The position numbers and the translations under genes are program-made. The notes beneath the pieces are model-generated. The model had not been told where the DNA came from. It was given only the letters and a program-made list of their open reading frames with translations, and did not search any database. A stretch of DNA of 64,000 nucleotides from Flavisolibacter tropicus. GTDB lineage: Bacteria > Bacteroidota > Bacteroidia > Chitinophagales > Chitinophagaceae. How positions within the stretch are numbered: the first letter of the stretch is position 1; every line of letters starts with the position of its first letter. Where the stretch lies: NCBI RefSeq assembly GCF_001644645.1, contig NZ_CP011390.1:1054001-1118000 (forward strand), read 5' to 3'. This document shows, one piece after another, positions 1 to 64,000 of the stretch.

Positions 1-315
1 CAGCGGCCTTACCGGGATGAGTATGAGTTCAAGATCTCATCTATTTCCCTCGCAGAAAACATTAAGCGGCAAATGACAAAACAGCTCAGTTTGGAGTTGG
101 ATGCCCGTAATGTGCAAAAAGATTTTATTGACTTTCTGGAAAACAATATAAAGAAATTCCCAGGCTCAGCTTTACTGAAAATAGTGGTAAATGAACCAAA
201 AGAAGCCTTAAAGGCAGGGTTTATGACCTTTGGATCAGGGCTGGAAATGAATGATGATTTAATTCAGTACCTTACCGACAAACCGGAAATTGACGTACAG
301 GTCACAGCCGTTTAA
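1..315 (+). CDS. dnaE: DNA polymerase III alpha subunit, C-terminal end (partial)
   Basis: The reading frame is open from base 1, so the gene begins before the window; about 104 C-terminal residues are visible. They resemble the extreme C-terminus of Bacteroidota replicative polymerase alpha subunits: a basic stretch, then a small beta-rich module containing GSGLEMNDDLIQYLTDKPEIDV. This is the end of the C-terminal domain, far from the catalytic palm, so no catalytic residues can be checked. The ATG at 73 is only an internal Met. The dnaE-trxA neighbour order seen here is, from memory, common in Chitinophagaceae and supports the call. Confidence 0.8.
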   Translation, partial: QRPYRDEYEFKISSISLAENIKRQMTKQLSLELDARNVQKDFIDFLENNIKKFPGSALLKIVVNEPKEALKAGFMTFGSGLEMNDDLIQYLTDKPEIDVQVTAV

Positions 316-345
316 ATGACAGTTATCAACATTAACTGACAACTA

Positions 346-376
346 TTCATTAAATATTAGGTTGGGCCTAAATTTG
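346..376 (+). promoter_or_regulatory. Bacteroidota-type promoter for trxA
   Basis: A perfect -7 box TAAATTTG (consensus TAnnTTTG) lies at 369-376. Nineteen bases upstream is TTCA, a weak match to the -33 TTTG. The predicted start is near 383, giving a 5' UTR of about 30 nt before the trxA ATG at 413. Confidence 0.55.
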
Positions 377-412
377 TACCCGCAAACAAACAATTGATTA
401 AAAATAGTAATC

Positions 413-730
413 ATGGCACAAGCATTCACAGATTCGAATTTTCAAGCTGATGTATTAAGTTCTGATAAATTAACCGTAGTAGATTTTTGGGCAGAATGGT
501 GCGGTCCTTGCCGTGCAATTGGGCCCGTTATTGACGAGTTAGCTAAAGAATATGATGGTAAAGTAAACGTAGGTAAAGTAAACGTAGATGAGAACCCTCA
601 GGTTAGCATGAACTACGGCATTACTTCTATTCCAGCTATCCTTTTTATTAAAGGTGGCCAGGTAGTTGACAAATTAGTAGGTGCACAGCCTAAATCTAAT
701 TTTGTAAAGAAGATTGAAGCACATATCTAA
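413..730 (+). CDS. trxA: Thioredoxin
   Basis: A 105-residue thioredoxin of normal length. The active site WCGPC has the redox cysteines at residues 30 and 33, followed by the usual cis-proline region (TSIPAILF). It is a cytosolic disulfide reductase that passes electrons from thioredoxin reductase to targets such as ribonucleotide reductase. It has no signal peptide, unlike the TlpA-type protein at 8.1 kb. It has its own promoter and a strong terminator directly downstream, so it is probably monocistronic. Confidence 0.97.
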   Translation: MAQAFTDSNFQADVLSSDKLTVVDFWAEWCGPCRAIGPVIDELAKEYDGKVNVGKVNVDENPQVSMNYGITSIPAILFIKGGQVVDKLVGAQPKSNFVKKIEAHI

Positions 731-753
731 TATAATTGATATCAAATGAGTAA

Positions 754-781
754 AAAAAGCAGGCATTTTGCCTGCTTTTTG
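754..781 (+). terminator. Intrinsic terminator after trxA
   Basis: AAAAAGCAGGC pairs with GCCTGCTTTTT around a short ATTTT-rich loop, followed by a T-rich tract. It lies about 25 bp after the trxA stop. Confidence 0.85.
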
Positions 782-877
782 CTTTTTTAACGTTCAGAAT
801 TTCCAACTCAGCAATAAAAATCGGCCTAATGCTATAAGAATCATTAAATTGCCTCCCTATTTTTCAACTACGTCTGC

Positions 878-2524
878 ATGAACGCTGCACTCATGAACTT
901 AGGCCGTGGCGCCATTGGAATGACCTTCCTCATTCTTGTTTGCTATTTATTAAGTAACGACCGTAAAGCCATTAATTGGAAACTTGTCATTTTTGGTGTG
1001 CTTGCCCAGGTAATGTTTGCCATGGGGGTTCTACATACTACAATAGCAGGACAGCCGGTGTTCTGGCTGATGTTTGGACTTATTTTGGCCTATACCATTT
1101 TCCGCAAGTTTGGTAAAGTCAAAAAAGGCGAAGATCCTATAAAATATAATCCATCCAACCTGGTTTTATCCGTTGTATGGCAAATTCTATTAGTCGTTGG
1201 CCTTGTATTAGCCCCTCGAATCTTTAGTCAATGGACGAATCTGGCCATGCTGCTCAGTGGGATTGCTCTTTTGACAATGGCGTTTAAAATGGGAGCCCGT
1301 TTTCCAGAGCTCATGAAATGGAACATTCTGGTTTCATCTGTAATTCTTACCATTTGTGTTTATACCAGCGTTTGTACTCCTGAGCTATTTAAAGTAATGC
1401 TACAGGCTGTGTCAAGTGTCTTTGTTGACTTGATCAATGTAAGTCATAAAGGAACTGAGTTTCTTTTTGGTAACCTGGCTGATGCATCAAAAGGTTGGGC
1501 TTATGTATTTGCCATACAGGTACTACCAAACATTATCTTCTTTGCGGCTTTATCTGCTATACTTTTTTACCTGGGAATACTACAAAAGATCGTGTTTGTA
1601 TTTGCCTACCTCCTCAACAAGCTATTTATCTCTGGTGCGGAGAGCATGTCAACAGCAGCTAATATCTTCCTAGGCCAAACAGAAGCGCCCTTAATGATCC
1701 GTCCTTATTTGGACAAAATGACGCGTTCTGAAATTCTATGTATCATGGTAGGCGGTATGGCCAATACTGCAGGCAGTGTTCTAGCCGCTTATGTAGGAAT
1801 GCTGGGTGGCACAGATGTAGGACAACAAAACTTCTTTGCCCTGCACATGTTGAGCCAATCGATTATGAGTGCACCAGCTGCCATTGTATGTTCTAAACTG
1901 CTGTTTCCTCAAACACAAGGTGCTCTAATCTCTAAAGACTTATCAGTTTCAAAAGATAAACTAGGTGACAACTTTTTAGACGCTATTTCGTTAGGAACTA
2001 CAGACGGTTTGAAGTTAGCTGCCAATGTAGGTGCCATGCTTATTGTATTTACAGCCATGATGTGGGTAGCCAATGGTCTTATGGGATGGATTGGTAGCAT
2101 GACCAATTTAAATGGAGCTATTGCAACCGCTACCGGTGGCCGGTATACTTCTTTATCGCTGGATCTGATCTTAGGTTATCTTTTCTCTCCAGTGGCTTGG
2201 CTCATAGGGGTAGATAAAGTGGATATGTTAAGCATCGGACAATTGTTAGGCGTAAAAACCATCATTAATGAATTCCAAGCCTACATTGTATTGGGCGATA
2301 TGAAAGCACATAACTTGATACGTGACCCTAAATCACTATTAATAGCAACCTATGCGCTATGTGGTTTTGCCAACTTTGCTTCTATAGGAATTCAAATAGG
2401 TGGAATTAGTCAGCTAGCTCCTTCTCAACGCAGAAATCTTACAGAACTTGGTGTGAAAGCCCTGATTGGTGGTACGATTGCCTGCCTGATGTGCGGATGT
2501 ATTGCGGGCGCTTTATATGGATAA
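878..2524 (+). CDS. Concentrative nucleoside transporter (NupC/CNT family)
   Basis: A 548-residue, very hydrophobic inner-membrane protein. Around residues 258-305 it carries the CNT signature: a GAESMSTAANIFLGQTEAPL segment and then SVLAAYV, which form the nucleoside/cation binding core. CNT proteins import nucleosides using a Na+ or H+ gradient. It is longer than E. coli NupC (about 400 residues). The extra length is an N-terminal set of membrane segments plus an insertion near residues 350-370, as in Bacteroidota and eukaryotic-like CNTs. The ATG at 878 is used; an in-frame ATG at 893 is also possible. A weak -7-like box (TAAATTGC) is at 845-852. The substrate cannot be told from sequence. 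Confidence 0.9.
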   Translation: MNAALMNLGRGAIGMTFLILVCYLLSNDRKAINWKLVIFGVLAQVMFAMGVLHTTIAGQPVFWLMFGLILAYTIFRKFGKVKKGEDPIKYNPSNLVLSVVWQILLVVGLVLAPRIFSQWTNLAMLLSGIALLTMAFKMGARFPELMKWNILVSSVILTICVYTSVCTPELFKVMLQAVSSVFVDLINVSHKGTEFLFGNLADASKGWAYVFAIQVLPNIIFFAALSAILFYLGILQKIVFVFAYLLNKLFISGAESMSTAANIFLGQTEAPLMIRPYLDKMTRSEILCIMVGGMANTAGSVLAAYVGMLGGTDVGQQNFFALHMLSQSIMSAPAAIVCSKLLFPQTQGALISKDLSVSKDKLGDNFLDAISLGTTDGLKLAANVGAMLIVFTAMMWVANGLMGWIGSMTNLNGAIATATGGRYTSLSLDLILGYLFSPVAWLIGVDKVDMLSIGQLLGVKTIINEFQAYIVLGDMKAHNLIRDPKSLLIATYALCGFANFASIGIQIGGISQLAPSQRRNLTELGVKALIGGTIACLMCGCIAGALYG

Positions 2525-2619
2525 AAGGCGGTTATTTAAAGGCAGGAATTTAGTATTATTGTATGTGTGCATCTTAACATAAATTGCTTATCTGCAATAC
2601 ATTACAAAATTATCCTACA

Positions 2620-4908
2620 TTGAAAAAAGCTTACGGTTTAATGATAGCCATATGCAGCCTAGTTTTTACTGGGACAATGGCTCAAAAACCACTTACTGGT
2701 AGTGAAAGTACCACACCAGTGCCATCATCTAAAATAAGATGCGCTACCACTGAAGGAATCCAGAAACGCCTTAAAACTGATCCAGTCTATTATGCTGCTT
2801 ATCAAAAAAAACTAAAGGATTTTCAGCATTCCAAAGTAAGCGCATTATCTCTCACACCTACGACCGCTAAACTAACCAGCACTATCACTGTTCCTGTGGT
2901 TATACATATAGTATTACCTAACCCGCAAGTAGTAACAGATGCTGATGTTCAATATTTCATTGAACGTTTGAATATAGATTTTTCGGGATTAAATCCAGAT
3001 AGCACGAATGCTATTCCTTTTTATGGTGTTAGAGGACATTCGCTTATCCGTTTTGCATTAGCAAAAAGGGACCCTAATGGCAAGCCAACAATTGGAATTG
3101 TTAGAAGAGCAAGTGCTACAACCATAGGATTTGATGAACCGCAGGCTATAAAAGATGCTTCTTCTGGAGGCTCCGACCCATGGCCATATAAAGAATATTA
3201 CAATATTTGGGTGGGTGAATCAACAAGCGGGCTTCTAGGTATAGCACCAGAAATTGGTCCAGGTACTTCAAAAAGTGATGGTGTATGTATAAACTATGCG
3301 GCCTTTTCAAACAACAATTGTTATACTGATCCCACCTTTTCAATGGCCCGAACAGCCGTACATGAGATTGGACACAATTTTGGACTCTATCATATATTCG
3401 AAGGCGGGTGTGGTAATGAAGACTTTAAACAAATAACCAGTCCAGATATTTCATTGCCCGCAGAACTACTTTCGCCTGCTGATGATACCCCTGCACAAAG
3501 TGAACAAACCCTTACCTGCCCAACTGGTGTGGCTAGTAATGGATGTACAACTCCGGCCCCTTTTGGAAAAATGTATCAGAATTTCATGGATTATACACAA
3601 GATGCTTGTTACTCCATGTTTACTAATGGACAGGTTGAAAGGATGCATTATGTTTTAGAGAACTTTAGATCTGGCTATTTGACATCAAAAGCTTTAATAC
3701 CTGTAACAGCACCAGCAACGTTAGATGTAAGTGTATTTGAATCTGTTAGCCCTGGAGGTGGTGAAGTAATAGGTTGTACTCCATTTACATATCCTTCTAA
3801 TTTACTGTGCAGCGGGAACTTTACTCCAAAATTCAGAGTCCGCAATTTTGGTACAACAACAGTTACATCATTAATCGTTGGTTACAGATTAAACGATGGT
3901 AATCCAGTAACACAAAACGTTACCGTTAATTTGCCACCTAATGCAACTACAGTAGTTAGCTTTCCTATCATTCCTGTAAGTTCCGGCGATAATCAATTTA
4001 AGTTCTTCACCAGTTCTCCAAATGGACAAGAGGACTTAGTAAAATCGAACGACACACTGATAACGACACTTACCATCTCCACTCCTACTATTTCTCCAAT
4101 TAATGAAGGATTTGAAAGCAGTTTTCCACCAAAAGGTTGGACATTATCTAACCCTGACAATGGTATTACCTGGCAGAAAATTAACATTGGCAAAAACAGC
4201 ACTGCATCTACCTATATTAATAACTTCAAGTATAGTTCTAATGACCAAAGGGATGAATTATACACTCCTATTTTCCAATACAGTAAGGTAGACTCTTTAA
4301 AATTAAGTTTTGACCTAAGTGCTGCTGTTTATAGTGATCCTAATACCAGAACCACGCCATTGGATACACTTGAAATATTGGTAACTAACGACTGTGGCCA
4401 CTCCTTTACCTCTGTTTACAAAAAATGGGGAGCTGCATTACAAACACTAGGTCAACCAGCGCAGCCTTATACGGATGAATTTTTCCCGGAAAGTCAATCA
4501 CAATGGCGTACAGAACAAGTAGACCTTACCCGCTTTAAAGATAACGGTTCGATCATCGTTGCGTTCCGAAACATTACCAATTGGGAAAACAACATCTTTA
4601 TAGATAATGTTCAACTAAGAACTAGAGTATTACCACCTGCCTTAAAAGAAAAAGGTTATTTGGTATTGCCCACTTTAAATAACGGCTTATTTGGTTTATG
4701 GATCTATGAAAACTATAAAGACCTCAGATATACATCGGTTTATAACAGTTCTGGTCAATTGGTTTGGAAGAAAGAATTCAGTGGCAATACAGATGCATAT
4801 ATTCCAGTAAATTTGCAGGGTAAACCTGCGGGTGTCTACTTTGTAAAATGGGGATTCACCGGCGAGAACCGCATATTTACTGAACGAATTATCATCAAAA
4901 ATGAATAA
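2620..4908 (+). CDS. Secreted M43-family zinc metalloprotease with T9SS sorting domain
   Basis: The frame stays open upstream to a TTG at 2584, but a TTG at 2620 gives MKKAYGLMIAICSLVFTGTMAQ, a proper signal peptide, so I place the start there (762 residues). An ATG at 2641 would lose the basic n-region. A zinc motif HEIGHNFGLYH is encoded at 3361-3393 and the Met-turn region (NFMDYTQDACYSMF) follows, as in cytophagalysin/pappalysin (M43) proteases. A CARDB-like beta domain, a choice-of-anchor J-like module (GFESSFPPKGW ... FIDNVQL) and a C-terminal type A T9SS sorting domain (GVYFVKWGF ... ERIIIKNE) follow. The protein should be exported and then attached to, or released from, the cell surface. 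Its end overlaps mqnE by 8 bp. Confidence 0.88.
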   Translation: MKKAYGLMIAICSLVFTGTMAQKPLTGSESTTPVPSSKIRCATTEGIQKRLKTDPVYYAAYQKKLKDFQHSKVSALSLTPTTAKLTSTITVPVVIHIVLPNPQVVTDADVQYFIERLNIDFSGLNPDSTNAIPFYGVRGHSLIRFALAKRDPNGKPTIGIVRRASATTIGFDEPQAIKDASSGGSDPWPYKEYYNIWVGESTSGLLGIAPEIGPGTSKSDGVCINYAAFSNNNCYTDPTFSMARTAVHEIGHNFGLYHIFEGGCGNEDFKQITSPDISLPAELLSPADDTPAQSEQTLTCPTGVASNGCTTPAPFGKMYQNFMDYTQDACYSMFTNGQVERMHYVLENFRSGYLTSKALIPVTAPATLDVSVFESVSPGGGEVIGCTPFTYPSNLLCSGNFTPKFRVRNFGTTTVTSLIVGYRLNDGNPVTQNVTVNLPPNATTVVSFPIIPVSSGDNQFKFFTSSPNGQEDLVKSNDTLITTLTISTPTISPINEGFESSFPPKGWTLSNPDNGITWQKINIGKNSTASTYINNFKYSSNDQRDELYTPIFQYSKVDSLKLSFDLSAAVYSDPNTRTTPLDTLEILVTNDCGHSFTSVYKKWGAALQTLGQPAQPYTDEFFPESQSQWRTEQVDLTRFKDNGSIIVAFRNITNWENNIFIDNVQLRTRVLPPALKEKGYLVLPTLNNGLFGLWIYENYKDLRYTSVYNSSGQLVWKKEFSGNTDAYIPVNLQGKPAGVYFVKWGFTGENRIFTERIIIKNE

Positions 4909-6025
4909 CGAATCTATAGCGAGATTAGTCAGCGAACAAGAAAATGAATTAAGAAAGATTGGCGAAAAAGTAATTAACAATATTCGGTTAACTGATGAAG
5001 ATGGACTGCTACTTTTTGAAAGAGGCAGTCTTTCTTTTTTAGGGGCCTTGTCCAATTTTGTCAGAGAGCGAATGCATGGGCATCAAACCTTCTTTAACCG
5101 AAACTTTCATATTGAGCCAACTAACGTTTGTGTGTTTTCCTGTCATTTTTGCGCCTACTCTCGGCTTTATGCTCACCGTGAGGAAGGATGGGAATTAAGC
5201 ATTGAGCAGATGATGGATATTGTAAAGAAATATGATAACCGTCCAGAAACGGAAGTTCATATTGTAGGTGGGGTGCATCCCAAAATGAACCTGCATTATT
5301 TTGCAGACCTTTTACGTCAAATAAAAGCACATCGCCCAGACCTTCATATAAAAGGCTTTACTGCAGTGGAGCTAGACTATATGTTTAGAAAGGCCAAGCT
5401 CAGTGTTGCAGAAGGTATGCAATATTTAAAAGAGGCAGGTCTTGATTCTATACCCGGTGGTGGTGCCGAAATCTTTCATGAAGAAATACGCAATCAAATC
5501 TGCGCAGACAAAGTAGATGGAGCAGGTTGGTTACACATACACGAAACTGCACACAAACTTGGCATGCATAGCAATGCAACCATGCTTTATGGCCATATTG
5601 AAAAATATGAGCATCGAATAGATCATATGCAGCAACTAAGAGCATTACAAGATAAAACAGGTGGCTTTAACACCTTTATTCCGCTTAAGTTTCGCAATGG
5701 TGATAACGACATGAGTCATGTGCCAGAAGTTAGCGTTATTGAAGACTTCAAAATGTATGCAGTGGCCAGACTTTACATGGATAATTTCCCGCATTTAAAG
5801 GCATACTGGCCGATGTTAGGACGTAAAAACGCACAGTTGTCACTGGCATTTGGTGTAGATGATATTGATGGCACTATTGACGATACCACAAAGATCTATT
5901 CAATGGCTGGAGCAGAAGAGCAAAGCCCTGCAATGACGACGGAAGAAATTGTTACGCTTATTAAACAGGTTAACCGAAAACCGGTAGAGCGAGACACTTT
6001 ATACAATATTATACAAGCCTATTAA
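4901..6025 (+). CDS. mqnE: Aminofutalosine synthase (radical SAM), menaquinone biosynthesis
   Basis: A 374-residue radical SAM enzyme. The cluster motif CVFSCHFC has cysteines at residues 77, 81 and 84. The later segment GLDSIPGGGAEIF is typical of the MqnE/MqnC/CofH group. MqnE adds SAM-derived adenosyl to 3-(1-carboxyvinyloxy)benzoate to give aminofutalosine, the second step of the futalosine route to menaquinone. MqnC is the main alternative; length and the flanking motif favour MqnE. The ATG overlaps the stop of the upstream protease by 8 bp, which suggests translational coupling although the functions are unrelated. A terminator follows. Confidence 0.85.
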   Translation: MNNESIARLVSEQENELRKIGEKVINNIRLTDEDGLLLFERGSLSFLGALSNFVRERMHGHQTFFNRNFHIEPTNVCVFSCHFCAYSRLYAHREEGWELSIEQMMDIVKKYDNRPETEVHIVGGVHPKMNLHYFADLLRQIKAHRPDLHIKGFTAVELDYMFRKAKLSVAEGMQYLKEAGLDSIPGGGAEIFHEEIRNQICADKVDGAGWLHIHETAHKLGMHSNATMLYGHIEKYEHRIDHMQQLRALQDKTGGFNTFIPLKFRNGDNDMSHVPEVSVIEDFKMYAVARLYMDNFPHLKAYWPMLGRKNAQLSLAFGVDDIDGTIDDTTKIYSMAGAEEQSPAMTTEEIVTLIKQVNRKPVERDTLYNIIQAY

Positions 6026-6028
6026 TCA

Positions 6029-6060
6029 TAAAACTCCCAGATTTTACTGGGAGTTTTACT
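6029..6060 (+). terminator. Intrinsic terminator after mqnE
   Basis: AAACTCCCAG pairs with CTGGGAGTTT across a short ATTTTA loop and is followed by TTACTTTATT. It lies 4 bp after the mqnE stop. Confidence 0.8.
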
Positions 6061-6206
6061 TTATTCCCATTGTTCATTGTTGGTCGTTTTATATATTTCA
6101 ATAGCTTAATCTGTTTCTTTTTTTGCAATTTGAAGTGTAATTTGGTAATAGACATAGTCTTCTAGACTTAACAAGTTCAGTAATCACCCTTACTTTATCG
6201 AGAATC

Positions 6207-6728
6207 ATGAGTATAACAGGCGATCTGGAAAAAAGAATCTGGAATGATATAGCGCTTTATGGATGGCATGTCATTAAAGTTCAAGAAGATGAGTATGGGC
6301 CATCATTGGTACACTCCATTGGCTTCACACACTCCTTTAAGCATCCTGAGGTTTTAGTTATTGGTCTTGATATTGAAGCTGCACATTTACTTATAAATCG
6401 GTTAGGCGATGCCATTAGAGATGGTTTAGAATTACAATCGGGTCAGTTCTATTCTAACTTAATTGAAAGTGTTGATTGTTACTTCACATCTGTAGAGGCA
6501 GCTAATTATGATGAATATGCCGGATACGCTAAACAATTTTATGGCGAAAACAATTTCTCTCTTTTGCAATGTATCTATCCCACCCTCTCTAACGTTTATC
6601 CTTGGCAAACTGAATGGCCTGAGCAACTAAAACAACAACCCATTTTAGGGCCGACTCCTTCTGCTTCTCAAGGTGAGGTAAGGCAGATAGCGAGGATGTC
6701 TGAACCGAGACTGGGAGAAAATGGCTGA
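6207..6728 (+). CDS. DUF4262 domain protein
   Basis: A 173-residue cytosolic protein. The segment GWHVIKVQEDEYGPSLVHSI followed by GFTHSFKHPEVLVIGL is the core of DUF4262, a family of unknown biochemical role. The last residues (SEPRLGENG) are not part of the family: they are encoded by a dispersed repeat that occurs elsewhere in this window, including at the end of hisD. The gene probably ended earlier and was extended by repeat insertion. It is monocistronic and converges on the gene at 6908 across a bidirectional terminator. Confidence 0.8.
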   Translation: MSITGDLEKRIWNDIALYGWHVIKVQEDEYGPSLVHSIGFTHSFKHPEVLVIGLDIEAAHLLINRLGDAIRDGLELQSGQFYSNLIESVDCYFTSVEAANYDEYAGYAKQFYGENNFSLLQCIYPTLSNVYPWQTEWPEQLKQQPILGPTPSASQGEVRQIARMSEPRLGENG

Positions 6729-6734
6729 TTTAAG
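6697..6734 (+). repeat. Dispersed repeat family R1, copy A (degenerate)
   Basis: Starts with TGTCTGAACCGAGACTGGGA. This is the reverse complement of the core in copies B (20867), C (26401) and D (38948), which read TCCCGGTTCAGACA. It supplies the last nine codons of the DUF4262 gene. Confidence 0.6.
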
Positions 6735-6757
6735 TTGACAGGTTGACTAGTTGACAA
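6733..6757. repeat. Short GTTGAC-type intergenic repeat
   Basis: Three GTTGAC units in tandem with small variations. The same word recurs in reverse orientation at 31512-31550 and 41273-41301. Confidence 0.55.
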
Positions 6758-6846
6758 GGGGGAGAGTTTTTTAATTATAAACATATCTACCAGACGTACA
6801 AATTTCTTGTTTTTACGAATGTTACAATTGTAACAGTAACGAGTAA

Positions 6847-6885
6847 TATATAAATAAAACCTCTCTAGGAGGTTTTATTTATATA
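6847..6885. terminator. Bidirectional terminator, 17-bp perfect stem
   Basis: Bases 6847-6863 pair without mismatch with 6869-6885 around the loop TCTAG. A/T tracts on both sides allow termination on either strand. It lies between the convergent DUF4262 (+) and nucleoid-associated protein (-) genes. Confidence 0.88.
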
Positions 6886-6907
6886 GGTACATACTTTTTT
6901 GAAACAG

Positions 6908-7957
6908 TTATTCCTCTTCCTGATAGTAGATCTTGTAGAATTTTCTACCGTCGTCTTCAATACCTTTTTCGATCAGTTCTGTATTTCCGTGAATGTAAAT
7001 ATGAAAGTTACGGTCAAGCTTAAGAACGCTTTTATAGACACGCATTTGTTTCTTTACAGCTTGAGTAGAAATATCGAATTGGGCGGCAATATCAAAGTCG
7101 TTTTGTTCAATATACTTGGAGCCAAAGTTTCGAAATGACTCAATCATTTCATCATTGTTCTGAAATACCTCTTGCTGGAATTCATCCATATCAAAAGACT
7201 CCTTATTCCGGAAGTAGTCTATGGATTTAGTAAGCAACTCTATTTTCTCTGTTTTCTCCAAACCAAACTCCTCATCCATGTTTTCAGTAATATACTGCTT
7301 TGTAAGCGTCAGGAAGTGCTGCGTTTGGTGAAACTCGTTCTTTTGGGGAGTTATATTCAAAAACTTCTCTTTCCAGTATTGAGCTTCCTCTCCACGGTTT
7401 TGGTTATCAAAGATCAGCACATCGAAGCCCTCATCTCTTTTACCATTTATGATCAAACATCCTTTATCAATCTTATTTAACTCAACCCCTTCTTTCATAT
7501 TTACCAGCAACTGTTGGCTACTATGTTCAACTTCAAGGAATAGCGATTTATTCTCAGTTTTAAATAAACCTACAGCACTATACATTCTACCTTCTACAGG
7601 CAAACCTTCAAACAGGCACACATACAGTTCACCTCCCTTTACTTTAGGATGAGTAGAACTTTCATATAAATGCCTGGCAATGTTTATTGAAATCTCCTCA
7701 AACAGGGTTTTATCTTCAAAGAGATTTTTGGAATAGGAATATATCTCGTTAAACTGCAAGGAAGATGGGTGCTGGAAATGATAGTACTCAACATTATTGT
7801 TGAAACGATTTAAAAAGCTCTCGCCAATGGCCATCATGGTTTCTTCATCAAAAACCAATGGTTCTTGAGATAAATGCAGCGGATCAAGATTATTCTTGCT
7901 GCCCACATAGTGTACAATAATTTTTTTAAGGGATGCGGCTTTAAAATTCAAATCCAT
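6908..7957 (-). CDS. Nucleoid-associated protein, NA37/YejK (NdpA) family
   Basis: A 349-residue soluble protein without signal peptide. The middle (FDVLIFDNQN ... EAQYWKEKFLNI) matches the 37-kDa nucleoid-associated family to which E. coli YejK belongs. The N-terminus (residues 1-60) and the tandem motif near 170-210 agree in order and length. E. coli YejK associates with the nucleoid and topoisomerase IV; the role in Bacteroidota is not established. It is monocistronic, with a possible promoter -7 box (TAAATTCG) upstream on the minus strand. Confidence 0.8.
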   Translation of the reverse strand: MDLNFKAASLKKIIVHYVGSKNNLDPLHLSQEPLVFDEETMMAIGESFLNRFNNNVEYYHFQHPSSLQFNEIYSYSKNLFEDKTLFEEISINIARHLYESSTHPKVKGGELYVCLFEGLPVEGRMYSAVGLFKTENKSLFLEVEHSSQQLLVNMKEGVELNKIDKGCLIINGKRDEGFDVLIFDNQNRGEEAQYWKEKFLNITPQKNEFHQTQHFLTLTKQYITENMDEEFGLEKTEKIELLTKSIDYFRNKESFDMDEFQQEVFQNNDEMIESFRNFGSKYIEQNDFDIAAQFDISTQAVKKQMRVYKSVLKLDRNFHIYIHGNTELIEKGIEDDGRKFYKIYYQEEE

Positions 7958-8051
7958 AATAGTGGCTAGCTTATTGGGAGCGCGAATTTAAGGAAAGTAA
8001 TAGGCTGAGAGAAAAAGTATAGGAAAACTCTATAAATAGTCCTTTTTAGAT

Positions 8052-8080
8052 AAAAAAAGCCTTGCAACAAATGCAGGGCT
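8052..8080 (-). terminator. Terminator at the end of the trp-his gene run
   Basis: On the minus strand AGCCCTGCA pairs with TGCAAGGCT (one G-T pair) and is followed by seven T. It lies about 28 bp after the TlpA stop and is the first clear terminator below the trp attenuator. Confidence 0.8.
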
Positions 8081-8107
8081 AAGTATAATAATTTACGAAA
8101 TACTCTT

Positions 8108-9190
8108 TTAGTTACAGCCTAATAGCTGGCACAACTTAGCAGTCAGCTCCTCACCTCTTAAGTCTTTAGCAATGATTTTACCATTTGGATCAATCAGGAA
8201 GTTTTGAGGTATGCTTTGTACTCTATACAATTGGGCCACTGCATTACTCCAGAACTGAAGATCGCTCACTTGTGTCCAATGTAGTTTGTCTTTTTCAATA
8301 GCTTTTACCCAAGCATCCTTTTCCTGATCCAATGAAACACCTAATACAGTAAAGTTTTTGTCCTTAAACTTTTCGTAGGCTTTAACCACATTTGGATTCT
8401 CTCGACGACATGGTCCACACCAGCTAGCCCAAAAGTCAATCAACACATATTTACCTCTAAAAGAAGATAATGAAACTGGATGACCGGCCGTATCAGCCTG
8501 GGAAAACTCCATTGCTTCAGAGCCAACAGAACCAACTTTATTGTAAGCTATATATTCAGAAAGAGCTTTACCAATTCCTGAGAAGCGAACAGCACTATCT
8601 AGCTTCTGATAGTTTTGCTCGACAGTAGTTATATCGGGGCTAAACTGTGCTGTCACAAATAAAACAAACGGAGAAACATACGAAGATGGATGAGATGTAA
8701 CAAAATTTGTCACATTACTAGCTATAGTTTTTCCTAAAGAATCATATACATGCATTAGCTCACTACGCTTAACATCGTCTGTATTCTTTTGAATTTGCTC
8801 GGCCTTAGCATTAAGTTGCGCAACCAAAGGGTCAAATACCTTTCGGAAACCATCAAAATCAGCATGCGATTTTGATCCTTCGACTTTAATATCTTTAATG
8901 GCTTTAGTAGAACCTGTAACTTTTATAGTTCCACTTTCCAGATAAATATACTGTGGCTGTTCTTTTCCTACGCTAAGCCAAAATAAGTTAGGCTCGCTTA
9001 GTTCTCCTTTTAAGGAAAACTGTCCTCCTTTTACTTTTCCAGTAGCGATGGGAGTCTTGTTTTGAGTACTTAAAAGTTTTACATCAGAGCCATCCGCTGC
9101 ACCTTTAATTGTCCCTGACACAACAAATTGATTAGATTGTGCAAAAGCTAGAGCCGGCAGAAAAACCAAGGAAAGTAAAAGCTTTTTCAT
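8108..9190 (-). CDS. TlpA-family thiol-disulfide oxidoreductase with DUF4369 domain
   Basis: A 360-residue exported protein. Residues 1-18 form a clear signal peptide (MKKLLLSLVFLPALAFAQ). Residues 20-110 are a DUF4369-like beta domain and residues about 225-360 a thioredoxin/TlpA domain with the active site WCGPC (Cys258, Cys261). It should act in the periplasm as a reductant or thiol exchanger, as ResA/TlpA do in cytochrome c assembly. It starts 2 bp after hisIE, so it is probably the last gene of the trp-his transcript, though nothing in its function links it to amino acid synthesis. A terminator follows. Confidence 0.9.
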   Translation of the reverse strand: MKKLLLSLVFLPALAFAQSNQFVVSGTIKGAADGSDVKLLSTQNKTPIATGKVKGGQFSLKGELSEPNLFWLSVGKEQPQYIYLESGTIKVTGSTKAIKDIKVEGSKSHADFDGFRKVFDPLVAQLNAKAEQIQKNTDDVKRSELMHVYDSLGKTIASNVTNFVTSHPSSYVSPFVLFVTAQFSPDITTVEQNYQKLDSAVRFSGIGKALSEYIAYNKVGSVGSEAMEFSQADTAGHPVSLSSFRGKYVLIDFWASWCGPCRRENPNVVKAYEKFKDKNFTVLGVSLDQEKDAWVKAIEKDKLHWTQVSDLQFWSNAVAQLYRVQSIPQNFLIDPNGKIIAKDLRGEELTAKLCQLLGCN

Positions 9191-9192
9191 GA

Positions 9193-9807
9193 TTATTTAT
9201 GTTGATGTCGCTCTTTTAAAACGTTAATTACGTCTTGTAAAGTGCAATCCTTTGCTTGCAATAATACCAAATAATGGAACAAAAGATCAGCCGACTCGTT
9301 TAAAAATAACTCTTGGTTAACGTCCTTTGCTTCTATAACCACTTCCACAGCCTCCTCGCCTACTTTCTGCGCAATTTTGTTAATTCCCTTATTAAAAAGC
9401 TTCCTTACATACGAGTTTTCATCATCGCTGGTTCTACGGAGCTTTATAATATCTTCAAGATAATAAAGGAAATCGGAGGCGTGATTGGGTTCACTCCAAC
9501 AAGTATCGGCCCCTGTATGGCAAACAGGTCCTTTGGGTTCTGCTTTAATCAGCAATGTATCTTTATCACAATCCAATAAAATTTGCTTTACCTGTAAATG
9601 ATTACCGCTCTCCTCGCCTTTTGTCCATAATCGTTGCTTTGTACGACTATAAAAGGTAACTAAGCCTGTTTGCTGGGTTGTAGTTAGGGCCTCTTGATTC
9701 ATAAACCCTAACATGAGCACTTTTTGCGTATTATAATCTTGAATAACAGCAGGCACTAAACCATCGCTGTATTTAGAGAAATCAACAGTTTGTAAAGGAT
9801 CAAGCAT
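9193..9807 (-). CDS. hisIE: Bifunctional phosphoribosyl-AMP cyclohydrolase / phosphoribosyl-ATP pyrophosphatase
   Basis: A 204-residue fusion enzyme for histidine steps 2 and 3. The N-terminal HisI part has the metal-binding segments (WTKGEESGNHLQV, DCDKDTLL, GPVCHTGADTCW). The C-terminal HisE part has GEEAVEVVIEAKD and LLFHYLVLL. Length is normal for the fused form. It lies 90 bp below hisF, the largest gap in the his part of this run, and 2 bp above the TlpA gene. Confidence 0.96.
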   Translation of the reverse strand: MLDPLQTVDFSKYSDGLVPAVIQDYNTQKVLMLGFMNQEALTTTQQTGLVTFYSRTKQRLWTKGEESGNHLQVKQILLDCDKDTLLIKAEPKGPVCHTGADTCWSEPNHASDFLYYLEDIIKLRRTSDDENSYVRKLFNKGINKIAQKVGEEAVEVVIEAKDVNQELFLNESADLLFHYLVLLQAKDCTLQDVINVLKERHQHK

Positions 9808-9897
9808 AGTACAAAGTTATTTACCTAAGAATGGAATTCAGAAAGAAAGCCTAGAACAGATTTTAGTGTTTAAATACAAAGCACATTAATTCTATTG

Positions 9898-10656
9898 TTA
9901 AATCCTAACCACTATTCCTTTATTATTAAGCTCCTGCTTTAATTCTGGAATCTCGATTTCTTTAAAATGGAAGATACTAGCTGCTAATGCGGCATCTGCT
10001 TTTGCATCCTCGAAAACATCTACAAAATGCTGAACTTTTCCACCGCCACCAGAAGCAATAACTGGTATAGGCAGGTTTACAGCCAATTGATGGGTAATAT
10101 CTAGAGCAAAACCAGCTTTTGTACCATCATTATTCATAGATGTCAATAAGATCTCGCCGGCTCCCAGATCTACAGCTTGTTTGGCCCAATCAAAACACTT
10201 GGTATCCGTTTTTGTACGGCCGCCATTCAGATATACATACCATTCGCCATCCTCTTCTTTTTTAGTATCGATAGCTAATACTACACATTGGCTACCAGCT
10301 GTATTGGCTATTTCGGTTATCAGCTTAGGATTCTTATAAGCTGCCGTATTTATTGATACTTTATCCGCACCACTTTGCAGCAATACGCTTACATCTTCCA
10401 TAGCGCTAATTCCACCACCTACGGTAAAAGGAATATTGATTTCATGCGCAATCCGTTTTACCAGCTCATTCAACGTCTTGCGTTTTTCTACAGTAGCTGT
10501 AATGTCCAAAAACACCAACTCATCGGCACCTTGTTGTGCATATAACTTACCCAGTTCTACGGGGTCTCCTGCATCACGAAGCTGTTCGAAATTGGTACCC
10601 TTCACGGTCCTTCCATCTTTAATATCCAAACAAGGAATAATTCGCTTAGCTAACAT
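9898..10656 (-). CDS. hisF: Imidazole glycerol phosphate synthase, cyclase subunit
   Basis: A 252-residue (beta/alpha)8 barrel starting [20 protein letters not shown], with the catalytic Asp (CLDIKDG) near residue 11 and the second Asp in [12 protein letters not shown]. Together with HisH it uses glutamine-derived ammonia to form IGP and AICAR. It is 12 bp downstream of hisA and three genes from hisH. Confidence 0.97.
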
Positions 10657-10668
10657 TGTGTTTGAAAA

Positions 10669-11388
10669 TTAGTTAATGAAGCGTTTTAACTCATCTAACT
10701 TGATTCGTCCTTCGTAAATAGCCTTTCCAATAATAACGCCTTTACATCCTGCGTCTTCTAATCTGTATACGTCATCAATAGAACTGACACCACCACTGGC
10801 AATAAAATGTAAAGCCGGGAACTTCTCCGTTATACTCTTATAGAGTTCGGTTGCTGGTCCCTGTAGAGCACCGTCTTTAGAAACATCGGTACAAAACAAT
10901 TGAGTGATCCCCTTTTCAGTATACTTCTGAATAAAATCGTAGATCCAGATATCAGTCTGTTCTAGCCAACCACTAACTGTAATCTTTTCATTCTTCACAT
11001 CGGCACCTAATAAAAACTTTTCAGCACCAAATGAATTGATCCAGTTCAAAAAGGTTTCCTCGTCTTTAACAGCAATACTACCAACTGTAGCTAAGGCTGC
11101 ACCTGAATCAAAAACAATTTCTACATCCTTTTCGGTTTTAATGCCGCCGCCAAAATCAATAATCAGTCCTGTTTTTCCAGCTACTGTTTCCAGAACTTTC
11201 CAGTTCTTTATGGCGCCTGCTTTTGCGCCATCCAAATCCACTAAATGCAAGCGACGAATACCAGCATCTTCAAACTCTTTAGCTACATCTAAAGGATGTT
11301 CGTTGTAAATGGTTTTTTGAGCATAATCGCCGTGAGTCAATCGTACGCATTTTCCCTCAATAATATCAATAGCAGGTATTATTTCCAT
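10669..11388 (-). CDS. hisA: ProFAR isomerase
   Basis: A 239-residue (beta/alpha)8 barrel with the standard start [20 protein letters not shown] and the paired phosphate-binding half-barrel motifs ([21 protein letters not shown]). It converts ProFAR to PRFAR. Its start overlaps the end of the upstream GNAT gene by 23 bp, so the two are translated from the same mRNA. Confidence 0.97.
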
Positions 11389-11797
11389 GATGGTTTAACT
11401 CCATTTGCATTTTAATGTATTCAATACCGTTCTTTTCCCAAGTCTCGCCAAACGGCTTCAGATCAAACTGTTTATAAAAATCAACTGCAGACACTCGGGC
11501 ATTACACCAGACTATTTTGTAATGATTTGCTTTTGCCCACTCTATTACATACTGAAGTAAAAAGGTTCCAAATCCATTTCCCTGAAAGTTCTTTCGCGTG
11601 GCAAACTTTCTGAATTGTAACTTTTGTTCAGATAAAAACAACGAAATAACAGTAATCAGCTGTCCCTCTTCATATAACCCCAAGTGAATACCAGCCTGAT
11701 CATTATCTAATTTCACAACATCAATTGAGTCATGCGGATACATCACTTCCTGGCGCAATTGCCAAACATCAGACAAAGGAACTTCATTTACGGTCAT
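11366..11797 (-). CDS. GNAT-family N-acetyltransferase
   Basis: A 143-residue GNAT protein with the acetyl-CoA binding loop around [17 protein letters not shown] (residues 73-90) and a preceding strand ([12 protein letters not shown]). The substrate is unknown. It is wedged between hisH (2 bp) and hisA (23-bp overlap), so it belongs to the transcript, but no known histidine step needs an acetyltransferase. Confidence 0.85.
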
Positions 11798-11799
11798 GA

Positions 11800-12390
11800 C
11801 TAAATAGATAAAAAGTTTTCAATAATCCGGTCACCGACAGCTGCACTTTTCTCAGTATGAAACTGTACTCCAAAAAAATTATCCTTTTGTATAGCAGCAG
11901 CATAGTTAAGGCCATAATTACACTTAGCAATTGTATACGCACTATCCTCTGCATAATAGCTATGAACGTTATAGATATAGCTATCCTCCTTGATATTTTT
12001 AAACAGAGGAGATTGCAATTGAAAGATCGTATTCCAACCAACCTGTGGCACCTTTAAATGATGGTCTACTCCATTAAACTTTTTGATCTGTACTGGCACT
12101 ATTCCAAGGCAATCTGTATTGTTTTCTTCTGAATGTCGACACAACAATTGCATTCCTACACAAATACCTAAAACGGGCTGTTTCAATTCCTTTATAACAG
12201 AATCCAGCTGGTTCTCCTGCAAACTGCGCATAGCGCTGCTGGCCTCGCCAACGCCAGGGAAGATCACCTTATCTGCACTTTTGATCTTTTCCAGATCTGC
12301 CGTTACTTCAGCATTGATCCCTAAACGCTCTAAGGCATTTAATACTGATTGGATATTCCCTGCACTGTATTTAATCAATACTACATTCAT
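11800..12390 (-). CDS. hisH: Imidazole glycerol phosphate synthase, glutamine amidotransferase subunit
   Basis: A 196-residue class I glutamine amidotransferase. The nucleophile Cys is in GICVGMQLL, the oxyanion region in FPGVGEA and the His/Glu pair in VQFHTEKSA. It supplies ammonia to HisF. Its start is only 2 bp after the trpA stop, which ties this histidine block to the tryptophan operon. Confidence 0.96.
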   Translation of the reverse strand: MNVVLIKYSAGNIQSVLNALERLGINAEVTADLEKIKSADKVIFPGVGEASSAMRSLQENQLDSVIKELKQPVLGICVGMQLLCRHSEENNTDCLGIVPVQIKKFNGVDHHLKVPQVGWNTIFQLQSPLFKNIKEDSYIYNVHSYYAEDSAYTIAKCNYGLNYAAAIQKDNFFGVQFHTEKSAAVGDRIIENFLSI

Positions 12391-12392
12391 AA

Positions 12393-13163
12393 CTATGCTA
12401 ATACCTTGTGTAAAAAAGCCTTTGTAGCCTGCTCAACGTCTATATCTGTTTCTAAGGCCTTTATATAGGCACTGCCAATAATAGCGCCATTGGTGAATTT
12501 GCTAGCAGCTTCAAAGCTGTCTTTGTCTTTAATTCCAAAGCCCACCAAAACGGGATTCTTGAGTGGCAAGCTTTTCAAGCGTTTCAAATAGGATTCAACC
12601 GGAGAAAAATCTTTGTCTGTACCGGTTATCGATGAAGAAGAAACAGCATAAAGAAAGCCACTACTTAAGCTATCTAATTTTATGATTCGTTCTTCAGAAG
12701 TTTCAGGAGTAACCAGAAAAATGAAATCAAGGTTATATTTCTGAAGCACCTGTTTATACGCTGTTTCATACTCATACATAGGAATATCCGGGATGATCAA
12801 TCCATCAACACCTATTGCTGCTGCCTGAGCACAAAAGTTTTCAAAGCCGAATTGTAATAGTGGATTCAAATAGCCCATTAATACAACAGGCACATGGATC
12901 GTTTTTCTAAATCCATCTAACTGTTCAAACAATGTGGAGATTGTCATTCCGTTTTGCAATGCCTTGGTACTACTAGCCTGTATTACTGGGCCATCCGCAA
13001 GCGGATCGCTGTAAGGCATACCTAACTCTATCAGATCTGCACCATTATTCTGCAATGCCTGCATAACCGTAAGGGTACTATCCAGTTGTGGATAGCCAGC
13101 CGTACAATACACATTTAAAACGCGTTCTTTTTTACGCTTAAACAATTCCGAAATCCTACTCAT
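12393..13163 (-). CDS. trpA: Tryptophan synthase alpha subunit
   Basis: A 256-residue (beta/alpha)8 barrel. The catalytic Glu lies in LIELGMPYSDPLADG and the catalytic Asp in GVDGLIIPDIP. It cleaves indole-3-glycerol phosphate and channels indole to TrpB. It overlaps the upstream GNAT gene by 4 bp (ATGA arrangement) and sits 2 bp above hisH. Confidence 0.97.
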   Translation of the reverse strand: MSRISELFKRKKERVLNVYCTAGYPQLDSTLTVMQALQNNGADLIELGMPYSDPLADGPVIQASSTKALQNGMTISTLFEQLDGFRKTIHVPVVLMGYLNPLLQFGFENFCAQAAAIGVDGLIIPDIPMYEYETAYKQVLQKYNLDFIFLVTPETSEERIIKLDSLSSGFLYAVSSSSITGTDKDFSPVESYLKRLKSLPLKNPVLVGFGIKDKDSFEAASKFTNGAIIGSAYIKALETDIDVEQATKAFLHKVLA

Positions 13164-13624
13164 AACTGTTTCTCCATTTTAATATTGGCCCTTTCATAAT
13201 CTACGTTTCCCAAGGGCACTTCTACAAATCCATACTTTTTGTACAAATGAATGGCTGGCCCCAATAAGGTATTGGAATATAGAATCACTTTTTTAGCACC
13301 TAAGTCTGCCGCTTTTTCTAAACAAAACGCCAGCATGCGATTGCCAACCTTATTGCCCTGAAAGGTTTCATCTACCGCCATTTTGCTTAGCTCGTAAGAT
13401 TCATCATCTTGTTTTATTAAGGCAAAAGTTCCTGCCACCTCACCATTGATCGTGGCAAAAAAGATATGACTGCCTTTATCAATGAAATAAGCCTTGGGGT
13501 TAGACAACATCTCTTCATCGATTGGCTCTACATAGAAGTACTTCTTCAGCCAGGCAACGTTAAGCTCTTTAAACCGTTGGGCCAGATCGTCTCTAAAGTC
13601 AATAATTTCAACTGTTGTACTCAT
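13160..13624 (-). CDS. GNAT-family N-acetyltransferase
   Basis: A 154-residue GNAT protein with a clear acetyl-CoA loop (FQGNKVGNRMLAFCLEKA, about residues 88-105) after the strand YELSKMAVDE, and the C-terminal pattern LGPAIHLYKKYGFVEVPLG. Substrate unknown. It overlaps both neighbours by 4 bp (the DUF695 gene above and trpA below), a sign of tight translational coupling. Confidence 0.87.
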   Translation of the reverse strand: MSTTVEIIDFRDDLAQRFKELNVAWLKKYFYVEPIDEEMLSNPKAYFIDKGSHIFFATINGEVAGTFALIKQDDESYELSKMAVDETFQGNKVGNRMLAFCLEKAADLGAKKVILYSNTLLGPAIHLYKKYGFVEVPLGNVDYERANIKMEKQL

Positions 13625-14043
13625 AATAATTCATAAAAGGCAGATACATTTTGCCATTCTTTGTCTGACTCTATTTCAAAACTATTTTCTCTTTCAATGG
13701 TGGACAGAAAGTGTTCAAGAAAGGTTTGTACAGGCTCAGGATCTTTTGTATAAAAAATAATCTCTCTTCTTCTATAAACTGTAGTATGGCCTACATGTAC
13801 ACTATTGGTCTGACTCTCCAAATAGGCAATCATTTCTTTTTCTACTGCCACTAAATAGTCGTGTTCTTCCTCTAATGGGTGTCCCATTTCATTATACTGA
13901 TCCGGCATGATCTCAATAAATACTGAATGGGTATACTGCGCTTGCTCTTCTACATTTTTAAGATCTGTATTTATAATTGCAATTGCAGGGTAACCTTCTA
14001 CCTCAAACTCAAAACCGACATATGTTGCTTTTTCGCTTTTCAT
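13621..14043 (-). CDS. DUF695-like protein
   Basis: A 140-residue acidic cytosolic protein. The segment VGHTTVYRRREIIFYTKDPE followed by a C-terminal FEIESDKEWQNVSAFYELL resembles DUF695, a family of unknown function. It has no catalytic motif that I recognise. It sits between trpB (27 bp) and a GNAT gene (4-bp overlap) and is part of the trp transcript by position only. Confidence 0.65.
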   Translation of the reverse strand: MKSEKATYVGFEFEVEGYPAIAIINTDLKNVEEQAQYTHSVFIEIMPDQYNEMGHPLEEEHDYLVAVEKEMIAYLESQTNSVHVGHTTVYRRREIIFYTKDPEPVQTFLEHFLSTIERENSFEIESDKEWQNVSAFYELL

Positions 14044-14070
14044 TTTACTATTTTATTATCAACTGTTCCT

Positions 14071-15276
14071 TTATTCTACATCCATTATTCGCATATAGGT
14101 AGCCAAATCTTTATCCCCCCTGCCGCTTAAACATAAGACCACACAGTCTTTTTCGGTGAGAGCAAGCTGGTTTAAAGCAGCGAATGCATGTCCTGTTTCT
14201 AAAGCCGGAATAATTCCTTCTAACTTGGCCACCTGGAAAGATGCTTGCACAGCCTCATCATCAGTAGCGCTTAAAAATCGACCGCGTCCGCTTTCAAACA
14301 GGTGAGCATGCATGGGACCTATTCCTGGATAATCCAAGCCAGCAGAAATACTATGCGGCTCTACCACTTGTCCATCTTCCGTTTGCATTACCAAGCTACG
14401 GCTACCGTGCAGAATACCATCTCTACCTAGTTGTGTAGTAGCAGCACTTAATCCACTTTGTACACCATGACCTGCTGCTTCTACAGCAATCAACTGCACG
14501 CTTTGCTCTTCCAGGAAATGATAAAAAGCACCGGCGGCATTTGATCCACCACCCACACAGGCTATGACATGCGTAGGCAATTCTGTTCCGGTCTTTTCTT
14601 TTAATTGTTGTCTTACTTCCTTTGAAATGATACTTTGGAAACGTGCCACCATATCGGGATAAGGATGCGGGCCTACTACACTACCAATAATATAATGGGT
14701 ATTATAAGGGTTATTGATCCAATCGCGAATGGCCTCATTTGTAGCATCTTTCAGTGTTTTACTACCGCTAACTGCAGGAATAACCTTTGCGCCCAACATT
14801 TTCATACGGGCCACGTTTGGTGCTTGCCGCTCAATGTCTTTCTCGCCCATATATACAATACACTCAATACCCTTAAGTGCACAGACAGTAGCCGTTGCCA
14901 CACCATGTTGACCAGCTCCTGTTTCTGCTATTATTCGCTTCTTTCCTAAACGCTGGGCTAAAAGTATTTGTCCTACTGTATTATTGATCTTATGTGCGCC
15001 TGTATGACACAGGTCTTCGCGCTTCAGGTAGATATTTGTATTGAAATGTTTGCTTAAGCGCTGAGCGAAGTATAATGGAGTTGGGCGACCAACATAATCT
15101 TGCAGTAATTGCTGATACTCTTTTTGAAATGAAGCCTCCTGCATGATGTCCAGGTATTGTGTTCGCAGCTCCTCAACATTGCGATACAACATTTCCGGAA
15201 TATAGGCGCCTCCATATCTTCCATAATACCCTTGTTCATTGGGGAAAGTATATCGTGGAGCTTGTTTTGTGTTCAT
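14071..15276 (-). CDS. trpB: Tryptophan synthase beta subunit
   Basis: A 401-residue PLP enzyme of normal length. The PLP lysine is in the conserved segment KREDLCHTGAHKINN, the glycine-rich phosphate site in GGGSNA and the catalytic Glu in ETGAGQHG. It condenses indole with serine. It lies between the GNAT at 15343 (66 bp) and the DUF695 gene, so trpB and trpA are separated here by two non-tryptophan genes. Confidence 0.98.
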   Translation of the reverse strand: MNTKQAPRYTFPNEQGYYGRYGGAYIPEMLYRNVEELRTQYLDIMQEASFQKEYQQLLQDYVGRPTPLYFAQRLSKHFNTNIYLKREDLCHTGAHKINNTVGQILLAQRLGKKRIIAETGAGQHGVATATVCALKGIECIVYMGEKDIERQAPNVARMKMLGAKVIPAVSGSKTLKDATNEAIRDWINNPYNTHYIIGSVVGPHPYPDMVARFQSIISKEVRQQLKEKTGTELPTHVIACVGGGSNAAGAFYHFLEEQSVQLIAVEAAGHGVQSGLSAATTQLGRDGILHGSRSLVMQTEDGQVVEPHSISAGLDYPGIGPMHAHLFESGRGRFLSATDDEAVQASFQVAKLEGIIPALETGHAFAALNQLALTEKDCVVLCLSGRGDKDLATYMRIMDVE

Positions 15277-15342
15277 GTTTTATGTGTACGTTTTACCTCT
15301 TAAAATGTTTTATCCTTTTCGATGGCTAATATCCAGACGTTA

Positions 15343-15861
15343 TCAATTCTCCTCAGGATGTTCTGGCGTCTCCAATATTAACTGAAAGAACTTCAAGTCC
15401 AGCCATTTCCCAAACTTGTATCCCACCTGCTTAAAATGTGCCACTTCAACAAAACCAAAGTGTTCATGTAGCTTAATACTCCCTTCATTCGTAGCATCGA
15501 TTCCAGAAACTATTGTATGCATATTCCGTTCTTTAGCCGCTTTGATAATCGGTGGAAATAGCAACTTACCAATACCTTTTCCTCTAGCCGATGCAGCCAC
15601 ATAAATAGAATTCTCTACCGAATATTTATAAGCTGCCCAGTTACGGAATGGGCCAATAGTGCTGAAACCATAAATAACACCATCCTCTTCCGCTACAAAT
15701 ACAGGAAACCCCTGCTCTTGTTTTGTTGCAAACCACTGTCGTCTCATCTCTATAGTGTGAGGATGATAATCATAAACAGCTGTAGTGTTTACTATAACAT
15801 CATTATAAATCTCTAGCATAGCCGGCAAGTCTACGTTTGTGGCCTCCCGAATAATAATCAT
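15343..15861 (-). CDS. GNAT N-acetyltransferase, phosphinothricin acetyltransferase-like
   Basis: A 172-residue GNAT protein. It has the features of the Pat/MnaT subgroup: start IIREATNVDLPAMLEIYNDV, the segment SVENSIYVAASARGKGIGKL with the acetyl-CoA loop, and IDATNEGSIKLHEHFGFVEV near the end. Such enzymes acetylate amino-acid-like amines (phosphinothricin, methionine derivatives). The real substrate here is unknown. It is third in a series of acetyltransferases within the trp-his run. Confidence 0.85.
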   Translation of the reverse strand: MIIIREATNVDLPAMLEIYNDVIVNTTAVYDYHPHTIEMRRQWFATKQEQGFPVFVAEEDGVIYGFSTIGPFRNWAAYKYSVENSIYVAASARGKGIGKLLFPPIIKAAKERNMHTIVSGIDATNEGSIKLHEHFGFVEVAHFKQVGYKFGKWLDLKFFQLILETPEHPEEN

Positions 15862-15939
15862 AGCTATCAGCTCTATTTAAAGTTTATACAATTCAATTTC
15901 ATCTCAATCTTACCAAATACGCCCAAACCAAATTGCTCT

Positions 15940-16308
15940 CTATATTTTCTCTAGCTGCGTTTTAGTCTTCTCGTTAGTAACATTCCCTGTATTTAAAGTA
16001 CTGGCAGGTTCAAACAAAAGCACCCAAACTTCTTCTTTTGCAACGGGCCTGTGCGCTACACCTTTGGGCACAATTAGAAACTCACCTTCTTTTACGATCA
16101 CTGTTTTATCACGAAACTCCATTTCAAAACTGCCTTTTACCACTAAAAACAACTCATCTTCGTTATCGTGATGGTGCCATACAAACTCACCTTGAAATTT
16201 TACCAATTTCACTTCCTGTCCATTCAATTCTCCAACTACCTTAGGACTCCAATGCTCATTAAACAAACCAAATTTTTCCAGAAGATTTATTGTATCCATA
16301 TCAGGCAT
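15940..16308 (-). CDS. Small cupin-domain protein
   Basis: A 122-residue single cupin barrel. Motif 1 (FVWHHHDNEDELFLVVKG, residues about 43-60) and motif 2 (VPKGVAHRPVA) carry the His/Glu ligands expected for a divalent metal. The function is not known; such proteins may be sugar-binding, dioxygenase or isomerase enzymes. Its start overlaps the end of trpF by 8 bp. Confidence 0.82.
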   Translation of the reverse strand: MPDMDTINLLEKFGLFNEHWSPKVVGELNGQEVKLVKFQGEFVWHHHDNEDELFLVVKGSFEMEFRDKTVIVKEGEFLIVPKGVAHRPVAKEEVWVLLFEPASTLNTGNVTNEKTKTQLEKI

Positions 16309-16924
16309 TTAGTTGTTTTATAAAATGAGCAACCTTATTCATATCCTTTATACCCGGCGCTATTTCAAAACGGCTGTTCACATCTACTGCATAAAGGTAC
16401 GGGTGATGAAAAGTTTTTAGCTTCTCTACATCCTCCAACCCTATTCCGCCACTTAGAAAAAAAGGCTTATTGATGCCTGCGCACTCCAATACCCTCCAAT
16501 CGAATTGCTGGCCACTACCTCCATACGCAGCTGTATCCGTATCAAATAAAAAATAATGACATACCTCCTGAAAGGGTGCTACTAAACCGTCTATATCTTT
16601 CTGGCCAGCTACACGAAACACTTTAATTACCTGAACCTTATCCATTAAATCCAGGCAGAACGCGTCTGTTTCATCCCCATGTAGTTGTACGGCCGTTAAA
16701 CTATAGTCTTGAATAGCCTTTTGCACAACATCCATTTCGGTATTAACAAAAACGCCTACTCTTGCAATATCTAACGCATTGACTAATGGCCGTTCATCTT
16801 CTAACTTATCTCCTGCAAATCGTTTGGATTTATCATAGAAGATCATTCCTGCATAATCAACACCAAGCTCTTGCAAGGTTTGCAGTTGTTCAACAGTAGT
16901 TATACCACAAACTTTGATTTTCAT
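16301..16924 (-). CDS. trpF: Phosphoribosylanthranilate isomerase
   Basis: A 207-residue (beta/alpha)8 barrel starting MKIKVCGITTVEQL with the catalytic Cys at residue 6 (KVCGI), the catalytic Asp in LFDTD and phosphate site FLSGGIGLEDV. It performs the Amadori rearrangement of PRA to CdRP. It overlaps trpC by 4 bp. Confidence 0.97.
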   Translation of the reverse strand: MKIKVCGITTVEQLQTLQELGVDYAGMIFYDKSKRFAGDKLEDERPLVNALDIARVGVFVNTEMDVVQKAIQDYSLTAVQLHGDETDAFCLDLMDKVQVIKVFRVAGQKDIDGLVAPFQEVCHYFLFDTDTAAYGGSGQQFDWRVLECAGINKPFFLSGGIGLEDVEKLKTFHHPYLYAVDVNSRFEIAPGIKDMNKVAHFIKQLNA

Positions 16925-17712
16925 ACCAGCGCATCTCTTAAATCTGATGTAAACTTCATAAAAGCCAGCCCCGGATCTTCCTGTTTCATAAAGTTCTCAC
17001 CAATTAAAAAGCCATTATAACCAGCGCTTTTCAGGTTCAAAATATCCTGTACGCTATTGATGCCGCTTTCTGATATCTTGATTTTATTTTCAGGTATATG
17101 ATGGCTTAAACGAATGGACTGTTCAATATCAACTTCAAAGGTTTTCAAGTTGCGATTATTTACACCTACAATATCTGTCCGCTGTTGGATATGTCCCAAT
17201 TCAGAGTCGTCATGTATTTCCAGAATCACTTCAAGACCTAACTCATGTGCCTTAAGAGTAAAGTCATGCACCTGCTCTGGTGTAAGAATGGCCGCTATCA
17301 GCAAGATAACATCAGCCCCGTAGGCTTTTGCTTCAACAATCTGGTATTCGTCAATGATAAACTCCTTACGTAAAATGGGCACATCATTAAAGCGGGCGGT
17401 GATCATATCATCAATACTGCCACCAAAGGAAGGCTCATCGGTAAGTATCGATAAGCCTGATGCACCATTAGATGCATAGGCCCGGGTTATTTGAGACACC
17501 TTTACTTTATCATTGATAATTCCCTTGGAGGGCGACTTACGCTTAAACTCGGCAATGATGCCTGTTTTCTTTTCATCCAACAGAAAGCGCTTCAAGGAGA
17601 ATGAGGGCTCTTCGAAAAGTGGCAACTGCTCTAATTCGGCAATAGACTTTAAAGACTTTGCTTTTTCTACTTCCTCTCTTTTGTAAGCAACTATTTTATC
17701 CAGTATGTTCAT
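16921..17712 (-). CDS. trpC: Indole-3-glycerol phosphate synthase
   Basis: A 263-residue (beta/alpha)8 barrel. Signature AEFKRKSPSKG (catalytic Lys), LRKEFIID and ISESGINSVQD with the phosphate-binding SESGI are all present. It is not fused to TrpF, which is a separate gene 4 bp overlapping downstream. It overlaps trpD by 4 bp upstream. Confidence 0.97.
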   Translation of the reverse strand: MNILDKIVAYKREEVEKAKSLKSIAELEQLPLFEEPSFSLKRFLLDEKKTGIIAEFKRKSPSKGIINDKVKVSQITRAYASNGASGLSILTDEPSFGGSIDDMITARFNDVPILRKEFIIDEYQIVEAKAYGADVILLIAAILTPEQVHDFTLKAHELGLEVILEIHDDSELGHIQQRTDIVGVNNRNLKTFEVDIEQSIRLSHHIPENKIKISESGINSVQDILNLKSAGYNGFLIGENFMKQEDPGLAFMKFTSDLRDALV

Positions 17713-18701
17713 TGTAGTTCAATTAACTTTTGAAACGATTGATAAGCTTTACCACTCTCTAAACTTTCAATTGCGGCATTATAGGAATCTTCATAATTAG
17801 CAAAGTTACCCGTGCATTGCAAAGCCATGGCCGCATTCGCTAATACAACTGCATTTTGAGCCCAGGTACCATCGCCTTTGATGATTTTCATAAAGATCTT
17901 TGCAGCTTCACCTACCGAGTTACCTCCCTGAATATCGGTAGAAGAAACCGTTCGTTTGCCCAGGTATTCTGGCGACAACACCTCTTCTCCTTTATTCGTA
18001 ATAACCTTGGTATCATTCGTTAATGATATCTCATCATACCCATCTAAACCATGTATAATCGTAAATGGTTTGCCTTCCTGTTGTAATAGGTAGTTATAAA
18101 TGCGCGCCATTTCCAGGCTATACACACCTACCAATTGAAACTCGGGCTTTGCCGGGTTTACCATAGGCCCCAGCATATTAAAGAAGGTACGCAATCCTAG
18201 GTTCTTACGGATGCCGCCTACATTTTTTAAAGCCGGGTGAAATAAAGGTGCATGTAAAAAAGTAAATCCCGATTCATCTAATTCTCTTTTCAATTGGTCA
18301 TTATCGTTCTTAAACTTATAACCCATGCTCTCCATGACATTAGAGGCGCCACTTACAGAGGAGGCCCCATAGTTGCCATGCTTGGCCACTTTTTGTCCGG
18401 CTCCAGCCACTATAAAGCAGGCCAGCGTTGAAATATTAAATGTATTCTTACCATCGCCACCCGTGCCCACAATATCCATTACCTTATGGCCATTTAGATC
18501 AACGGGTACAGCAAGTTCGAGTAAACCATCGCGGAAGCCTTGTAATTCGTCGATAGTAATACTGCGCATAAGAAAGACTGTCATGAATGCAGCCAGTTCG
18601 CTTTCATTGTATTCTCCCTTGGCAATATTCAGCATTACTGCTTTTGCTTGCTCCCGGCTAATGGTCTTATGTTCAAATAATTGTAGTAAAAGCTCTTTCA
18701 T
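17709..18701 (-). CDS. trpD: Anthranilate phosphoribosyltransferase
   Basis: A 330-residue class IV phosphoribosyltransferase of normal length. The PRPP loop DIVGTGGDGKNTFNIST and the anthranilate/Mg segment KHGNYGASSVSGASNVME are intact. It joins PRPP to anthranilate. It starts 2 bp after trpG and overlaps trpC by 4 bp. Confidence 0.97.
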   Translation of the reverse strand: MKELLLQLFEHKTISREQAKAVMLNIAKGEYNESELAAFMTVFLMRSITIDELQGFRDGLLELAVPVDLNGHKVMDIVGTGGDGKNTFNISTLACFIVAGAGQKVAKHGNYGASSVSGASNVMESMGYKFKNDNDQLKRELDESGFTFLHAPLFHPALKNVGGIRKNLGLRTFFNMLGPMVNPAKPEFQLVGVYSLEMARIYNYLLQQEGKPFTIIHGLDGYDEISLTNDTKVITNKGEEVLSPEYLGKRTVSSTDIQGGNSVGEAAKIFMKIIKGDGTWAQNAVVLANAAMALQCTGNFANYEDSYNAAIESLESGKAYQSFQKLIELQ

Positions 18702-18703
18702 GT

Positions 18704-19321
18704 TTACTTCTTTAACCAGTTACGTAAGATCTGTTCGCCTAGAGGAGTCAATACGCTTTCAGGGTGAAATTGTACCCCTTGTACATCAAAGCTCTTATGC
18801 TGCAAGGCCATTATGTAATCATTTTCATCGCGTGCTGTTACTTCCAGTTCTTCGGGAAATCCTTCTTCACTAATCACCCAGCTATGATATCGGCCAACGT
18901 CCATTTGATCACCTAATCCTTCAAAAAGCCCTTTTCGTGAATCGTGAATCGGGAATCGCTGACTTTCATTCCCGGTTGCCGATTCTCGTTTCCCGATCAC
19001 TACTGGCGTTGCCACTCCATGATACACTTGCTTCAGATTGATCAATTTACCACCAAAAGCTTCACCGATAGCCTGATGCCCCAGGCATACGCCCAATATG
19101 GATTTTTGAGAAGCATAGGCATTAATCAATGGTAGCAATTCTCCTGCTTCACTTGGCAAACCCGGCCCCGGCGACAAGATAATCTTATCGTAAGCTGCTA
19201 CTTCTTCCAAGGGAATTTCATCGTTTCGATACACATCTACCTGGTCGGTTACAATCTTTTTAACCAGATGCACCAGGTTGTAGGTAAAGGAATCGTAATT
19301 ATCAAAGACTAATATTTTCAT
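18704..19321 (-). CDS. trpG: Anthranilate synthase component II (glutamine amidotransferase)
   Basis: A class I amidotransferase with nucleophile Cys in ILGVCLGHQAIGEAFGG, the oxyanion loop SPGPGLPSE and VQFHPESVLTP. I use the ATG giving MKILVFDNYDSFTYNL (205 residues); an ATG five codons upstream (19336) is possible. Between HGVATPVVI and GLFEGLG there is an extra stretch of about 20 residues (GKRESATGNESQRFPIHDSR) absent from typical TrpG. It is encoded by a repeat-like tract of GAATCG words, which looks like an in-frame repeat insertion in a surface loop. Confidence 0.95.
   Translation of the reverse strand: MKILVFDNYDSFTYNLVHLVKKIVTDQVDVYRNDEIPLEEVAAYDKIILSPGPGLPSEAGELLPLINAYASQKSILGVCLGHQAIGEAFGGKLINLKQVYHGVATPVVIGKRESATGNESQRFPIHDSRKGLFEGLGDQMDVGRYHSWVISEEGFPEELEVTARDENDYIMALQHKSFDVQGVQFHPESVLTPLGEQILRNWLKK
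18936..18997. repeat. GAATCG/CGATTC repeat tract inside trpG
   Basis: A 62-bp tract made of the words CGTGAATCG, TGAATCGGGAATCG and, inverted, CCGATTCTCG and TTCCCGATC, so it is partly self-complementary. It sits in frame within trpG and coincides with the residues that typical TrpG proteins lack. I recall tracts of this kind as common between genes in Chitinophagaceae. Confidence 0.6.
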
Positions 19322-19344
19322 GTTACTGTAGTTCAAGTATATGA

Positions 19345-20799
19345 CTAACCGATCTTTTGCGCCTGACCAATAGCCACTTTCAATGCGTTCAATTTATTAT
19401 TTACTTCCTGCAATTCGTTTTCTGGCTGACTGGCCGCTACTACCCCTGCCCCTGCCTGGTAGAACAAGGTATTTTGTTTACTTAACAAGGTGCGAATCAT
19501 AATAGCATGATTGCAAGAGCCATCAAAACCTATATAACCAATAGCCCCACCATAATAGCTTCTGGAGGTAGGCTCGAACTCATTTATGAGTTCCATAGCG
19601 CGGTATTTAGGTGCACCGCTCAATGTACCTGCAGGAAATGTTTTGAACAGAATCTGAAATGGATTACTACCTGCAGCCACTTTACCAACCACCTCACTAA
19701 CCAGGTGTATTACATGGGAATAATACTGCACCTGTCGATATTGACTCACTTTCACATCGGTACATACTGTACTAAGGTCATTACGGGCCAAATCAACCAA
19801 CATTACATGCTCTGCGTTTTCTTTTGCGTCTTCCAATAGAGCGGCGGCTCTTTCCTGGTCTATGGTATCGTCGCCAGTACGTTTAAATGTGCCAGCTATA
19901 GGATGTACAACAGCTTGCCCATTTTTGATGATGAGCTGTGATTCTGGGGAAGAACCCATCAGCTTATAATCGCCATAGTCAAAGAAAAATAAATAAGGGG
20001 AAGGATTCACATGTCGCAAGGCGCGATAAACATTAAACTCATCGCCGATGAACGGTTGTTGAAAACGGCGACTAAGAACAATCTGGAACACATTGCCACG
20101 GTAACAATTCTCAATGCCTTTTTTCACCATTTCAATATACTCAGCATCGGTAAGGTTTGATGTTTCCTCACCTTTTAAATGGAAGGGATACACAGGTACA
20201 TCTTTGCTATTAATGAGTGACTCTAACACAGCAGACTCACTTTCAAAGCCATTGATCTTGTTTTCACATAGGATCAACTCATCTTTATGATGATTAATGG
20301 CAATTACGTATTGATACAAACGGTAGCGCGCTATAGGAATGGCATTCGCCTCATCGTTTCCCTTCTTAAATTGAATGGTTTCAAAAAACTGTACAGCATC
20401 AAACGTAAAGTAGCCATATAAGCCTTGCGCAAAACGGGCAGCTTTGGGATCTGTACTTGTTCCCTCAAATCGTTGGGTAAATTGCCATAACAGCTCCTTT
20501 AGATCCTCATTCTTTTTTAAAGCAACATTTTCAGCCGGTTGATTGGGCAGTTTAAACTCAACCCTGCTTTGATCCTTTATTTCAATACCAGCAATAGCAT
20601 TGATACAGATGAAGGAATAACTGTTTTCAGCAGCATGGCTGTCCGTGCTTTCCAGAAGAACAGTATCTCTGAAACGATCACGCAACCGAAGGTAAATGCC
20701 AACAGGAGTATAGATATCTGCCAACATTTTCTTAACTGTCGTTTCTATTACAATCTTTTTGCCCCCAATCCCAAGGGGAGCCGTTTTAATCGCTTCCAA
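19345..20799 (-). CDS. trpE: Anthranilate synthase component I
   Basis: A 484-residue chorismate-utilising enzyme. Conserved segments include NPSPYLFFFDYGDYKLMGSS, HPIAGTFKR, DLARNDL and GTLSGAPKYRAMELI, all with expected catalytic residues. The start is a TTG at 20799: the frame is closed by a stop just upstream, and the first in-frame ATG (20727) would cut into the conserved N-terminal domain that carries the Trp feedback site. It is the first enzyme gene of the trp run, about 108 nt below the attenuator terminator, with repeat copy B in between. Confidence 0.96.
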   Translation of the reverse strand: MEAIKTAPLGIGGKKIVIETTVKKMLADIYTPVGIYLRLRDRFRDTVLLESTDSHAAENSYSFICINAIAGIEIKDQSRVEFKLPNQPAENVALKKNEDLKELLWQFTQRFEGTSTDPKAARFAQGLYGYFTFDAVQFFETIQFKKGNDEANAIPIARYRLYQYVIAINHHKDELILCENKINGFESESAVLESLINSKDVPVYPFHLKGEETSNLTDAEYIEMVKKGIENCYRGNVFQIVLSRRFQQPFIGDEFNVYRALRHVNPSPYLFFFDYGDYKLMGSSPESQLIIKNGQAVVHPIAGTFKRTGDDTIDQERAAALLEDAKENAEHVMLVDLARNDLSTVCTDVKVSQYRQVQYYSHVIHLVSEVVGKVAAGSNPFQILFKTFPAGTLSGAPKYRAMELINEFEPTSRSYYGGAIGYIGFDGSCNHAIMIRTLLSKQNTLFYQAGAGVVAASQPENELQEVNNKLNALKVAIGQAQKIG

Positions 20800-20866
20800 C
20801 TGTATATTTTTTTGTTAAGAGTAAATCATATAAGGTTTCAACAACTTCCAGCTTTTCCCATTTCTT

Positions 20867-20904
20867 CCTAATTCATCCAATCCACCCAAATCCCGGTTCA
20901 GACA
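20867..20904. repeat. Dispersed repeat family R1, copy B
   Basis: A 38-bp copy ending in the core AAATCCCGGTTCAGACA that is identical in copies C and D. It lies in the trp transcript between the attenuator terminator and trpE. Confidence 0.75.
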
Positions 20905-20906
20905 AT

Positions 20907-20930
20907 AAAAAAAGCCCCGAAACCGGGGCT
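20907..20930 (-). terminator. trp attenuator terminator
   Basis: On the minus strand AGCCCCG pairs with CGGGGCT (loop GTTT) and is followed by T7. It lies upstream of trpE and downstream of the Trp-rich leader peptide. An alternative pairing exists: the leader segment at 20965-20977 (AAACCGGGTTCTG) is complementary, with one mismatch/bulge, to 20920-20933 (CAGAGCCCCGGTTT), which contains the 5' arm of the terminator. That is a classic antiterminator. Confidence 0.88.
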
Positions 20931-20961
20931 CTGAATATATTGGACAATATATGGCAATAGC

Positions 20962-21021
20962 TTACAGAACCCGGTTTGAGTTTGTATGCCACCACCACTG
21001 ATTGTTTATTACTTGTTTCAT
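20962..21021 (-). CDS. trpL: trp operon leader peptide
   Basis: A 19-codon reading frame on the minus strand encoding MKQVINNQWWWHTNSNRVL, with three consecutive TGG codons at positions 9-11. Stalling there at low Trp-tRNA would leave the antiterminator segment at 20965-20977 free. Translation to the TAA would cover it and let the terminator form. This is the normal ribosome-mediated attenuation logic. Position (directly before the terminator and trpE) and triple Trp make chance unlikely. It is too short for routine gene calling. Confidence 0.9.
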   Translation of the reverse strand: MKQVINNQWWWHTNSNRVL

Positions 21022-21028
21022 TTCAATA

Positions 21029-21060
21029 CAAATATGCATCAGGCACGGCATTTGGGCAAA
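21029..21060 (-). promoter_or_regulatory. Promoter of the trp leader and operon
   Basis: On the minus strand -33 TTTG (21057-21060), 20-nt spacer, -7 CATATTTG (21029-21036; 7 of 8 to the TAnnTTTG box counting n as free). The predicted start is 21022, one base before the leader ATG. The his leader has the same geometry. Confidence 0.65.
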
Positions 21061-21088
21061 TATTTTTTTAGAACAACAAAACAACGCT

Positions 21089-21376
21089 ATGCTAATTCAA
21101 CATAAACAAGACGGCCACAAGGGCATATATTATATTGAAGAAGATGGCAATGTACTGGCAGAAATCATTTATTCCAGTGCCGACAATGATCAACTATTGA
21201 TCATTGAACACACAGAAGTATATGATGAGCTACGTGGTACAAACGTTGGCTATGAACTGGTGCACAAATTGGTGGAACAGGCCCGCATGCATGGACAAAA
21301 AATAGCCCCTGTTTGTCCCTTTGCCAAAGCTATTATTGATAAAAAACCCGACTTCCAGGACATCTTATCTGAATAA
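21089..21376 (+). CDS. Small GNAT-like acetyltransferase (YidJ/Gtn-type, PF14542-like)
   Basis: A 95-residue protein starting MLIQHKQDGHKGIYYIEEDG. It has the minimal acetyltransferase core: a strand LLIIEHTEV, the loop ELRGTNVGYELVHKLVEQAR and KIAPVCPFAKAII with the conserved Cys-Pro-Phe. The frame is open further upstream to 21002, but that part lies in the trp promoter region and the paralogue next door begins at the equivalent Met. Substrate unknown. It is divergent from the trp leader. Confidence 0.8.
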   Translation: MLIQHKQDGHKGIYYIEEDGNVLAEIIYSSADNDQLLIIEHTEVYDELRGTNVGYELVHKLVEQARMHGQKIAPVCPFAKAIIDKKPDFQDILSE

Positions 21377-21463
21377 GCCAACGATATTCTTTACTACCCT
21401 ACTAATAAAACCACACCTCTTCATGGCATGGTTAATGAAGAGAGATTTAAAAAATACGAACAC

Positions 21464-21760
21464 ATGCATATTCAACACGAAGAATCAGATATCAGAGGCA
21501 GGCATTTTATAACAGATGAGCAGGGGAATATGTTGGCCGAGATCACCTATGCGGTACGACATCCAGATACGATGGTTGTAGATCATACTGAAGTGAGTGA
21601 GAATCTGCGCCACCAAAATATCGGACATGAATTAGTAGAAGCCGTGGCAGAACACGCCCGGGCAAAAGGACGACATATTGTGCCAGTTTGTTCTTTTACG
21701 CGTTCTGTAATGGAAGAAAACAGGTCTTACCGAGATGTAATCAGAGAGCAGAATATTTAA
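21464..21760 (+). CDS. Small GNAT-like acetyltransferase, tandem paralogue
   Basis: A 98-residue paralogue of the gene at 21089: MHIQHEESDIRGRHFITDEQ aligns with its start, and VVDHTEVSENLRHQNIGHEL and IVPVCSFTRSVM align with its core. The Cys is kept but Pro is Ser. An in-frame ATG at 21428 would add 12 residues; the alignment favours 21464. The pair probably arose by tandem duplication. Confidence 0.78.
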   Translation: MHIQHEESDIRGRHFITDEQGNMLAEITYAVRHPDTMVVDHTEVSENLRHQNIGHELVEAVAEHARAKGRHIVPVCSFTRSVMEENRSYRDVIREQNI

Positions 21761-21866
21761 CATAGATAAATAGACGAAAAGTAAAACTGGATTCCAGCAG
21801 TATATTCTTTTACTTAGAATCGTATAGAGCTTGGCAATCCAAGTCATTCCCTCATCCTTCATGTTT

Positions 21867-21982
21867 CCTTGCCTGCTACTCCTCTGCTCCTTCATTACTA
21901 CTCCTCTGTCACTTCATGGTTACTCCGTATCCACTACTAGGTTACTCCGTATGGCAGCCACCTTTACTCCGTATCAGAGCCT
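21867..21982. repeat. Dispersed repeat family R2, copy 1 (ACTCC words)
   Basis: About 115 bp built from words such as TACTCCTCTG, CTTCATGGTTACTCCG and ACTCCGTATGG. It aligns in the same order with 38602-38690, except for an internal tandem duplication of about 21 bp (GGTTACTCCGTAT repeated). No coding potential that I trust. Confidence 0.6.
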
Positions 21983-22138
21983 ATCTTGGGGTAGCTCTAA
22001 GTCAGAAAGAAAAGGTAAACGATAAGTATTACAACCAGCCGACATGTGTATAACTAAAGTGTGTAAATCGCTTGTAAACCTAGCGATGTAGGAGTAAATT
22101 TACTAAATTAATTAGTAAATATTAATAAGCAATACACC

Positions 22139-22660
22139 ATGGCACGACAAGCAGGCCCGCTCTTCTTCACCGGCACCATCGATGACATCACCTTTTACAA
22201 AATGGAAGGCCAGTATTTGGCTAGAAAGAAAAGTTCCCTCAACCGGAAACAATTTCGCACCGATCCACGCTTTGCCCGATCTCGCCAAAGTGCGGAAAAG
22301 TTTGGCGAAGCTTCTAAACTGGCCTCTACCATCTACTGGCAATTACCCAAAGAACAGCGAGGCAAAGGCGTGGTTAACAAGCTAACCGCCCAAGTTGGCC
22401 AGCTGCTTAAGGAAGGAAAGAAAGTTGAAGAAATTATCCAATACTTCATAATACATGACCAGAATCCTATTACTCTTACATCCATTCGATTCCAGTCCAA
22501 AGAAGCCCCTCAAAAGCAAGAACACGTTTCAGCCTGGAAAGTAACCCCCAATGGAAATTTGATTGGCCCTAAGCCTTTAAAAATACTATCTACCATGACT
22601 AAAAACATCTTTCCAACTTCGGCTACGTTGAATAGTTACCTTGTTCCATTATTAGAATAA
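22139..22660 (+). CDS. Conserved protein of unknown function (MARQ...G.I.ITFYK family)
   Basis: A 173-residue basic protein. The N-terminus (MARQAGPLFFTGTIDDITFY, then LARKKSSLNR and RTDPRFARSRQSAEKFGEA) belongs to a family I have seen often in Bacteroidota, some members being near phage genes. There are no phage genes here. Lysine and arginine richness suggests nucleic-acid contact, which is inference. A 160-bp stretch with repeat R2 lies upstream. It is not obviously cotranscribed with neighbours. Confidence 0.7.
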   Translation: MARQAGPLFFTGTIDDITFYKMEGQYLARKKSSLNRKQFRTDPRFARSRQSAEKFGEASKLASTIYWQLPKEQRGKGVVNKLTAQVGQLLKEGKKVEEIIQYFIIHDQNPITLTSIRFQSKEAPQKQEHVSAWKVTPNGNLIGPKPLKILSTMTKNIFPTSATLNSYLVPLLE

Positions 22661-22800
22661 TGTATTGTAACTGAAAGATTCAAAGCCCGATTAATAAATT
22701 TCAACCATTATTGATCGAAGTTTATCAGCAATTTTTACTTGTTAGACATGTCGTCAGGCAAATACACCCCACTCTTCTCTACTTTCCCTAACTTTCACAA

Positions 22801-24078
22801 ATGAAAAGAGCACTTCTACAACTCTTAATAGCAGGCTTGACTTCTCTTAGTGTCAATGCACAAACCGATAGCTTTTACTTACTAAAACCCGATCGTGTAT
22901 TTGATGGTGAACAAATGCACAACGACTGGATCGTATTGGTAAAAGGCAATAAGATAGAAGCAGCTGGAAGTATGAAGTTTAAACTTCCAGAAAACACACG
23001 CGTTATAGAATTGAAAGGGATGACACTATTGCCAGGTTTAATCGAAGGTCACTCCCATCTTTTTCTTCACCCTTATAACGAGGTTAGCTGGAACGACCAG
23101 GTGCTAAAAGAAAGCCGGGCCGAGCGTACAGCCCGTGCCGTTAACCATGCCAAGGCCACTTTACTGGCAGGGTTTACCACTGCAAGAGACCTTGGAACGG
23201 AAGGTGCTGATTATGATGATGTGGGTTTGAAGAAGGCTATTGAGAAGGGAGTAATACCGGGCCCCCGCATGATCGTTGCCACTAGGGCTATTGTTGCTAA
23301 AGGTGCCTATGGACCTAATTACGGCAATCCTGATGTGGAACTTCACCAAGGTGCAGAAGAAGCTGGTGGTGCAGAAGAACTAAGTAGAATTATTCGCAGC
23401 CAAATGGGCAAAGGTGCCGATGTGATCAAAATATATGCTGATTACCGTTATGGCCCCAATGGAGAAACCCGGCCTTCGTTCACTGAAGCAGAATGGGCGG
23501 TAATTGCAGCAACAGCCAAGAATGGCGGCCGCAAAGTAGTAGCCCATTCCGCCACTCCAGAAGGCATGAGATTAGCTGCTATGGCCGGCGTTTCGTCTAT
23601 AGAGCATGGTGATGATGGTACCGAAGAAATATTTAAGCTGATGAAAGAAAAAGGCGTTGCCTTCTGCCCTACTATTGCCGCAGGCGATGCTGTATTACAA
23701 TACAACGGATGGAAGAAAGGCGTTGGTCCAGAACCTGAGCGCATCGCCAGCAAAAGAAAAAGCTTTGCAGCTGCTTTGCGTAGTGGCGTTACTATCGTTT
23801 TTGGCGGCGATGTTGGCGTGTATTCGCATGGCGACAATGCCCGTGAGGCGGAGTTAATGGTGGAATATGGTATGAAACCAATTGATGTTTTGAAATCAGC
23901 CACATCAGTTAATGCTGATGTATTTGGTTACGCAAATAAAATAGGGCGTATAAAAAAAGATTTACTGGCAGATATTGTAGCCGTAGACGGAGACCCATCA
24001 AAAAGCATTAGCGATATCAGAAAGGTAGGCTTTGTAATGAAAGATGGAAAGATCTATAAAGAAAAAGGAGTGCAATAA
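22801..24078 (+). CDS. Exported amidohydrolase-family protein
   Basis: A 425-residue metal-dependent hydrolase. Residues 1-21 are a signal peptide (MKRALLQLLIAGLTSLSVNAQ). The metal motif GHSHL is near residue 82, HSATPEG near 249 and SIEHGDDG near 264, and a late GGDVG supplies the catalytic Asp. It is related to the imidazolonepropionase/prolidase-like branch; the substrate (a dipeptide, lactam or similar) is unknown. The stop codon TAA lies within the loop of the terminator that follows. Confidence 0.88.
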   Translation: MKRALLQLLIAGLTSLSVNAQTDSFYLLKPDRVFDGEQMHNDWIVLVKGNKIEAAGSMKFKLPENTRVIELKGMTLLPGLIEGHSHLFLHPYNEVSWNDQVLKESRAERTARAVNHAKATLLAGFTTARDLGTEGADYDDVGLKKAIEKGVIPGPRMIVATRAIVAKGAYGPNYGNPDVELHQGAEEAGGAEELSRIIRSQMGKGADVIKIYADYRYGPNGETRPSFTEAEWAVIAATAKNGGRKVVAHSATPEGMRLAAMAGVSSIEHGDDGTEEIFKLMKEKGVAFCPTIAAGDAVLQYNGWKKGVGPEPERIASKRKSFAAALRSGVTIVFGGDVGVYSHGDNAREAELMVEYGMKPIDVLKSATSVNADVFGYANKIGRIKKDLLADIVAVDGDPSKSISDIRKVGFVMKDGKIYKEKGVQ

Positions 24079-24090
24079 GCACTCCTTTTT
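24062..24090. terminator. Bidirectional terminator, 12-bp perfect stem
   Basis: AAAAAGGAGTGC (24062-24073) pairs with GCACTCCTTTTT (24079-24090), loop AATAA. The amidohydrolase stop codon is in the loop. It also lies 17 bp after the hisB stop on the other strand. Confidence 0.88.
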
Positions 24091-24106
24091 CTTTATGCCT
24101 TATTTG

Positions 24107-25270
24107 TTATAAAACCCCTTTTGTAGAAGGTAGATAATTCTTCAACGGATCGCGTTTCACCGCCATCTTTATGGCTTTGGCAAAAGCTTTAAAAATGGCT
24201 TCTATTTTATGGTGCTCATTTTCACCCCTGCACTCAATATTCAAGTTACACTTTGCAGCATCGGAGAAAGATTTGAAGAAATGATAGAACATTTCCGTAG
24301 GCACATCCCCTACCCGCTCACGACTAAAATGCGTATTCCACACCAACCAGTTGCGCCCACCAAAATCAAGAAGCACTTTGGCTTCCGCTTCATCCATCGG
24401 CAAAGCAAAGCCGTATCGTTCTATTCCTTTCTTATCTCCTATTGCTTTAGCAAAAGCTTCTCCCAAGGCTATTCCTGTATCTTCTACAGTATGATGTTCA
24501 TCAATATGCAGATCACCCTTAGAGTGAACAGAAAGATCAATTAAACCATGTCGGGCTATTTGATCCAACATGTGATCAAAAAAACCTAACCCAGTATCAA
24601 TAGATGCTTTACCACTTCCATCCAGGTTGAGCCCAACAGCTATATTGGTTTCATTGGTTATTCGGATATGGCCTACCTCTCGTTTACCCAACTTCAGGTA
24701 CTCATAAATATCTCTCCAGTGTTCTGTAGCCAATACTACCACTTCTTCCAATGCCTTTGCATCATCGCTCACTTCCGCTGCTCCTAACTCAGGATTGTTT
24801 TTAAGCCAGATGGCCTTACACTTTAAGTTCTTTGCCAATTGCACATCGGTTATACGGTCACCTATTACAAATGAGTTGGCTATATCATATTCTGGATTAT
24901 TAAGGTATTTCGTAAACATACCAACCCCAGGTTTACGTGTAGGCAGGTTATCTTCAGGAAAGCTTCTGTCTATTAATTCTTCTTTAAAGATCACCCCTTC
25001 ATTGGCAAAGCTGCTCATGACCAAGTTGTGAACTGGCCAGAAATCGGCTTCTGGAAAAGATGCTGTACCAAGACCATCCTGATTGCTAACCATTACCAGT
25101 TCATAATCTAACTCTTCCGCTATCTTAATCATGTATTTAAACACTTGCGGATAGAAGCTAACCTTATCAAATGAATCAATCTGGTAGGTTGGTGGACACT
25201 CCTGGATCAATGTTCCATCACGGTCTATAAATAAAACTCGTTTGCCTTGGGTGGTAGTATTTGCTGCCAT
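24107..25270 (-). CDS. hisB: Bifunctional histidinol-phosphatase / imidazoleglycerol-phosphate dehydratase
   Basis: A 387-residue fusion. Residues about 1-170 are a HAD phosphatase ([30 protein letters not shown]). Residues about 195-387 are IGP dehydratase with [29 protein letters not shown] and [13 protein letters not shown], which bind two Mn. It catalyses steps 7 and 9 of the pathway. It is the last gene of the hisGDCB block, 2 bp after hisC. Confidence 0.96.
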
Positions 25271-25272
25271 TC

Positions 25273-26328
25273 TTAGTCTTCTTTATAAGCTTTTAGAGCC
25301 GTTAACAATTGCTGGTTTTGATCTGGAGTACCAACGGTTATACGTAAGCTATCCTCGCATAATAACACATTACTACGGTTACGTACAATGATGCCTTTCT
25401 CTTTTAAATAGTTATAAACAGCTGTAGCCTCATTGATCTTTGCTAATACAAAGTTGGCGTCAGATGGATACACTTTTTGCACCATTGGAATTTCTACTAA
25501 CCCTTTAACCAACACCTCTCTTTCTTTCACTGTTTCTTTGATCATCATATTCACATCCTCCAGGTTATCCAAAGCCTTTAACACCAGCTCTTGAGTAGCC
25601 TGGTTAATGTTGTACGGCGGCTTTATTTTATTGAGTATATCAATGATTTCCTGAGAAGCATAGGTCATCCCCAAACGTAACGCCGCTAACCCCCACGCCT
25701 TAGAGAAGGTTTGCATGATCACCAGGTTGGGGTAATCTTTCAATTCAGATATAAAGGAGCGATGGCGGCTATAATTAATGTAGGCTTCATCCAGAACCAC
25801 CAATCCTTCAAAATTATTCAGTACAATTTCTATATCCTCATGTTCTATGCTATTACCTGTAGGATTATTAGGTGAACAGATAAAGATCATTTTAGTAGAA
25901 GGTTCAATGGCATGCTCCAATACATCCAGATTTAACTGGTAGTCTGGCAACAAGGGTATCTCTTTCACGCCTACATCATTGATATTGGCATATACCTCAT
26001 ACATACCGTAGGTAGGTGGGCATATGATTATATGATCTTCTTTGGGATTACAAAAGGCACGGATCAATAAGTCAATACATTCATCACTTCCATTTCCCAG
26101 CAACATCTGTTCTGCCGGCACATTTTTGATCTTACTTAGCTTTTTCTTTACTTCCCATTGCAAAGGATCGGGATAACGGTTATACCATTTGGTAAGTGGC
26201 GAGCCGAAAGAATTTTCATTGGCATCCAGGAATATGCTGGCTTGCCCGCTGAACTCACTACGCGCTGATGAATACGGTTTTAACTTCTTTATATTTTCCC
26301 GCACTAACCGGTTAATATCAAAACTCAT
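25273..26328 (-). CDS. hisC: Histidinol-phosphate aminotransferase
   Basis: A 351-residue fold-type I PLP aminotransferase. [20 protein letters not shown] and the PLP lysine segment [16 protein letters not shown] are present. It transfers an amino group from glutamate to imidazole acetol phosphate. It is 80 bp downstream of hisD; that gap contains most of repeat R1 copy C. Confidence 0.96.
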
Positions 26329-26400
26329 TGTATTTTTTATCGCTTGTTTTACTAGTTATTTTAATTATTGTAACAATCACTTTCGCCATCCTCTTTTCTA

Positions 26401-26437
26401 CCTAATCCCTAAATCTCCCCAAATCCCGGTTCAGACA
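26401..26437. repeat. Dispersed repeat family R1, copy C
   Basis: A 37-bp copy identical to copy D (38948) at 36 of 37 positions. It covers the hisD stop codon and encodes the last nine residues of HisD. Confidence 0.85.
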
Positions 26438-27704
26438 TCCTCACCTTCACAGCATTGGCATGTGCCTGCAATCCCTCTGCTTCTGCCATTTCAATAACGG
26501 TTTGCGCAATACCCTGCAATCCTTTTTGTGATAGCTTCTGATAGGTAATTTTTTTCAGAAAGCTATCAACACTTACACCACTGTATGCACGAGCAAAGCC
26601 GTTAGTTGGAAGTGTATGGTTGGTTCCACTGGCATAATCACCCACACTTTCTGGCGAATAGTTACCAATAAAGACGGATCCTGCATTGGTTATCTTATCA
26701 GCAATCGTATCTGCATCCTTGCAACTAATGATCAAATGTTCTGCAGCATATTCATTTACCAGATCAATAGCATTTTCTACATTCTCTACAACTATAGCCT
26801 TACTATTACTTAGCGACTTTTCTGCCAATTCTTTTCTTGGAAGTTTCTCCAATTGAATAGCTACTTCCTTAATACAAGTATTAACAACAGCTTCAGATGT
26901 TCCAACAAGCAAAACCTGGCTATCAATACCATGCTCCGCTTGCGACAAAAGATCTGCAGCTACAAAAGCAGGATTGGCAGATTCATCAGCCAATACACAC
27001 ACTTCACTTGGCCCAGCCGGCATATCAATAGCTACTCCCTCCATTTGCACCAATTGTTTGGCCGCTGTTACAAATTGGTTACCAGGGCCAAAGATTTTAA
27101 ATACTTTAGGAACCATGGCTGTCCCATAAGCCATTGCGGCAATTGCTTGCGCCCCACCTATTTTAAATACTTGTGTAATGCCAACGAGTTGTGCTGTATA
27201 AAGAATAGCTGGATGTATTTGTCCTTCTGAATTACAAGGTGTACATAAAACAATATCCTTACATCCGGCCAGTTTGGCAGGTATACCTAACATCAATACC
27301 GTCGAAAACAAAGGAGCTGTACCACCGGGTATATATAAACCTACTTTTTCAATACCTACACCTTTACGCCAGCATTCTATTCCAGGCATTGTTTCTACAA
27401 CTTCTTTGCCTACCAGTTGCTTACGGTGAAAGGAGTCAATATTTTCTTTTGCCTGTTGAATGGCTTGCTTTAAAGAATCCGTAAGTTGTGTTTCTGACTG
27501 CGCCATTTCATCAGGCTGCACTTGCAACTGCTCTAACTCCACACCATCAAACTTCTTTATAAAGGAAAGCAAAGCCTCATCACCATGCTGCCGAACTCCA
27601 GTCAAAATCATCTGCACACTTTCCAATACAGTTTTATTATCTACATATGGCCGCTTTAATAATTCTGCCCACTCACTTCTTTTAGGGTTGCATATAATAT
27701 TCAT
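26409..27704 (-). CDS. hisD: Histidinol dehydrogenase
   Basis: A 431-residue zinc enzyme that oxidises histidinol to histidine in two NAD-dependent steps. GPGNQFVTAAKQLV, MPAGPSEVCVLAD, SQAEHGIDSQV and EHLIIS (zinc and catalytic Glu/His region) are intact. The C-terminus SEPGFGEI is encoded by the R1 repeat and is not part of the usual HisD sequence, which should end near HANAVKVR. It lies 45 bp below hisG. Confidence 0.96.
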   Translation of the reverse strand: MNIICNPKRSEWAELLKRPYVDNKTVLESVQMILTGVRQHGDEALLSFIKKFDGVELEQLQVQPDEMAQSETQLTDSLKQAIQQAKENIDSFHRKQLVGKEVVETMPGIECWRKGVGIEKVGLYIPGGTAPLFSTVLMLGIPAKLAGCKDIVLCTPCNSEGQIHPAILYTAQLVGITQVFKIGGAQAIAAMAYGTAMVPKVFKIFGPGNQFVTAAKQLVQMEGVAIDMPAGPSEVCVLADESANPAFVAADLLSQAEHGIDSQVLLVGTSEAVVNTCIKEVAIQLEKLPRKELAEKSLSNSKAIVVENVENAIDLVNEYAAEHLIISCKDADTIADKITNAGSVFIGNYSPESVGDYASGTNHTLPTNGFARAYSGVSVDSFLKKITYQKLSQKGLQGIAQTVIEMAEAEGLQAHANAVKVRMSEPGFGEI

Positions 27705-27749
27705 TTCTTTCGAATCCGTTTAAATCAAAATAATCTTAGTTCTTTAGTT

Positions 27750-28604
27750 CTACATGATCATTTTCTCAATCGGCACTACCAGTATCCCTTGTGCGCCTGC
27801 TTGCTTTAGCTTTTCTATCTTTTCCCAAAACTCATCTTCTGCTAATACACTATGCACGGAGCTCCAACCTGTTTCTGCCAAGGGCAAAACCGTGGGACTC
27901 TTCATTCCTGGAAGCAATTCAAAAATCTTTGGCAAGGCTTCATTAGGCGCATTCAATAAAATATACTTGTTATTCTTTGCCTTACGCACTGATCGAATAC
28001 GGAATAATAGCTTGTCCAATAATTGCTGTTGCTCACTACCCAGACCTTTGTTTTTTATCAACACTGCCTGGCTTTTCAGGATAGTCTCTACTTCTTTCAA
28101 CCCATTCATAAATAAAGTAGACCCACTGCTCACCAAATCACAGACCACATCAGCCAGTCCTATACTGGGCGCCAACTCTACGGATCCACTGATCTCATGA
28201 ATCTCTGCCTGAATCCCTTTTTCTTTTAAAAACTGTTGGGTAATGAACGGATAACTGGTTGCAATTTTTTTGCCTTGCAGATAGGTAGAATTTGTATAGG
28301 TTTCGCCTTTAGGTACAGCAAAGGATAAGCGACACTTACCAAAACCCAATGGTTCAACAGTATCCACTTGCTTATTTTTCTCCAACAAAACATTCTCCCC
28401 GACAATACCAATATGTGCTACGGCATCCTCTACATACTGTGGAATATCATCATCTCGCAGAAAATACACCTCTAATGGAAAATTTTCTGCGGTGCTTTTT
28501 AATTGATTATGACCGTTTTTAACAGAGATACCACAATCTTTCAGCAACTGAATACTATCCTCGTGTAAACGTCCCCCTTTTTGCACGGCAAGTTTTAAAA
28601 CCAT
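27750..28604 (-). CDS. hisG: ATP phosphoribosyltransferase, long form
   Basis: 284 residues from the ATG at 28604 (MVLKLAVQKGGRLHEDS). The frame opens further to 28637, but the extra residues do not match the family. The PRPP-binding segment ADVVCDLVSSGSTLF is present, and the C-terminal regulatory domain (from about residue 210) identifies the long, hexameric form that is feedback inhibited by histidine and needs no HisZ. It is the first enzyme gene after the his attenuator. Confidence 0.95.
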   Translation of the reverse strand: MVLKLAVQKGGRLHEDSIQLLKDCGISVKNGHNQLKSTAENFPLEVYFLRDDDIPQYVEDAVAHIGIVGENVLLEKNKQVDTVEPLGFGKCRLSFAVPKGETYTNSTYLQGKKIATSYPFITQQFLKEKGIQAEIHEISGSVELAPSIGLADVVCDLVSSGSTLFMNGLKEVETILKSQAVLIKNKGLGSEQQQLLDKLLFRIRSVRKAKNNKYILLNAPNEALPKIFELLPGMKSPTVLPLAETGWSSVHSVLAEDEFWEKIEKLKQAGAQGILVVPIEKMIM

Positions 28605-28682
28605 AATTTCTAAGTTTAGAATTGGATTTCTGCACAAAAGGATGCCAATCAGCGAAATCCGTTAAAATCAAAAAATCTGCGA

Positions 28683-28714
28683 TAAAAAAAAGGCTCACCC
28701 TACGGTAAGCCTTT
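28683..28714 (-). terminator. his attenuator terminator
   Basis: On the minus strand AAGGCTTACC (28704-28713) pairs with GGTGAGCCTT (28690-28699), one G-T pair, followed by T8. The segment GGGTGAGCC at 28745-28753 in the leader repeats the 3' arm almost exactly and can pair with the 5' arm instead (antiterminator). It can also pair with the upstream CTTACC at 28758-28763. Arms 1, 2, 3 and 4 of a textbook attenuator are all present. Confidence 0.88.
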
Positions 28715-28747
28715 CGATTATATGAAGTACAACAATACATCATTGGC

Positions 28748-28801
28748 TCACCCATTAGGTAAGTGCGCATGATGATGTGTATGTACTGAAAAATTCAACA
28801 T
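28748..28801 (-). CDS. hisL: his operon leader peptide
   Basis: A 17-codon reading frame on the minus strand encoding MLNFSVHTHHHAHLPNG, with five His codons in seven positions. Its TGA stop is inside the attenuator arm 2. Stalling at the His run would leave arm 2 free to pair with arm 3 and prevent termination before hisG. It is too short for routine gene calling; the His content, position and RNA pairing make the call strong. Confidence 0.9.
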   Translation of the reverse strand: MLNFSVHTHHHAHLPNG

Positions 28802-28808
28802 TAGAGTG

Positions 28809-28839
28809 CAAAAGTAAGGGCCAATTTATTCTCACCAAA
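28809..28839 (-). promoter_or_regulatory. Promoter of the his leader and hisGDCB
   Basis: On the minus strand -33 TTTG (28836-28839), 19-nt spacer, -7 TACTTTTG (28809-28816), both perfect to the Bacteroidota consensus. The predicted start is one base before the leader ATG at 28801. Confidence 0.8.
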
Positions 28840-28897
28840 AACTTTCTTTAGTAGAGTCAAAGCTCTACATTATCTTAACAGAGAAATTACAAAGCAC

Positions 28898-31342
28898 ATG
28901 AACAAGATGAGAATTCCATTCTTTACCCTATTTATAGCGGTATCGATAGGCGCATTTGCACAGGATGATGCCTCTTACAAAACACCCCCGAAAGACATTA
29001 CAGATTTGGTTTTAGCCAAACCTACGCCTTCAGTTTCTATAGATGATAAAGGGGAATGGATGCTGCTTATGGAGCGAAGCGACTTCCCTACTATCGAGGA
29101 ATTGGCGCAACCAGAACTACGTATTGCAGGTTTGCGTATGAACCCTAATAACTTTAGTCCTTCCCGCTCTGGTTCATTTAGTAACCTGGAAATTAAAAAT
29201 ATCAAAACAGGTAAGGTTATTGAAATTGATGGTTTACCAAAAGACCTAAGAGCTTCCAGCGTTCAGTGGTCACCCGATCAATCACAGTTTGCTTTTGTAC
29301 ATTCTGGTAATACAGAGGTAGACCTGTATGTCGTAAATGTAAAAGATGCAAAAGCACGCAAGGTTAACACAAATGCATTGAACACCATTCTTGGCAGCAG
29401 CTATGAATGGGCTGGTAATGCATTGGTTTACAAAACCATTGTCCCCGGTAAAACATTAACGGCTAAGCCAAGTGCACCAAGTGGTCCGGTAGCACAAGAA
29501 AACATTGGAAAAGCAGCAGCGTCAAGAACTTATCAAGACCTTATTAAGAATACTTATGATGAGGCGCTATTTGAGTTCTATGGAACAAGCCAGATTGTAC
29601 GCAATGATTTCACCAAAGAAACAGTTATTGGCCAACCAGCCATCTATAGAAACTTTAGTGTTTCTCCAGATAAAAATTATGTTCTTGTTACCACTGTCAA
29701 TAAACCATTCTCTTACTTAGTAGCAGTAAATGGCTTCCCTCACTCCGTATCAGTTATTGGTATTAATGGCGGCACTCTAAAACAATTAGCTAATAACCCT
29801 AGCGGTGAAGGCCAGCCTATCGGCTTTGACGACGTAGCTGTTTTCCCTAGAAACTTTGACTGGCGCGACGATGAGCCAGCTACCATTACCTATGTTCAGG
29901 CATTGGATAATGGCCTGGGTAAGAAAAAAGTAGATTTCCGAGATGCGGTTTATGCAGTAACTATTAATGGCGATAGCCAACCGAAAGAGTTATTCAAAAC
30001 CAAACGCCGATTTGCTGGCGTAGTATGGGGAAATAAAGACAATGCCGTTTTCTATGAGCGCATGGTGGCCGATCGTAAGATCCGCATGAACCGATACAAT
30101 CCAACAACAGGCAAAATTGACTCTTTATTTGAGAGAAGCAGCAATGATTCTTATAGCGATATTGGTTCGCCAATGACTCAAAAGAACAGCCTTGGCAAAC
30201 AAACCCTGATCCTGTTAAACGGCAAAGAATTGGTATTGCGCTCACAAGGTTCTTCTCCTGAAGGTGATATGCCATTTATCCAAACCATGGATATCAATAA
30301 TGGTAAGAAGAATATGTTATGGCGCTCGCAAGCACCTTATTATGAGCAGGTAATTGATGTTATTGATCCTGCAAGCGGCGTGTATTTGACCAGCCGTGAA
30401 AGCCAGACAGAAACGCCCAACTATTACATTCGTAATGTAAAGAAGAAAATAGCACCTATTGCTATTACTGATTTCAAGAATCCATATGCCGGTCTTGAGG
30501 GTGTTAAAAAAGAAAAGATCTCTTATAAAAGAGAAGATGGTATCAACCTTACCGGCAACCTGTATACACCAAAAGGCTTTGATCCTAAAAAAGATAAGCC
30601 TTTGCCTGTAGTTATGTGGGCTTATCCGGTCGAATATAAATCTGCCGCTGATGCAGCCCAGGTACGCGGATCAAAATACACGTTCACCCGGATCAACTAT
30701 GGCTCGCCTATCTTTTGGGTAACGCAAGGATATGCTGTGTTGGATGCAGCCGAAATGCCAATTGTTGGAGAAAATGGTAAAGAACCTAACGACAACTTTA
30801 TTCCACAGTTATACCTAAACGCGCATGCTGCTATCCAGGCTTTGGCAAACATGGGAGTTGGCGATAGCACTCGTGTAGCCGTTGGTGGCCACAGCTATGG
30901 AGCCTTTATGACAGCTAACTTGCTGGCACATACTAACTTGTTTAAAGCAGGTATTGCCCGTAGTGGCGCCTACAACCGCACACTAACGCCATTTGGCTTC
31001 CAGGCTGAAGAAAGAACTTACTGGGAAGCTCCAGAAATTTATAACCAAATGAGCCCGTTCACTTATGCTAATAAGATTAAAACACCAATCTTGTTGATTC
31101 ATGGTGAAATGGATAATAACCCAGGCACCTTCCCAATTCAAAGTGAGCGTTTATATAATGCTATTAAGGGACATGGCGGAACTGTTCGTTATGTAGTACT
31201 TCCTTATGAAAGCCATGGTTATTCTGCTAAAGAAAACATTTTACATATGCTCTGGGAACAAAACCAGTGGTTGGAAAAATGGGTTAAGAATGCAGATAAA
31301 AACAAACCAGTAACTGCCAGTTCTACATCTAAAGAATTTTAG
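28898..31342 (+). CDS. Exported S9-family serine peptidase (glutamyl endopeptidase-like, S9D)
   Basis: An 814-residue protein with signal peptide MNKMRIPFFTLFIAVSIGAFAQ. It has an N-terminal beta-propeller of about 500 residues and a C-terminal alpha/beta hydrolase domain. The nucleophile is Ser666 in GGHSYGAF, with Asp739 (HGEMDNN) and His773 (YESHGY). The N-terminal segment LAQPELRIAGLRMNPNNF resembles plant chloroplast glutamyl endopeptidase and its bacterial relatives. Likely periplasmic. It is divergent from the his leader. An inverted repeat GTAGAG-N6-CTCTAC lies at 28851-28868 and could be an operator. Confidence 0.9.
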   Translation: MNKMRIPFFTLFIAVSIGAFAQDDASYKTPPKDITDLVLAKPTPSVSIDDKGEWMLLMERSDFPTIEELAQPELRIAGLRMNPNNFSPSRSGSFSNLEIKNIKTGKVIEIDGLPKDLRASSVQWSPDQSQFAFVHSGNTEVDLYVVNVKDAKARKVNTNALNTILGSSYEWAGNALVYKTIVPGKTLTAKPSAPSGPVAQENIGKAAASRTYQDLIKNTYDEALFEFYGTSQIVRNDFTKETVIGQPAIYRNFSVSPDKNYVLVTTVNKPFSYLVAVNGFPHSVSVIGINGGTLKQLANNPSGEGQPIGFDDVAVFPRNFDWRDDEPATITYVQALDNGLGKKKVDFRDAVYAVTINGDSQPKELFKTKRRFAGVVWGNKDNAVFYERMVADRKIRMNRYNPTTGKIDSLFERSSNDSYSDIGSPMTQKNSLGKQTLILLNGKELVLRSQGSSPEGDMPFIQTMDINNGKKNMLWRSQAPYYEQVIDVIDPASGVYLTSRESQTETPNYYIRNVKKKIAPIAITDFKNPYAGLEGVKKEKISYKREDGINLTGNLYTPKGFDPKKDKPLPVVMWAYPVEYKSAADAAQVRGSKYTFTRINYGSPIFWVTQGYAVLDAAEMPIVGENGKEPNDNFIPQLYLNAHAAIQALANMGVGDSTRVAVGGHSYGAFMTANLLAHTNLFKAGIARSGAYNRTLTPFGFQAEERTYWEAPEIYNQMSPFTYANKIKTPILLIHGEMDNNPGTFPIQSERLYNAIKGHGGTVRYVVLPYESHGYSAKENILHMLWEQNQWLEKWVKNADKNKPVTASSTSKEF

Positions 31343-31362
31343 AGAACCAATTGCTTATTTGT

Positions 31363-31390
31363 AAAAAGACCAGCAAATGCTGGTCTTTTT
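31363..31390. terminator. Terminator after the S9 peptidase gene
   Basis: AAAAAGACCAGC pairs with GCTGGTCTTTTT around AAAT. It has A and T tracts on both sides. Confidence 0.87.
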
Positions 31391-31733
31391 TATTGGCCAG
31401 CATTTTAAAAACTATTATGGCTTTATAGTTATACCATGTTAAGTGAGCAATGCCGATATTCGATGACAATCAGCTGCTGATAGTTAACATTCTGTACTTT
31501 GATTCTACCGTACTGCCAACTGTAAACTGTCAACTATCCACTGCCAACTACAAACTAAATACCTCTTCTGAAAATGAAAGAAAGCCTCCACTGCATTTAC
31601 GCAGGGAGGCCGGGCTTATATCATAGGCAACAATGTACAGGTGAAATTCAGTGGTGACTTGCGATTATACACTGCATCTCTTTAGTACATTTTAATTGCA
31701 GGCTTTTCAATTTTTAAAGTAAAATAGCTTTGT
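31391..31733. other. Intergenic stretch with repeats and a hairpin
   Basis: No gene seen. It holds a run of AACTGTAAACTGTCAACT-type words (31508-31557), related to the GTTGAC repeat at 6733 and 41273. It also holds a GC-rich hairpin at 31587-31613, where GCCTCC and CTGC pair with GCAG and GGAGGC with a small bulge. Confidence 0.5.
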
Positions 31734-31764
31734 AAAAAGACGGGTTAGTAGAGAACCAACCCGT
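31734..31764 (-). terminator. Terminator after the M43 gene
   Basis: ACGGGTT (31740-31746) pairs with AACCCGT (31758-31764) with an 11-nt loop; on the minus strand a T5 follows. It lies 22 bp after the gene end. Confidence 0.7.
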
Positions 31765-31785
31765 GTTTACTAACCAAATTAATCT

Positions 31786-32774
31786 TTATTGGGCAAAGCT
31801 AGCTCTGGGACCACCAGCTGCAAATGCAGCCAGCATCCTATCTTTTTGTCCGTTTGAGAACATATACATACAGGCATCGTATGTATAGTCCATATAATTC
31901 ATCCACATTTCAAGCGGCGTACCGGTGCAGGTACTACGATGATCTGCTGAAGGGCATCCAGTATTGGCAGCATTGTGAAGAGGGGTATCTCCTACAAAGT
32001 CATTTCCACAAGCAGCATCTCCCCAAATATGGCGTAAGTTCATCCAGTGGCCTATTTCGTGAGTAGCTGTTCTTCCCAGATCATAATTAGTTACGTAGGT
32101 GCCGCCTGCTACTTTCTTGCGACTTCCTACTGACGAATAAAGTATTACTACTCCATCTGTGGCAGGATTCCCTCCGGGAAATTGTGCATAACCCAATAGG
32201 CTTTGCCCTAAGTTACACGACCATAGGTTTAAATTATGAGCAGGATCTACTGGATCACTTCCCCCATACTGCTTTTCTTAACGGCATCATTCGTACCCCA
32301 ACTTTTCTTGTTTGTAGACTTCCGGATTACTTGAGCCAAGGTAAACTTTATACCTACATTGGCTTTTACCCCAGAAAAAGTTGAAGGTACTTTTGTGTTA
32401 TCAGCATTCTGCAGGTTATAGTCTTCATTCAATACATCAATTTGTGATTGAATTTGTGCATCAGAAATATTCTCAGCGGCTTTATTATAAAGCACATGTA
32501 CAACTATCGGGATCGTTATTGTTGATCCCACCAGCTTTGATTTGTTTAATTCGCCACTGGAAATCATCCTCCTGGTAAAGGTTTCAATATCGTCTACCTT
32601 ACGTCTAAAATTGGGATCTGCGTCTAGTTGTGCCTGAAAAATATCATCAGCCGCACATTTCCGCTCTACAATCTGACTAGATTCATCATCAAGCTGTTCA
32701 TGGGGTACTTCTGCTTTTTGACAAGACAGGGCAAATAAAACCAGTAACAAACCTAAGAGGGTAAGTTTCTTCAT
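31786..32774 (-). pseudogene. M43-family metalloprotease lipoprotein, -1 frameshift
   Basis: Two adjacent open frames together encode one M43 protease. The N-terminal part (32247-32774) has a lipoprotein signal (LVLFALSCQK) and the pro/N-domain. The C-terminal part (31786-32196 and upstream) has HEIGHWMNLRHIWGD and the Met-turn MDYTYDACMYMF. The frame shifts at a run of five G on the minus strand (32261-32265, in ATGGGGGAAG). One more G restores MGGSDPVDP and a continuous protein of about 329 residues. It has no T9SS domain, unlike the M43 at 2620. Either a recent pseudogene or a sequence error; the rest of the gene is undamaged. Confidence 0.8.
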
Positions 32775-32882
32775 GTATCTGTGTGTATGTTTAAAGTAAA
32801 AAGCTTACTTGGGTAGGAATGTTCGGCTTTATTGTAGGACTGGCAGACTTCTAAGATAATACATTCAATGAATTATACAACA

Positions 32883-32910
32883 AAAAAGTTCGGGCCTAGG
32901 ACCCGAACTT
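32883..32910 (-). terminator. Terminator of the sigma-YceI-DUF5777 operon
   Basis: AAGTTCGGG (32886-32894) pairs with CCCGAACTT (32902-32910); T6 follows on the minus strand. It lies 26 bp after the DUF5777 gene. Confidence 0.88.
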
Positions 32911-32935
32911 CTATAACAACACAGCGCAAGAAAGA

Positions 32936-33808
32936 CTATCGTTTAAGCGTAAATGCTCTTGTAATATTAAAGCCGAAATAAATATCGCCATCACCCCACT
33001 TGCCGGTTGTTTTGGCTAAATACGCAGGCCCAACCATCCCTTGGGAATTAGAAAATACCAGTTGAAAAACGTGTCCTCCGGTTTCTATATCCATTCCAAA
33101 AGAAAGCGAATTAGTAATGTCATTTGTCACTATTTGGCCATCAGGCACATAGTTGTATTCAGCATTTATACTAACACGCTTAGATACTTTCATACGTCCC
33201 CCAAAGCCAATAGCAAAAACATTATTATTATCCTCCTCTGTTGGCACAAGATTAAAGTGCATCCAACTTGGTGCTAATTGCAAAGAAAGATTCCTGGAAA
33301 ACTTTCTTGCCAGAAGTGCTTGCGTAAGATAAGAAGTACGGAAGGTACCATTCAGATATGGCTTATCGCTGTACTTTAATGTTGAATAAGCGATCAAACC
33401 ATATAAGCTTGCCGAAAAGGGCATGCCTTGTTCTTTCTGTTGCAAGGCTTTCCATTTAAAGGAGCCATCATAAGTTTTATCATGCGAGCTTCTACCTATT
33501 CCAATAGACAAGCGGTCAGATATTCCATAATCCAATGCAAACCGGATAGTGGCATTATCTAACCCCCATAATTCATAAGCGCCCTCATTTAATCGTCCAA
33601 AGCGGTGCATGATCATGAATTGCAGCCCTCCCTTTGCCGGAGACTCGATCGTAGGCATATTTACAATCTGTGTAGCCTTAAATGTGCCTTTAACAATGCT
33701 ATTTTCATTGATTGAAGAATCATTTACAAGTTGTGCCAATGAAGAGTCCTGTGCCTTAATACAGGATCCAAAAAGTAAAAAAGATATAAAGATGTAAAAC
33801 TTCTGCAT
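32936..33808 (-). CDS. DUF5777-family outer-membrane beta-barrel protein
   Basis: A 290-residue protein with signal peptide (to about KAQ, residue 19). It has repeated amphipathic strands throughout and ends in FGFNITRAFTLKR. The region TQIVNMPTIESPAKGGLQF followed by RFGRLNEGAYELWGLD is the DUF5777 signature. It should be an outer-membrane barrel of unknown function. It starts 1 bp after yceI and is the last gene of a six-gene operon. From memory, this family is often next to YceI and c-type cytochrome genes. Confidence 0.82.
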   Translation of the reverse strand: MQKFYIFISFLLFGSCIKAQDSSLAQLVNDSSINENSIVKGTFKATQIVNMPTIESPAKGGLQFMIMHRFGRLNEGAYELWGLDNATIRFALDYGISDRLSIGIGRSSHDKTYDGSFKWKALQQKEQGMPFSASLYGLIAYSTLKYSDKPYLNGTFRTSYLTQALLARKFSRNLSLQLAPSWMHFNLVPTEEDNNNVFAIGFGGRMKVSKRVSINAEYNYVPDGQIVTNDITNSLSFGMDIETGGHVFQLVFSNSQGMVGPAYLAKTTGKWGDGDIYFGFNITRAFTLKR

Positions 33809-33809
33809 A

Positions 33810-34352
33810 TTAATGATTGATAGGGTAATCTACTTTAACCTTCACATCAATACGCTCTGCTATCTTATCGCGTACGACGGATGGTATTTTAATATTAAAA
33901 TCGCCTGGTAATAATTGAAAATTAGCGGTACCCGTTAGTTTACCACCTTGAATTTGCAATACGGCAGGAACGGTAACATCTTTGGTAACACCATGAAAGG
34001 TAATCTTACCACTGACTTGTACAGGATAGCTACCCTCTTTTTGCGTATTCACTTCTCCAGTATAGCTTCCTGTAAAGCTGGTTTTAGGATACGTATCACT
34101 TTCCGCATAGTTTTCATTAAAATGCTGTTGCATCAGTTCCTTACGGAAAAGAAAACTCTTGACCAACGCAGAAAAGGCAAGGGATTTTTTCTGCAGATCA
34201 ATAGCGGCTACCACCTGATTGTTTTCCGCCTTTATATCTTCCATTGGCGTCTTCGAATAGAAACCTAAGAAGCCGTTTCTGGTTATCAATGGTTGCGAGC
34301 TGGCAAACATGCTAAGTAAAACGGCAGCTATAGTTATAGATAATACTTTCAT
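33810..34352 (-). CDS. YceI-family periplasmic protein
   Basis: A 180-residue protein with signal peptide (MKVLSITIAAVLLSMFASSQ). The lipocalin-like YceI barrel is recognisable by YPKTSFTGSYTG and VSGKITFHGVTKDVTVPAVL, with IPSVVRDKIAERIDVKVKVDY at the end. YceI proteins bind polyisoprenoid lipids such as quinones in the periplasm. It is 9 bp below the cytochrome gene and 1 bp above DUF5777. Confidence 0.9.
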   Translation of the reverse strand: MKVLSITIAAVLLSMFASSQPLITRNGFLGFYSKTPMEDIKAENNQVVAAIDLQKKSLAFSALVKSFLFRKELMQQHFNENYAESDTYPKTSFTGSYTGEVNTQKEGSYPVQVSGKITFHGVTKDVTVPAVLQIQGGKLTGTANFQLLPGDFNIKIPSVVRDKIAERIDVKVKVDYPINH

Positions 34353-34361
34353 AAGTTGGTA

Positions 34362-34742
34362 TTAGTTATTTGGTGAACCACTATTTACCCAGCTTTTGAT
34401 CTTATTAATATTACAGTCAGAAAGTTTTGGTCCAATCTGCGGCATAGGTGGATAGCCTGCTGCATGCGTAATTACGCCTATAAGTCTTCCATCGTCAGCC
34501 ACCTTCTTTAAATTACTATGTCCTTCAAGGCTAATCCCAGAAATAGACTGATTAGCATTGCTATGGCAAGCATAACAATTGGCTTGCAATATGGGTGCTA
34601 TATCAGTTGCATACGACATGTTGGTAGTATTACAGTTTCCTGCGCCCCCCATTTCAGCTCTTTCTGCCTCTTCGTTACTTTTGGCACATGATGTTACCAA
34701 AAGAATTAAAACCAGTGCCCATAAAGGCTTGTATCGATTCAT
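34362..34742 (-). CDS. c-type cytochrome lipoprotein, monohaem
   Basis: A 126-residue protein with a lipobox (LLVTSCAK, Cys about residue 20) and one haem motif CYACH. A later Met in the segment GYPPMPQIGPKLS is a likely axial ligand. It should be anchored in a membrane facing the periplasm. Neighbours suggest electron transfer with the YceI quinone-binding type protein; this is inference. Confidence 0.85.
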   Translation of the reverse strand: MNRYKPLWALVLILLVTSCAKSNEEAERAEMGGAGNCNTTNMSYATDIAPILQANCYACHSNANQSISGISLEGHSNLKKVADDGRLIGVITHAAGYPPMPQIGPKLSDCNINKIKSWVNSGSPNN

Positions 34743-34764
34743 ATTTATTACATTTAGATATGGA

Positions 34765-35172
34765 TTAGTTCTTTTCTATTTCAGCATCCACCAGGCTTAC
34801 ATCCATTAAAAAGCCGGTACAACGCCCTTTAATAACTACCTGGTCTCCCACTTTAGGCAATTCATTTTTAGTTGAAAATGTACAGTTAATACCACCATCA
34901 GGAACATTAGAAGCTAAGATCACATTAGCGCCTTCTTGAGTGGTTTCTACTTGCTGCACTTTACCTTCCACTTGTATCACCTTGTCAACATAAATCTTAT
35001 TGGCGGAGTCTTCATTGGCTACAAATGCCTGGTAAAGGCTCCCGGCTGCTATAGTATAGTCTGCATCTACTCCTTTAACTCCAGCCCGTGGCTTTTGATA
35101 TAGGTAATATGCCCAACCCGCCACAATAAGACATACAATGATTACTATTAAAAAGATGGTCTTTTTACTCAT
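34765..35172 (-). CDS. OB-fold (tRNA_anti-like) membrane-anchored protein
   Basis: A 135-residue protein: one N-terminal membrane helix (residues 5-25) and an exported OB-fold (KVIQVEGKVQQVETTQEGAN, then GDQVVIKGRCTGFLMDVSLV) like PF12869. In Bacteroidota this fold often binds unidentified ligands at the envelope. It is 22 bp above the cytochrome gene and 23 bp below the beta-barrel gene. Confidence 0.78.
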   Translation of the reverse strand: MSKKTIFLIVIIVCLIVAGWAYYLYQKPRAGVKGVDADYTIAAGSLYQAFVANEDSANKIYVDKVIQVEGKVQQVETTQEGANVILASNVPDGGINCTFSTKNELPKVGDQVVIKGRCTGFLMDVSLVDAEIEKN

Positions 35173-35195
35173 AATTGCGTTGGCTATTGAAGCGT

Positions 35196-36404
35196 TTATT
35201 TTATAGGATAACTAGCGCCCAGGTTTAAACCACCACTACTGATTGGAAGCCTTCCAGTTCCCATTCCTTTCAAAGGCAATCTTAAATAAGGCTCAATACG
35301 TAAGTGTAATTTTTGGTTGACCGCCTTTTCAAAGCCAACACTGGCATTAACAGCTGTCAACCAGTTATTGGCTCCATTATAATAAACCTTATTACCTGTA
35401 TACTCCACATTATAACGTGAATAGGTAATATTGTAATCTTCTTTGTTCATGAGGTAAGATGAAATACCAGCTGTTGCAAACCAACTCGACTGGTTCTTTT
35501 GAGAGATATTATATCGGATGTTTACAGGAATCTCAAACATATTACAGTAACCATCTACCTTAGAAATTAAGGTATGTTGTGGCAGGTAAGATTTTTCAAT
35601 ATTAAAATATTCGCCATCAGAATAGTAAGTTTTGTGGTTAATCAAAACGCCACTTTCCAACTGCCATTTTGGTGATATCTTATAGCCTAAAAGAATACCA
35701 AAATTATAACCAAGCCCATTCGACTTTTGCATCTTTACAGTGCTAAAATCTGGTCCCATCAGCATGCCGGCATAGAACACGCCCCTCCTTGCCATACCTT
35801 TTTTATTCGGTTGCGCCTCAGGGGAAGATTCAATCGCAGGATTTTCTTTTACCAATTTATTATTGCTTAATAAGTCAATTTGTGACGTTGATAAAGCAAA
35901 GGCTTTCTTATAATCTAAACCTGCACCGAAAACTTCATTGGCTCCAATAGCAGAAACGGTCTTTTTATCTAAATCAGTAAATTGTTCTGATACAACACCA
36001 TTATTAACTGCTACATTTCCCTGATCATTTACTACACTAGGAACAGACCATTTACGACCATCATTTCCAATATTTACCGATGGCCCGCTATTTTTATTAT
36101 TAGTACCTATCTCATGAGCAACCGCATCATTGGTTGTTTTTGGCTGATTATTATTAACTGGAGCACCTGCATAGCGTTTATCAAAATCCAAACGCAGGTA
36201 TTTATTTAATACCAAACTAAGCAGCATAAAAGAGATGATCATAGCCGCATAACGAAGCAGTGCATAACCGGCAATCCTTTTTACCGGCTCTTCCTCGTTA
36301 AGCTGCTTGGAAACGGCATCCCAATCCATCCCAATTGGTTTTACGGGATAGTCCTCGGCAGCCTTACGCACCCAATCGCTACTATCGTTGTCTAAAAATT
36401 GCAT
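35196..36404 (-). CDS. Membrane-anchored outer-membrane beta-barrel protein, anti-sigma-like position
   Basis: A 402-residue protein with an unusual layout. It has a cytosolic start of about 45 residues, one membrane helix (residues about 48-70, YALLRYAAMIISFMLLSLVL), a long Asn-rich linker, then a barrel-like domain from about residue 208 (GVFYAGMLMGPDFSTV ... NLGASYPIK). Its start overlaps the sigma gene by 23 bp. That is the usual place of an anti-sigma factor, so the cytosolic part may bind the sigma factor. Function not known. Confidence 0.7.
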   Translation of the reverse strand: MQFLDNDSSDWVRKAAEDYPVKPIGMDWDAVSKQLNEEEPVKRIAGYALLRYAAMIISFMLLSLVLNKYLRLDFDKRYAGAPVNNNQPKTTNDAVAHEIGTNNKNSGPSVNIGNDGRKWSVPSVVNDQGNVAVNNGVVSEQFTDLDKKTVSAIGANEVFGAGLDYKKAFALSTSQIDLLSNNKLVKENPAIESSPEAQPNKKGMARRGVFYAGMLMGPDFSTVKMQKSNGLGYNFGILLGYKISPKWQLESGVLINHKTYYSDGEYFNIEKSYLPQHTLISKVDGYCNMFEIPVNIRYNISQKNQSSWFATAGISSYLMNKEDYNITYSRYNVEYTGNKVYYNGANNWLTAVNASVGFEKAVNQKLHLRIEPYLRLPLKGMGTGRLPISSGGLNLGASYPIK

Positions 36405-36969
36405 GTCCAGTTTGTTGTTGAGCTTCTTTGGTCAACAGTTTTTGTAAATAAGCCTTTGCTTTAAATAGGTTTGATTTAGAGGTTCCAACGGAAATGCCTA
36501 AGTGTGCCGCTATCTCCTGATGATCATACCCATCTATCACATACATGTTAAACACAGTCCGATAAGCAGGTGGCAATTTTTTGACCTCAGAAATGAGTTC
36601 CTTATAGCGAAGCAAATGATCAGCAGAAGCCTGGTCTGTAGTATGTTCCCATATGGTCTCGTCAATATTCCCAATTTCAGGCATTAGGTTATTTCTTCTT
36701 AGTTCATCAATCGCCGTATTAATAACGATTCGCTTTAACCAGCTTAAAAAACTGGCTTCCAGGTTGGTACTCTCCCATTTATTAAAGGTTTTTAAGCCTT
36801 TAAACAGCTTTACAAACCCGTCGTTCACAATATCCGGCACCTTTTCATAACGGTAGATATATCGAAACACAATCTTAAAGGCATAGCCATAGTAACGCTC
36901 ATAAAGTACCTTTTGACACTTTTGATCATTACGGATACATCCCTCTAATATGGCGTGCATGTCTTCCAA
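36382..36969 (-). CDS. ECF-type RNA polymerase sigma factor
   Basis: A 195-residue sigma-70 factor with region 2 (FKIVFRYIYRYEKVPDIVND, GFVKLFKGL) and region 4 (LPPAYRTVFNMYVIDGYDHQ, then EIAAHLGISVGTSKSNLFKA). It has no extra domains. It is first in a co-directional operon and overlaps the next gene by 23 bp, so it probably controls its own operon. Promoter specificity cannot be derived here. Confidence 0.92.
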   Translation of the reverse strand: MEDMHAILEGCIRNDQKCQKVLYERYYGYAFKIVFRYIYRYEKVPDIVNDGFVKLFKGLKTFNKWESTNLEASFLSWLKRIVINTAIDELRRNNLMPEIGNIDETIWEHTTDQASADHLLRYKELISEVKKLPPAYRTVFNMYVIDGYDHQEIAAHLGISVGTSKSNLFKAKAYLQKLLTKEAQQQTGHAIFRQR

Positions 36970-37168
36970 TCCAGCAGCTGTGTGTTTAAACCATAATACG
37001 GTAAGTTGAAAATTTGGTTGCCTGACCTTTAACTTAATAAATTACAAAGAAAAAGGCATAACTTTCAATTACTCCTGAAAGCTACCACACCCTAAATTTC
37101 TGTTAACCACTCAACCATTGAAGTTTCATTAACGTCTCACTGGTGAACTTTGCTAAAACTCCATCTGA

Positions 37169-37588
37169 ATGAAAAAGCTAACCTTACTGCTCATGTTAAT
37201 TGCTCTGTATAACGGTTTGCATGCTCAAAAGGTAGAGAGCATACATTTTAATCTTTACACAGACAGTCTAAAAAAGGGGTTTTATAATTATATAAATATA
37301 GACGGTAAGTTTACAGATGGCAGTTGGCAGCCTTTAGACTCATCTCAGATTACCTTTTTAGCCAATACCGGTTTTTTTAAAGGAAACGACCTCTTTATTG
37401 ATAGTTCTTACAAGGGAGAAAAAGTGACAGTAAAGGCTATTCTAAAAAATAACCCCCAAATTTGGAAGGAAGTTACCATCTATATAAGAAAAAGGGGCTT
37501 TGATGAGCCCCTTAAAACAAATGAAGAGATATTAGATGAGATGATGCGATCCAACCAGCGTAAAAAACGCACAGATCGCAACGCCTAA
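37169..37588 (+). CDS. Exported protein of unknown function
   Basis: A 139-residue protein with signal peptide MKKLTLLLMLIALYNGLHAQ and then a predicted beta-rich domain (QITFLANTGFFKGNDLFID, VTVKAILKNNPQIWKEVTIY) resembling an Ig-like fold, ending in a basic tail. I do not recognise the family. It is divergent from the sigma operon. Its stop TAA directly abuts the stop of the convergent aldolase gene (TAATTA). A box GAACTTTG at 37145-37152 may be its -7. Confidence 0.7.
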   Translation: MKKLTLLLMLIALYNGLHAQKVESIHFNLYTDSLKKGFYNYINIDGKFTDGSWQPLDSSQITFLANTGFFKGNDLFIDSSYKGEKVTVKAILKNNPQIWKEVTIYIRKRGFDEPLKTNEEILDEMMRSNQRKKRTDRNA

Positions 37589-38239
37589 TTACATTTTCTT
37601 AGCATCTTCCAGGAATTTGGCCAAGCCAATATCTGTTAAAGGATGCTTTAACAGACCCAGAATAGAGTCTAACGGACAAGTACAAACATCAGCACCTAGC
37701 TCTGCAGCACGTACAATGTGATTAGCATTACGGATAGAAGCAGCCAGGATCTCTGTTTTATAACCCTGAACAGTGAAGATAGTAGCAATCTGCTCTATCA
37801 ACAGCATACCATCCCAACCGCTGTCATCGATACGGCCAATAAATGGAGAAACATAAGCAGCACCAGCTTTAGCTGCTAAAATTGCTTGACCTGCAGAGAA
37901 TACCAATGTACAGTTGGTACGGATACCGTTATCTGTAAAATACTTGATAGCTTTTACACCATCTTTGATCATTGGCACTTTCACCACAATATTGGGGTGA
38001 ATAGCGGCTAGTTTCTTCCCTTCTTCAATGATATCCTCGTACTTAGTAGATAATACTTCTGCGCTGATATCACCATCAACCATTTCGCAAATGGTCTTGT
38101 AGTGGTTTGCAATAGCTTCTTCACCTTTGATACCTTCTTTGGCCATCAGCGAAGGATTGGTAGTAACCCCATCCAAAATACCTAGTGCATGAGCTTCTTT
38201 AATCTGCTCTAAGTTCGCTGTATCGATAAAAAATTTCAT
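37589..38239 (-). CDS. fsa: Transaldolase-like fructose-6-phosphate aldolase
   Basis: 217 residues from [16 protein letters not shown]; a longer start at 38263 adds eight non-conserved residues. It is a short, single-domain MipB/TalC-type protein: [13 protein letters not shown] and the Schiff-base Lys in [13 protein letters not shown]. It cleaves fructose 6-phosphate or acts as a transaldolase; the subgroup cannot be resolved by eye. It lies downstream of the SRP RNA. Confidence 0.9.
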
Positions 38240-38297
38240 AAAAGTGGTAAAATTTGAGGGCAAATATAGAGCAATTAACCGCCTCTGAGTAGAAATA

Positions 38298-38318
38298 AAA
38301 AAAGCCCATAAAGGGCAT
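38298..38318 (-). terminator. Terminator after the SRP RNA
   Basis: On the minus strand GCCC pairs with GGGC around TTTAT and is followed by T7. Short stem, but the U tract and position below the SRP RNA support it. Confidence 0.55.
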
Positions 38319-38327
38319 AAAAAAAAG

Positions 38328-38421
38328 GCAGGCTACTTACATCGCACCGCTACAACCGCCTACCCTTGCTACCTTCCGGTCCTGGGGGAGTTCAGCAGGA
38401 GCTGGTCGTGCAAGACCTGCC
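38328..38421 (-). ncRNA. ffs: Signal recognition particle RNA, small bacterial type (4.5S)
   Basis: On the minus strand the sequence begins GGCAGGTCTTGCACGACC and contains the conserved helix-8 core with AGGACCGGAAGGTAGCAAGG (GGAA tetraloop and asymmetric AGCA loop that bind Ffh). It ends in GTAGCCTGCC, which pairs with the 5' end. A T8 tract follows. It forms the SRP with Ffh. Confidence 0.93.
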
Positions 38422-38425
38422 GCCG

Positions 38426-38459
38426 CAAATATAGAACCTTTTAGTTTATAAAAAACAAA
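38426..38459 (-). promoter_or_regulatory. Promoter of the SRP RNA
   Basis: On the minus strand -7 TATATTTG (38426-38433) is perfect; TTTG lies at 38456-38459 with a 22-nt spacer. The predicted start is about 38419, which matches the RNA 5' end. Confidence 0.7.
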
Positions 38460-38601
38460 ATATTCAAACTAAATGATTGAATAAAAGACATTTAAAGCTC
38501 TACCAGCATTTACTCACAATTGCTAAAACCAATTCTAACCACTCTTTATCACTCTTCTACTCAACTACTTAAAATATAAAATACTATATGCACTTTCCCA
38601 T

Positions 38602-38740
38602 CCTTGCCAATTACTCCTACGTTCCTTCATAGCTACTCCTCTGTCCCTTCATGGTTACTCCGCATGGAAGCCTACTTACCTCCGTACCTCACCCCTTCTT
38701 CAGCCCTACCTCAACCGTACCTTGGCCCGTATCACGCTAC
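38602..38740. repeat. Dispersed repeat family R2, copy 2
   Basis: Aligns with copy 1 (21867-21982): CCTTGCC, TACTCCT, CCTTCAT, CTACTCCTCTGTC, CTTCATGGTTACTCCG and ATGG.AGCC in the same order. After 38690 it continues with less similar CCGTA words. Confidence 0.58.
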
Positions 38741-38870
38741 CTGATCAACTCAATAAACCCATAAGAAATAGTAAAGAAAAGTATAATAAGAAAGGCTGAA
38801 AACACCTTAAAAGAGAAGAACCTAAAGATACAAAACTACCCCTGTAGAGCAAGTCCTTTCTTTACTTGTA

Positions 38871-38947
38871 CCTTGAACATTAAGAGTTGAGCATTGAACA
38901 TTTCTTCCACTTCTTCATTCTTCCTTCCTTGTTCATTATTTCTTCCT
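38871..38947. repeat. Mosaic of TTGAACATT and TTCCTTGTTC repeats
   Basis: Words TTGAACATT, GTTGAGCATTGA and CTTCCTTGTTCATTATT occur in the same order as at 58343-58424. It is joined directly to repeat R1 copy D. No gene is present in 38460-39148. Confidence 0.55.
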
Positions 38948-38984
38948 CCTAATCCCTTAATCTCCCCAAATCCCGGTTCAGACA
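38948..38984. repeat. Dispersed repeat family R1, copy D
   Basis: A 37-bp copy, 36 of 37 identical to copy C. Here it is intergenic and shows no coding use. A weaker relative made of AATCCTTTT words is at 39073-39116, just upstream of the CBS promoter. Confidence 0.85.
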
Positions 38985-39122
38985 ATTTCCGCTGTGGTTC
39001 AAACACGCCATCGGTGCTATCTAAATGAACCCCGATCTTGAAACCAGATATCTTAAAATCAGAAATTCCTAAATGCCTTCTTAATCCTTTTAATCCTTTA
39101 ACCAATCCTGCAAATCTCTGGT

Positions 39123-39130
39123 TATCTTTG
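39123..39130 (+). promoter_or_regulatory. -7 box for the cystathionine beta-synthase gene
   Basis: A perfect TATCTTTG with predicted start about 39137, 12 nt before the ATG. The -33 region is occupied by AATCC repeats and matches poorly. Confidence 0.55.
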
Positions 39131-39148
39131 CGCCGTCAATTACAGACT

Positions 39149-40504
39149 ATGAATGTAAAAAATAACATACTTGAAACCATTGGCAACACGCCGCTGATCC
39201 GACTGAACAAGATCGTAAAAGACCTACCCTGCGAGGTTTACGCTAAAGTTGAATACTTCAACCCAGGTAACTCTACCAAAGACCGTATGGCTCTGAAAAT
39301 GGTAGAGGTGGCCGAAAAAGAAGGCAAACTCAAACCCGGCGGAACTATTATTGAGTGCACCTCTGGTAATACTGGTATGGGCTTAGCTATGGCGGCTGTT
39401 GTAAAAGGCTACAAATGTATTTTTACCACTACCGATAAGCAATCCCAATCCAAAGTTGATATCTTAAGAGCCTTAGGTGCTGAGGTGATCGTATGCCCTA
39501 CTAACGTAGAGCCAGAAGATCCAAGAAGTTATTATTCAGTGGCATCCCGCCTGAACAAAGAAATTCCTAACTCTTTCCATTTTAACCAATATGACAACCT
39601 GGCCAACCGCTTGGCGCACTATGAAACTACTGGACCTGAGCTTTGGGAACAAACTGATGGAAAAATCACGCATTTTGTTGCTACAGCAGGTACAGGTGGT
39701 ACAGTTACAGGTACAGCTCAATTCCTGAAAGAAAAGAACCCCAATATTCAGGTATGGGCAATTGATGTGGAAGGCTCACTGTTAACAAAATACTTCCGCA
39801 CTGGCGAAGTCGACATGAACGAAGTACACCCTTACATCTCAGAAGGTTTTGGTGAAGACTTTGTTCCTGGCAACTACGACATGAGCGTTATCGACTACTT
39901 TGAACAAGTATCCGATAAAGATGGTGCTGTTGTAGCCCGTCGCCTGGCTCGCGAAGAAGCTTTATTCTGTGGCTATAGCTCAGGTAGTGCCTTACAGGGG
40001 CTTTTCCAGTTAAAGGACAAATTGAAGAAGAATGATGTGGTAGTAGTATTGCTTTGCGACCACGGTAGCCGCTATGTTGCCAAGGTTTATAATGACCAGT
40101 GGATGGCTGAGCGTGGCTTCTTTGATGTAAAAACATTTAAAGATGTGGTTAATGCCAGAGGCAAGCAACGTTTGATCACTTTAGAACCTACACAATCAGT
40201 AGCAGAGGCTGTTGAGCTGATGAAGAAATACGACATCGAGCATATTCCAGTAATTAAAGATAGTGAACTGGTTGGCTCTATCTCTGAAAGCGGTTTATTC
40301 CAACGGGTATTCCATAATCCAGATATTAAAACAGAAAGAGTAGACCGTGTAATGGATGCAGCTTTCCCTATAGTAGGTTTAGATACCCCTGTTGAAAAAA
40401 TAGGCACTCTTATAAATAAAGAGAACGGTGCTGTTTTGGCTAAAGACGAGAGTGGCAATTTCCATATTGTTACCAAATACGACGTATTACAAGCCTTAGC
40501 ATAA
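39149..40504 (+). CDS. Cystathionine beta-synthase
   Basis: 451 residues from MNVKNNILETIGNTPLIRLN. The frame opens further upstream (39038), but that part covers repeats and the promoter. Residues about 1-320 form a fold-type II PLP domain with Lys44 in NPGNSTKDRM and the PLP phosphate loop CTSGNTGMGLAMAA. Residues about 330-451 hold a CBS-domain pair that could bind adenosyl ligands. It condenses serine or O-acetylserine with homocysteine or sulfide; cystathionine beta-synthase is favoured over cysteine synthase because of the CBS pair. Confidence 0.9.
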   Translation: MNVKNNILETIGNTPLIRLNKIVKDLPCEVYAKVEYFNPGNSTKDRMALKMVEVAEKEGKLKPGGTIIECTSGNTGMGLAMAAVVKGYKCIFTTTDKQSQSKVDILRALGAEVIVCPTNVEPEDPRSYYSVASRLNKEIPNSFHFNQYDNLANRLAHYETTGPELWEQTDGKITHFVATAGTGGTVTGTAQFLKEKNPNIQVWAIDVEGSLLTKYFRTGEVDMNEVHPYISEGFGEDFVPGNYDMSVIDYFEQVSDKDGAVVARRLAREEALFCGYSSGSALQGLFQLKDKLKKNDVVVVLLCDHGSRYVAKVYNDQWMAERGFFDVKTFKDVVNARGKQRLITLEPTQSVAEAVELMKKYDIEHIPVIKDSELVGSISESGLFQRVFHNPDIKTERVDRVMDAAFPIVGLDTPVEKIGTLINKENGAVLAKDESGNFHIVTKYDVLQALA

Positions 40505-40532
40505 GCTGCGGTTTTTACGCAATATTTTTCAG

Positions 40533-40567
40533 AAAGGCGCTTACTACAAGCGCCTTTTGCTTTTTTT
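40533..40567 (+). terminator. Terminator after the CBS gene
   Basis: AAAGGCGCTT (40533-40542) pairs with AAGCGCCTTT (40548-40557) around ACTAC, followed by TGC and T7. Confidence 0.88.
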
Positions 40568-41386
40568 ACAAATCGCACCAACGTAGTTTTACGAATAACG
40601 CTCGTTTTGTACAATAACACATGACAATAAAGCATAATTAGTAATCGATCATCGTAGAATAAGTTTGTAAAAGCCCCAAACAGCGCTAAAGACCATCGTA
40701 AATCTACCAACCACATTTTCGCTATTACCACATAAGCTTCCCCGTTTGTTTACGGCAACCAACGTAAATACCATAAATAGAAATTAGGGCAAATCTGCAA
40801 TTGATTGTGCTTTGTGTGCGAGCTATTTTTGTGTCAGAAGTTGATTGATAAACAAATCCAGTATCTAGAAAAAAACCAAACATCCATCCAATTCTAGAAA
40901 ACCACCAGTATCCAGTAAAAAACCAGAACCGTCCAAGAACATCTTTACGTCCAAATCCTAATTAAACCAATCCAATATCAATCAACTTCTTCCTTAATTG
41001 GAAGAACATTTTGAAAAACCAATGAAAATTGATATCCGATATCTTACGAAAATCGCCTCGTTTTAATCCTTTGTCTATGAGAAGTTGCTATCCTTACACC
41101 AACGGACTAAAATTGTAATCCTATCACCCCTTTCCCTTTGAAAAACAGGAAAATCCTTACCCACCTGCTGACTACCCAATCAGCAGGTGGTTGGTGATAG
41201 CCACTTGAGCATCTTTTCCTACCTTTTTCCTTTCTTTCTTCCTTGTTCCTTGTTCATTTTTCTCTCCCTTGTCAACTTATCAACTTGTTAACTTGTCAAC
41301 CCTTCCTCATTACTCATCACTAATCACTCCTTGTCCCTTGTCCCTTATTTACACTTCATCACCCTATCTTGCATACAAAAGCAGTA
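40568..41386. other. Long non-coding stretch with hairpins and repeats
   Basis: No convincing gene in about 820 bp. It holds a perfect -7-like box TATTTTTG at 40824-40831 pointing right. Two near-copies of CCAGTATC.AG.AAAAAACC lie at 40859 and 40906. A short hairpin TTCTTCC-TTAATT-GGAAGAA is near 40988. A strong 11-bp hairpin at 41161-41190 (CCACCTGCTGA / TCAGCAGGTGG) is followed by dispersed repeats TTCCTTGTTC (41230-41257), GTTGAC-type (41273-41301) and TCATTACTCATC (41308-41326). A small RNA is possible but unproven. No cobalamin riboswitch motif was found. Confidence 0.45.
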
Positions 41387-42187
41387 ATGCCTGTTTATAC
41401 TGACCAACTTAATAGAACTGTTACTTTGCCAGCTACACCAAAGCGTATTATCTCGCTGGTACCTTCCCAAACAGAACTGTTGTATGACTTAGAATTAAAA
41501 GAACAGGTTGTAGGCATTACTAAGTTTTGTATCCATCCTAAAGAATGGTTCCGCACCAAAACCCGCATTGGCGGCACTAAAACTTTACACCTGGATAAGA
41601 TACGAGAACTCCATCCTGACTTAATTATTGCTAATAAAGAGGAAAACGTACAAGAACAAATTGAAGCCTTAGCAAAAGAGTTCCCTGTATGGATAAGCGA
41701 TGTAAATAACCTTCCAGAGGCACTAGAAATGATTGAACAAATTGGCTTGATTACCAATAAAAAAGAACGTGCAGAAGATCTATCTAAACGAATCGAAAGT
41801 GCCTTTTTCAATTTCAAACCCCAAACCTCAAACCTCAAATTAAATACCTGCTACCTGATTTGGAAAGACCCTTACATGACGGTAGGAGGCGACACCTTTA
41901 TACATAACATTTTATCACTTGCAGGTCTGGAGAATATCTATGGTTCAAAACAACGTTATCCAGAAATCACAATTGCAGAACTTCAGACTTTAAACTGCGA
42001 CCTCCTTCTTCTTTCCTCAGAGCCCTATCCTTTTAAGCAAAAGCATATTGAAGAGTTACAGGCTCAATTGCCCCATACCAAAATCCTGCTGGTAGATGGG
42101 GAAGCCTTTAGCTGGTATGGAAGCAGACTTCTGCACACACCAGCCCATCTTCAGCAATTGCAAGAAGAGATTGCCTCACTTATATAG
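41387..42187 (+). CDS. BtuF-like helical-backbone metal/cobalamin-binding protein
   Basis: 266 residues from ATG 41387. An in-frame TTG at 41369 overlaps a promoter-like TATCTTGC, so it should not be the start. Segments IISLVPSQTELLYDLELKEQ, VVGITKFCIHPKEW and DLLLLSSEPYPFKQKHIEEL are those of type III periplasmic binding proteins of the BtuF/FepB class. It lacks an evident signal peptide and lipobox, so it may be cytosolic or wrongly started. Residues near 146-157 (FKPQTSNLKLN) come from a repeat-like AAACCTC tract. No transporter genes lie beside it. Confidence 0.78.
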   Translation: MPVYTDQLNRTVTLPATPKRIISLVPSQTELLYDLELKEQVVGITKFCIHPKEWFRTKTRIGGTKTLHLDKIRELHPDLIIANKEENVQEQIEALAKEFPVWISDVNNLPEALEMIEQIGLITNKKERAEDLSKRIESAFFNFKPQTSNLKLNTCYLIWKDPYMTVGGDTFIHNILSLAGLENIYGSKQRYPEITIAELQTLNCDLLLLSSEPYPFKQKHIEELQAQLPHTKILLVDGEAFSWYGSRLLHTPAHLQQLQEEIASLI

Positions 42188-42218
42188 TTATATTTACTAG
42201 TGGCCTAAATTACAATGC

Positions 42219-42692
42219 ATGCATAAGTCTATGGTAGAATGCTATTTTGGAAACGATAATGAGGCATCACAAAACTGGGGTGTATGCGCTATGAATTTCG
42301 GGCAGAATATACAGGTGAATAAGCCAATATGCCTTTATAAAATGAGCATTAACGTTAAAGATCTTAAGGAGTGGTCAGAAAGAGTTTTTAGTGAGATAAA
42401 AGCTGATGCCCAAAATTTTCCTAACGATTGGGGAAGGCTTGGCCAGATTCTAAAAGAATATGATGGTATAGATTTTACAGCACTTTTAAGACTGGATTCT
42501 TTAGTAGCCTACGAATTTGCAGTTGACTTTGCTTATGAAATACTTTTGGATGTAGAGAAAAAACATAGGTCACCACCTCTAGTAAGTCCAGTTTATTTAT
42601 TATACACCTTCGATCGAATAGAGTTATCAGAACAACGACTTTTTATTTATGGGAATGCTATTAAAAATAATCAAATAATTATTCCTCAATAA
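42219..42692 (+). CDS. Protein of unknown function
   Basis: A 157-residue acidic protein that I do not recognise. An internal ATG at 42342 (MSINVKDLKEWSERVFSEIK) may be the real start, as the codons before it are less convincing. It is clearly more AT-rich than neighbours. It lies 3 bp before the next gene, so the two may be cotranscribed. Confidence 0.5.
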   Translation: MHKSMVECYFGNDNEASQNWGVCAMNFGQNIQVNKPICLYKMSINVKDLKEWSERVFSEIKADAQNFPNDWGRLGQILKEYDGIDFTALLRLDSLVAYEFAVDFAYEILLDVEKKHRSPPLVSPVYLLYTFDRIELSEQRLFIYGNAIKNNQIIIPQ

Positions 42693-42695
42693 TAG

Positions 42696-43772
42696 ATGCA
42701 GAACGAAACTGATAAACCCTCCCGGAAGAAACCCTTCTTCCCTGTTAATAAGGAATTACGCAATTACCTGAAAACCCATGGACGTGAAATAGCCCTTCCT
42801 ATTTCCTATTCCGATTTGGAGCGTATCTCCTACTCGGTTCCTTTGCGCGACAAACAAGGGCGTGATACGCTTTGGGAAAAGGCCTTGTATGATATGAAAG
42901 AGTGGAGCTTTCTACGCGAAAGCCTCATTAACCTCTACGCCATTTTAAAAACGGAAGGCGATTATACGTTTACCAAACATTTGGACGTAGCGCGTATCGA
43001 TTATTGCACGTTTGGAAATTCTAACCCATTTCGTATCCGTATCGTTAACCGCTTTAACGACAACTACGACCATTACTATATAAAAAAGGAAGACGCCTCT
43101 CGTATTTATGGACTAGAATTAGAACACATCCTTTCGCCGAACCGGATTACCTACCTTACTGGAAATGATACATTGGTTGAAGAACATATAGCCGGCCTGC
43201 CTGGCGATGTATTTATTCAAAATCATATACATCTTCCAGAAACCAATAAGATCCGCTTAGCCAAAGAATTTGTCAAGTTCAACGAGCGGTGTTTTATCCG
43301 CCTCTTGGGCGACATGCGTAGCTACAATTTTGTAGTAAATGTATCTCCCGATATTGAAGATTACCAGTATCGAATACGGGCTATCGACTTTGACCAACAG
43401 TCTTATGAAGGGCGCAAAAGTCTTTATCTACCCCAGTTCTTTAAAGAAAACCTGCCGTTTGTAGAACTAACACTAAAACACTTGAACGCAGAAAGTATTG
43501 CACAATACCAAGCAGAAGAACGCACCCTTATTGCTTTACGCATGGCAGCTAAGCGTTATCGTGTAATGGACCTGTTAAACATAATGAGCAAGGACACCAT
43601 TTCAACAGATGAAAAAAGAAGGAAACTAAAACAAGAGTTGGCAGATCACTTTCAAACCACCACCCTGCTAAAATGCCGCACAATGGGCGAACTTGTAAAA
43701 CAGGTACTCCGTTTCTCCTTACGGCCACACCTAAGTCGTATTCAGCAAAACCTTGGAAATATCACTGATTAA
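42696..43772 (+). CDS. Unrecognised protein with kinase-like motifs
   Basis: A 358-residue soluble protein. Residues about 125-240 resemble the order of a protein-kinase/aminoglycoside-phosphotransferase core: YYIKKE (candidate Lys130/131), VEEHIAG (Glu162/163), LLGDMRSYNFVV (Asp206, Asn211; like HGDxxxxN) and AIDFDQQ (Asp231; like the DFG Asp). The C-terminal 110 residues are helical and basic. The His of the HGD motif is missing. The fold is inference and no substrate is suggested. It lies between unrelated genes. Confidence 0.6.
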   Translation: MQNETDKPSRKKPFFPVNKELRNYLKTHGREIALPISYSDLERISYSVPLRDKQGRDTLWEKALYDMKEWSFLRESLINLYAILKTEGDYTFTKHLDVARIDYCTFGNSNPFRIRIVNRFNDNYDHYYIKKEDASRIYGLELEHILSPNRITYLTGNDTLVEEHIAGLPGDVFIQNHIHLPETNKIRLAKEFVKFNERCFIRLLGDMRSYNFVVNVSPDIEDYQYRIRAIDFDQQSYEGRKSLYLPQFFKENLPFVELTLKHLNAESIAQYQAEERTLIALRMAAKRYRVMDLLNIMSKDTISTDEKRRKLKQELADHFQTTTLLKCRTMGELVKQVLRFSLRPHLSRIQQNLGNITD

Positions 43773-43881
43773 GGAAGTAAATAATGTATGATTAATAGTA
43801 TTATTGATTCTGCAATAGTCAAAGACTAGAATTGCTCGGAACTGTTTATTGACTACTACGAACTTTTACATGTGTATAATT

Positions 43882-45267
43882 TTACCAACCTCCACCTAAT
43901 GATTTATAGAGTTGTACAATGGCTGTAAGCTTGCCTCGCAAAGCCTGAGACTCTTCAAATTGAGCATCAAAGAGATTGTCTTGCATTAATATTACTTCAA
44001 CATAAGAAGTGTAACCATTGTCATACCGCGCATTTGCTAGTGTCAGCGCCTTCTGTGCTGCTTCTACCTGTTCTCTACGCAAGCTATGCTCTTCTGAATA
44101 AGTTCTATATGAGGTAAGTGCATTGTCTACATCTCCAAATGCAGCCAATACTATTTTCTGGTATTGTTGGTAATTTTGTTCAAACCGTTGCTCTTGTGCT
44201 ATTACCGCATTTTTTCGCTGTCCAAAATTAAAAACAGGCCCGGTAATATCTGCAAAACCATTAGCAACTGCCCCCTTACTATTAATGAATGAACTTAACT
44301 CCGGGCTGGCAAACCCAAGTATTCCTGTAAGGCTAATGGTTGGAAGCCGGTTTGCCTTTGCAACACCAACCAGTTCAAATTGCGCTTGCATCGATTTTTC
44401 TGCAGCCATAATATCTGGCCTTCTTTCCAACAATAATGAGGGAATACCAATAGGAATATCAGGTGAAACAGTTTGATCAAAGTTGCTTAACCCCCTTGAT
44501 ACACTACCCGGACCTAAACCCATTAAAAGTCGAAGAGAATTTTCTATAATTACAATTTGCCTCTTCAATGAAGGTATGGTTGCTGCTACAATATACTCCT
44601 GTTGTATAGCTTGCAGTTTATCTACTTCAGCAACATATCCTTTGCTAAACCGGTCCGAAATAATTCGGGTGTTTTCTTTTCTGCCTGACAATGTTTGTTG
44701 AGCAATTAGAAGCCGGTTATCAAGATCTCTCAATAAAAAATATTCAGAGGCTGCTTCCGCAACTAGGCTTGCCTGTAATGCATTCCGGTTTTGAACTTCG
44801 GATAGAAATTGTGCTACAGCCGACCTACTGCTGTGCCTTAACTTTCCCCATATATCCAATTCCCAATCCAATACAGCGAATAAATTTAATAACCCACCTT
44901 CAATGCCACCCGGCACTTTTTGCGCTTCACTGCCGGCATGGCCGCCACCTGCAGATGCTGAATAATTAAGTTGTGGGTAAAGGTTTGCTTTGATAATTGC
45001 CGATTGCACACGCGCCTCTTCAATTCTTGCAGATGCGGTAAGCAAATCTCGGTTATTATAGATTGTGGTTCTGATAATAGTTTGTAATGCCGTATCCTGG
45101 TACAAGTCAAACCACTTTACCAATGATGAGGTATCGGTTGCTGTTGTATCTCTGTAAGTAATACCCGTGGGAGCTGTAGGTTGGGAATACTTTTTTCCTA
45201 CCATACAGCCTGATAGTAAAACAAATACACTGAAAAACAGGTAACGATATAAATGTTTTACTTCCAT
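43882..45267 (-). CDS. RND efflux outer-membrane factor (TolC/OprM-NodT family)
   Basis: A 461-residue lipoprotein (LLSGCMVGKKY, lipobox Cys at about residue 21) with the two repeats of the outer membrane factor fold; GIPSLLLERRPDIMAAEKSM is the diagnostic segment of the NodT subgroup. It forms the outer channel of the tripartite pump with the permease directly upstream (3 bp). Confidence 0.94.
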   Translation of the reverse strand: MEVKHLYRYLFFSVFVLLSGCMVGKKYSQPTAPTGITYRDTTATDTSSLVKWFDLYQDTALQTIIRTTIYNNRDLLTASARIEEARVQSAIIKANLYPQLNYSASAGGGHAGSEAQKVPGGIEGGLLNLFAVLDWELDIWGKLRHSSRSAVAQFLSEVQNRNALQASLVAEAASEYFLLRDLDNRLLIAQQTLSGRKENTRIISDRFSKGYVAEVDKLQAIQQEYIVAATIPSLKRQIVIIENSLRLLMGLGPGSVSRGLSNFDQTVSPDIPIGIPSLLLERRPDIMAAEKSMQAQFELVGVAKANRLPTISLTGILGFASPELSSFINSKGAVANGFADITGPVFNFGQRKNAVIAQEQRFEQNYQQYQKIVLAAFGDVDNALTSYRTYSEEHSLRREQVEAAQKALTLANARYDNGYTSYVEVILMQDNLFDAQFEESQALRGKLTAIVQLYKSLGGGW

Positions 45268-45270
45268 TTT

Positions 45271-48200
45271 TTATGCATGTTCTGTTGAAGTAGATGCAGT
45301 GTCATTTTTCGTGGGCACTTTTTTCTTTTTTCCTTCAATTAAGACATAGAATGCCGGAATAAGCAATACACCTATAATGGTTGCAGCTAGCATGCCTGCA
45401 AATACTGCCATACCCATTACTTTTCGCCCTTCCGCTCCTGCACCAGTTGCTGTAAGCAACGGCACCACACCAAGTATAAAGGCCAGCGATGTCATTAGGA
45501 TCGGCCGGAAACGAAGTCTGGCTGCATCTAGCGATGCTGGCAAGGTGTCTTCTCCTGCATCCCTTTTCATCTTGGCAAATTCCACGATCAAAATCGCATT
45601 CTTTGCATTCAACCCAATGAGCATTACCAACCCGATTTGAGCAAATACGTTGTTCACATAACTAAGTGAAAAAATGCCGGCAATTGCCAGTCCAAGGTAG
45701 GCCCCCATAACAGCCCATGGTGTTCCCAACAGCACACTGAAAGGAAGTTTCCAGCTTTCGTACTGCGCAGCAAGAATGAGGAACACAAATAAAAGTGCCA
45801 ACAGGAAGGCCCTGCCCCCAGTACCTGCTGCCGCTTCTTCTTGGTAAGACATATTGCTCCACTGGTAACTCATATCAGCAGGCAATACTTCTTTAGCCAC
45901 TTCTTTCAGGGCCTTCAGGGCTTGGTCAGAACTATACCCCGCAGCAGGCACACCATTGATTTCAGCAGCGCGGTAGATGTTGAAGTGATTGGTATATTGC
46001 GGTCCGGAGGTATCTGAAATTTGAGCAATTGTTCCTATAGGAATTGTTTCCCCACTTGCATTTGTAACATAAAATTGCTGAAGATCCTCTGTCCGCATAC
46101 GGAAATCCGCATCCGCCATGACATAGGTTTTGTATTGGCGACCAAATTGGTTAAAGTTGTTGACAAATGATCCTCCAAGCAGGGACGAGATTGTGCTGTT
46201 CACTTGAGCAAGGTCCAATCCAAGTTTATCGACCTTCTCCCGGTCTATCTGGATACTTTTCTGTGGCACATTGGCACGGAACAGCGTGTATATCCTGCCG
46301 ATCTCAGGACGCTGGCTGGCGGCTGCTATAAACCGTTGCGACTGCTCTGCTAGATACTGAGGTGTATTTCCTGCACGGTCCTGAAGCATCATTGTAAAGC
46401 CGGCACCATTTCCCAATCCCAAAATCGGTGGTGGCCCCACTGCGATAACAGTGGCTTCAGAAACCTTTTTCATGCACAGCGCATTGACCTCTCTGACAAC
46501 ATCCAAAGCTGTTTTATGCCGGTCATCCCAAGGGGTTAAGGTGATGAAAAATGTGGCTGCATTAGGCGCTACCGTATTGTTCAAAAGATTATTACCGTTT
46601 ACTGTAGTATATAACGCTATTTCCGGAATGCTTTTAAGGATGCTCTCTACCTTTTGAGTTACTTTATCAGTGCGCTCCAGGGAAGCAGCATCAGGCAGTA
46701 AAGTGCTTATGATAAAGTATCCCTGGTCTTCCTCGGGCACAAAACCAGATGGAATCTTTTTTCCTAAAACTACAGTCAAGGCAATGATACCGCCAAGGAT
46801 CAAAAGCGAGATCATTAGTTTGCGGGCAAAGAAGTTGGCCACACTCACATAACCATTTGTAAAGCGGTCGAACATTCGGTTGAACCCCGCAAAAAAACGC
46901 GCAAGAATTCCTCTCTGTTCTTTTTTGGGCTTTAGTAACAAGGCGGCAAGCGCAGGACTTAAGGTAAGCGCATTCAATGCAGAGAAACACACGGATATTG
47001 CAATGGTAAGCGCAAACTGCTGGTACAATCTTCCTGTAATGCCTCCCGTGAACGCCATAGGAACAAATACGGCCGAAAGTATTATAGCGATGGCGACAAC
47101 CGGTCCTCCTACTTCTTTCATGGCTTGGCTTGTTGCCTCCCGTGGCGCCATTCCGTGCTCAATGTTATGCATAACCGCTTCTACAACCACAATGGCATCG
47201 TCAACCACTAGGCCAATAGCAAGAACGAGCCCAAGTAACGAAAGCACATTCACAGAAAACCCAAGCAGTGGAAATACAATAAAAGTACCGATGAGCGAAA
47301 CAGGAACAGTGAGTAACGGAATTAACGTAGCCCTCCAGTCTTGCAGGAAGAGGAATACCACCAGGATCACTAAGATCACTGCTTCTATGAGGGTATGCAT
47401 GATTTCATCAATACCAGCTGTTACCGCCGTTGTGGTATCGAGTGAAAAATCCATCTTCATATCAGGCGGGAAACGGTTTTGCAACTCTTCCATTTTAGAT
47501 CGAACCGCTTGGGCAACGGCAAGCGCATTGGACCCGGGGATCTGGTAAATGGCAATAGTAGATGCACTTGAGCCATTGATACGGCTGTTCATGGTGTAGT
47601 TCTCAGTTCCAAGTTCAATACGGGCAACATCACTCATCCGCACTAAGGCGCCTCCAGCGTTCGATTTGAGGATGATATTAGCAAACTGCTGCTCAGTAAT
47701 AAGACGCGATTGTAAAAGGGTTGTAAATGTATTTTGCGTTCCAGGGGCTGCTGGTTCACCTCCAAAACTTCCGCCCGGGCTTATCACGTTTTGAGCCTTT
47801 AATGCACTGATCACTTGCTGTACAGTAAGATTATATTTTGAAAGAAGATCTGGTTTCACCCACACGCGCATGGCATATTCTGATCCGCCAAATACAAACA
47901 CATCGCCAACACCATTGATACGTTTGAGTTCGTCCACAACGTTTATAAATCCATAGTTGTTCAGGAATTTGGAATCATAGGTACTGTTAGGAGAGGAAAG
48001 TGAAACCAACATTAGCGGAAATGTGAGCGACTTCTTTGTGGTCACACCCAGTGCAGTTACCTCTGGTGGAAGAAAGGGCGATGCCTGTGATACACGGTTT
48101 TGAGTCAGCATGTTGGCATTATCAAGGTTCGTACCTACTTCAAAAGAGACTTCCAGTCGGGTAGTTCCATCATTAGCATTTACAGAACGCATATAGAGCA

Positions 48201-48423
48201 TGCGCTCTACTCCATTCACTTGTTGTTCAATGGGTGTAGCTACTGTTTGTTCCATGTTAACGGAGTTAGCACCCGTATAGGAGGCGTTAACCTGTACCAT
48301 TGGCGGGGTGATCTCAGGGTATTGTGATACCGGAATACCGCGCAGGGCCATAAGGCCCAGAAGCACCATGAATATGGATAATACCATCGCAAAAATTGGT
48401 CGTCTTATAAAAAACTCACTCAT
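45271..48423 (-). CDS. RND efflux permease, AcrB (HAE1) type
   Basis: A 1050-residue inner-membrane proton antiporter. Twelve membrane segments in two halves flank large porter loops. The proton relay Asp pair is in AIGLVVDDAIVVVE and the Lys in MLIGLNAKNAILIVEF. The substrate loop segments (for example SGFVPEEDQGYFI) are typical of HAE1 pumps. It exports hydrophobic and amphiphilic compounds. No regulator gene was recognised nearby. Confidence 0.97.
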   Translation of the reverse strand: MSEFFIRRPIFAMVLSIFMVLLGLMALRGIPVSQYPEITPPMVQVNASYTGANSVNMEQTVATPIEQQVNGVERMLYMRSVNANDGTTRLEVSFEVGTNLDNANMLTQNRVSQASPFLPPEVTALGVTTKKSLTFPLMLVSLSSPNSTYDSKFLNNYGFINVVDELKRINGVGDVFVFGGSEYAMRVWVKPDLLSKYNLTVQQVISALKAQNVISPGGSFGGEPAAPGTQNTFTTLLQSRLITEQQFANIILKSNAGGALVRMSDVARIELGTENYTMNSRINGSSASTIAIYQIPGSNALAVAQAVRSKMEELQNRFPPDMKMDFSLDTTTAVTAGIDEIMHTLIEAVILVILVVFLFLQDWRATLIPLLTVPVSLIGTFIVFPLLGFSVNVLSLLGLVLAIGLVVDDAIVVVEAVMHNIEHGMAPREATSQAMKEVGGPVVAIAIILSAVFVPMAFTGGITGRLYQQFALTIAISVCFSALNALTLSPALAALLLKPKKEQRGILARFFAGFNRMFDRFTNGYVSVANFFARKLMISLLILGGIIALTVVLGKKIPSGFVPEEDQGYFIISTLLPDAASLERTDKVTQKVESILKSIPEIALYTTVNGNNLLNNTVAPNAATFFITLTPWDDRHKTALDVVREVNALCMKKVSEATVIAVGPPPILGLGNGAGFTMMLQDRAGNTPQYLAEQSQRFIAAASQRPEIGRIYTLFRANVPQKSIQIDREKVDKLGLDLAQVNSTISSLLGGSFVNNFNQFGRQYKTYVMADADFRMRTEDLQQFYVTNASGETIPIGTIAQISDTSGPQYTNHFNIYRAAEINGVPAAGYSSDQALKALKEVAKEVLPADMSYQWSNMSYQEEAAAGTGGRAFLLALLFVFLILAAQYESWKLPFSVLLGTPWAVMGAYLGLAIAGIFSLSYVNNVFAQIGLVMLIGLNAKNAILIVEFAKMKRDAGEDTLPASLDAARLRFRPILMTSLAFILGVVPLLTATGAGAEGRKVMGMAVFAGMLAATIIGVLLIPAFYVLIEGKKKKVPTKNDTASTSTEHA

Positions 48424-48463
48424 GAATTTGTATAAAGAAGGTTACATCCCTTGTCCTGGTAAA

Positions 48464-49597
48464 TTATTTTATAGAAGTAGAATCGTAGGAATAGGAAGTC
48501 ATAACAGGTTTAATGGTTATGCCCGGCTTAACGATAGAATTGCCTACAAGCGCAACTTTATCTCCGGGTTTTAAACCTTCTGTAATAACCCAGTTGCTTC
48601 CCACACGAGGCCCGGTTTTTACAGGTTTCGGATTTATCTTATTGCTATCATTTACCACAAAGGCCATATATACACTTTGCATTTGGTTAATTGCCTGTTG
48701 TGGCACTAATATGGCATTGGTAATTTCCTCCGATTTAAATCGCACTTTCACATATTGTCCGGGACGCAGCAGCTTTGTTTTATTTTCCACCAATGCTTGT
48801 ACCAATAGCGAACCGGTAGCCGGATCTATTTCGCGATTAGCAAAATCAAGCTTTCCTTCTTCTGGAAATACAGAACCGTCATTCAATATAAACTGCACGC
48901 TAATATTCTTCAATCCTTCTTTGCCTAATCTCTGACTATATTTTAAATAGTCATTTTCAGTAATGGCAAAACGAACCCGCATGGCGCCTACCGCTGAAAT
49001 GGTGTTAAGAGGTGGCTGTCCTACATTTTTTACATAATCGCCAACCTGAACAGTTGTAATGCCGATAATGCCGTTGATAGGTGCATTGATCCTTGAATAA
49101 CTTAACTGTATTCGAGCATTGTTTAATGCAGCTCTTGCAGCAACAACCGCCTGAACCTGTGCATCATAAGTAGCCTGTGCTGCATCAAGATCACGCTTAC
49201 TTAATGCATTCATTTCGGCAAGCGGTTTTACCCTATCAAGGTCTGACTTGGCTTTCACTAATAAAATGTTTGATTGAGAAAGCTGCGCTTGTGCCTGCTG
49301 TTCTCTATCCCTTAATTCATCATCTTGTATAACATATAGCAATTGGCCTTTACTTACTACCGAACCCTCCTTAAAATTGATGCTCCGCACCCAACCTTCC
49401 ACTCTTGAGCGTAATTCAACATCAGATTGGCCAAACGTTTGCCCCACATATTCTGCATATACAGGCACATTACGCTGCACCGCTGTTATCACATTCACCT
49501 CAGGAATAACTTGTGGTGCTGCACCTTCTTTTTTGCCTTTGCAACCACATAAAACAATGAAGGAGAAATAAAGAAGTAGTATTGGAATATTTCTCAT
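48464..49597 (-). CDS. RND efflux periplasmic adaptor lipoprotein (AcrA type)
   Basis: 377 residues from the ATG at 49597 (MRNIPILLLYFSFIVLCGCKG, lipobox Cys). The frame remains open another 83 codons upstream but those residues show no family match and precede the signal sequence. A lipoyl/coiled-coil hairpin occupies about residues 60-170 (RVEGWVRSINFKEGSVVSKG, QAQAQLSQSN) and beta-barrel domains follow. It is the first gene of the pump operon. Confidence 0.94.
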   Translation of the reverse strand: MRNIPILLLYFSFIVLCGCKGKKEGAAPQVIPEVNVITAVQRNVPVYAEYVGQTFGQSDVELRSRVEGWVRSINFKEGSVVSKGQLLYVIQDDELRDREQQAQAQLSQSNILLVKAKSDLDRVKPLAEMNALSKRDLDAAQATYDAQVQAVVAARAALNNARIQLSYSRINAPINGIIGITTVQVGDYVKNVGQPPLNTISAVGAMRVRFAITENDYLKYSQRLGKEGLKNISVQFILNDGSVFPEEGKLDFANREIDPATGSLLVQALVENKTKLLRPGQYVKVRFKSEEITNAILVPQQAINQMQSVYMAFVVNDSNKINPKPVKTGPRVGSNWVITEGLKPGDKVALVGNSIVKPGITIKPVMTSYSYDSTSIK

Positions 49598-50471
49598 GAA
49601 ATAGCCTAAACAAAATGCTCTGTCATCATTTATTCGTTTATAATACTGCGATCTTGAAGTATAAAGAGAAATAGTTAAGTATGTCGCTAAAAGAGAGGCA
49701 TACCCGATAATCTTACTCAATGATTCCATCCAAGAATGCTTCAGGCATGTACCCATGCGGGTATTGGACAAGGCTTTACTTTTAATGGGTCTTTGTAACC
49801 CCTTTAGCAAATTTTCTACTACCATAATAATAGATGTATCATTCATACAACTTTTATTTCCTAACCATACACAACTCCCCTAAAAGAGTCATTTTTACAA
49901 AGTTGAGTACAGTATCGAAATGTAGTAATAGTAACAGTTTAACATAAAGAAGACACTTCAAAAGCGCCATTCTCTAGTTTCATTTTGATTTTTTGGCATT
50001 GTTCTTTTACAGAATCAAGCTCAACAAATTATTTCGTACCAAAACTGCTGAATATCAATAGGCTAAGGTCTTTGCTTAGCCCCCTTCAATTCTGTCTTTT
50101 AGCTAGTTTTATCAATTTGTAGTTTCCTAAATAGCCGACGTGATTCCTCTGGGGTTCTAAAGTTTTAGCGCCACCTAATGCCGCTATATAGTAGTTGTCT
50201 TCCCCTTCAATCAAAACAAAGTTTACTTTAACAAAAACTGATTCCACCTTAACTCAACAACAGAGTAGACCAGCGCCTTTTATCCCGCCCTGTATTTTCA
50301 GATTCGCCTAATTATCATAGACGTGTGGAATATACAGCGCATAAAGTATTTACGCATAGCAGCAGTCTTTAGTTTCTAAGCTCCCTGCTCCCAACGTTGG
50401 GAAGGTATGCTTACAGTAACTTGCCTATGCTAAATAATAACCAAGATATTGGAGCATTGCTGTGCGTGGAT

Positions 50472-50504
50472 GCTCTCCGCCCTAAGCGGACCGGAGGCGT
50501 GCGC
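50472..50504. repeat. GC-rich repeat R3, degenerate copy
   Basis: Ends in ACCGGAGGCGTGCGC, close to ACCGGGGGCGTGCGC of the 58430-58461 copy. An inverted partial copy (GGTCCGCCCTTTAGG) is at 50607-50621. Confidence 0.55.
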
Positions 50505-50626
50505 TTTTGTATCAAGTCAAAAGATAGAAAAGACAAATAGTGAAGGAACACTAAAAACGAAAAGTCTCTTATCCTGCAAATCCAAATTAGAATTCCACCA
50601 ATCCGCGGTCCGCCCTTTAGGAATTC

Positions 50627-50660
50627 TTTGCCAACTGAATTAAAGAGAAATGTATCTTCG
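50627..50660 (+). promoter_or_regulatory. Possible promoter of the class II aldolase gene
   Basis: TTTG (50627-50630), 22-nt spacer, TATCTTCG (50653-50660, one mismatch). Predicted start near 50667, UTR about 50 nt. Confidence 0.4.
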
Positions 50661-50716
50661 TAAGGAACGATGCTTGCTTTTGGGAATGATAATCTTTAAA
50701 CCCGAAAGTTAAAATC

Positions 50717-51784
50717 ATGAAGAAATACAAGTCTGGCGTTTTGTTCGGAGAAGAACTGGAAGCGCTTTACAAAGATGCAAAAGCAAACGCCTTTGCATTA
50801 CCTGCAGTAAACACTATTGGCACCAATAGTATCAATGCTACACTGGAAACAGCCGCAAAGGTCAACTCTCCTGTAATTATTCAGTTTTCAAATGGCGGCG
50901 CCCAGTTTATTGCTGGCAAAGGCATGCCCAACGACAACCTGCAAGGCAACATTTCTGGCGCTATATCAGGGGCCTTACACATTCACAATGTGGCAAAGTA
51001 TTATGGTGTCCCAGTAGTGCTGCATACTGATCACGCTTCACATAAATGGTTGCCATGGATTAGCGGATTAATTGACGCTGGCGAGCAATATTTTAAAGAA
51101 AAAGGACAACCACTTTTCAGCTCACACATGCTGGATCTTTCAGAAGAACCAATTGAAGAAAACATTTCTACTTCAGTAGACTTCTACAAGAGAATGGCTC
51201 CCTTAAAAATGGGTATTGAGATTGAGTTAGGCGTAACAGGTGGTGAAGAAGATGGTGTAGATAATAGTGGCGTTGAAAATGAAAAGCTTTACACACAGCC
51301 TCATGAAGTAGCCTATGCGTATGAAGAGCTACGAAAAGTCGGCAACTTATTTACAGTGGCTGCAGCCTTTGGTAATGTGCACGGTGTATATAGCCCGGGC
51401 AATGTAGAGTTACGCCCCGAAATTTTGAAGAACAGCCAAGAATATATTCAAAAGAAATACAGTACAGACCCTCAACCTGTTTTCTTTGTTTTCCATGGCG
51501 GTAGTGGTTCGCCTCAACACCAGATCCGCGAAGCAATTAGCTATGGAGCTATCAAAATGAATATTGACACCGACCTGCAGTGGGCGTTCTGGGAAGGTAT
51601 CCATGGTTATTATAAAAAGAACGAAGGCTATTTGCAGGGCCAACTGGGTAACCCCGAAGGTGAAGACAAACCCAATAAGAAATACTACGATCCTAGAGTT
51701 TGGCTGCGTAAAGCAGAAGAAAGCTTTAGTAAGCGCTTGGAAGTAGCATTTGAAGATCTTAATTGTATTAATAGAAACGCCTGA
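50717..51784 (+). CDS. fbaA: Class II fructose-bisphosphate aldolase
   Basis: A 355-residue zinc aldolase of the FbaA type (not the shorter FbaY/GatY). The zinc His segment VVLHTDHASHKWLPW, GIEIELGVTGGEEDG and FHGGSGSP are all present, and NIDTDLQWAFW near the end binds substrate phosphate. It interconverts FBP with DHAP and G3P. A class I aldolase gene follows after a terminator, so the two are separately transcribed. Confidence 0.96.
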   Translation: MKKYKSGVLFGEELEALYKDAKANAFALPAVNTIGTNSINATLETAAKVNSPVIIQFSNGGAQFIAGKGMPNDNLQGNISGAISGALHIHNVAKYYGVPVVLHTDHASHKWLPWISGLIDAGEQYFKEKGQPLFSSHMLDLSEEPIEENISTSVDFYKRMAPLKMGIEIELGVTGGEEDGVDNSGVENEKLYTQPHEVAYAYEELRKVGNLFTVAAAFGNVHGVYSPGNVELRPEILKNSQEYIQKKYSTDPQPVFFVFHGGSGSPQHQIREAISYGAIKMNIDTDLQWAFWEGIHGYYKKNEGYLQGQLGNPEGEDKPNKKYYDPRVWLRKAEESFSKRLEVAFEDLNCINRNA

Positions 51785-51790
51785 TAATAA

Positions 51791-51817
51791 GAGCCCTGCT
51801 AACACAGGGCTCTTTCA
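51791..51817 (+). terminator. Terminator after the class II aldolase
   Basis: GAGCCCTG pairs with CAGGGCTC around CTAACA, followed by TTTCATTTT. It lies 6 bp after the stop. Confidence 0.85.
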
Positions 51818-51820
51818 TTT

Positions 51821-51855
51821 TATGTCACCAGTACACATTATGTCAATGGTACACA
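51821..51855. repeat. Tandem near-identical 17-bp direct repeat upstream of fbaB
   Basis: TATGTCACCAGTACACA (51821-51837) and TATGTCAATGGTACACA (51839-51855) differ only in the central three bases and are 18 bp apart. They end 5 bp before the -33 element of the fbaB promoter, a good place for an activator site. Confidence 0.6.
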
Positions 51856-51860
51856 GTTAC

Positions 51861-51890
51861 TTTGCTAATATTTGGCATCTCCTATCTTTG
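51861..51890 (+). promoter_or_regulatory. Promoter of fbaB
   Basis: TTTG (51861-51864), 18-nt spacer, TATCTTTG (51883-51890), both perfect to consensus. Predicted start about 51897, UTR 37 nt. Confidence 0.75.
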
Positions 51891-51933
51891 CCGCACTAAT
51901 TAAAAAACGATTGCTTTCTAAAACCTTACCATT

Positions 51934-52989
51934 ATGCCAAAAAACATTTCTGAGTTATTGGGCGACAAGGCAGAGTATTTATTAAACCACCAATGCGAAA
52001 CAATTAGCAAGAACAGCTTGCACTTACCTTCTCCAAATCATGTAGATGAAACCTGGATCAATTCTAACCGTAACAATCAGGTATTGCGCAACATGCAGGC
52101 TTTATTAAGTCATGGCCGTTTAGGTGGCACAGGCTATTGCAGCATCTTTCCTGTAGACCAGGGCATTGAACACAGTGGCGGTTCAGCATTTGCACCAAAC
52201 CCCATCTATTTCGATCCAGAAAACATTATTAAACTGGCTGTTGAAGGCGGATGTAACGCAGTAGCTTCTACTTATGGTGTATTAGGCATTATGAGTCGTA
52301 AGTATGCGCATAAAATTCCGTTCATTGTAAAGATCAACCACAATGAGTTCTTAAGCATGCCTAACCGCTTTGACCAAACCATGTTTGGTACCATTAAAAG
52401 CGCATGGGATATGGGAGCAGTAGGTGTAGGTGCTACCATCTATTGGGGTTCTGCTGAAAGTGCTCGTCAACTTAAAGAAGTTGCTGAGGCTTTCGAATAT
52501 GCTCATCAATTGGGTATGGTTACCATCTTGTGGTGCTACCTGCGCAATAACGCCTTTAAAGTAGATGGTGTTGACTATCATACAGCAGCCGATTTAACAG
52601 GCCAGGCCAACCATCTGGGTGTTACCCTGCAGGCCGATATCATCAAACAAAAATTACCAACCAACAATGGTGGTTACAATGCAACCAAGCATGGTAAAAC
52701 CCATAAGCTGGTTTATGAAAAATTATCTTCTGATCACCCAATTGATCTGACACGTTACCAGGCATTAAACTGCTACAATGGTCGTATTGGCTTGATCAAC
52801 AGTGGCGGTGAAAGTAAAGGTGAAAGTGATATGGTAGAGGCTGTAACCACAGCAGTTATCAACAAACGCGCAGGCGGTATGGGCTTGATTCTTGGCCGTA
52901 AAGCCTTCCAGCGTCCATTTGGCGATGGAGTAGAAATGCTGAATGCTATTCAGGATGTATACCTGGATGATTCTATCACTATTGCTTAA
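51934..52989 (+). CDS. fbaB: Class I fructose-bisphosphate aldolase (DhnA/FbaB type)
   Basis: A 351-residue (beta/alpha)8 aldolase. [29 protein letters not shown] and [15 protein letters not shown] are characteristic of the DhnA-type class I enzyme, which uses a Schiff-base Lys and no metal. It is unrelated in sequence to the class II enzyme upstream but catalyses the same reaction. It has its own promoter and a terminator. Confidence 0.94.
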
Positions 52990-53008
52990 TAAAGTAGTAA
53001 AGCACAAT

Positions 53009-53034
53009 AAAGCCTCACTAACTAGTGAGGCTTT
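53009..53034 (+). terminator. Terminator after fbaB
   Basis: AAGCCTCACT pairs with AGTGAGGCTT around AACT, followed by a T run. Confidence 0.87.
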
Positions 53035-53123
53035 TTATTTGTTTCTTCTCCAATATTATTCCTCTATTTTCAAGCTAACAATTCATTCATTGTATAGCAT
53101 ATTATTTGCTCATTACGTATACT

Positions 53124-54413
53124 ATGCCAATAGATAAACCATACGATGTTATTATAGTGGGTGCCGGTGCCGCAGGCCTCATGGCTGCTTGGGAGCTTAT
53201 AGCAGCGGGTAAATCGGTATTAATACTTGAAGCCAGAAGCCGCTGTGGCGGTCGCATCCTAACTATAACAGATGACAATTTCCCTATACCAATAGAATTG
53301 GGTGCCGAGTTTGTACACGGCAATTTACCAACTACAAAAAAACTGGTAAAAAAAGCAGGAACTAAATGGCACAAAGTAAAAGGCAGCTTTTGGCAACATA
53401 GGCACGGGAGGCTGTTCCAAAGTGAAGAACAAATTCTTGGTAGTGATAAAGTATTGAATGCTTTGGATGAAGTAAAAGAAGACATACCCATCGCACAGTT
53501 TTTAAACACCTTCTTTCCGGAAGATGAGGAAATTAGAGAGGGGCTTAAAAGCTACGTTGAAGGCTACTATGCGGGCGATATAAACCGTGTCAGTACGTTT
53601 GCCCTGAAAGAAGAATTAGAAGAAAGTGATGACGAGGATTACCGCATTGAAGGTGGCTACAAAACAATCATAGACTATCTAGTCAAAGAAGTACAAGGTC
53701 AGGGATGCAAAATAATGCTGGACACCCCTGTTTTAGCTATCGAATGGAAACCAGGCGAAGTAATGGTTGCTACTAAAAACCAAACCTTTCAGTCAGAGAT
53801 GGTTATTATTACCGCCCCGTTGGAAGTTTTACGGAATAATACCATAGCCTTCTTCCCTACCTTACCTCAATTACATGAAGCGTTAGACAGTTTAGGTTAC
53901 GGACCAGCCATCAAAATTTTATTTTCCTTCAAGACAGCTTTTTGGGAAGAAAACAGTGAGTTAAAAGACCTATCCATGCTCTTTTCTGACGAAGTCATTC
54001 CAACCTGGTGGACGCAATTTCCCAAACAAGTACCGGTATTAGTTGGCTGGGCTGCTGGTGGCCAAGCTAAGGATTTAGTTCTTCTTGAAAAAGAAGAGTT
54101 GTGTGAAAAAGCACTTCATGCATTAGCAAACATTTTAAATGTTTCAGATGCATTCCTAAAAAAACAACTAAAAGGTTGGTGCCTTAACAATTGGAGTAAA
54201 AATCCATATACCCGTGGCGCATATTCTTACGATACGGTCAATGAAAACCAGTTTAAGAATACAATAAAGGCAGGTATAGACAATACGATTTTCTTTGCGG
54301 GTGAAGGTTGGTTTCATGGATTAGAACTTGGAACAGTAGAAGCTGCATTTAATAGTGGCAAAGAAACAGCGCAACACATTATAGCCCGCTCTAAAAAGAA
54401 AAACGGAAACTAA
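53124..54413 (+). CDS. FAD-dependent amine oxidase-family protein
   Basis: 429 residues from ATG 53124; a TTG at 53106 overlaps a promoter-like TTATTTG and is not favoured. The FAD fingerprint VIIVGAGAAGLMAAWELIAAG, the ARSRCGGRI motif and the C-terminal FFAGEGWFHGLELGTVEAAF are those of the flavin monoamine oxidase family. Substrate (amine, polyamine or carotenoid-like) unknown. The 3' end overlaps the convergent DUF5686 gene by 23 bp. Confidence 0.87.
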   Translation: MPIDKPYDVIIVGAGAAGLMAAWELIAAGKSVLILEARSRCGGRILTITDDNFPIPIELGAEFVHGNLPTTKKLVKKAGTKWHKVKGSFWQHRHGRLFQSEEQILGSDKVLNALDEVKEDIPIAQFLNTFFPEDEEIREGLKSYVEGYYAGDINRVSTFALKEELEESDDEDYRIEGGYKTIIDYLVKEVQGQGCKIMLDTPVLAIEWKPGEVMVATKNQTFQSEMVIITAPLEVLRNNTIAFFPTLPQLHEALDSLGYGPAIKILFSFKTAFWEENSELKDLSMLFSDEVIPTWWTQFPKQVPVLVGWAAGGQAKDLVLLEKEELCEKALHALANILNVSDAFLKKQLKGWCLNNWSKNPYTRGAYSYDTVNENQFKNTIKAGIDNTIFFAGEGWFHGLELGTVEAAFNSGKETAQHIIARSKKKNGN

Positions 54414-56895
54414 AGAATACACCAAATCGTTTCCCGGTATAAGTAGGTGAAATATTGCTTGGCAAGGCCCTCCAAACAAAGTCTACACGTAATACTCGGA
54501 ATATATTATCAACCCCTGTTCCAAGCTCTAAATAGGTTTTACCATCTAGTGTTTGAAAAGGATGCTGACCTACAAAGTTCAGCTGTTTATTAGCATCAGA
54601 TAGCCTACCCCACAAAGCCTTAGCTGTCCAGAACTGTCGAAAGCCAAATCTCCGCGTTGGCAATAAACGAAACAGGCCATTACCAAAGTTGTGTTCAAAA
54701 TTGATCCCCGCATATTTATCATGAATAAACTCATAGCGGTTGATCATATTGTAAGCATAGCGGTTGTAATAATAAATTTCATTACCCGGTGCTATATCCA
54801 AAAAAACATAGGGTAAAGTACCAAACGTTTTCCCGGCAAACACATTGTAGTAAATACTACCAAAGGGTGGTATCTTTTTAAAATTGCTGACACCTACCAT
54901 TATTTTATGATAATCATACGCACTATTATTAATACCACTTATTCCCTTTGTGTATTTGGCTTCTATTATAGGGTAAGGACTTCCCAAACTGGTGCGGTAA
55001 AAGGTATTTTCAAGAAACTTTTCCAAGTAGGCAAAACGTAATCTTACAGAAGCCTCAAACGTTGTTAGCGGATCAGCCTTAGATTGCGTAAACAATTCCT
55101 TCGATGGCAAGTTTTGAACGGGGTTATAGGCTTTATGCCTTCCAGAAAGCAGTACCGATAATCCACTATGCCATTCTTTAAACCCATCCAAACGATACTC
55201 TTCTAATTTGATATACTTGATTGGCACCCCATTTTTTCGGATGGCCAATGCAAATATGTTGTCAGAGCTGATCTCACCATAATAATTCTGCCCATAATCA
55301 AAGTCATTTACATAAGAGCCGTATAAATAGCTTCTCGGACTTCTATTCAATAAATACATGGCATCAAACTCACCCTTAAATTTCTGATCTTTAAAACCAT
55401 AGGCGCCGTATCCATGAAACACTACCTTTTGACTAAACTTACTATTTGTAGCTAAATCAAAGCGCAGTCGCAAGCCTTCTACATAATTACCAGATATCCA
55501 ATTCTGCCAAGGGCCAATTTGAAACTTATTAATATTATAATAGCCCGTACTAATAAAGTTGATCGTATTAGTAGCACGCTTAAAGGCTGGCAAACCCAAC
55601 AGTGTATCTACCATCTTATAGATACCCTTTTCTGTAGCGCTTAAATCTTCATGGCGCGAGGCCTCCCAAAAAGTGTCAGTTTTCACCAATGCATCTTGGG
55701 GCAATACTGTTTCCTCAGTCTTTTTATTTTTTGCCAGTTCCCGCTCTACAGAAGGGTCATTGATTACAATATTCCTATAGGTTGTTGTCTTCCGCCCAAT
55801 AAAGGATAAACCACTTTTGTTCAATGGGCTGATATCCACAACAAACTTATCTTTCGCTAAAAACCAGGTACTATCATTAATTAACTGGTACTCCTGAATA
55901 AGACTTATTTGATCAACAAAATTTACGTTAGCATCCTTACCTAAGCGAAGGTTTAATTTTTGAATAGCAAACGTACTATCGTGTACCCAACCATCACCTT
56001 CAAACGTATTTTCGCCTTTTCGTTTTGGAGCAAAAATGAAATGCACCAGGCGTCGGCCATTTACATATTGTGTATCAAGTACTTTATAATTATAATAATT
56101 ATCGCCATTATCACTTAGTGGGCTTACAAACTGTCTGTCAAATACCGGGATAAAGTTGTTGTACACGTTCACCACTTGGTCCATTCCACCTAATAACCGC
56201 GCGGCACTTTCATTTTGAATGCCCAATGTTTTCACCCCTTTAAAAACTTCCCTTCGACGTACTGGCGATTTTTGATAGTAGTATTGGGAGATGGCTTCAC
56301 TCATATAAGCCGGCAGTATAGGTACTCCGTCTGAAGTATCAATATTGTCAAAGATGAAGGAGAAGGGTTTCATAAATGGTGCATTCACCCATTTATCTTT
56401 CTTAATATTCTTAAGATCGAGTTCTAGCTTATTGTATAATTCATATGTGAAGTTGTCAAAACGAAACTGGTTATTCTTGGGTTTAAACTTTACCATTCGC
56501 TTCCAAAGCTGCAACCCTCTATTGACCTTTGCTTTCACTACTACACCAACATATATTTTACCTGGTATCAATTGAACCTGCAGCCGAATACTATCTTTTT
56601 TCAGAGTAGTGAAGTCAATTGGATAGTTGAAATCTTCATAGCCTACTGAAGTTATTTGTAGCGTATCGATTGTTTCTGCGGGTACTTCCAGATGAAATGC
56701 ACCTGAAGAGTCAGCTAGTTTACCTATACCTGATTTTTTAAATCGAACTGAGGCAAAAGGAACAGGTTCTGCTGAGTGCTGATCAGTAACAATACCTGTA
56801 ATTATTCTAGCTTGCGCCGCGGCCCATTGTGTAGCACTGAAAAATAAAAGGAACAAAAATATTGCACGTAATCTTTTCCGAAGCCCAGGCATCAT
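54391..56895 (-). CDS. DUF5686 outer-membrane protein with carboxypeptidase-like regulatory domain
   Basis: An 834-residue exported protein. After the signal peptide (ending AAAQA) residues 30-120 form a CarboxypepD-regulatory-like beta domain (ITGIVTDQHSAEPVPFASVR). DUF5686 then spans the rest, with barrel strands and the terminal FGVFFSFRFSF. Typical of Bacteroidota outer membrane proteins, role unknown. Overlaps the amine oxidase gene end. Confidence 0.88.
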   Translation of the reverse strand: MMPGLRKRLRAIFLFLLFFSATQWAAAQARIITGIVTDQHSAEPVPFASVRFKKSGIGKLADSSGAFHLEVPAETIDTLQITSVGYEDFNYPIDFTTLKKDSIRLQVQLIPGKIYVGVVVKAKVNRGLQLWKRMVKFKPKNNQFRFDNFTYELYNKLELDLKNIKKDKWVNAPFMKPFSFIFDNIDTSDGVPILPAYMSEAISQYYYQKSPVRRREVFKGVKTLGIQNESAARLLGGMDQVVNVYNNFIPVFDRQFVSPLSDNGDNYYNYKVLDTQYVNGRRLVHFIFAPKRKGENTFEGDGWVHDSTFAIQKLNLRLGKDANVNFVDQISLIQEYQLINDSTWFLAKDKFVVDISPLNKSGLSFIGRKTTTYRNIVINDPSVERELAKNKKTEETVLPQDALVKTDTFWEASRHEDLSATEKGIYKMVDTLLGLPAFKRATNTINFISTGYYNINKFQIGPWQNWISGNYVEGLRLRFDLATNSKFSQKVVFHGYGAYGFKDQKFKGEFDAMYLLNRSPRSYLYGSYVNDFDYGQNYYGEISSDNIFALAIRKNGVPIKYIKLEEYRLDGFKEWHSGLSVLLSGRHKAYNPVQNLPSKELFTQSKADPLTTFEASVRLRFAYLEKFLENTFYRTSLGSPYPIIEAKYTKGISGINNSAYDYHKIMVGVSNFKKIPPFGSIYYNVFAGKTFGTLPYVFLDIAPGNEIYYYNRYAYNMINRYEFIHDKYAGINFEHNFGNGLFRLLPTRRFGFRQFWTAKALWGRLSDANKQLNFVGQHPFQTLDGKTYLELGTGVDNIFRVLRVDFVWRALPSNISPTYTGKRFGVFFSFRFSF

Positions 56896-56979
56896 ATTGT
56901 AAAGTTACAGTTCAGTTAGTTCGGATATGTACAATAACAATACCTTAATATCAGATCAAATCTAGGTTTCTGGTATAAT

Positions 56980-57001
56980 TTTTCTGTTATAGAACAGAAA
57001 A
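56980..57001. promoter_or_regulatory. Perfect inverted repeat upstream of the small basic protein
   Basis: TTTTCTGTT (56980-56988) is the exact reverse complement of AACAGAAAA (56993-57001), centre ATAG. It lies 9 bp before the ATG at 57011, so it may be an operator or an RNA hairpin masking the start. Confidence 0.55.
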
Positions 57002-57010
57002 TAGTGTGTT

Positions 57011-57202
57011 ATGAAAGGTGCAAGATCTCAAAGAACCATGCAAAACAAACAGCAAGTTGGTCACCGCCCAACACCAGAAATAAGAGATAATCTGGATAGT
57101 CGTAAAAATGAGGAATACGATACTAAAGGCGATGATGTAACGCACGGTAAGAAACCAGTGCATTCTGATAACCAGATGCGTAAAGGAAAAAAGAAGCCGT
57201 AA
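57011..57202 (+). CDS. Small basic hydrophilic protein, unknown function
   Basis: A 63-residue, highly charged protein (many Lys/Arg/Gln/Asp) with no hydrophobic core, probably disordered. It contains HRPTPEIRDNLDSRKNEEYD and ends MRKGKKKP. Its own hairpin upstream and terminator downstream support that it is real. I do not recognise the family. Confidence 0.65.
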   Translation: MKGARSQRTMQNKQQVGHRPTPEIRDNLDSRKNEEYDTKGDDVTHGKKPVHSDNQMRKGKKKP

Positions 57203-57237
57203 GTAAGTACTGTTTTACTAGTAAGAAATTGATTTAA

Positions 57238-57262
57238 TAAAAGCCCCTTTACGGGGCTTTTT
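57238..57262 (+). terminator. Terminator after the small basic protein
   Basis: AAAAGCCCC pairs with GGGGCTTTT around TTTAC; T6 follows. Confidence 0.87.
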
Positions 57263-57308
57263 TATAAGCATTCAAAAAACTATCTTGCTCAAAACATATA
57301 AAACTAAC

Positions 57309-58016
57309 ATGACTTGTGAAGAAATAATGCAACAATTGGAGGCTATGGGAACTGAAAGTTGCAAAAAAATATTTTTAAACCATGGGGCAAAAGAACCTCT
57401 CTTTGGAGTAAAAGTGGGTGATCTAAAAACCATTCAAAAAAAGATCAAAAAGAACCATGCACTGTCCTTGGAGCTCTACAGAACGGGTAATAGTGATGCG
57501 CAATACCTGGCAGGATTAATTGCCGATGAAAAGAAGATATCAAAAGAAGAATTACAGGAATGGGCCAACAATGCATCCTCCAATATACAGAGCGAATATA
57601 CCGTTGCCTGGATTGCAGCAGAGAGTGCTTTTGGTAATGCACTTTCATTAGAATGGATTGATGCAAAAGAGCCTCAAGTACAAGTTTCAGGTTGGTCTAC
57701 CTTATCCAATCTGGTAGGCATAAAAAAAGATGAGGAATTAGACCTGGCACATCTTCAACAACTTTTGCAACGTGTTACCTCTACAATACATACTGCCCCT
57801 AACAGGGTTCGTTATGCTATGAATAATTATGTGTTGGCTATAGGATGCCATGTAAAAAGCTTAACAGCGCAAGCCATTGAAGCAGGCAAAGTTATTGGCC
57901 AGGTAATGGTAGACATGGGTGGAACAGCCTGCAAAGTACCTTATGCGCCTGAGTATATTGAAAGGGCTGCTGCTAAAGGGAAAATAGGTAACAAAAAGAA
58001 AATGGCACGATGCTAA
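57309..58016 (+). CDS. DNA alkylation repair protein, AlkD-like HEAT-repeat family
   Basis: 235 residues from ATG 57309. A TTG eight codons upstream (57285) lies in the -7-like TATCTTGC at 57281-57288 and is unlikely to be translated. All-helical repeat protein: FGVKVGDLKTIQKKIKKNHA, YLAGLIADEKKI, EYTVAWIAAESAFGNALSLE, VRYAMNNYVLAIG follow the PF08713 pattern. AlkD glycosylases remove alkylated bases without base flipping. The catalytic residues cannot be confirmed by eye. Confidence 0.85.
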   Translation: MTCEEIMQQLEAMGTESCKKIFLNHGAKEPLFGVKVGDLKTIQKKIKKNHALSLELYRTGNSDAQYLAGLIADEKKISKEELQEWANNASSNIQSEYTVAWIAAESAFGNALSLEWIDAKEPQVQVSGWSTLSNLVGIKKDEELDLAHLQQLLQRVTSTIHTAPNRVRYAMNNYVLAIGCHVKSLTAQAIEAGKVIGQVMVDMGGTACKVPYAPEYIERAAAKGKIGNKKKMARC

Positions 58017-58023
58017 AATAGAA

Positions 58024-58058
58024 GGGAACGACTACTGTTAGTTAGTATTGTCGTTCCC
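58024..58058 (+). terminator. Hairpin after the AlkD-like gene
   Basis: GGGAACGAC (58024-58032) pairs perfectly with GTCGTTCCC (58050-58058); a 17-nt loop and only TTTT after GG make termination moderate. Confidence 0.55.
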
Positions 58059-58180
58059 GGTTTTCAACAATTTCACAGGCGTTTCAAGTCTGTGTAATTG
58101 AAGAGAAGGATGCTTGTAAAATCTTAGAAGTTAAAACAAACATCCATAAGTATAGTTACAAGGACTATGCCAAGAGGCAG

Positions 58181-58461
58181 GCGCACGCCCCCGGCCCCTA
58201 AAGGGGAGGGCCAGGCTAGTCAATGGTCATTAGTCAATAGTCATTGGCCAGCCCACAAAACCAGAAGATCAAACCTCTTATAATAAAAAAGCACTCCTTT
58301 AAGTGGAGTGTTTTTTCGTTAAACCTCTTGTCCTATTATTTATTGAAAATTGATCGTTGAGCATTGAGTATTGAACATTCCTTCACTTCTTCCTTCATTA
58401 TTCCTTGTTCCTTGTTCGTTATTCTGCTCGGCCCTCCCCTTTAGGGACCGGGGGCGTGCGC
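58181..58461. repeat. 281-bp island bounded by 32-bp GC-rich inverted repeats (R3)
   Basis: The left end (58181-58212, GCGCACGCCCCCGGCC...) and right end (58430-58461, ...GGGGGCGTGCGC) are inverted copies identical at 31 of 32 positions. Between them lie AGTCAATAGTCATT words (58216-58249), a bidirectional terminator (58284-58316), TTGAGCATTGA words (58350-58378) and a TTCCTTGTTC tract (58392-58424). No transposase, no coding frame. Its right end is 3 bp from the DUF4294 stop. Confidence 0.75.
58284..58316. terminator. Bidirectional terminator in the repeat island
   Basis: CACTCC pairs with GGAGTG, flanked by A6 and T6, between convergent AlkD-like and DUF4294 genes. Confidence 0.75.
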
Positions 58462-58464
58462 TGG

Positions 58465-59124
58465 TTAGTTCGATTTCGTCAACGGCCTATATGGATTCTG
58501 ATACCACATACCATCGATTTCCTTTACTATAGCTTCAATCTGACGGTCGGTTTCATCTCCCTGTATATCGTAGGGCTGTTTAAGACTACTACCAAAGAAG
58601 AATGCAACCGTTTGGTACATCCTGGCCGATAGACCACCTTTATACTCTTTAATGATCTCGTAGCAATCATTACCCGTTTGGCGGTTGATCAATTTCATTA
58701 AGATCTTACCTTGATAAACGGAAAGGTTACTTAGAGGATCAGCAAACTGCGTTTTTAATTCTTTCTCTCTTGATTTAATATAAGCCTTCCGGTCCGATTT
58801 AGAAGTAACACCCTCTAAGTGAGCTCTTACATCATTTAGCGTGGCACCAGCTGTACGTGCATAGGGATAGGTTACATATACAGCGTTTCGCAGACGGTTA
58901 TATTTGGCTAACGCCTTAGCTAATTTATCGGGAGGAAGATTAGACACATAGGCCATTTCCAGCTCCTTATAAGGCATCAATTCACCCTCATAATTGATGA
59001 CGCTAACGATAATAGTATCCTTAGCACCCCATTCAGGCTTTTGGGTGGATTGAGCAAATAGTGTATTACAAAAACACACTAAAAGGAACAGAAAAAAAAC
59101 ACGATATAGTACATTCAAACGCAT
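58465..59124 (-). CDS. DUF4294 exported protein
   Basis: A 219-residue protein with signal peptide (MRLNVLYRVFFLFLLVCFCNTLFAQ region). The core NRLRNAVYVTYPYARTAGATL and the later QGKILMKLINRQTGNDCYEI match DUF4294, a Bacteroidota family of unknown function. The stop lies 3 bp from the repeat island. Monocistronic. Confidence 0.85.
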   Translation of the reverse strand: MRLNVLYRVFFLFLLVCFCNTLFAQSTQKPEWGAKDTIIVSVINYEGELMPYKELEMAYVSNLPPDKLAKALAKYNRLRNAVYVTYPYARTAGATLNDVRAHLEGVTSKSDRKAYIKSREKELKTQFADPLSNLSVYQGKILMKLINRQTGNDCYEIIKEYKGGLSARMYQTVAFFFGSSLKQPYDIQGDETDRQIEAIVKEIDGMWYQNPYRPLTKSN

Positions 59125-59195
59125 ACCTTATTTCGGACACCTTTTAGGAGACCATGAAACTACGGCAAACGCTGTATATAGGTGTATAGAAAAAT

Positions 59196-61660
59196 CTAAA
59201 TTTTCTGAAGTTTATTCCGATTTAACTGAACCCTACGAACTGTACTTACGGCAAAACCGGCCACCATTATGATTGTCCCAAGCCACAACAAATTGATCAT
59301 AGGAAACTTATAGGCCTTTAAGGTCAGGTACTGCATTACAGAATCCGATTCTTTAACACCCACTTCTACCTTATTACCCTGTACTTTTTGTAATTGCAGC
59401 ACCAAACCTTCTGCTGCTATCGTATCAGGAAAAGACATTAGGTTACCGCCCTTATTGATCAATAAGGGATCTACAGTATAAATAGACTCACTCTTGGCAA
59501 ATACTTTTATTGTAGCAATGGAAGCACTATCCGTTGGAGACATGCCTGCCCCCGGAATATTGTCCCTAGAACTTACATTCTCCACCACAGCAAAACCTTT
59601 TGAATAGAAAAGCGTATCACCGATGTTTACGGTCTCAGTTTTAAAGGTGGATGTATCCTTTGTTTTATTTGGATCAGGCAAAGAGGTAATGTATGTAAAT
59701 ACATCATAACCTAAATGATGCTTGGCATCTGGATTGGCCATCAAGCCCTCATTACCCTTGTAATTAATAAATGCATTGGGTTTTAAAACAAAGACTTCAT
59801 TGTTCTCCTTGTTTTCAAACTTCAGGTGATAATACCATAAAGGCTTCTTAGGATGCGCAGAGTCTTTTTCATACGTCACCCAATACTTACCCATATCGGT
59901 ACGCAAGCCCTTTACAAGCGTAAGATTCTCACCTGGTTTTTCTTTACTATCCTTACCAAAATTGATAAAGATCCCGCTCGTATTAAACGAAATCGTTTCT
60001 TTTTTAGAAGATGAAATTAAAATACCCACCAACATCAATCCAAAGCCCAAGTGCGAAATAGAACCACCTGATACTTTTAATTTACCATTCAATCCTACCC
60101 AGATGTATGCTGAATTGGCAATAACAGCATAAACGCTACTTACTATTGCTAACCAGATAGCTCCTAAATAGCCAATACCATAAGTATTGTAATTAATGCC
60201 ACCAAAGGCCAGTATCAACGATGCGATTACTACAGAAGCCAATGTCGGCCATAATAAGTTGCGCCAAACAAACTTGCTACTGGTGTTCTTATACTTTAAG
60301 AATTGTGTAAAGGCTGTAAGAATACCAAGGATAATGGCAACAAAAATCTGGATACGGTTATAAGCAAATACGGTATCCTCGCTAAAGGCTAATGGTTTGA
60401 ACACTTCAGTTCCTCTGCCCACAAACAAACCTGCTATTTTGTTGAATACAGGCAAGGAGGTCATGCAAATAATGGTAACCGCCGATAAGAATAACACCAA
60501 TGAACCGATAAACATCCAAAACTCACGGCTGGAAGTTTCTTCTTCCTTAGCAATATGTGGCAACAGCTTGAAACGCTTAATATATAGCACCAATGAAGGC
60601 AACAGAAACGCCAACACAAATGCACGTAAATGCCATTTAGTGATTCCCTCGCCGGTAAACGCATGTACAGATGTTTCCTGCAGATCTCCGCTACGTGTCA
60701 GGTAGGTTGAGTATAAAACCAGTAATAGCGATAAAAGGATGAACAAAAATGTAGAACGCAGTGAATGTCCGGTATGCTTATATATCAGCATGGTATGGAT
60801 ACCGGCAACCAAAACTAACCAAGGCACCAGTGACGCATTCTCTACCGGATCCCAAGCCCAATAACCACCAAAGTTTAGCGATTCGTAAGCCCAGGCAGCG
60901 CCCATCATAATTCCCAATCCTAATACACCAGCTGCAAATAAGGCCCAAGGCAAAGCAGAACGAATCCAGCCACTATAATCCTTTGTCCATAAACCAGCAA
61001 TGGCATAAGCAAATGGGAATAATACAGAGGCAAATCCAAGGAATAATACCGGGGGTGGATCACCATCCAGTAGTTCTGCAATAATGGGTTAAGGTCGTTA
61101 CCGTCTTGTACTAAGGATAAATAATCAGGACGGGAGAAAATTGGTGCAACTAATTCATTACGTAATAGGGTAAATGGATTAGAACCAACCTTTTGTCCAA
61201 AGAAAGTGAACCCAACAATCATGGTAGCTAAGCAGAGCTGCATAAAACTAACCACTGTCATTACTGGTGCTTCCCATTGCTTCTCCTTTTTAATAACAAC
61301 TAAGCCCAATATACAATGCCAGAAGCTCCACAGAAGAAAACTACCTTCCTGTCCTTCCCAGAAACAGCTCAGCAAGTACTTCATTTCCAGTGCCTTACTA
61401 CTATGCTGCCAAGCATATTTATACTCAAAAAGATGGTTACTGATAATATAAAATAGAATAGCAAATATGCTAACTACAGAAACCGCTTCAGCTACAAAAA
61501 AAATGCGGGCTAATTGACGCCAGCGCAGTTTATCAGCTTCCTCTTTATGAGTTGTGCTAAAATAATAGCTTACCGTTGCTGCCAATGAGGCTACGAAAGA
61601 AAGCAGTACGAAAAAATGTCCCAGTTTTCCGGGAAAGAGGTGTTCACCTATAAAGTCCAT
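59196..61660 (-). CDS. ccmF: Cytochrome c haem lyase subunit, CcmF/CcsA type, with apparent -1 frameshift
   Basis: Two overlapping frames (60920-61660 and 59196-60953) join into one membrane protein of about 821 residues. A shift occurs at a run of five C on the minus strand (61051-61055 as G); with a sixth base the text reads IHPPVLFLGFASVLFPFAYA without interruption. The WWD haem-handling motif (YWAWDPVENASLVPWLVL) and about 14 membrane helices are present. It ligates haem to apocytochromes, receiving it from CcmE, which is the next gene upstream (6 bp). Since loss would block c-type cytochromes, an error in the sequence is more likely than a true mutation. Confidence 0.85.
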
Positions 61661-61666
61661 TCTACG

Positions 61667-62098
61667 TTAGTATTTGTATTCAGTTTGGTCAGATGCTCCA
61701 GTTGGTAAATTCTTTTGCGCTTGTTGCATATCATCCTTGTACTTAGAAGGACATTTCATTTGCAGTTTAGTACACTCAAAATGACCATCGCGCATATATC
61801 CGTTAAGATCAATGCCTTCACTACGTTCAATATCAGTAGGTTTTGCATTGTTATATAATACTTTAGTACGTTTCCCATCTTGGTCAAACGCATAAAAAAC
61901 AGTCTTATTAGGGTCTTTTACCTGATCATATTCAACAGGTGCGGTTTTATCCAACTTAACCTTTACTACTACAAATTGCTCTTTTTTGCTGGCAGCAGAA
62001 GCAAAGGTCTCATAAGTAGTTAAGTCCTTGATAAAGAACGACATACCGACAATTCCTGCAATAACAAGAACTAGAAGGATGATGTGTATTTTTTTCAT
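61667..62098 (-). CDS. ccmE: Cytochrome c maturation haem chaperone CcmE, CxxxY variant
   Basis: 143 residues from MKKIHIILLVLVIAGIVG (a longer start at 62119 is less likely). One N-terminal membrane anchor, then the OB-fold. The haem-binding site that is HxxxY in E. coli (H130) reads CPSKY here, so Cys116 and Tyr120 give the CxxxY form known from some archaea and sulfate reducers. It hands haem to CcmF. Confidence 0.85.
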   Translation of the reverse strand: MKKIHIILLVLVIAGIVGMSFFIKDLTTYETFASAASKKEQFVVVKVKLDKTAPVEYDQVKDPNKTVFYAFDQDGKRTKVLYNNAKPTDIERSEGIDLNGYMRDGHFECTKLQMKCPSKYKDDMQQAQKNLPTGASDQTEYKY

Positions 62099-62292
62099 AA
62101 TGGTATATCTGCTGTGCAAAGGTATATCAATTGAGGTTTGCTCCTCTTTAACAAGAGAGCATTTTAATCTTTATATAATGTTTTCACAAAACAATAAGTC
62201 ATATAGAACTGCTTTGGACGCTATTAAAGTCCATTCACGTTGACCTTTACTCCTTGCTTTCTGGTCGATTAAACAACTATATCCAATCTATG

Positions 62293-62343
62293 ATGTCTCG
62301 TATATTTCTCGTCTCTATTAAGGGCGAGATATATACGAGACAT
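62293..62343. repeat. Long imperfect inverted repeat between ccmE and agmatinase genes
   Basis: 62293-62311 (ATGTCTCGTATATTTCTCG) is the reverse complement of 62325-62343 except for one base: a 19-bp arm with a 13-nt loop. A further ATATACGAG copy follows. The rest of the 62120-62529 gap holds no gene I trust. Confidence 0.65.
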
Positions 62344-62475
62344 ATACGAGTTATAAATGAGATATTGCAGGTTGAAGGGCTTATTGAAGAGCCTCTTGCT
62401 TTATCACCGGGAACTGAAAACTTGCAACTATATAGTCTTCTAACCAGTTTTTTAACCTTTATATAAATACACGAT

Positions 62476-62506
62476 TTTGCTACCCGGTCAAACGGGAGTA
62501 ACTTGC
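62476..62506 (+). promoter_or_regulatory. Possible promoter of the agmatinase gene
   Basis: TTTG (62476-62479), 19-nt spacer, TAACTTGC (62499-62506, matches TAnnTTG). Predicted start 62513, 17 nt before the ATG. Confidence 0.45.
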
Positions 62507-62529
62507 ACCGCTTTTAAAAAGCGTCAAAT

Positions 62530-63576
62530 ATGACAGATCTTTCCGCTTTTGACCCTAATGGTTTAGGAAACCCGAACAATAACATCTTTGGTCTTCCCTT
62601 TTCGGAAGAAGATGCCCGTTTAGTTATCATTCCAGTTCCTTGGGAGGTTACAGTGAGCTTTGGCTCCGGTACAGCCCGGGCCTCTGAGCAAATTATGCGT
62701 GCATCATTGCAGGTAGATCTTTTTGATCCCGATGTACCAGACGGTTGGAGACAGGGCTTTTACATGAGAGAAACCGATAAAAAGATCCTATTGAAGAGCG
62801 ACTACCTCCGTAAGGAAGCAGAGCTCTATATAGACTATATTGCCAATGGCGACCTGGTAGAGCAAAACCAGTTCATGTGTAAAACCTTGAAAGAGGTTAA
62901 TGAAGGCAGCCACTTTCTAAACAACTGGGTCTATCATCAAACTAAGTCCTTACTGGATCAAGGTAAACTGGTAGCCATGTTGGGTGGAGACCATAGCACG
63001 CCTCTTGGCTTTTTCAAGGCTATTGCCGAAAAACATGGCGATTTTGGTATTCTGCAGATAGATGCGCATTGCGACCTTAGAGAAGCTTATGAAGGCTTTG
63101 TATATTCTCATGCCAGCATTATGTATAATGCTTTGAAAGAAATTCCACAGCTGCGAAAACTGGTTCAAGCTGGAATCCGCGACTACTCTCAGGGAGAATT
63201 GGAATTTATCCGGGAAAATCAAGACCGGGTTAAAACCTATTTTGACCGCGATATTCGCTACCGCCAATATGAAGGGGAAACTTTTAAGCAGATTACCGAT
63301 GATATTATCAGCCAACTGCCTGACAAAGTATATATCTCTTTTGATATTGATGGTTTAGATCCTAAACTGGCGCCCAATACAGGTACACCAGTACAGGGTG
63401 GATTTGAAACAGACCAGGTGTTTTACATTTTCAACAAACTGCATCAATCAGGAAAACAGATCATTGGATTTGATCTGAATGAAGTGAGTACAAGTGAATC
63501 AGGTTGGGATGCAAACGTTGGAGCCCGCGTCCTATTTAAATTGTGTAACTTACTAGTAGCCAGTAACCCAGCATAA
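62530..63576 (+). CDS. Agmatinase / arginase-family ureohydrolase
   Basis: A 348-residue binuclear Mn enzyme. GGDHSTPLG, QIDAHCDLREA and SFDIDGLDP carry the metal ligands of the ureohydrolase family. The N-terminal segment VIIPVPWEVTVSFGSGTARA agrees with the agmatinase branch. It would hydrolyse agmatine to putrescine and urea, a route to polyamines. A formimidoylglutamase or guanidinobutyrase role cannot be excluded. Confidence 0.88.
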   Translation: MTDLSAFDPNGLGNPNNNIFGLPFSEEDARLVIIPVPWEVTVSFGSGTARASEQIMRASLQVDLFDPDVPDGWRQGFYMRETDKKILLKSDYLRKEAELYIDYIANGDLVEQNQFMCKTLKEVNEGSHFLNNWVYHQTKSLLDQGKLVAMLGGDHSTPLGFFKAIAEKHGDFGILQIDAHCDLREAYEGFVYSHASIMYNALKEIPQLRKLVQAGIRDYSQGELEFIRENQDRVKTYFDRDIRYRQYEGETFKQITDDIISQLPDKVYISFDIDGLDPKLAPNTGTPVQGGFETDQVFYIFNKLHQSGKQIIGFDLNEVSTSESGWDANVGARVLFKLCNLLVASNPA

Positions 63577-63578
63577 TT

Positions 63579-64000
63579 ATGCATAAGCTAGCAGTAAAAA
63601 TTGAAGGTATTGAACGGCGAAAGAGTAGTACAGGATTACTGCACATAATTGCAGGCTTCTTTCTGTTCATGAATGGCGTTACCTATTTACGCCAGATGAA
63701 TTTTGAGAAGATAGGCCTGGTACTGCCTTTTTTCCTGGTAGCAACTAGCAGCCTGCTTTATGGCTTTTTCAGAAAGCGGTTTGACCCAGGCGCTCAATTG
63801 AATCACTGGATACGACTACTGCAGTTTTTGGCTTTTACCACTTTGTTTATAGTGTTTTTAGGTTTTTCTCAAACACCGCAGATTATTGGTTTACTGTTAT
63901 GGGCAATAATAACGTTGTTCCTTATGTTCACGGAAAGAAAAGTGTTTCATGATGCTTATCTCCAAGTGAAAACAGATGGCATACATGTGCCAGGATATCT
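63579..64000 (+). CDS. Membrane protein, partial (runs off the window)
   Basis: ATG at 63579, 2 bp after the agmatinase stop; about 140 codons to the end of the window without a stop. Four hydrophobic helices are seen (LLHIIAGFFLFMNGVTYL, LVLPFFLVATSSLLYGFF, LLQFLAFTTLFIVFLG, IIGLLLWAIITLFLMF), then a soluble segment begins (AYLQVKTDGIHVPG) that looks like a PH-like start. Probably cotranscribed with the agmatinase gene. Family not recognised. Confidence 0.7.
   Translation, partial: MHKLAVKIEGIERRKSSTGLLHIIAGFFLFMNGVTYLRQMNFEKIGLVLPFFLVATSSLLYGFFRKRFDPGAQLNHWIRLLQFLAFTTLFIVFLGFSQTPQIIGLLLWAIITLFLMFTERKVFHDAYLQVKTDGIHVPGY

Follow-up and report, generated by a model that had tools for sequence, protein, structure and literature searches.

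The trp operon of Flavisolibacter tropicus is very probably controlled by a ribosome-mediated transcription attenuator, encoded on the minus strand of the 64,000-nt stretch of DNA analysed here (the window). A short ORF with tandem Trp codons lies directly upstream of a trp biosynthetic gene, it is followed by an antiterminator and an intrinsic terminator which are mutually exclusive as judged from sequence, folds and duplexes, and the leader is conserved in relatives with its pairing kept. The initial annotation had read this locus as a trp leader-peptide attenuator, and the reading is supported, its sequence-level predictions having been borne out.

Organisation of the trp leader and operon

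The leader consists of a promoter-like element, a short ORF and a set of alternative helices, with the trp genes downstream:

21029-21060, minus strand: promoter-like element, with -33 TTTG (21060-21057), a 20-nt spacer and the -7 box CATATTTG (21036-21029); from sequence and conservation in 100 leaders
21022-21024, minus strand: predicted 5'UTR of 2-3 nt (putative start at 21024 or 21023); from the 7 nt between box and ATG and the spacing in F. johnsoniae
20962-21021, minus strand: leader peptide ORF MKQVINNQWWWHTNSNRVL, stop TAA; from sequence, with the frame kept in relatives
20989-20997, minus strand: three tandem Trp codons (TGG, control codons); from sequence and core-motif match
20978-20998, minus strand: region 1, 5' arm of the 1:2 hairpin, overlapping the Trp codons; from fold, duplexes and pair counts
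20951-20972, minus strand: region 2, 3' arm of the 1:2 hairpin (GGGUU, UGUA, GCUAUUGCCAU); from fold, duplexes and pair counts
20965-20977, minus strand: antiterminator 5' arm AAACCGGGTTCTG (region 2 side of 2:3); from sequence and folds with a stalled ribosome
20920-20933, minus strand: antiterminator 3' arm, region 3, CAGAGCCCCGGTTT; from sequence and folds with a stalled ribosome
20907-20932, minus strand: intrinsic terminator, stem (regions 3:4) at 20932-20911 and T-run to 20907; from fold
19345-20799, minus strand: trpE (anthranilate synthase component I), best NCBIfam match TIGR00564 (E 4e-123, below the curated cut-off)
18704-19336, minus strand: trpG (glutamine amidotransferase), TIGR00566 above cut-off
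17709-18701, minus strand: trpD, TIGR01245 above cut-off
16921-17712, minus strand: trpC, NF001377 above cut-off
16301-16924, minus strand: trpF, best match E 3e-47, below its cut-off
14071-15276, minus strand: trpB, TIGR00263 above cut-off
12393-13163, minus strand: trpA, PF00290

The annotation had described a 19-codon frame with three TGG codons followed by a terminator, and both are present where it placed them: the 19 codons run from the ATG at 21021 to the TAA at 20962, with the TGG triplets at 20997-20989 (the core-motif match G000:C1:1074980-1074997 corresponds to window 20980-20997), and the terminator has a stem of 9 pairs closing a loop of 4. The antiterminator of 13-14 nt which it saw overlapping the 5' arm of the terminator (20977-20965 with 20933-20920) forms 13 pairs with one bulged C. 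Folding the leader RNA, as the annotation had advised, gave -43.5 kcal/mol for 21030-20900 (131 nt) against -26.2 (sd 3.3) in 200 shuffles, none of which was as stable (z -5.24), and the alternative helices are present. The UAA (20964-20962) adjoins the antiterminator arm, a position that suits a terminating ribosome covering region 2; the stop comes 12 nt earlier in three exceptions (L010, L011, L104) among 100 leaders.

Two features go beyond the annotation, a 1:2 helix over the Trp codons and the promoter-like element just upstream of the ATG. In the 1:2 hairpin, region 1, GUGGUGGUGGC-A-UACAAACUC, which contains the Trp codons, is paired to GGGUU-C-UGUA-A-GCUAUUGCCAU, so that the Trp codons are sequestered. 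The 5' part of region 2 overlaps the antiterminator 5' arm and, since region 1 pairs with region 2 in the fold, region 2 has two possible partners, region 1 or region 3.

That the attenuator precedes trpE, as had been proposed, is confirmed by the profile matches to a trp operon downstream, in the order trpE, G, D, C, F, B, A, interrupted on either side of trpB. The genes separating trpF from trpB (15343-16308, minus strand) encode a cupin and a GNAT protein (best NCBIfam match ArsN1, below cut-off), those separating trpB from trpA (13160-14043, minus strand) a DUF695 protein and a second GNAT. The first in-frame ATG, GTG or TTG of trpE is the TTG at 20799, with no in-frame ATG ahead of the conserved part, and TrpE alignments of most relatives begin only at residue 9-16; the true start of trpE is therefore uncertain. 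On the plus strand, a divergent small GNAT frame (Acetyltransf_CG, 21089-21376) has its ATG some 30 nt away from the -33 element of trp, and similar divergent frames seem, by eye only, to precede the leaders of several relatives.

Conservation within Chitinophagaceae

A test set beforehand was whether Trp codons and arms are kept in relatives. A TrpE search of 58 relatives yielded 30 loci (15 on minus strands, reoriented), and the TGGTGGTGG leader frame is found upstream in 28 of them, the exceptions being L028, with a doubtful WW frame only, and L030, whose leader reads WWLSRW. In L027 and L029, which belong to other families of the order, WWW is present but its flank differs. The 18-nt core TGGTGGTGGCAYACAAAC occurs in one copy each in 86 of 294 same-family genomes, from 41 of 101 genera, and all 86 (77 + 9 loci) are followed on the same strand by a TrpE-coding match; the reversed-motif control was absent among the matches listed for the 294 genomes. 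Combining 23 TrpE-selected leaders from the family with 77 motif-selected ones gave a set of 100, all of which have an ATG 21-30 nt before the first TGG (in 67 of them at 27 nt and in 30 at 24 nt; the search was limited to 30 nt). In 91 of the 96 leaders with the exact core, the distance from the first T to the stop is 33 nt. Nucleotide conservation is strong across the leader, and conservation in relatives makes a chance origin of its elements untenable.

A covariance model (R1), built from the 100 leaders (alignment A2) and applied at E <= 1e-6, matches 172 of 209 trpE-bearing family genomes (TrpE E <= 1e-80; hand count) and 3 of the 85 family genomes without TrpE at that threshold (hand count). 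The three latter genomes (G082, G167, G189) are assemblies 75-89% complete, and in two of them (loci L107, L035) a contig end cuts the TrpE match following the leader. No model match at 1e-6 was obtained in 37 of the 209 trpE-bearing genomes (hand count), among which L024-L026 have WWW frames. The exact core is missing from 64 of the 150 model matches listed; 57 of these are followed by a TrpE match within 320 nt, and the remaining 7 have no nearby TrpE among the matches listed. We read 60 of the 64 coreless loci (G013, G020, G146 and G241 were left out; L112 repeats L004, and L120 repeats L022), and all carry TGGTGGTGG, 56 starting with ATG and 4 with GTG. The GTG of the latter (L123, L132, L151, L165) stands 24-27 nt before the Trp codons, and three of the four begin 4-6 nt after a TATTTG box, which is of interest for leaderless starts.

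A set of named records, the best 80 of 582 relatives by TrpE scan, partly overlaps the other family genomes and covers mostly Chitinophagaceae (Flavihumibacter, Niastella, Terrimonas, Sediminibacterium, Hydrotalea, Paraflavitalea, Chitinophaga). Among the 79 with at least 150 nt upstream, 65 have a WWW leader frame, and in 14 the script did not find one.

Pairing and covariation across leaders

A hairpin adjoins a TTTT run in 98 of the 100 leaders (mean -17.2 kcal/mol), and these 98, the window included and L020 and L077 with their interrupted T-runs dropped, were used for duplex calculations. The mean energy of the 2:3 duplex is -15.0 kcal/mol, compared to -7.4 with shuffled region 3, and in 98/98 leaders it is stronger than the average for ten shuffles of the same leader. 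For 1:2 the mean is -16.3 kcal/mol, compared to -8.6 with shuffled region 2, and it is stronger in 97/98. With partners swapped between leaders, 2:3 averages -13.6 kcal/mol (64% of swaps worse, a cognate advantage of about 1.5 kcal/mol) and 1:2 averages -16.2 kcal/mol, the cognate being no better. As the gap between cognate and swapped partners is small, most of the pairing signal comes from common sequence, not covariation.

In alignment A2 the columns facing the fixed Trp codons alternate C/U opposite G (e.g. GC 53, GU 46, GA 1), so pairing is kept there by one-sided changes; both-sided changes on A2 occur in the terminator stem only. Region 1 position 15 (from the first T) faces its partner as A-U in 138 of the 155 leaders that could be placed out of 158 (L104, L165 and L166 left out). 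In L128, L129, L131, L160 and L167, from five genera, region 1 A has changed to U together with region 2 U to G (Fisher p 1.3e-6 for the paired change, kinship among leaders ignored), and the other pairs are A-A 5, G-A 2, C-U 2, A-C 1, G-U 1 and U-U 1. At codon 6, 127 leaders have AAC and 1 has AAT, both Asn, in a count where motif-selected leaders (86 genomes) are fixed to AAC by the motif.

Across the aligned leaders, the conserved letters track RNA pairing better than the peptide. This matters for a TnaC-type arrest peptide, where the nascent leader peptide itself would sense free tryptophan and stall, rather than the ribosome responding to a shortage of charged tRNA-Trp. The Trp-rich peptide with its recurrent flank WWW-H-T/S/A-N would suit such a sensor, but the residues after WWW vary (codon 4 is H, Q, L, R or Y) where the paired nucleotides are largely kept, the C-termini differ (NSxGVL, NLxRGL, TLRGL, or a stop after NS), and a run of three control codons ahead of a biosynthetic operon suits starvation sensing. 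With the residues after WWW not kept, we rejected an arrest peptide, which we consider highly improbable, in favour of attenuation by a ribosome stalled on Trp codons.

A promoter-like box and a predicted (near-)leaderless start

Alignment of the 100 leaders on the ATG reveals an A/T tract together with TTTG at positions -39 to -36 and CATATTTG at positions -15 to -8. Of the 100 leaders, 94 have the box in a loose form (.A..TT[TC]G) with its end 4-8 nt upstream of the ATG, 68 of them at exactly 7 nt, and a box at 4-8 nt is likewise present in 47 of 54 ATG leaders of a second set and in 57 of 65 named-record leaders (a partly overlapping set). The background in the window is 1 in 64 ORFs (of at least 100 codons) and 29 in 2345 ATG trinucleotides. 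The first letter of the box is mostly C, unlike the near-invariant T of F. johnsoniae, and the strict TAnnTTTG is found at that spacing in only 12/100 leaders and is absent from the window trp leader. A sigma-70 promoter scan gave no minus-strand match, as expected for the phylum.

The sigma-A box of F. johnsoniae occupies positions -12 to -5, leaving 4 or 5 nt before the start (parts of PMC6847099), and that of F. psychrophilum has the same position, -12 to -5 (parts of PMC9723704). Taken together with the 7 nt between box and ATG, the F. johnsoniae spacing places the predicted start at 21024 or 21023. More generally, the box spacing predicts a 5'UTR of 0-4 nt, and the leader-peptide mRNA is thus probably leaderless or nearly so. 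The missing Shine-Dalgarno sequence, which the annotation had left at that, likely finds its answer here: transcription starting at or a few bases from the AUG. Leaderless transcripts make up 3.7% of mapped transcripts in B. thetaiotaomicron (5'UTR < 10 nt; PMC7366714, in part) and 5.5% in F. psychrophilum (PMC9723704, in part), and 87% of leaders in F. johnsoniae are longer than 10 nt (PMC6847099, in part). Against these figures, a mostly leaderless-looking transcript class would stand out.

The same window holds a second leader of this kind, a His attenuator before hisG (28801-28690, minus strand) with the leader MLNFSVHTHHHAHLPNG and the terminator GGCTTACC...GGGTGAGCC followed by a T-run; the fold of 28690-28803 has a z of -4.80. 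It resembles the trp leader in having a box 7 nt before the ATG, a terminator and a biosynthetic gene (hisG) next, and differs in its His control codons and in its box, which has the strict form TACTTTTG. Among 30 hisG loci read (out of 35 matches), a His-rich leader frame is present in 19, of which 11 show the box at 4-8 nt, a count that leans upward because the script preferred starts with a box. The near-leaderless layout is therefore predicted, on sequence grounds, to be common to Trp and His leaders. Whether amino-acid attenuators of Bacteroidota are in general built on (near-)leaderless mRNAs, with the sigma-A promoter placed for a start at the leader AUG and so setting the coupling, seems to us an evenly balanced question. 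If true, the ribosome would load once the tip of the RNA emerges, which would set the coupling needed for attenuation. Leader-peptide initiation in a phylum without Shine-Dalgarno sequences, and the tightness of transcription-translation coupling there, are thus open to simple experiments.

Ribosome positions and the proposed mechanism

To place the ribosome on the RNA, folds were masked with footprints assumed from general knowledge. With the ribosome on Trp codon 1 or 3 of the window RNA, the presence of region 4 does not keep the 2:3 antiterminator from forming; with the ribosome at the stop the terminator forms, and without a ribosome 1:2 and the terminator form. Over the 98 leaders, the terminator is formed without a ribosome in 98/98 and with the ribosome at the stop also in 98/98, and on stalling 2:3 forms ahead of the synthesis of region 4 in 96/98. 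In the presence of region 4 and a stalled ribosome, the terminator is the favoured equilibrium fold in 88-92 of the 98 leaders; the switch must therefore be kinetic (2:3 first) in most relatives. Trp attenuation is generally held to depend on 2:3 forming first.

What has been computed is the ORF and the alternative helices, how far both are conserved and how they fit the ribosome positions; we infer the start site, the coupling and the response to tryptophan, with charged tRNA-Trp as the putative signal. RNA polymerase would start at or a few bases from the leader AUG and, given such a start, the ribosome would load on an mRNA that is (near-)leaderless and lacks a Shine-Dalgarno sequence. When charged tRNA-Trp is plentiful, the ribosome would pass WWW and reach the UAA, covering the antiterminator arm of region 2, so that region 3 would pair with region 4 and transcription would end at the U-run. 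When charged tRNA-Trp is scarce, the ribosome would stall on one of the three Trp codons and mask region 1, and 2:3 would pair before region 4 is made, allowing read-through into the trp genes. With no ribosome, 1:2 and 3:4 would form and transcription would end.

The presence of the terminator in all 98 ribosome-free folds would also fit an ORF that is not read at all, in which case the terminator would be a constant brake without regulation, or the conservation of the DNA would be owed to the divergent gene; the GNAT frame, with its ATG at 21089 on the plus strand, is indeed close to the promoter. An unread ORF, however, would leave unexplained why the start, length and stop of the WWW frame are kept across the family, why regions 1 and 2 change together in five genera and why the -7 box keeps its distance to the leader ATG, and we give this possibility very little credence compared to a translated leader.

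Distribution beyond the family

At 1e-6, model R1 matches 7 of 296 phylum genomes, all 7 in Chitinophagaceae. We have thus rejected the idea of the same RNA across the phylum: the matches are all in the family itself, and Trp leaders of other families have different flanks. Among 119 genomes of the class there are 36 TrpE matches outside the family, of which 27 loci were read, 25 with at least 150 nt upstream. A short WWW, WW or WxW frame followed by a terminator-like hairpin within 140 nt is present in 19 of these 25 (in a scan without shuffle control), and a Trp-rich leader with a hairpin was not found in the other 6 upstream regions. The conserved leader RNA thus appears specific to Chitinophagaceae, while Trp leaders, with 19 of 25 Trp-rich and in other flanks, look common in the class and divergent in sequence. 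Among the named records, one whose title places it outside Chitinophagaceae (L303, Epilithonimonas lactis) encodes a TrpE 62% identical to that of the window; the leader upstream has WWW with a different flank (WWWLSNSLSG) and a box 6 nt before the ATG.

Comparison with known systems

A search with the 4227 families of Rfam 15 at gathering gave no family match at the trp leader locus, the T-box models included, and a T-box or other known riboregulator was rejected on these grounds. Eight sub-threshold matches were all far below their cut-offs, the top one being Phe_leader (22.6 bits compared to the 55 needed). Elsewhere in the window, Rfam RF04183 identifies a small SRP RNA (38322-38429, minus strand, 93.5 bits). 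The present analysis thus defines a family-wide trp leader RNA in Chitinophagaceae without a matching Rfam family.

The annotation attached special interest to such an attenuator in Bacteroidota, with their few Shine-Dalgarno sequences, but leader-peptide attenuation had been inferred before in the phylum, in Flavobacterium psychrophilum, which makes the attenuator less special than hoped: 'strong clues' for it were reported upstream of amino-acid operons, with structured 5' elements before pheA and hisG that have no Rfam hits (PMC9723704, in part). The passages of that paper used here give no trp leader sequence, arms or start geometry. Possible leader-peptide ORFs were also noted in B. thetaiotaomicron (PMC7366714, in part). 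Our literature search, little of it Chitinophaga-specific and drawn from partial texts, found no description of a trp leader peptide of Chitinophagaceae; priority is not established. Lopatovskaya 2010 and Merino, Jensen and Yanofsky 2008 probably list Bacteroidetes attenuators.

In the enterobacterial trpL attenuator (Rfam family Trp_leader) a leader ORF is combined with regions 1-4 and the alternatives 1:2, 2:3 and 3:4. The leader described here shares the short ORF with tandem Trp codons, the three alternative pairings, the stop codon adjoining region 2 and the intrinsic terminator before trpE. It differs in having three tandem Trp codons where trpL has two, no Shine-Dalgarno sequence, a Bacteroidota-type promoter directly on the ATG and an unrelated sequence.

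The predicted start geometry resembles that of the alphaproteobacterium Sinorhizobium meliloti, where the trpL/rnTrpL attenuator of trpE(G) has a 14-residue leader peptide and an RNA 5' end that coincides with the AUG (PMC7298713, in part); both are trpE attenuators, with the AUG at the RNA 5' end there and a near-leaderless start predicted here. In S. meliloti trans roles have been shown, while here they are a candidate only: the terminated leader RNA (~115 nt) and the peptide might act in trans besides the cis function, like rnTrpL and peTrpL. The predicted geometry, like that of rnTrpL with its 5' end at the AUG of trpL (PMC7298713, in part), and the strong nucleotide conservation of the leader are what one would expect of such an RNA; much of that conservation is, however, explained by the 1:2 helix, and we regard a trans role as unlikely. 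As for the cis function, the class of mechanism is already known, namely classic ribosome-mediated attenuation, and the new feature predicted from the sequence is its near-leaderless start.
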